DNA of 16,869 nucleotides from contig JAHJSF010000033.1 in NCBI GenBank assembly GCA_018830405.1, positions 1-16,869 of the forward strand, read 5' to 3'. The notes under the pieces are model-generated. The model saw only the letters and a program-made list of their open reading frames with translations. It searched no databases and was not told the origin of the DNA. The position numbers were made by a program, and so were the translations under genes. The number at the start of each line of letters is the position of its first letter. Position 1 is the first letter of the stretch. This document shows, piece after piece, positions 1 to 16,869 of the stretch. Source of the stretch: Nitrospinota bacterium (GTDB lineage Bacteria > Nitrospinota > Nitrospinia > UBA9942 > JAHJSF01).

Positions 1-462
1 CCTTCCTATATTCTTTATAATATCTGTAGAGGAATGGTCTTTAGGGTCGCCGGTTATCACTACTCTTCCCCCGTAAGATTTTACCGTTTCTGCTTCTGGA
101 ACTGTGTCGGCGGTATAATCGGTTCCCTTAGCCTGTATGTTCGGCTTTAGGGTCATGATTACGTTCGAGACATTCGGTTCGTCGAATATGGTTACATAGT
201 CAACGCATTCAAGGGCACTTATTATTTCAGCCCTCTCTTGCTCGTTTGTTACTGGGCGTCCCTTCCCCTTCAGTTGGCGGGCAGAATTGTCGCTGTTTAT
301 GGCCACGACCAAGATATCTCCCAGGTCTTTGGCCTCCTGCAAGTAACGGATATGCCCTACATGCATGACGTCAAAACATCCATTGGCCAGGACCACCTTC
401 TTTCTCTGATTGGTTAATAGACTTTTAAGGTGGGCTAATGTCTTTATTTTAGAGGTGGTCAC
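1..462 (-). CDS. rfaE2: D-glycero-beta-D-manno-heptose 1-phosphate adenylyltransferase (partial, 3' end beyond window)
   Basis: Transfers AMP from ATP to heptose-1-phosphate to give ADP-heptose, the donor for LPS inner core, in the cytoplasm. I translated the minus strand from position 462. The frame stays open for 154 codons to the window edge. Residues 27-37 read NGCFDVMHVGH, the nucleotidyltransferase signature with its HxGH motif, followed by INSD (about 58-61) and a late SSTDII segment typical of the C-terminus, so only a few residues should be missing. The start is GTG at 460-462, because no ATG lies upstream of the signature. It overlaps the end of the kinase gene by 14 nt, so the two are translationally linked. 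In E. coli the two activities are fused in HldE (kinase then transferase); here the same order is kept as separate genes. Confidence 0.9.
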   Translation of the reverse strand, partial: MTTSKIKTLAHLKSLLTNQRKKVVLANGCFDVMHVGHIRYLQEAKDLGDILVVAINSDNSARQLKGKGRPVTNEQERAEIISALECVDYVTIFDEPNVSNVIMTLKPNIQAKGTDYTADTVPEAETVKSYGGRVVITGDPKDHSSTDIIKNIGR

Positions 463-1513
463 TATTTATCGCCCCCCTTATTTCATCCATATTAGCGGTG
501 GCGGTTCCGCTCTTCATGACAACAACGCTCCCGGCATAGTTGGCTATTCTGGTCGCCTCTTCCATGGTTGCCCCGGCGGCCAGGGACATAGTGAAGGTGC
601 TGATAACGGTATCTCCGGCCCCGGTGACGTCGGCCACCTCATCCTTACCGCATATACCAAGCTTAAACTCCTTCTTACCTTTCTGGAGTAGAAGCATACC
701 ATCCTTCCCTCTGGTGATTAGGAGGGCCTTAGAGTTTAGTTTGGTTAAGACCTTCTTGCCTGTTTCGACTATATTTTTATCACTCAGGATTACCCCTGTG
801 GCCCACTCCATTTCTTCCGTGTTTGGGGTGGCGGCGGTAATGTTTTTATACTTGAGCATATCGTAACGGGAATCGACTATTACCGGTGTTTTGCTCCCCT
901 TGGCGAAATTATTTATGGCCCTTCTGATATAGGGGGTAATGGTGCCGAGTCCATAATCTGAGATAATGATTGCATCTGCTACTTTGGCAGATTTGATAAA
1001 TATGGCGGCCAATCTCTTTTCTACCTTCTTCGGCAGGTTCCCTCTATTGTCACGGTCTATCCGTATCATCTGCTGTTTGGTGGTGTTGTGACCGCCGGCC
1101 ATTATTCTCGTCTTGACCGGAGTCGTCAGCCCAGCTTCAACCAGTATGGTATCGGAGACAATCTCCCCCTTCCCCATTACGGCCAGGAGTTTTTTCCCTG
1201 TTTCATCTTCCCCTACCACCCCTATGGGGATTACATGGCCGGATAGGGAGTGAATATTATTTATGGCGTTGGCGGCACAGCCTGGTTGGATGACAGTCGA
1301 GTCGTATCTCAGTATGGCCACGGGGGCCTCTCTGGATATCCTCGAAGTAATCCCGAAGATATATTCATCGGCCACTATGTCGCCGATTACAAGTATCTTT
1401 CTGCCTGGGAAGGCCTTAACTATAACCAGTAGTCTCTTTTTAATATTTGTATTATTCAAAGCGTCATTTAAGATTAATTGTTTGGTTTTTCTAAATACAG
1501 TGCTTAATTGCAT
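449..1513 (-). CDS. rfaE1: D-glycero-beta-D-manno-heptose-7-phosphate kinase (PfkB/ribokinase family)
   Basis: Phosphorylates heptose-7-phosphate at C1, the step before the adenylyltransferase encoded immediately downstream. The ribokinase fold shows as KILVIGDIVADEYIFG near the N-terminus, a PGCAANAINN segment in the sugar/lid region and the PfkB signature DVTGAGDT, with the catalytic Asp and anion-hole glycines, near the C-terminus. The start is uncertain. The frame is open up to a TTG at 1651, with ATGs at 1573 and 1513 and a TTG at 1459; none has a good ribosome-binding site. Family members begin 10-20 residues before the ILVIGD strand, so 1459 (336 aa) fits length best, 1513 (354 aa) is the nearest ATG, and the 1651 form would add about 60 residues that resemble no kinase. 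Function is confident; the first 20 residues are not. Confidence 0.88.
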   Translation of the reverse strand: MQLSTVFRKTKQLILNDALNNTNIKKRLLVIVKAFPGRKILVIGDIVADEYIFGITSRISREAPVAILRYDSTVIQPGCAANAINNIHSLSGHVIPIGVVGEDETGKKLLAVMGKGEIVSDTILVEAGLTTPVKTRIMAGGHNTTKQQMIRIDRDNRGNLPKKVEKRLAAIFIKSAKVADAIIISDYGLGTITPYIRRAINNFAKGSKTPVIVDSRYDMLKYKNITAATPNTEEMEWATGVILSDKNIVETGKKVLTKLNSKALLITRGKDGMLLLQKGKKEFKLGICGKDEVADVTGAGDTVISTFTMSLAAGATMEEATRIANYAGSVVVMKSGTATANMDEIRGAINSDHL

Positions 1514-1704
1514 AAATCTTGCTGTAGTCGACCGGCCTTTGACGCGCCCGGCTTTGTCATCAATCCTCGCCATAGGCCCAGCTATGGCTGTGGTTGTCTT
1601 CGCTCCGGCCACGCCAAATTCTCGGTCTTGGTACGACGCAGAGTTATGCAACTAAACACTAGGGTCGTCACATTATATTACCTGTGGCGTGTATTGTGAA
1701 GTAA
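1514..1704. other. Non-coding leader/intergenic stretch upstream of rfaE1
   Basis: The kinase frame stays open here, but the encoded residues look non-proteinaceous for this family. On DNA level the stretch holds a perfect 7-bp stem GCCATAG/CTATGGC (1569-1575 with 1582-1588, loop GCCCAG) and a near-direct repeat CCGGCCTTTGAC / CCGGCTTTGTC (about 1530-1557). If the promoter at 1672-1700 is used, it forms a 5' leader of about 150 nt. It may be another dispersed-repeat copy or an RNA leader. I recognise no riboswitch class. Confidence 0.35.
1672..1700 (-). promoter_or_regulatory. Sigma-70-type promoter for rfaE1-rfaE2
   Basis: On the minus strand a TTCACA -35 box (1695-1700, five of six consensus bases) is followed by a 17-nt spacer and a perfect TATAAT -10 box (1672-1677). 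Transcription would start near 1665 and run into the heptose genes. The -35 box ends 4 nt short of the inverted-repeat element. Confidence 0.6.
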
Positions 1705-1833
1705 ATATACAGAGCGACATAAATTTGTATACCTTCGTTTATCCTCGGCTCGTCGTTGCGACGTATGCTTAAATACGTCTCACTCCTCCCCTTCGTCGCG
1801 CCTCGGTCTACTTTTTTCTGTCGCTCTGTATAT
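1705..1833 (+). repeat. 129-bp palindrome-ended dispersed repeat, copy 1
   Basis: Bounded by perfect 15-bp inverted ends (ATATACAGAGCGACA at 1705-1719, its complement at 1819-1833). A central hairpin has stem GACGTAT/ATACGTC (1760-1766 with 1773-1779) and loop GCTTAA. A diverged inverted copy lies at 9886-9992, sharing the blocks ATACCTTCGTT, CGTATGCT, AATACG and CCTCGGTCT. Copy 1 has about 22 extra nt after the central hairpin. It encodes no protein. The architecture fits a MITE or REP-like element; no target-site duplication is obvious. Confidence 0.75.
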
Positions 1834-1842
1834 CTGTATAAG

Positions 1843-1851
1843 TGATATAAT
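1843..1851 (+). promoter_or_regulatory. Extended -10 promoter for the lipid-A-sugar operon
   Basis: TGATATAAT matches the extended -10 consensus TGnTATAAT exactly. There is no good -35 box; that position falls in the right arm of the repeat (near 1823-1828). The predicted start near 1858 leaves a leader of about 42 nt before the TTG start at 1900. It is divergent from the rfaE1 promoter, with the repeat between them. Confidence 0.5.
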
Positions 1852-1899
1852 GCCGGTCATGTTTGTTCCCACTAACGATAAAATAGATCGGAGAACCGT

Positions 1900-2766
1900 T
1901 TGAAGCGTGTAATTATAAATGCCGATGACTTCGGTCTTTGTGACGCTGTTAATCGCGGTATTGTAAAGGGGTATCGTGAGGGGATTTTAACCAGCGCTAC
2001 GATTATGGCCAATATGGCCGGTTTTGATCAGGCGGTGGAGCTGGCCAAGGAGAATCCGGGATTGGGCGTTGGTCTGCACCTAAACCTCCTTAGGGGAGAA
2101 CCGATTTCCCAACAGGGTAAGGTTTCAACTCTATTGAGGAATGGGAGCTTTCTCGACAGCGCCGGTTCTTTTCTGATAAGGCTGCTTAGCGGCGGGATAA
2201 GTGAGGGGGAGGTTGAAACTGAGCTTAGGGGACAGATTGAAAAGGCCTTAAATGCGGGGCTTAAGATTACACACTTTGATAGCGAGAAACACCTCCATTC
2301 CTTTCCTCCTATCTTCAAGGTTGCCCTCAAACTGGCTGTGGAATATAGGATAGGGGCAATAAGAAGGATAGCCGAACCAATTTATCCTCAGCTGCGGGGG
2401 AGAAAAGCTGTTTTTTGGAATCCTCAGTTTTATAAGACCATCCTCCTTGACGGTCTCCACGTCTACATGGCTGGCCGGATAGATAGAAGCGGAATAAGAT
2501 ATGCCGATTGTTTCTACGGGGTGCTTTACAGCGGCGGGATGAATAGTGAGAAATATGATACGATTTTCGAGAAGATCCAAGAAGGGGTCACCGAAATTAT
2601 GTGCCACCCTGGATATCTCGCTTCTGCCGGGGAAATATCGAGGGGGGCTAACTACTACATAAACAGATTCAGAGAGATTGATCTTAACGGCTTGTTAGAC
2701 CAATCCCTGAAGATAAAGGCTGAAAAGCTTGGAATACAATTTATAAACTACGGAGATATTAATTAG
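1900..2766 (+). CDS. YdjC/ChbG/HpnK-family carbohydrate deacetylase (NaxD-like)
   Basis: Predicted metal-dependent hydrolase that removes an N-acetyl group from a sugar. The fold signature NADDFG (residues 7-12) supplies the metal Asp. His60 in GLHLNLL, His131/His133 in SEKHLHS and the late MCHPGYL segment match the family's metal and active-site His positions. Length (288 aa) is normal. The start is TTG at 1900, backed by GGAG about 6 nt upstream; a GTG three codons later lacks that spacing. It is first of four genes, with the GT2 gene 2 nt downstream. In Francisella a YdjC-family enzyme, NaxD, deacetylates undecaprenyl-P-GalNAc before transfer to lipid A; the neighbours here suggest the same role. 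HpnK of hopanoid clusters and ChbG (chitobiose) are the alternatives, but no hopanoid or chitobiose genes are seen. Confidence 0.85.
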   Translation: MKRVIINADDFGLCDAVNRGIVKGYREGILTSATIMANMAGFDQAVELAKENPGLGVGLHLNLLRGEPISQQGKVSTLLRNGSFLDSAGSFLIRLLSGGISEGEVETELRGQIEKALNAGLKITHFDSEKHLHSFPPIFKVALKLAVEYRIGAIRRIAEPIYPQLRGRKAVFWNPQFYKTILLDGLHVYMAGRIDRSGIRYADCFYGVLYSGGMNSEKYDTIFEKIQEGVTEIMCHPGYLASAGEISRGANYYINRFREIDLNGLLDQSLKIKAEKLGIQFINYGDIN

Positions 2767-2768
2767 CC

Positions 2769-3731
2769 ATGATAGATGTTTCGATAGTCGCGCCCCTCTA
2801 CAATGAGGAGGCCAATGCCTCTATTTTATATCAACGCCTGACCGATGTTATGAAGAAAGTTGGGGGGAGTTATGAGATAGTTTTTATTGACGACGGTAGC
2901 CGTGATAATACCTTGAAGATAGTGGAAGAGATTGCCAATAAAGACTCCAGCGTAAAGGTTGTTAAGCTTAAAAAGAATTTCGGCCAGACCCCTGCCTTGG
3001 CCGCGGGGATAGATAATGCGGAGGGGGAGATTATTGTTACCATGGACGGAGACCTTCAGCACGACCCGGATGATATCCCCCTCTTCCTGGAAAAGATGAA
3101 AGAGGGATACGATATAGTCAGCGGCTGGAGAAAAAAACGAGTTGATAATTTTGTAGTTAGGAGATTTCCTTCAATGGTGGCCAATAAGATGATGTCCATA
3201 ATATCTGGGGTAGATCTCCACGATTTCGGCACTACCTTTAAGGCCTACAAGAAGGATGTCATCAAGGATATTGAGCTTTATGGGGAGATGCACCGTTTTA
3301 TCCCTGCTTTGGCCAGCATTAACGGGGTTACCGTCTGTGAAATCCCGATAAAGAATATTCTGAGGGATGGGGGGGAATCTAACTATGGGCTTGGAAGGAT
3401 ACTACCTGTTCTGTTTGATCTCTTCCATATCAAGTTTATGGTCAGCTATTCGAGGAAACCGCTCCACTTCTTCGGTCTTGTAGGCGGGACATCATTTGTT
3501 CTGGGAAGCTCAATAGCCACAATCATCTTCTTTAAGAAGATATTTTTTGGGACGGCCGTCTTTGTAGAGCATGGGCCTCTACTATTTCTGGCTACAATCC
3601 TTATAATATTCGGAGTTCAGATTATAACCTTTGGTTTGCTAGCCGAACTGTTGGTAAGGATATACCACAACACTCGAAACAGTAAGATATACAAGGTCGA
3701 TAAAATTATCGGCGGGGGAGGGGAAAAATGA
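2769..3731 (+). CDS. Polyprenyl-phosphate glycosyltransferase, GT2 family (ArnC/GtrB/FlmF-like)
   Basis: Predicted to transfer a sugar from a nucleotide donor to undecaprenyl phosphate on the cytoplasmic face of the inner membrane. The catalytic domain starts with SIVAPLYNEE (residues 5-14), has the Asp pair IDDGSRDNT (40-48) and the metal-binding DxD within TMDGDLQHDP (91-100). Two C-terminal hydrophobic helices (about 231-253 and 270-298) match the membrane-anchored layout of ArnC, GtrB and dolichol-phosphate-mannose synthase-like enzymes. Length of 320 aa is usual for this type. Its stop overlaps the next gene's start as ATGA. The donor sugar cannot be read from sequence; with a deacetylase upstream, UDP-GalNAc or UDP-GlcNAc is the natural guess. 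Confidence 0.88.
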   Translation: MIDVSIVAPLYNEEANASILYQRLTDVMKKVGGSYEIVFIDDGSRDNTLKIVEEIANKDSSVKVVKLKKNFGQTPALAAGIDNAEGEIIVTMDGDLQHDPDDIPLFLEKMKEGYDIVSGWRKKRVDNFVVRRFPSMVANKMMSIISGVDLHDFGTTFKAYKKDVIKDIELYGEMHRFIPALASINGVTVCEIPIKNILRDGGESNYGLGRILPVLFDLFHIKFMVSYSRKPLHFFGLVGGTSFVLGSSIATIIFFKKIFFGTAVFVEHGPLLFLATILIIFGVQIITFGLLAELLVRIYHNTRNSKIYKVDKIIGGGGEK

Positions 3732-4012
3732 CTTGGGATAAATGGATGTTTCTCGGCTTTGCCGCTCAGGGGATGTTCTTCATGCGCTTTATAGTCCAGT
3801 GGATTTCGTCCGAAATGAAGGGGAAGAGCGTTGTCCCGGTAGCCTTCTGGTATTTCAGCCTCTTCGGCGGGGCGATGCTCCTCGTATATTCGATACACAG
3901 AAAAGACCCTGTCTTTATCCTGGGGCAGGGTCTAGGGCTTATTATCTATGCCAGAAACCTCTTCCTGATACGGAAAGAAAAGAGGGATAAGGTTATAAAC
4001 GATGCGGAATAA
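3728..4012 (+). CDS. Stand-alone lipid-A-disaccharide-synthase N-terminal-domain (LAB_N) membrane protein
   Basis: A 94-residue protein with about three hydrophobic helices (roughly 5-22, 36-56 and 61-80). It contains the features of the LAB_N domain: FxMRFIVQWISSE near residue 20, then VVPVAFWYFSLFGG and a PVFILGQGLGLIIYARNL tail. The domain is otherwise found fused in front of some LpxB proteins, but here there is no LpxB catalytic part. It starts inside the GT2 stop codon (ATGA) after a GGGGGAGGGG ribosome-binding site, and its last 11 nt overlap the ArnT-like gene, so it is made stoichiometrically with both. Its biochemical role is not established to my knowledge. Its position between a lipid-linked-sugar synthase and a periplasmic transferase is where Arn systems place the ArnE/ArnF flippase. 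Confidence 0.85.
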   Translation: MTWDKWMFLGFAAQGMFFMRFIVQWISSEMKGKSVVPVAFWYFSLFGGAMLLVYSIHRKDPVFILGQGLGLIIYARNLFLIRKEKRDKVINDAE

Positions 4013-5669
4013 GGATGGAAGCAACTATCAGCCTTATCTGATTATCTTCTTGGCCGCCATTCTCCTCTTTTACGGCCTTCAAAGCGTAAGTTTTACCCAA
4101 TATATAGAGTTCTATTATCTTGAGTCGGCTAGGGAGATGATAGAGCTGCGGCAGTGGCTTGTTCCCAGTTTTAACTACTCCTACCGTTTTGATAAACCTA
4201 TCCTCTTCTATTGGCTGGTAGTCTTATTCTTTAAAGGTTTAGGTGTTAATCTTGCCTCTGCCCGATTGATTTCGGCTATATTTGGTGCGGGAACCCTTTA
4301 TCTCACCTATAGGATAGCCAGGGAGAGGAGCGGCAAATTGGGGGGATGGTTGGCTGCCGCCATACTTCTTTCAACCCCCCATTTTATTCTCATATCCCGT
4401 TCGGCCACAACGGATATGATGCTCACTTTCTTTATAACCTTTTCCCTCTTCGCCTATTTTTCTTTTTTGGAGGGAGCGAAGAGAGGATGGTTTTTCCCCC
4501 TCTACGCATCTCTGGCCTTGGCGACACTCACCAAGGGCCCAATCGGTTTTGTCATTCCGGTCTTGGTAATCTTTTCTCATCTGGCCGTTGGATGGGACAA
4601 GGAGAAACTATTTAATCTTAAGCCCGTTAAGGGGGCACTCTTATATCTGGCAATTATACTTCCTTGGACACTGGCAATTATAAAAGAGTATGGCCTTAAG
4701 GCTATGTTGAGCATTGTTCATGCCGCAGATGCCGCAGGAAAAGACCCGATAAAGGAACCTCTCTACTACTATTTCCAACATATCTTTGGGGAATTTTTCC
4801 CTTGGGGACCGCTCCTAATTATTTTATTCGTAGTGGTTTTGTTAAATAGGGAACTGTTTAAGGAAAGGTTTAAAAGGGATCTATTACCCTTTCTCTGGTT
4901 TCTGGTTCCCCTCCTCTTCCTCTCTATCTTCGACAAGAAGATTGCCAGATACATGTTGCCTGTCGCCCCCCCTATGGCGATTCTGCTGGCCGATATACTG
5001 ATTGATAGTCTAGAGAAGGGGCGCAGGGGAGTTGTAGGTATCTATAAAATATATTCCTATCTGCTGGCAATACTCCTCCTGGCCCTTTCAATAGGAACTA
5101 TGTTTATGGCCTTTATGGTAAGCAAATCATCTTTCAATTTTAGCCTGGGTCTTCCGGCCCTGCCCCTCCTCTTCCTGTTCGGAAGCGTAGGAATAATAAC
5201 CCTTGTTGTCAGAGGGAGAGAGGTTGATATCCCTTTAGCCTTTGCCGCAACCGTAATCCCTGTATTTATTATTGTAGGGGTTCATCTGATACCTAAAATG
5301 GATTCAAGGCCCCTCATGGAATTCGGTCATATTATAAATAAGGAACTAAGCCAAGAGGCTGTGGTTTCAATATACAGAGAGCAGCCTAACGACCTTATAT
5401 TTTTTGCTGCCAGAAAGATAGTGGTAATAGGTTCACCTGATGAGTTGAAAAACTTTGCGGCTGAGGAGGGGGAAAGGTTTTGCGTTATCTACGAGAAGGA
5501 TTTTAATTCCTTACCCAACCAGGTAAGGGCCGACCTGAATATTGTCTACTGGAGGCATCGTTGGCGGGATATAGACACACTTTCCAAGTTTGAAAGGTTT
5601 TTGGGAAATCCTGAGGAGTTTAAGTCTTGGGTGTATCTTGTAAAGATTGGTGGCGGTGCAGGGAATTGA
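4002..5669 (+). CDS. ArnT/GT39-like polyprenyl-phosphate-sugar:lipid A glycosyltransferase
   Basis: A 555-aa polytopic membrane protein with about 10-12 hydrophobic segments and a soluble C-terminal part from about residue 440. The first periplasmic loop keeps the family pattern: YLESAREMI (39-47), a QWLVP step and RFDKPILFYWL (62-72) containing the conserved Lys65-Pro66. Enzymes of this class move a sugar from undecaprenyl phosphate to lipid A or other acceptors on the periplasmic side. The usual Asp-Glu pair before this loop reads Ile35-Glu36 here, so catalysis may differ or be lost. The gene overlaps the LAB_N gene by 11 nt. Its last 22 nt lie antisense to the 3' end of a tRNA, and its C-terminal GGGAGN is encoded by the complement of the acceptor and T arms. 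Confidence 0.85.
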   Translation: MRNKDGSNYQPYLIIFLAAILLFYGLQSVSFTQYIEFYYLESAREMIELRQWLVPSFNYSYRFDKPILFYWLVVLFFKGLGVNLASARLISAIFGAGTLYLTYRIARERSGKLGGWLAAAILLSTPHFILISRSATTDMMLTFFITFSLFAYFSFLEGAKRGWFFPLYASLALATLTKGPIGFVIPVLVIFSHLAVGWDKEKLFNLKPVKGALLYLAIILPWTLAIIKEYGLKAMLSIVHAADAAGKDPIKEPLYYYFQHIFGEFFPWGPLLIILFVVVLLNRELFKERFKRDLLPFLWFLVPLLFLSIFDKKIARYMLPVAPPMAILLADILIDSLEKGRRGVVGIYKIYSYLLAILLLALSIGTMFMAFMVSKSSFNFSLGLPALPLLFLFGSVGIITLVVRGREVDIPLAFAATVIPVFIIVGVHLIPKMDSRPLMEFGHIINKELSQEAVVSIYREQPNDLIFFAARKIVVIGSPDELKNFAAEEGERFCVIYEKDFNSLPNQVRADLNIVYWRHRWRDIDTLSKFERFLGNPEEFKSWVYLVKIGGGAGN

Positions 5670-5724
5670 ACCCCGGACACTACGGATATGAGCCGTATGC
5701 TCTAACCATCTGAGCTACACCGCC
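5648..5724 (-). tRNA. tRNA-Met (CAU anticodon), elongator type
   Basis: The minus strand from 5724 folds as a complete cloverleaf: acceptor GGCGGTG/CACCGCC, D stem GCTC/GAGC, anticodon stem TACGG/CCGTA with loop CTCATAT (anticodon CAT), five-base variable loop and T stem CGGGG/CCCTG (one G-T pair) with loop TTCAATT. Discriminator A and CCA are encoded (5651-5648). The GGTTAGAGC D arm and paired first base fit elongator Met and exclude initiator; a lysidine-modified Ile-tRNA (CAU) is less likely but cannot be excluded by eye. It lies 17 nt downstream of pdxJ in the same orientation and overlaps the end of the opposing ArnT-like gene. Confidence 0.93.
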
Positions 5725-5741
5725 TCCTGTAAAAGCGCTTA

Positions 5742-6467
5742 TTATATTGATTTGCCGTTGAGAATGTCAAGCATTTCCCCAACCGCCGTCTCCATCCCTG
5801 CCATTAGTGCCCTAGCGACTATGCTGTGCCCTATATTAAGCTCTTCGATATGAGGGATAGTTGCTATCATGGCCGTATTTTTATAGTTTAGACCGTGCCC
5901 CGCATATACCTTTAAGCCATTAGAGTTGGCCAATGTTGCCGCCTCTTTTATTTTAATTGCCTCCCTTTTTTCCTCTTCCGGAGATGTTGCCTCAGAGTAG
6001 GCGGCGGTATTTATCTCTATGCTCTCGGCCCCTGTCCGACCAGCGGCCTCTATCTGTTCCTTAATCGGGTCTATGAATAGGCTGACCGGTATCTTCACCC
6101 TTTTAAATTCTTCTATTATTCCCCTTAGTCTATTTTCATCGGCGGCCACATCAAGTCCCCCCTCGGTGGTAAGTTCTTGTCTCTTTTCGGGGACAAGGGT
6201 GACTTGGTCAGGCAATTCTTTAAGGGCAATCTTAATTATCTCTGCGGTCGCGGCCATTTCCAGGTTGAGCTTGGCCTTTATACTCTTACGTATCCTATGG
6301 AGGTCGGAGTCGTTTACATGTCTCCTGTCCTCACGCAGGTGTATTGTTATCCCTGCTGCCCCCCCCTTGAGGGCCAGAATAGCGGCCTCCAACGGATCAG
6401 GTTCCAGGGCCAGTCTGGCCTGCCTGACCGTGGCTACATGGTCAACGTTTACACACAGTTTAATCAT
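5742..6467 (-). CDS. pdxJ: Pyridoxine 5'-phosphate synthase
   Basis: Condenses 3-amino-2-oxopropyl phosphate with 1-deoxy-D-xylulose 5-phosphate to pyridoxine 5'-phosphate, the last ring-forming step of DXP-dependent vitamin B6 synthesis. It is a TIM-barrel protein of 241 aa, normal for the family. Family landmarks are all present: VNVDHVATVRQAR at the N-terminus, HLREDRRH, NLEMAAT with the catalytic Glu, TLVPEKRQELTTEGGLD, the YAGHGLNY turn and ELNIGHSIVARAL near the end. The ATG start follows AAGGA by about 7 nt. It begins 18 nt after folP and is followed by tRNA-Met, all on one strand, suggesting an ftsH-folP-pdxJ operon. PdxJ is typical of Proteobacteria and relatives and is rare in Gram-positives. 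Confidence 0.96.
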   Translation of the reverse strand: MIKLCVNVDHVATVRQARLALEPDPLEAAILALKGGAAGITIHLREDRRHVNDSDLHRIRKSIKAKLNLEMAATAEIIKIALKELPDQVTLVPEKRQELTTEGGLDVAADENRLRGIIEEFKRVKIPVSLFIDPIKEQIEAAGRTGAESIEINTAAYSEATSPEEEKREAIKIKEAATLANSNGLKVYAGHGLNYKNTAMIATIPHIEELNIGHSIVARALMAGMETAVGEMLDILNGKSI

Positions 6468-6485
6468 TTCTAATTCCTTGTTTAT

Positions 6486-7334
6486 TCATACCTGCTGGCC
6501 GTAACGAATGGCATCGGCTATTCCGGCTACTCGTTTCATATATTTTACATCATGTACCCTGATGATGTCTCCTCCGTTTAGGATGGCCGCGGTTACCGCC
6601 GCCCCTGTCCCCTCAAGGCATTCTTCAGGGGGAAGTCCCAAGGTCTTACCTATAAATGATTTTCGGGAAGGACCTACCAGTATTGGGCAGCCGAGGTCCT
6701 TTAGTTCGGCCAGTCTCCGTAATATCTCAAAGTTTTGTTCTATGCTCTTGCCGAACCCTATCCCCGGGTCTACGATCAGTTGATTTTTCCCTATCCCAGC
6801 CTCCCTCCCCATTTTGATACTCTCTTCCAAACTCCCCTTGATATCATCCATCAGGTTGTTGTAGTTTGTATCCCTTTGCATATCTTTTGGCCTTCCCTTG
6901 GTGTGCATTACGACGGCCGGAAGTCCAGATTTGGCTACGACGACGGCCATTTTTTTATCAAAGTGAAAACCGCTTATGTCGTTGACCATTGTTGCCCCGG
7001 CAGCTATGGCCGCTTCAGCAACCTCTGATTTAGTGGTATCTACAGATATAGGGATAGATATTTTTTTAGAAAGTGCCTCTATGATGGGGAGAACCCTATC
7101 CATCTCCTCTTGGGATGAGATACTCTCGGAGCCTGGACGGGTTGATTCCCCTCCGACATCTATTATGTCGGCCCCCTCGGCCGTCATCTCCATCCCCCTT
7201 TCAACCGTCTTATCCACAGTCTGGTATCTCCCCCCGTCGTAGAAGGAGTCAGGGGTGGCATTGAGTATCCCCATGATGATTGTTCTCTGTCCGAAGCATA
7301 GTGTAAAGGGTCCGCACTGCATAAGATATCCCAT
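6486..7334 (-). CDS. folP: Dihydropteroate synthase
   Basis: Joins 6-hydroxymethyl-7,8-dihydropterin pyrophosphate to p-aminobenzoate in folate synthesis; this is the sulfonamide target. Motifs in order: MGILNATPDSFYDGG, DVGGESTRPGS (the loop that contacts pABA and pyrophosphate), SVDTTKSEVAEAA, MVNDISG, VMHTKGRPKDMQ, DPGIGFGKS and GPSRKSFIG, ending in an IRVHD segment. Length of 282 aa is typical. The start at 7334 has no clear ribosome-binding site; an ATG four codons later has GGGAT upstream and is a real alternative. The pABA-loop sequence looks wild-type, with no obvious insertion. It lies 35 nt downstream of ftsH and 18 nt upstream of pdxJ. Confidence 0.96.
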   Translation of the reverse strand: MGYLMQCGPFTLCFGQRTIIMGILNATPDSFYDGGRYQTVDKTVERGMEMTAEGADIIDVGGESTRPGSESISSQEEMDRVLPIIEALSKKISIPISVDTTKSEVAEAAIAAGATMVNDISGFHFDKKMAVVVAKSGLPAVVMHTKGRPKDMQRDTNYNNLMDDIKGSLEESIKMGREAGIGKNQLIVDPGIGFGKSIEQNFEILRRLAELKDLGCPILVGPSRKSFIGKTLGLPPEECLEGTGAAVTAAILNGGDIIRVHDVKYMKRVAGIADAIRYGQQV

Positions 7335-7369
7335 TCGACTACGGAGAAGGATAAAGGTGGATTTGCGGC

Positions 7370-9190
7370 CTAGCTTTCACTCTTTCCATTTTTGGCCGCA
7401 AACGCTGCGATGATAGTGTCTATCTCCTCCCCATCCAGAACCTCTTTTTCCAGAAGTTCCAGAGAGAGCTTATGAAGAAGGTCAATATTTTTTATGAGCA
7501 GCCCCTTGGTTGCATTATAGTTTTCGGCGATGATCTCTCTAACCTCCTGATCTATCTCCCTGGCGGTCGACTCACTATAGTCTTGATGTTTGTTGAAATC
7601 TCGACCTAGGAAAATCTGTTCCTCTTTTTTGCCGAATGTCATCGGTCCGAGTTTGTCGCTCATTCCCCACTCGCAGACCATCTTTCTGGCCAACTCGGTC
7701 GCCCTCTCTATATCGTTTCCGGCCCCGGTTGTCTTCTGGTTTAGAATGATCTCCTCGGCCACCCTCCCCCCCATCAATATTTTTATATTGTTTAATAGGA
7801 ATTCCTTGGCATAGGTATGTTTCTCGTCAATTGGGAGCTGTTGGGTCAGACCTAAGGCCATTCCCCTCGGAATTATAGAGACCTTATGGATAGGGTCTGT
7901 ATTTGGTAGAAGTTTAGCGACCAAGGTATGTCCCGCCTCATGATAGGCGGTATTCTTTTTCTCCTCGTCGCTTATTATCATACTCTTTCTCTCTGCCCCC
8001 ATCATCACCTTATCTTTGGCATCGTCTAGGTCATCCCTATTTACCTTAGTATGCCCTCTTCTGGCAGCCAAAAGGGCGGCCTCGTTGACTAGGTTGGCCA
8101 GGTCGGCCCCGGAGAAACCTGGGGTTCCTCGGGCAATGACCTTGGAATCTACGTCATTCTCTACCGGTATATCCTTCATATGAACGTTAAGTATGCCGGT
8201 TCTCCCCTTTACATCGGGACGGGGAACGACAACCTGACGATCGAACCTCCCCGGTCTCATCAAGGCGGGGTCTAGGACATCGGGGCGGTTGGTGGCCGCT
8301 ATCATGATTACCCCCTCGTTAGATTCAAAACCATCCATTTCTACCAGAAGCTGGTTCAGGGTCTGTTCCCTCTCGTCGTGTCCTCCGCCGAGTCCTGCCC
8401 CTCGGTGCCTCCCAACGGCATCTATCTCATCGATAAATATTATGCAGGGGGCATGTTTCTTCCCCTGCTCGAAGAGGTCTCTTACCCTTGATGCCCCGAC
8501 TCCTACAAACATCTCCACAAAGTCGGAACCGCTTATGCTGAAGAATGGAACCCCCGCCTCTCCGGCGATGGCCCTGGCCAAAAGGGTCTTTCCTGTTCCA
8601 GGGGGACCCATGAGGAGAACGCCCTTAGGTATCTTTCCCCCAAGCTTTTGGAACTTTTGCGGTTCCTTTAGGAATTCTATAATCTCCTCAAGCTCCTCCT
8701 TGGCTTCTTCTATGCCGGCCACATCGTTAAATGTTATCTTGTTTGTTCCTTCGGTGAGGAGTTTGGCCTTTGACTTGCCGAAAGAGAGGGCCCCTCCCTT
8801 CCCCCCCCCCTGCATCTGTCTCATAAAGAATATCCATACCCCGAAGAAGATGATCATCGGCAGCCAAGATATTAGTATCTCGGTTACCCAAGAGTTTCTG
8901 GCCGGGGGGACAGCATTTATTTTGACCCCTTTCTCCTTAAGTATTTTGATCATTTCGGGGTCATTAGGGGCGAAGGTCTTGACCGTTTCACCACTGTTAA
9001 ACTTTGCCTTTAGATTGTTCCCCTCTATTGTTACCTCAGATATCTCCCCCTTTTCTACTGCAGCGATAAGGTCGCTGTAGACCAACTCTTTGCTGGCCGT
9101 AGGAGGGGTGTTGCTGAATATGTTGAATAGGGCGACAGTGACGAGGGCTATGATTAGCCACAATGATAGATTTTTATAAAACTGGTTCAA
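7370..9190 (-). CDS. ftsH: ATP-dependent zinc metalloprotease FtsH
   Basis: Membrane-anchored AAA+ protease that extracts and degrades misfolded membrane proteins and regulatory substrates; in many Gram-negatives it also controls LpxC and thus lipid A synthesis. Layout: N-terminal helix about 8-25, periplasmic domain 30-105, second helix about 107-123, Walker A GPPGTGKT (195-202), Walker B IFIDEIDA (251-258), second region of homology ending [10 protein letters not shown] (311-320), and zinc site HEAGH (417-421). Length is 606 aa, slightly short because the C-terminal tail is brief. The start codon is TTG at 9188-9190, preceded by AAGGGGA at good spacing, with no closer ATG. It appears to head the ftsH-folP-pdxJ-tRNA unit and is divergent from the hydrogenase operon. 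Confidence 0.97.
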
Positions 9191-9331
9191 ATTATTCCCC
9201 TTGATTTCCTTGGTTTTTTTATAATGCTTATATAATTGTTAAGAAAAGAAAAATATCATAGTTGGGGCTATATGACAACCTGTAATAAGGATATCTTCGG
9301 GATTAAAACCATAGAAAGGGTAGTATATTGA

Positions 9332-9375
9332 TTGACATTTTTGCCTTTCTTGTGTTAGCCTATAGCTTCTATAGC
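9332..9375 (+). promoter_or_regulatory. Putative promoter and repeated operator-like site upstream of mvhD
   Basis: The 249-nt gap between ftsH and mvhD has no gene. It holds a perfect -35 box TTGACA (9332-9337), an 18-nt spacer and a weak -10 TAGCCT (9356-9361). Overlapping the -10 box are two direct copies of CTATAGC (9360-9366 and 9369-9375), each containing the palindrome CTATAG, spaced 9 bp start to start. That placement would suit a repressor. No regulator can be named. AT-rich DNA at 9210-9245 probably holds the ftsH promoter, but I could not settle its boxes. Confidence 0.4.
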
Positions 9376-9439
9376 ATTGTGCCGTTACAATCTATCCTGC
9401 GGTTCTTTTTTATATTTGTAAAGTATTGATGGAGCGGTT

Positions 9440-9859
9440 ATGCCGGAAGACTCTTTCGAACCTCTGATTATTACCTTCTGCTGCAATTGGTGTTCCTACG
9501 CCGGGGCAGATTTGGCCGGCACCTCAAGGATTCAATATCCTGCCTCTATCCGTATTATCCGTGTTATGTGCTCCGGAATGGTTCACCCAAATGTTGTTAT
9601 CGATACCCTTACCAAGGGGGCCGACGCTGTTATTATCTGCGGCTGTCACCCTGGTGATTGCCACTATCTCGAAGGAAATCTTAAGGCCGAGATGCGTCGT
9701 GAGGGGATTGAGCTATTGCTTGATGACCTTGGGCTAGAGCAGGAGCGTTTTCGCCTAGAGTGGGTCTCAGCCTCTGAGGGGCAGAAATTTGCCGCCCTTA
9801 TGACTGAAATGACAGACAAGGTTAAGGCCCTCGGTCCAAGTCCATATAGCACCAGTTGA
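9440..9859 (+). CDS. mvhD: Hydrogenase iron-sulfur subunit MvhD
   Basis: Small [2Fe-2S] protein that passes electrons between the hydrogenase (MvhAG) and HdrA in the Mvh-Hdr complex. It has 139 residues, typical of the family. Conserved cysteines are visible: Cys14, Cys15 and Cys18 in FCCNWCSYAGAD, Cys44 in RVMCSGMV, and Cys67, Cys69 and Cys74 in CGCHPGDC. GGAGCGG just upstream is a good ribosome-binding site for the ATG. It is the first gene of the hydrogenase-Hdr run. The next gene is separated from it by a 107-bp repeat element. In some genomes MvhD is fused to HdrA; here it is separate, as in methanogens. Confidence 0.93.
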   Translation: MPEDSFEPLIITFCCNWCSYAGADLAGTSRIQYPASIRIIRVMCSGMVHPNVVIDTLTKGADAVIICGCHPGDCHYLEGNLKAEMRREGIELLLDDLGLEQERFRLEWVSASEGQKFAALMTEMTDKVKALGPSPYSTS

Positions 9860-9885
9860 TTATGTACGACGACATAAATAGAACA

Positions 9886-9992
9886 GCATTCAGAGCATCA
9901 GAACAAAGCAGACCGAGGCGTATTTTCAGCATACGCCGCAACAACGAGCTGAGAAGCAACGAAGGTATGCGAAGTTAGGACGCTCTGTATAT
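9886..9992 (-). repeat. Dispersed palindromic repeat, copy 2 (inverted relative to copy 1)
   Basis: The reverse complement of 9886-9992 aligns along its length with 1705-1833, minus about 22 nt. The right end keeps ATATACAGAGCG; the other end is degraded (GCTCTGAATGC). The central hairpin is GGCGTAT/ATACGCC (9917-9923 with 9931-9937). Relative to copy 1's GACGTAT/ATACGTC an A-T pair has become G-C, with both strands changed together. It sits in the mvhD to small-gene gap of the hydrogenase operon. Confidence 0.75.
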
Positions 9993-10007
9993 TGAAAGGA
10001 AGTTATA

Positions 10008-10202
10008 GTGTCTCCTTTGACTTATAGGCAAGAGGCTGGGAAGAAGATAATGTGGGATGGGATTGTCTATAATAGTGCCGAGGAGGCTGATGGTAAGGCG
10101 GAAGGGTATCGATCTCACGGGTTTGAGGTCTATAGGTTTAGTGAAGAGGGAAAACATTTTGTATATACGAGACGGGTTTCCCAAGAAGTTCCCAGTGTGT
10201 AA
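10008..10202 (+). CDS. Small protein of unknown function in the hydrogenase operon
   Basis: A 64-residue soluble, charged protein that I do not recognise. The GTG start at 10008 is supported by AAAGGAAG about 7 nt upstream; the next possible start, ATG at 10050, has no such site and would remove the first 14 residues. It has no Cys, so it is not an iron-sulfur protein, and no membrane helix or signal peptide. The pattern is strand (KIMWDGIVYNS), helix (AEEADGKAEGYRSHG), two strands (FEVYRF, KHFVYTRRV), like a compact alpha/beta fold. It lies between mvhD and mvhG on the same strand, so it may be an accessory or assembly partner of the hydrogenase; that is inferred from position only. Confidence 0.65.
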   Translation: MSPLTYRQEAGKKIMWDGIVYNSAEEADGKAEGYRSHGFEVYRFSEEGKHFVYTRRVSQEVPSV

Positions 10203-10265
10203 AAGGCAGTTCAGTTTTTTGTGTGGGTAAACGTTAAACCACGATGATAGAGAAGGAGGCGCATT

Positions 10266-11216
10266 ATGGCAGTTAGAGTAGCGGAAGAATGGCTTAATAT
10301 TTGCGGTGGGTGTGAGGTTAGTATCTTGGACATCGGTGACCAGCTCCTCGATATTCTCCCGGCCCTTGAGTTTGTTCATATGCCTGTCCTTATGGACAGT
10401 AAATATTATGGACAGCTTGGTGAGAGGGATCATATGGAGATTCCCGAGGCGGATGTCGGAATTATCTCCGGAGGGATTAGGAATGATGAGGAAAAAAAGA
10501 TTGCCGAGGAGATGCGTAAAAAGTGTAAGACACTGATTACGCTCGGTTCATGTGCCTGTTTCGGTGGCATACCGGCCATGGCCAATATGTGGAGTGTTGA
10601 TGAGTTGACTGACAAGGTTTATCGACACTGCTCTACAACTGAATCAGCCGCCACCCCAACCGAAAATATTCCTGGACTCCTTGATAGGGTCTATGCGGTG
10701 GATGAGGTAGTTGATGTAGATGTCACCATTCCCGGTTGCCCCCCATCACCGGATATGATTGTTGAGGCCCTGACCTGCCTCTTGGAGGGGAAACCATTCA
10801 TCCTTCCCGAGAAGAGTGTCTGTGACGAATGCCCAGCCAAGAGGGAGAAGAAGGCCGCCGGAGGGGATATAAAGAGACCTCTTCAGCCTCTCGATATAAA
10901 GGTTGGAGAACCGTGGGAGAATACCAGGTGTTTCATGGAGCAGGGGGTGCTTTGCATTGGGCCTGTCACCAGGGCCGGTTGTTCCGGGACCACTGTTGAG
11001 GAAGGGGAGGAGAAGGTTCCTCGTTGTATCAAGGGTTATATGCCTTGCCGGGGCTGTTTCGGCCCCATCCGTAAAGGGGCCAATCCTTTGGTTGACATGG
11101 TAAGTTCTATATCATCTATAGGGCTTGACGTAAAACAGGTTGTCGATAGGAGGGCCCTGCTCAATAGATATATAGGCGGTCAAAACAGACTGAAACCTTT
11201 ACCAGTAAGAAATTAG
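10266..11216 (+). CDS. mvhG: F420-non-reducing [NiFe]-hydrogenase small subunit MvhG
   Basis: Electron-transfer subunit of a group 3c-type cytoplasmic hydrogenase; carries electrons from the Ni-Fe site to MvhD. There is no twin-arginine signal, as expected for a cytoplasmic enzyme. Cys13 and Cys16 in NICGGCE, Cys96 or Cys98 in LGSCACFGG and Cys158 in IPGCPPSPD form the proximal [4Fe-4S] site. A second set (Cys186, Cys189, Cys222, Cys230, Cys239, Cys254, Cys261, Cys264) can supply two more clusters. Length of 316 aa fits the family. The ATG has a strong AGAAGGAGG site. It is followed 9 nt later by the large subunit. Confidence 0.95.
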   Translation: MAVRVAEEWLNICGGCEVSILDIGDQLLDILPALEFVHMPVLMDSKYYGQLGERDHMEIPEADVGIISGGIRNDEEKKIAEEMRKKCKTLITLGSCACFGGIPAMANMWSVDELTDKVYRHCSTTESAATPTENIPGLLDRVYAVDEVVDVDVTIPGCPPSPDMIVEALTCLLEGKPFILPEKSVCDECPAKREKKAAGGDIKRPLQPLDIKVGEPWENTRCFMEQGVLCIGPVTRAGCSGTTVEEGEEKVPRCIKGYMPCRGCFGPIRKGANPLVDMVSSISSIGLDVKQVVDRRALLNRYIGGQNRLKPLPVRN

Positions 11217-11225
11217 GAGAAAAGC

Positions 11226-12671
11226 ATGTCAAAGACAATAACAATTGCACCGGTTAGTCGTATAGAGGGTCATGCCAAGGTAACCATACAGCTGAATGAT
11301 GCTGGGGATGTGGCTGATACCTTTGTTAATGTTGTTGAGTTGCGCGGGTTTGAGAAATTCTGTATAGGGCGTCCGGCTGAGGAGATGCCCCGTATAACCA
11401 CGAGTATCTGCGGAGTTTGTCCTTGGTCACACCATCTAGCCTCGGCCAAGGCTGCGGATGCCGTCTTCGGAGTAACACCTCCTCCGGCCGGAAAGAAGCT
11501 GAGAGAACTTTGTAACAGTATGGCCTACTGTGAAGAGCATATCCTCCACTTTTTCTTCCTGGCAGGGGCCGACTTTGTAATGGGCCCGGACGCCAACTAT
11601 AAGGTTAGAAACGTATTCGGTATTGCTGCGGCCAACCCTGAGATAGGGAAGATGGTTGTTCATAACCGTCATTTGGCCGGCAAGATGCTCCATATAGTTT
11701 CCGGTAAGTCTATCCACCCGGTTACTGCGGTTCCGGGAGGATTCAGCAAACCTATGACCGAAGGGGAGAGGGTTAAACTTCTCGCTATGGCTGAGGAACT
11801 GTTGGAGTTCGCCAAGTTTTCCATGAAGTGGGCCAAAGAATCGGTATTCCCCGCCTATCTTGAGGCCATAAAGACAATTGGTGTTATCAATACCGGCTTT
11901 ATGGGGACGGTCGATGATAAGGGGGGCCTTAACCTCTATGACGGTAAACTGAGACTGATGAAGGCGGACGGCACATTCATCGATTTCCCGATAGAGGATT
12001 ACGAGAAGCATATCAGCGAGAAGGTTCTTCCTTGGACATTCCTTAAATTCCCATATGCCAAGTCATGGAACGAGGGCTTTTCTATGGATTTGGATGCCCC
12101 GAAGGGTATTTACAGAACAAATACCTTGGCCAGAATGAATGTCTGTGATCATATCCCGACACCTTTGGCACAGAAAGAGCTTGAGGAGTTTAGGGCCGCC
12201 TTTGGACGACCTGCCCAATTGACCCTGTTGTATAATTATGCCAGGCTGATTGAGCTTCTCTACAATGCGGAGAATATTATTCAGCTCTTGAATGATAAGG
12301 ATATTACCAGTACCGATACCTGGACACCGGTGAAGCCAAGGGCTGCCCGTGGCATAGCCCATGTTGAGGCCCCTCGTGGGACACTCATACATGATTATGA
12401 AACGGATGCCGATGGTATGATTACCAATGTCAACCTTATAGTCGGGACAACCCACAATAATGCCCCAATCAATATGTCGGTCAAACAGGCCGCCACTACC
12501 TTGATAAAGGGTGGGGTATATGACGAGGGTATTCTGAATAAGGTCGAGATGGCTATTAGAGCCTATGATCCATGTCTATCATGTGCCACACACAACCTTG
12601 ACGGAACTCTTCCTGTGAAGGTTGATATTGTGGATGCCTCAGGCAAGACAATTCAGACCCTAAAAAATTAA
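11226..12671 (+). CDS. mvhA: F420-non-reducing [NiFe]-hydrogenase large (catalytic) subunit MvhA
   Basis: Holds the Ni-Fe(CN)2CO site that splits or forms H2. Residues 7-15 (IAPVSRIEG) start the family signature. The N-terminal metal motif is SICGVCPWSHH (Cys62, Cys65) and the C-terminal one DPCLSCATH (Cys450, Cys453, His456), giving all four Ni/Fe ligands as ordinary Cys codons, with no selenocysteine. After His456 there is a 25-residue tail, the part removed by a maturation protease after nickel insertion; that protease is encoded next. Length is 481 aa. The ATG has AGGAGA upstream. With MvhG and MvhD this is a group 3c-like enzyme, although a bacterial group 3c/3d-related subtype cannot be decided by eye. 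Confidence 0.95.
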   Translation: MSKTITIAPVSRIEGHAKVTIQLNDAGDVADTFVNVVELRGFEKFCIGRPAEEMPRITTSICGVCPWSHHLASAKAADAVFGVTPPPAGKKLRELCNSMAYCEEHILHFFFLAGADFVMGPDANYKVRNVFGIAAANPEIGKMVVHNRHLAGKMLHIVSGKSIHPVTAVPGGFSKPMTEGERVKLLAMAEELLEFAKFSMKWAKESVFPAYLEAIKTIGVINTGFMGTVDDKGGLNLYDGKLRLMKADGTFIDFPIEDYEKHISEKVLPWTFLKFPYAKSWNEGFSMDLDAPKGIYRTNTLARMNVCDHIPTPLAQKELEEFRAAFGRPAQLTLLYNYARLIELLYNAENIIQLLNDKDITSTDTWTPVKPRAARGIAHVEAPRGTLIHDYETDADGMITNVNLIVGTTHNNAPINMSVKQAATTLIKGGVYDEGILNKVEMAIRAYDPCLSCATHNLDGTLPVKVDIVDASGKTIQTLKN

Positions 12672-12730
12672 GGTTAATCCCTGTTTTGTGTGGAACCTTG
12701 AGGTGATAAGAAGAAACTTTTTAAGTTACC

Positions 12731-12780
12731 CTCCACTTGCTCCCCTCCCCCTTGAGGGGGTAGGGTTAGGGTGGGGGTGT
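12731..12780 (+). repeat. G/C-tract palindromic repeat between mvhA and the protease gene
   Basis: The 119-nt gap contains a stem CCCCCT/AGGGGG (12747-12752 with 12755-12760, very tight loop) flanked by pyrimidine-rich and purine-rich arms, then GGGTTAGGGTGGGGGTG. The upper arm is C/T and the lower arm G/T-rich, so the whole block can fold back. Similar C-tract palindromes occur as dispersed repeats in many bacterial genomes (recollection, not a search). It is not followed by a T-run, so it is not a classic terminator. Its end lies 10 nt before the protease ATG. Confidence 0.55.
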
Positions 12781-12790
12781 AGAGGGATTT

Positions 12791-13282
12791 ATGGATTGGT
12801 CTCCTGATTTTTGCGAGAAGAGGATTATTGTTCTCGGTTGCGGCAATATCCTGTTTGGGGACGACGGCTTCGGTCCTGCGGTAATTGAACATATAGATGA
12901 TAACTATTCCGTTCCTGATGATACCTGCTTTGTTGATGCAGGTACATCGGTTCGGGAGATACTCTTTGACCTTATCTTGGTTGAGAAGAAGCCGGAGAGA
13001 GTTATAGTTGTTGATGCGGCTGACAAGGGGAGGGTGCCCGGGGAGATCTATACCATCCCCTTAGAGGGTATGCCGGAAAAAAAGACAGATGTCTTCTCCC
13101 TCCATATCGCCCCTTCGGTTAACCTACTGAAGGAGCTACAAGATTTCTGCGGGATAGAGGTAATTGTTTTGGTCTGCCAGCCTGCCAGCCTGCCTGAAGA
13201 GGTTTCCCCCGGGTTATCCAATGTTGTGAGAGAGAAGATTCCTGAGATTAGCAGACTTATATTTGAGAAATATTTAGGCTGA
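12791..13282 (+). CDS. [NiFe]-hydrogenase maturation protease (HycI/HyaD/FrcD family)
   Basis: Endopeptidase that clips the C-terminal tail of the hydrogenase large subunit once nickel is in place, letting the active site close. The N-terminal motif VLGCGNILFGDDGFGPAV (14-31) contains the acidic nickel-sensing residue; VVDAAD (Asp75) and SLHIAP (His105) match the second acidic and the His ligand of HybD-type proteases. At 163 aa it has normal length. AGAGGGA ahead of the ATG acts as ribosome-binding site and directly abuts the G-rich repeat. Position right after mvhA, whose product has a 25-residue tail after DPCLSCATH, identifies the substrate. hdrC starts 5 nt after its stop. Confidence 0.93.
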   Translation: MDWSPDFCEKRIIVLGCGNILFGDDGFGPAVIEHIDDNYSVPDDTCFVDAGTSVREILFDLILVEKKPERVIVVDAADKGRVPGEIYTIPLEGMPEKKTDVFSLHIAPSVNLLKELQDFCGIEVIVLVCQPASLPEEVSPGLSNVVREKIPEISRLIFEKYLG

Positions 13283-13287
13283 GAAAA

Positions 13288-13842
13288 ATGAACTTAACGC
13301 CAACATTATCATTTGCCGAGGAGATTAGAAAACGAAGCGGTGAGGATGTCAACCTCTGCTATCAGTGCGGACGTTGTTCGGCCGGTTGTCCTACCAGCTA
13401 CATTATGGATGTTGTTCCCCACAGACTGATTCACAGCATAAGGTTGGGCAGAGAAGAGTTTATCCTTGGCAGTAAAACAATGTGGCTCTGCGCCTCGTGC
13501 GAGACCTGTAGTACCAGATGCCCCAGAGATATAGATATTGCCAAGATTATGGATAACCTTAAGATTCTTTCGGTTGAGAAGGGGATTAAAACCCCTGTTC
13601 CTGAGGTTTCCGCTTTCTACTCTTCCGCCCTTAACAGCATCAGAAGGTTTGGAAGAATCCATGAACTTAGTATGGTAACTGAGATTAAGTTAAAGACTCA
13701 TCAGTTTATGCGGGATTTAAAACTTGGTCTCCAGATGATGAGAATGGGAAAGATAAAGCTTCTCCCTGAAACAAACGCAACAAGAAGGGGCATTGTTCGA
13801 GATATATTTGCCAATGTCAAAAAGAGGGAAAAGGGGCAATAG
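13288..13842 (+). CDS. hdrC: Heterodisulfide reductase subunit C, [4Fe-4S] ferredoxin-like
   Basis: Electron-wire subunit between HdrA and HdrB. Two classic CxxCxxCxxxCP motifs are visible: Cys24, 27, 30, 34 (LCYQCGRCSAGCP) and Cys68, 71, 74, 78 (LCASCETCSTRCP), binding two [4Fe-4S] clusters. The C-terminal half (about 90-184) is helical and basic and gives the usual length of 184 aa. There is no membrane segment, so this is the soluble HdrC, not the membrane HdrE type. It lies between the protease gene and hdrB, with only 1 nt before the hdrB start. Confidence 0.95.
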   Translation: MNLTPTLSFAEEIRKRSGEDVNLCYQCGRCSAGCPTSYIMDVVPHRLIHSIRLGREEFILGSKTMWLCASCETCSTRCPRDIDIAKIMDNLKILSVEKGIKTPVPEVSAFYSSALNSIRRFGRIHELSMVTEIKLKTHQFMRDLKLGLQMMRMGKIKLLPETNATRRGIVRDIFANVKKREKGQ

Positions 13843-13843
13843 T

Positions 13844-14695
13844 ATGAAATACGCTTATTATCCTGGTTGTTCGCTGCATTCAACGGGTGCTGAGTATGAT
13901 GAGTCCTTCAGGGCAATATGCAATAAGATGGAAATTACGCTTGATGAGATACCTGACTGGGTCTGCTGCGGAACCCTGCCGGCCCACAGTTCCTCAAAGC
14001 TTCTCTCTGTTTCTCTTCCGATAAAAAACCTGGCCTTGGCCGAGGCGATGGGACACCGAGAAGTTGTTGTCCCGTGTGCTGCCTGTTATTCCCGTTTCAA
14101 GAAGGCTCTCTACGAAACGGAGCACGACGGGGAATTGGCTACCGAGGTAAACGGAATAATAGAGGATGAGTATAAAGGGAGTGTTAATGTTATTCACCCC
14201 TTAGAGGCCTTTGATGGAATTGATCACAACATTATAAAGAAGCATATAGTCAGGGATATATCTAATCTAAAGGTGGTCTGCTATTACGGCTGCCTCCTCA
14301 CGCGCCCCCCCAAGGTAATGAATTTTGATAACAGCGAATATCCGATGATTATGGATAAGATAGCCGAGACCGCCGGGGCGACCGTTCTTGATTGGTCTTA
14401 CAAAACAGACTGCTGCGGCGGAAGCATCGCCCTGAGCGAGACCGATATGGTTCTGGAGCTTTGTCACTATATCCTGGAAGAGGCGGACGCAGTTGGGGCG
14501 GATGCTATTATTGTGGCCTGTCCCCTCTGCCATTCAAATCTGGATAATCGCCAACCGGAGATAGATGCAAAATATTATATAGAGCATAAGGTTCCTATAC
14601 TCTATTTTAGCCAACTTATTGGCCTCGCCTTCGGGATGAAGCCCGAAGAATTGGGGCTTCACAAGCATTTCATTAGCGCCGATTCCCTCCTATAA
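13844..14695 (+). CDS. hdrB: Heterodisulfide reductase subunit B (CCG domain)
   Basis: Catalytic subunit that reduces a disulfide-type substrate at two non-cubane [4Fe-4S] clusters. Both CCG motifs are intact: Cys9-Cys41-Cys42-Cys78-Cys81 and Cys150-Cys190-Cys191-Cys226-Cys229. The spacings (31, 35 and 39, 34 residues) match the CX31-39CCX35-36CXXC rule, the last one residue short. The start is the ATG at 13844 just before YAYYPGCS, with AAGGGG upstream; the frame is open further left to 13793, but that part overlaps hdrC and would displace the conserved N-terminal motif. Length is 283 aa. In methanogens the substrate is CoM-S-S-CoB; in bacteria it is usually unknown. Confidence 0.95.
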   Translation: MKYAYYPGCSLHSTGAEYDESFRAICNKMEITLDEIPDWVCCGTLPAHSSSKLLSVSLPIKNLALAEAMGHREVVVPCAACYSRFKKALYETEHDGELATEVNGIIEDEYKGSVNVIHPLEAFDGIDHNIIKKHIVRDISNLKVVCYYGCLLTRPPKVMNFDNSEYPMIMDKIAETAGATVLDWSYKTDCCGGSIALSETDMVLELCHYILEEADAVGADAIIVACPLCHSNLDNRQPEIDAKYYIEHKVPILYFSQLIGLAFGMKPEELGLHKHFISADSLL

Positions 14696-14716
14696 AAGGA
14701 GAGATATTTGAATATT

Positions 14717-14748
14717 TCCCCCTTTAGAAAAGGGGGATGAAGGGGGAT
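14717..14748 (+). repeat. C5T3/A3G5 hairpin with tandem GGGGGAT
   Basis: Perfect 9-bp stem TCCCCCTTT/AAAGGGGGA (14717-14725 with 14729-14737, loop AGA), followed by AGGGGGAT repeated with a GA spacer (14731-14738 and 14741-14748). No T-run follows. It resembles widespread intergenic C-tract repeats (recollection). It begins 22 nt after the hdrB stop. Confidence 0.6.
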
Positions 14749-14767
14749 TTGAAAGGTTTTGGTTTCC

Positions 14768-14799
14768 TCTCCCTTTCTTGCTCGTCCAAGAAAGGGAGA
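14768..14799. repeat. Perfect 13-bp hairpin in the hdrB-hdrA gap
   Basis: TCTCCCTTTCTTG (14768-14780) pairs perfectly with CAAGAAAGGGAGA (14787-14799) around loop CTCGTC. It lacks a 3' T-tract, so it is unlikely to terminate intrinsically; it could protect the hdrB 3' end after processing. Confidence 0.65.
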
Positions 14800-14808
14800 A
14801 AGAAGACG

Positions 14809-14947
14809 CCGCCCGCCCATTTTTTTAACGGTTTGAAATGACGGTTGGTTTTGGAGCCTAAAGAACTCGCAAGGCTACGCCTTGCTCAGACAGGCTTTAG
14901 GCTTATTCCGCAACCAACCTATTTCAACCCTAAAAATGAGAGGGCGG
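14809..14947. repeat. 139-bp imperfect palindrome (MITE/REP-like) before hdrA
   Basis: Nested inverted blocks share one centre near 14877: CCGCCC (14809-14814) with GGGCGG (14942-14947), TTGAAAT (14833-14839) with ATTTCAA (14921-14927), GGTTGGTT (14843-14850) with AACCAACC (14912-14919), GCCTAAAG (14856-14863) with CTTTAGGC (14895-14902), and the core GCAAGGC/GCCTTGC (14869-14875 with 14879-14885, loop TAC). No gene lies inside. A full-length transcript would form one long stem. Together with the two hairpins to its left it accounts for most of the 298-nt hdrB-hdrA gap. Confidence 0.75.
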
Positions 14948-14993
14948 ATACAGAAAGATTTATGTAAATGATCGCTATATAAGAGAAATCGAA

Positions 14994-16869
14994 ATGAGTG
15001 ATAGTAAGGATAAGATAGGGTCGGTCATGGTTGTAGGGGGCGGGATAGGAGGGATGCAGGCCTCCCTCGATCTGGCCGAATCTGGATACAAGGTATATCT
15101 AGTTGAGAGGAACAGTTCCATAGGAGGAACAATGGCCCAGCTCGACAAGACCTTCCCCACCAATGATTGCGCTATGTGTACTCTGGCTCCCCGTCTGATT
15201 GATGTGGGACAGCACCCGGATATCATCAAGATTACCAATGCCAATATTGATAAGATCGAAGGGGAGCCTGGTAATTTTAAGGTTACCGTCAAGAGAAGGG
15301 CGACTTATGTCGATACCGATAAATGCACCGGATGCAGCTCCTGTATAGAAAAATGTCCTATCAAGGTGGACAGCGAGTTTGACCTTGAGCTGATTAAGAG
15401 GAATGCCATATATCGCCGTTATCCTCAGGCTGTTCCTAATACCTTTTCTATAGATAAACAGGGAGTCTCTCCTTGCCGTGTGGCTTGTCCGGCCGGGGTA
15501 AATGCCCACGCCTATGTGGCCTTGATTGCCCAAAGAAGATTTGAAGATGCCCTTGAGGTAGTTAGAAGGGTTTTGCCCTTCCCCTCAATATGCGGCCGGT
15601 TGTGTCATCACCCCTGTGAGGGGGAGTGTAACCGTAAGGATGTTGATGAGGCGGTCAATATAAGGGTTCTCAAGTCTTTTATCGCCGATAAGGCAAGGAG
15701 CACAGGCGAAACCCCTCCTGAGATTATCAAACCTGGGAAGGATAAGAGGATAGCCATAGTCGGGGCTGGTCCGGCCGGATTGACCTGCGCAGCCAATCTA
15801 CTTGAAAGAGGATATCAGGTTACCGTCTATGAAGCCTCTTCTAAGGCGGGGGGTATGATAACCTCATCTATCCCCGAATATCGCCTATCATCCGAAGTGG
15901 CCAATTACGATATAGACAGGCTACTGGCCAAGGGGATAGAAATTGTAACAGGAAAAAGGATAGGCCATGATATCCCCCTATCCGAGCTTAAAGATAAATA
16001 TGATGCCCTCTTTGTAGCCACAGGATATCAAAACCCGACCAAACTCCCCATTGAGGGGGTTGATACTCCCGGCGTATTCTACGGGCTCCCCTTCCTCAAG
16101 GATGTAAAAGGGAGGAAGCAATTGGAACACTTCGGCAAAGATGTTGTTGTCATAGGCGGAGGAAACGTGGCCATAGATACGGCCAGAACTGCTCTAAGGA
16201 TGGGGGCCAAGGATGTCAAGATTGTCTGCCTGGAGACGAGAGATTTAGAACATAAGGACAGGATGCCGGCCCACTCGTGGGAGATAGAGGAGGCCGAGGA
16301 AGAGGGGGTTCTGGTACACGGTTCCTCCGGCCCCCAAAAGATTCTCTCCAAGGGGGGGAAGGTATCAGGTGTAGAGGTAGCCGAATGTGTCTCGGTCTAC
16401 AAGATAGACAGTGATGGGAAGAAGGTCTTTGCTCCTAAGTTTGCCGATGGGGCTACCAAGATGATATTTGCCGATACGATCATTATCTCAATCGGTCAAA
16501 GTGCCGACCTGACCGGATTTGAAGAACTGGAGAAAGGGGAGAGGGGGATGATTAAAACGGATTCCCTTACCCTTGAAACGAGCGTTAAAGGGATATTTGC
16601 CGGAGGGGATATTGTTCGAGGGCCAGCCTCGGTTATAGAGGCGGTTGATAATGGTAATGAGGCGGCCACCTCGATAGACAGATATCTGAGTGGTCTCGAC
16701 CTTAGAGAGGGGAGGGGAGAAAGGCCTGAAATAGCCGGACTTCCCGAGAGGAAGATAGAGAAGAAGAAACGCCGCAATCCCGACAAACTCGACCCTGAGA
16801 AGAGATCAGCTTCCTTCGATGAAGTTGAGCTTGGTTTCAGTGAGGATGAGGCCGTGGCTGAGGCAGAGC
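14994..16869 (+). CDS. hdrA: Heterodisulfide reductase subunit A with inserted NfnB/GltD-like NAD(P)H-flavin module (partial, 3' end beyond window)
   Basis: Flavin subunit expected to bifurcate electrons between ferredoxin and the HdrBC branch. I read 625 codons with no stop. Domains: FAD-binding GGGIGG (15-20); the HdrA-type Cys59-Ala-Met-Cys62 followed by TLAPRLIDVGQHPDI; a ferredoxin motif Cys111, 114, 117, 121 (CTGCSSCIEKCP); then Cys161/165 (SPCRVACP) and Cys200, 204, 208, 212 (CGRLCHHPCEGEC), the cluster domain of glutamate-synthase small subunit and NfnB; a second FAD site VGAGPAGL (256-263); and an NAD(P) site GGGNVAID (388-395), with a late AGGDIV. Methanogen HdrA lacks this second flavoprotein part, so this subunit probably also exchanges electrons with NAD(P)H. 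The ATG at 14994 has only a weak AAGAGA site. The charged region from about residue 585 looks like a linker back to HdrA sequence. Confidence 0.93.
   Translation, partial: MSDSKDKIGSVMVVGGGIGGMQASLDLAESGYKVYLVERNSSIGGTMAQLDKTFPTNDCAMCTLAPRLIDVGQHPDIIKITNANIDKIEGEPGNFKVTVKRRATYVDTDKCTGCSSCIEKCPIKVDSEFDLELIKRNAIYRRYPQAVPNTFSIDKQGVSPCRVACPAGVNAHAYVALIAQRRFEDALEVVRRVLPFPSICGRLCHHPCEGECNRKDVDEAVNIRVLKSFIADKARSTGETPPEIIKPGKDKRIAIVGAGPAGLTCAANLLERGYQVTVYEASSKAGGMITSSIPEYRLSSEVANYDIDRLLAKGIEIVTGKRIGHDIPLSELKDKYDALFVATGYQNPTKLPIEGVDTPGVFYGLPFLKDVKGRKQLEHFGKDVVVIGGGNVAIDTARTALRMGAKDVKIVCLETRDLEHKDRMPAHSWEIEEAEEEGVLVHGSSGPQKILSKGGKVSGVEVAECVSVYKIDSDGKKVFAPKFADGATKMIFADTIIISIGQSADLTGFEELEKGERGMIKTDSLTLETSVKGIFAGGDIVRGPASVIEAVDNGNEAATSIDRYLSGLDLREGRGERPEIAGLPERKIEKKKRRNPDKLDPEKRSASFDEVELGFSEDEAVAEAE

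Follow-up and report, generated by a model that had tools for sequence, protein, structure and literature searches.

The window, by which is meant the whole stretch of DNA analyzed here, is one whole contig of 16,869 bp from a Nitrospinota genome of 1.42 Mb that is 87%-complete. ORF calling on the contig gives a cassette of four intact open reading frames, all on the forward strand, encoding a YdjC/HpnK-type carbohydrate deacetylase of 288 residues (1900-2766), an ArnC/GtrB-type family 2 glycosyltransferase (GT2) of 320 residues with a C-terminal membrane part, assigned as a polyprenyl-phosphate sugar synthase (2769-3731), a LAB_N protein of 94 residues, a putative PQ-loop/SemiSWEET-like flippase (3728-4012), and a GT-C transferase of 555 residues that is PMT- and ArnT-like (GT39; 4002-5669). 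Successive genes are spaced by +2, -4, and -11 nt, an operon-like arrangement. The four genes and the spacing given in a preliminary description of this DNA are thus reproduced exactly, with family assignments far above chance, and the absence of ArnA and ArnB, which it also claimed, holds on the contig as judged by ORF calling and by Pfam and NCBIfam annotation of that contig.

The gene that diverges from the cassette belongs to an HldE that is split into two adjacent genes on the reverse strand (1-1651) and would provide heptose for the LPS core. These are a heptose 7-phosphate kinase (domain I, 449-1651; TIGR02198, 306.6 bits with a cut-off of 345) and a heptose 1-phosphate adenylyltransferase (domain II, 1-462; TIGR02199, 178.9 bits with a cut-off of 181.5), the latter being truncated by the contig end; the TIGR02198 match begins at residue 79 of the kinase, the true start of which is probably near 1417. 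Downstream, the cassette is bounded by a tRNA-Met gene on the reverse strand (5648-5724), which shares ∼20 nt with the 3' end of the transferase gene. Further downstream, positions 9440-16868 contain genes for an FlpD/MvhD-like protein, the small and large subunits of a hydrogenase, a maturation protease, and HdrC-, HdrB-, and HdrA-like proteins, which together look like an electron-bifurcating cluster of the Mvh-Hdr type, unexpected in relatives of the nitrite-oxidizing Nitrospina. PADLOC gave no match to a defense function.

The deacetylase passes the Pfam profile of the YdjC family (PF04794; 217 bits, 4.8e-64, cut-off 29.7), and begins with a TTG codon that GGAG precedes at a distance of six bases. 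In an alignment of 54 YdjC sequences, it keeps Asp9, Asp10, His60, His133, and His236, with Asp9, Asp10, His60, and His236 being invariant in the set. The metal ligands of ChbG are Asp11, His61, and His125, and we take the corresponding columns of the window protein to be its metal site. The expected Asp-His-His site is not matched, since Asp10 and His60 are present but Glu129 (codon GAG, 2284-2286, forward strand) replaces the second His; in this third ligand column, His occurs in 47 of the 54 sequences, Asn in 6, and Glu solely in the window protein. A carboxylate side chain is able to bind metal, so the Glu129 site may work with a different metal preference, or it may be impaired, and replacement of the His may have changed or weakened the activity of the enzyme. 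Asn at this position, within a GNNH or SNNH motif, characterizes a well supported YdjC clade (loci L193, L203, L206, L207, L213, and L216), and one other YdjC relative (L154; G098:C169:11998-12693) has a single in-frame TGA stop. Viral contigs contained no YdjC relatives. Vertical inheritance of YdjC within Nitrospinota was considered and rejected, as just weak, partial matches were found in 4 other genomes.

Both glycosyltransferases have Arn proteins as their nearest relatives among named families but score far under the respective cut-offs. The GT2 matches Pfam Glycos_transf_2 (119.6 bits, 1.8e-34), is nearest to ArnC in NCBIfam (PRK10714; 199 bits over its full length, cut-off 529), and aligns end to end with the solved structure of ArnC, 9hwj (3.4e-51). 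The GT-C transferase matches PMT (PF02366; 71.5 bits, 1.1e-19) and PMT_2 (68.6 bits) and is nearest to ArnT in NCBIfam (PRK13279; 104.5 bits, cut-off 567), and ArnT (5ezm, 4.9e-21) is its sole match among solved structures. At the acidic pair in the first loop of ArnT, the window transferase has Ile-Glu; this Glu is conserved, and several other loci likewise lack the first Asp.

In other systems, the flipping of a lipid-linked sugar is assigned to ArnEF and GtrA. The LAB_N protein of the window matches PF07578 with 111.8 bits (1.7e-32), and AlphaFold2 predicts a fold of three helices with a pLDDT of 95. SemiSWEET chains (4x5m, 4x5n, and 4qnc) rank at the top of a Foldseek search with this model but are weak matches (E 0.34-1.1), and the VIA-align Z score of 6.6 with SemiSWEET lies within background, so that VIA-align was rejected as structural support for this fold. 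The suggested role as a flippase is therefore drawn from the position of the gene and from the family, for which a link to PQ-loop/SemiSWEET proteins has been published (PMC3281891).

The wider distribution of these genes was surveyed by scanning 84,980 species genomes for LAB_N and taking the best 80 loci, a sample that is biased toward relatives of the window LAB_N. Of the 80, 64 have a GT2 within 300 bp and 51 have a PMT within 2.5 kb; the two occur together in 44, from which it follows that the three proteins probably act together. In annotated plasmids, a GT2, a “lipid-A-disaccharide synthase N-terminal domain” protein, and a GT39 occur in the same order three times, and GT2 and LAB_N occur in two more. 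Within Nitrospinota, a LAB_N gene is present in 50 of 77 genomes, with a GT2 adjoining in nearly all of the loci fetched; the scan of these 77 genomes, in which the family of the host stands alone, gave no LAB_N match in the order-mates of the host. In Thalassospira, Ilyobacter, and Cetobacterium (L144, L145, and L146), genes for a response regulator and a sensor kinase adjoin those for GT2 and LAB_N, suggesting a regulated modification of the envelope. The adjacent GT2, LAB_N, and GT39 of the window reproduce this trio, which is an already known and common arrangement; what is unusual is the addition of YdjC, together with a GT2 of the ArnC type. The earlier view of the locus as an Arn/Flm-like cassette built from a different parts list should be modified in this sense: the version with YdjC and the ArnC-type GT2 is indeed uncommon, whereas the trio is widespread and has its best described relative in Rgt rather than Arn.

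The frequency of the trio without YdjC raises the question of whether the cassette, like Rgt, adds a neutral or acidic sugar such as galacturonate to lipid A or the core, with the YdjC protein being degenerate or acting in some other step. In Mesorhizobium, rgtE is found upstream of rgtF, which encodes a lipid A galacturonate transferase (PMC5644692), the Cetobacterium GT2-LAB_N region includes annotations for a GDP-mannose 4,6-dehydratase and a UDP-glucose dehydrogenase, and the presence of Glu129 in the window deacetylase is also in keeping with such a function. On balance we regard it as unlikely, because the YdjC reading frame is intact and ends 2 nt before the GT2, because the remaining conserved columns of the active site are kept, and because the pairing of YdjC with GT2 recurs at other loci.

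A search of gene neighborhoods was among the checks proposed in the preliminary description, and it shows that the parts recur together elsewhere. YdjC is near LAB_N at just one of the 80 best LAB_N loci, L113, where the arrangement is LAB_N, PMT, a gene read as GtrA, YdjC, and GT2. The phylum that holds this genome, which is not Nitrospinota, was searched for YdjC, and relatives were found in 98 of its 395 genomes; among 40 contexts examined from the better matches, YdjC lies directly beside an ArnC-like GT2 and LAB_N in four (L222, L227, L230, and L237), each in a different genome. L237 (4959-13000) additionally has an ArnT-like PMT and, between the PMT and the GT2, a gene for an EptA-like lipid A phosphoethanolamine transferase, and genes for TolC and an HpnN-like RND transporter adjoin its YdjC. 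At a further locus, L233, YdjC, GT2, and PMT extend up to the contig end. The YdjC proteins of these five loci form one clade and the GT2s another, each with 100/100 support, and these matching clades show, at the level of the trees, that the two genes were inherited jointly. The relationship of the window cassette to this group is looser. Its GT2 is 45-50% identical to those of the five loci across its length, equally close GT2s are found at many loci without LAB_N or YdjC, and a single clade of the window GT2 with those of the recurring cassettes is neither supported nor excluded by the tree test (p-AU 0.39), so the window cassette may have been put together independently from the same set of genes. 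The window deacetylase is likewise not firmly grouped with the recurring cassettes in the YdjC tree.

The recurring loci also bear on what the sugar is attached to. An amino sugar might be transferred to an envelope acceptor other than lipid A, such as a side branch of the O-antigen or core, as in Gtr systems, a glycoprotein, or some other polymer, and the gene read as GtrA beside YdjC and GT2 in L113, the occurrence of closely related GT2s outside LAB_N and YdjC contexts, and the inclusion of protein transferases in the PMT family are all compatible with this. We nevertheless consider such acceptors quite improbable, given that ArnT alone is matched among solved structures by the transferase, that L237 couples the set with an EptA-like enzyme, and that no O-antigen genes are present within the window.

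The envelope chemistry of the host is relevant to the same question. BamA, LpxD, LpxA, LpxI, and LpxB are encoded by a single run of genes in this genome, with WaaA at another location, and it follows from this gene content that lipid A is synthesized by the host. A search for LpxC in the 87%-complete genome was negative, but an interpretation of its absence as a lack of lipid A was rejected in view of the other Lpx proteins and WaaA, and of the presence of LpxC in 65 of the 77 Nitrospinota genomes; the missing gene probably lies in an assembly gap. Between LpxA and LpxI, the host has a gene resembling UDP-GlcNAc 3-dehydrogenase (GnnA-like; L140, 6841-7806), hinting at a lipid A with 2,3-diamino sugars.

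A different type of product would result if the deacetylase acted on a hopanoid or phospholipid glycoside, in the manner of HpnI-HpnK or gpgSDF, the latter of which produces GlcN-phosphatidylglycerol (PMC12713373). HpnK (TIGR03473) is the nearest NCBIfam family of the window deacetylase, although at 183 bits the match is under the cut-off of 232.6, and the HpnN-like and TolC family genes of L237 have counterparts in L227, L230, and L233, where ORFs were likened to them by size and place alone; these neighbors allow a link with hopanoids in those relatives. For the host, a hopanoid explanation was rejected after a search for squalene-hopene cyclase in its 87%-complete genome proved negative. 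Furthermore, the HpnK reference proteins fall in a different part of the YdjC tree from the window deacetylase, the GT2 is ArnC-like, and lipids of this type need no GT-C enzyme, so that the glycolipid route appears very improbable for the window cassette.

The interpretation that we prefer, with slightly better than even confidence, is that the cassette carries out a four-step glycosylation of the envelope. The GT2 would load an N-acetylhexosamine from a common UDP-HexNAc onto undecaprenyl phosphate at the inner membrane face, and the YdjC enzyme would then strip the acetyl group to give a positively charged hexosamine. A LAB_N dimer would flip the lipid-linked sugar so that it faces the periplasm, where the ArnT-like enzyme would use lipid A or the inner core as acceptor for the hexosamine. 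That a lipid-linked amino sugar is made and transferred is likely; that lipid A or the core is the acceptor has about an even chance. We infer the identity of the sugar, the order of the steps, the flipping and its direction, the acceptor, and any consequences for charge or for resistance to polymyxin. The reading of the locus as an amino-sugar cassette, as put forward in the preliminary description, is therefore retained with a reservation: each part agrees with the scheme of synthase, deacetylase, small membrane protein, and GT-C transferase, lipid A is made by the host, and the parts recur elsewhere, but the deacetylase has Glu for the third metal-ligand His.

A broader proposal is that such loci represent a distinct and widespread class of systems that modify lipid A with amino sugars, in which LAB_N is a PQ-loop flippase for deacetylated polyprenyl-phosphate-hexosamine, the set is a bacterial counterpart of DPM1-MPDU1-PMT, and the YdjC enzyme has an Asp-His-Glu metal site; this we view as doubtful. 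The preferred interpretation itself would extend the masking of lipid A charge with amino sugars to lineages of uncultured Nitrospinota and deltaproteobacteria, in which four genes make up a compact system. The GT2-LAB_N-GT39 trio also offers a bacterial setting in which the role of a PQ-loop protein with polyprenyl-phosphate-sugars can be tested directly. The eukaryotic line of Dol-P-Man synthase, MPDU1, and PMT similarly comprises a DPM1-like GT2, a PQ-loop protein, and a transferase with a PMT fold that act on a polyprenyl-phosphate-sugar, but the sugar is mannose or glucose, and the exact role of human MPDU1 is unsolved (PMC4281381).

Comparisons can be made with several bacterial systems. 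HpnI-HpnK, a pair that is present in Paraburkholderia, and gpgSDF also combine a glycosyltransferase with a deacetylase to give a glucosaminyl lipid, but their end products are the lipids themselves, and a GT-C transfer step is lacking. The best described system with the trio arrangement, rgtE-rgtF of Mesorhizobium and Rhizobium, modifies lipid A with galacturonate (PMC5644692, PMC7663294); its GT2 adjoins a PMT-family lipid A transferase, and LAB_N accompanies such genes at many loci, but Rgt has no deacetylase, its sugar is a uronic acid, and the window GT2, with 320 residues and a membrane part, differs from the GT2s of ∼240 residues at most LAB_N loci. In the Flm/NaxD systems of Francisella and Acinetobacter (FlmF2, NaxD, and FlmK), NaxD, a member of the YdjC superfamily, deacetylates GalNAc on undecaprenyl phosphate prior to transfer to lipid A (PMC11279074, PMC10927774). 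Compared by description, these systems share with the window cassette an ArnC-like GT2, a YdjC-superfamily deacetylase of lipid-linked HexNAc, and an ArnT-like transferase, as well as the absence of ArnA and ArnB that is seen on the contig, but the window cassette differs in having LAB_N, in the organization of all four genes as one unit, and in the Glu129 form of the deacetylase. With the Arn operon (ArnBCADTEF), it shares ArnC- and ArnT-like proteins and the order of functions, which is to charge, unmask, flip, and transfer, but it has YdjC in place of ArnD and LAB_N in place of ArnE and ArnF. We do not classify the window cassette as either Arn or Flm; it combines parts of two known systems in an unusual way.

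Follow-up and report, generated by a model that had tools for sequence, protein, structure and literature searches.

A bacterial MvhADG-HdrABC gene cluster whose HdrA carries a GltD/NfnB-type insert and may link H2 to NAD(H)

NfnB-like insertions of about 500 residues have been described in the ferredoxin domain of the ANME-1 proteins HdrA9-11 (PMC9012536), and a type III HdrA has since been named, with a cluster from Bathyarchaeota in which it occurs with mvhADG (PMC12054007). Its GltD domain was argued to be able to block ferredoxin, letting NADH serve as mid-potential donor or acceptor (PMC12054007). The HdrA of Moorella consists of an extra module that is interrupted by GltD and joined to a second HdrA (PMC9430772). 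We found no biochemistry in the literature for any type III HdrA that occurs with MvhADG. The locus described here adds a bacterial example to this HdrA-NfnB fusion type, already published and once with mvhADG; judging from sequence matches, the fusion of HdrA with a GltD/NfnB module is common across bacteria and archaea.

The window that we analysed is a whole contig of 16,869 bp (C183) from a 1.42-Mb MAG of 185 contigs that is 87% complete. Its Mvh and Hdr genes all lie on the + strand in the order mvhD, mvhG, mvhA, a hydrogenase maturation protease gene, hdrC, hdrB and the 5' part of hdrA, the contig end falling inside hdrA after its first 625 codons. Short gaps separate mvhG from mvhA (9 bp), mvhA from the protease gene (119 bp), the protease gene from hdrC (5 bp) and hdrC from hdrB (1 bp), and there are two wide ones, of 406 bp between mvhD and mvhG, which contains a small ORF, and of 298 bp between hdrB and hdrA. 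Given these two gaps, a single transcript from mvhD to hdrA is no more than plausible. MvhA, MvhG, MvhD, HdrA, HdrB and HdrC are thus all encoded together, and chains of methanogen HdrABC-MvhAGD complexes (5odc, 8rvu, 9sfi) were among the solved-structure matches of all six proteins, which at the level of sequence supports the assignment of the cluster to an Mvh-Hdr-type complex. The gene set named in an earlier sequence-only reading, MvhD-MvhG-MvhA with HdrC-HdrB and an HdrA bearing an NfnB/GltD-like module, was confirmed with its coordinates by profile and structure matches.

The first gene, mvhD (9440..9859, +), encodes the [2Fe-2S] linker between hydrogenase and HdrA (Pfam FlpD, 1.9e-52), the nearest solved chains being the MvhD subunits of methanogen Hdr complexes (3.9e-49). 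The group 3c-like [NiFe] hydrogenase small subunit is encoded by mvhG (10266..11216, +; 5odc_E, 1.5e-58) and the large subunit, with its CGVC and DPCLSC metal-ligand motifs kept, by mvhA (11226..12671, +). The closest NCBIfam model for MvhA was VhuA, at 4.6e-127 and under that model's cut-off, and among solved structures the NiFe hydrogenase 7t2r came slightly ahead of 5odc_F (1.9e-109). The hycI/frhD-type maturation protease gene (12791..13282, +) scored over the cut-off of TIGR00072. The small ORF between mvhD and mvhG (10008..10202, +; GTG start, 64 aa) has homologues in other loci that are 40% identical and in which WDG and YTRR are invariant; they occupy the same position in the loci L089 and L092 and lie ahead of hdrC-hdrA in L085, and by these matches the ORF is conserved in Acidobacteria. 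It gave nothing over the cut-off in Pfam, and a search for homologues in plasmids returned none. Following the protease gene, hdrC (13288..13842, +) encodes the soluble subunit with two [4Fe-4S] clusters (methanogen chain, 6.3e-16), and hdrB (13844..14695, +; ATG start at 13844) a protein that matches the methanogen chain at 1.1e-43 and has two CCG domains, the noncubane cluster sites, both copies of the motif scoring over cut-off.

The 625 codons of hdrA on the contig (14994..16869, +) comprise the N-half of the FAD domain, the first cluster motif of the ferredoxin domain and a complete GltD/NfnB module (residues ~157-568, about 15462-16697). The ORF begins at the FAD domain, with the alignment starting at about residue 144-146 of methanogen HdrA; residues 11-165 align with 5odc_A at 2e-49, and residues 10-156 match the region just after the HdrA N-terminal domain. 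That domain is absent from the part on the contig, and a scan of three frames of 14500-15100, which take in the 298-bp gap upstream of hdrA, found none. The first CxxCxxCxxxCP motif of the inserted ferredoxin domain precedes the GltD/NfnB module; the ferredoxin-docking domain has one of its two cluster motifs on each side of the insert. This HdrA has the feature that characterizes type III, a GltD domain within the inserted ferredoxin domain. An AlphaFold model of mean pLDDT 83, with values below 50 at residues 103-123 and 138-156, where the ferredoxin domain is split, had NfnABC, StnC and NfnB as its nearest structures and supports the fold of the insert, not its exact docking. Since the insert retains its cluster cysteines and the Rossmann motifs for FAD and NAD(P), NAD(P)(H) is a likely redox partner; the suggestion that NAD(P)H is a donor or acceptor therefore holds as likely, and the alignment in which a loss of NAD(P)-binding residues would have counted against it revealed no such loss.

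For the missing 3' part of hdrA we turned to its relatives. A scan of 84,980 species genomes, a set that may omit close kin of the present organism, gave at least 586 matching stretches, at least 564 of them encoding relatives, and the best 80 were kept. The ORF ends inside the locus in 62 of these 80 and is longer than 1300 aa in 56 of the 62, and complete relatives among these best 80 of at least 564 are mostly tandem HdrAs of about 1,500 residues, so that a second HdrA module is probably encoded in the missing part. In one of them (L060), module 1 consists, relative to 5odc_A, of the FAD N-half, a ferredoxin half, GltD, the other ferredoxin half and the FAD C-half; it retains Cys197 and is without the N-terminal domain. 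Module 2 has an N-terminal domain, a FAD domain that lacks the ferredoxin insertion and a C-terminal ferredoxin domain, and by eye no Cys at the place of Cys197. The same complementarity of Cys197 and N-terminal domain between modules was reported for fused HdrAs, including that of Moorella (PMC9012536). In the HdrA studied here, Cys62 (codon 15177..15179, +) is the equivalent of methanogen HdrA Cys197 by the 5odc_A alignment, and its column is an invariant Cys in our alignment (A1), with UGA at the equivalent codon in 25 other loci. Having Cys62 and no N-terminal domain, the HdrA would therefore need a partner, which the missing 3' part most likely encodes. Both HdrA modules of L058 and L060 contain E356 and K409, residues given as marks of a bifurcating HdrA (PMC9430772); in our HdrA this region and the MvhD contact fall beyond the contig end. 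A search for the remainder of hdrA elsewhere in the MAG gave short ferredoxin-like matches only. A split form without a fused second module is also possible because the HdrAs of three near relatives (L059, L061, L063) are shorter, at 892-913 aa, and have no such module.

We propose, giving it about an even chance, that the locus encodes an MvhADG-HdrABC complex, soluble and cytoplasmic, that works with NAD(H) instead of free ferredoxin and in which the FAD of the insert is a plain gate. The MvhAG [NiFe] hydrogenase would exchange electrons with H2 and pass them through MvhD to HdrA, whose FAD would split or merge them, the bifurcation residues lying beyond the contig end. One branch would run by way of HdrC to the pair of noncubane clusters in HdrB, where a disulfide or another substrate of similarly high potential would react. 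The other would cross the split ferredoxin domain and reach the FAD of the GltD module; this FAD would act as a simple gate between two-electron and one-electron transfer, like its counterpart in StnC, and exchange hydride with NAD(P)(H), of which NAD(H) is the probable form. A likely direction would be the oxidation of NADH with release of H2, the HdrB substrate providing the drive, or else the opposite process. A bolder form of the proposal, which strikes us as decidedly unlikely, has a tandem HdrA and specificity for NAD(H): the Mvh-Hdr complex would bifurcate electrons from NADH straight to H2 and the HdrB substrate without ferredoxin, be the only hydrogen enzyme of the organism and include a small subunit encoded by the ORF between mvhD and mvhG.

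The sequence-only reading had raised three possible electron outlets. In such a four-way complex, H2, ferredoxin, NAD(P)(H) and the HdrB substrate would all react, and ferredoxin would still bind at the split domain or at some other site. Both parts of the split ferredoxin domain do persist in relatives, this HdrA keeps its first cluster motif, and a tandem HdrA could offer more than one exit. However, NAD(H) more likely replaces than joins ferredoxin because the insert interrupts the very domain on which ferredoxin docks, as was also argued from modelling that suggests a possible ferredoxin block (PMC12054007), and the second HdrA module of L060 is without an inserted ferredoxin domain; we consider the four-way complex unlikely. 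We are equally doubtful that the same complex is specific for NADP(H), like NfnB, GltD and StnC. The dinucleotide motifs read GAGPAG at the FAD site and GGGNVA at the NAD(P) site, and by the rule given for the GltD domain, GXGXXG for NAD and GXGXXA for NADP(H) (PMC12054007), the final Ala of the latter favours NADP(H); moreover, the structural homologues bind NADPH, and the MvhADG-linked relatives in Acidobacteria carry YRR. Aligned solved enzymes have this YRR after the second strand of the NAD(P) Rossmann fold, but here strand 407-411 is followed by C-L-E, leaving both arginines absent, and Glu414 (codon 16233..16235, +) aligns with the second Arg of YRR, an Arg in the NADPH enzymes aligned. 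Among the best 80 of at least 564 relatives, a CLE-like, acidic form was read automatically in 49 and YRR in 22, while nine were unread by the pattern; inspection of these nine revealed GGGS, GGGI or GGGD in seven (CLE or CVE in two, YRR in five), two being undisplayed. In a tree of 82 rows the CLE labels cluster, with 8 changes as against 25.6 in shuffles. Nine archaeal type III HdrAs were reported with GXGXXG in the GltD domain, the site meant by the authors not being certain (PMC12054007). From these residues we take a preference of the insert for NAD(H) to be roughly twice as likely as one for NADP(H), and no more than that because GGGNVA points to NADP(H).

The GltD module could also hold a bifurcating flavin of the Nfn kind, which would bring the number of bifurcation sites to two, as was suggested for ANME-1 HdrA9-11 (PMC9012536). 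Its overall fold is that of NfnB, and Arg297 is kept at the position of NfnB R201, which contacts FAD N5; StnC has the same arginine, however, so that this residue does not discriminate between Nfn and Stn behaviour. At the FAD-proximal cluster, bifurcating NfnB has a glutamate ligand, whereas StnC has Lys170 and its FAD is non-bifurcating. Our HdrA has Lys227 (codon 15672..15674, +) at this position, and in the 56 of the best 80 relatives that the pattern could read (24 were unmatched) Lys occurs in 54, Glu in one and Arg in one. The Stn-type lysine in place of the Nfn glutamate makes a simple gate for NAD(P)H a likelier role for the insert than a further site of bifurcation; in addition, no NfnA-like gene is evident on the contig, and we rate the two-site arrangement as very unlikely. 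That the locus is a non-functional or mis-assembled remnant, from a chimeric contig or a decaying gene, might be suspected from the stop of the contig within hdrA and from the 298-bp gap between hdrB and hdrA, whose sequence is 78% alike to a second site in the MAG (L057). Yet the reading frames and cofactor residues of the cluster are all intact, and a GltD-type hdrA adjoining hydrogenase genes is seen independently in other genomes, which makes a remnant highly improbable.

Our preferred reading, the soluble complex with NAD(H) in place of ferredoxin, sits in a MAG where the MvhA of this locus is the sole [NiFe] large subunit found. Searches of the MAG for an FeFe hydrogenase, a Complex1_51K protein (Rnf/NuoF/HydB) and AcsB gave none, absences that are weak evidence because the MAG is 87% complete. 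It has one CCG protein besides the HdrB of this locus, and a single MetF, on contig C50 between epimerase-like and response-regulator genes and without MetV beside it. With no metVF in the Hdr cluster and no MetV adjacent to this MetF, a Moorella-type MetVF-Hdr MTHFR was rejected, as was acetogenesis, AcsB not having been found. Among 77 genomes of the phylum, the next MvhA is 48% identical; its genome (G011) has an HdrA with both an N-terminal domain and a GltD insert near hdrC-hdrB, and mvhG-mvhA on the opposite strand. The Mvh proteins are nearer to those of Acidobacteria (L086, L089, L092; MvhD 69-72%, MvhG 59-60%, MvhA 68-77% identical), whereas HdrA, among the matches listed, has its nearer relative in Planctomycetota L058 (58%), the HdrAs of Acidobacteria being more distant (~46%), which suggests, from identities and not from a tree, that the hydrogenase and HdrA modules were exchanged separately.

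If the complex works as proposed, it would be a soluble enzyme with an Hdr core by which H2 and NAD(H) are coupled directly, with no ferredoxin, and the MAG that encodes it yielded no second hydrogenase. The published proposal that type III HdrA uses NADH instead of ferredoxin would then become a set of residue-level predictions: Lys227 would mark a non-bifurcating insert, Glu414 would select NAD over NADP, and Cys62 would pair with a second HdrA module. The protease, the 64-codon ORF, the probable second HdrA module, the Stn-like lysine and the published HdrA-NfnB fusions are additions to what had been read from the sequence earlier.

Compared with known systems, the cluster shares with methanogen HdrABC-MvhAGD (5odc and relatives) the six subunit types, a soluble HdrC, a two-CCG HdrB, the MvhD linker and the Cys197 equivalent, but the part of its HdrA on the contig is without the N-terminal domain and has its ferredoxin domain interrupted by GltD, and CoM-S-S-CoB is not expected as the HdrB partner in a bacterium. 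With type III HdrA and HdrA9-11 it has in common an inserted ferredoxin domain split by a GltD/NfnB module, and with the Bathyarchaeota cluster mvhADG; it differs in being bacterial, in the CLE at its NAD(P) site, in the N-terminal domain absent from the part on the contig and in that its nearest relatives, among the matches listed, are mostly tandem HdrAs. The HdrA of Moorella thermoacetica, from a proposed MetVF-HdrABC-MvhD complex, shares with our full-length relatives a GltD-interrupted TrxR/Fd module followed by a second HdrA, whereas the partner here is a [NiFe] hydrogenase and the cluster has no metVF. In the Acidobacteria loci L086, L089 and L092, too, a GltD-type HdrA adjoins MvhD-MvhG-MvhA, with the protease in L086 and L089 and the small ORF between mvhD and mvhG in L089 and L092, but they have YRR where CLE is found here; L089 has no HdrB match alongside, and its version of the complex may be membrane-bound because the gene ahead of its hdrA joins HdrC to a hydrophobic domain rich in helices. 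Finally, the insert shares its fold with StnC and NfnB and its lysine with StnC, but here it is embedded in HdrA and its NAD(P) site differs.

Between mvhD and mvhG, an unannotated ORF of 64 amino acids (10008-10202, + strand), for which no Pfam family exceeded the cut-off, is 40% identical to ORFs in the Acidobacteria loci L089, L092 and L085, with WDG and YTRR invariant throughout. Its homologues in L089 and L092 occupy the same position as in the window, and that of L085 precedes hdrC-hdrA. In L089 and L085, a gene immediately upstream of GltD-type HdrA fuses an HdrC-like domain to a hydrophobic helix-rich domain (L089:8838-9992 and L085:4142-5302); no HdrB match was found in these two loci, and in L089 mvhDGA and a protease gene come next. 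Such loci possibly encode a quinone-linked version of the complex.

The non-coding hdrB-hdrA gap (14696-14993) contains a short inverted repeat and 186 bp with 78% similarity to L057, which lies on a different contig of the same MAG; this may be a dispersed repeat. At the left end (within 1-1651, - strand), adenylyltransferase-like and sugar-kinase-like ORFs lie next to each other as separate ORFs and look as if a bifunctional HldE-type enzyme had been split.

HdrA of the near relatives L059, L061 and L063 stops at 892-913 amino acids rather than at about 1490. Among the best 80 of at least 564 related HdrA stretches, 25 (L068, L073-L077, L079-L084, L087, L088, L099, L101-L103, L114-L117, L122, L126 and L133) carry an in-frame UGA in place of the Cys197 equivalent, in the context FPTNDCAMU. 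This UGA probably encodes selenocysteine, at the cluster ligand common to two HdrA modules; HdrA with selenocysteine is already known from sulfate reducers.
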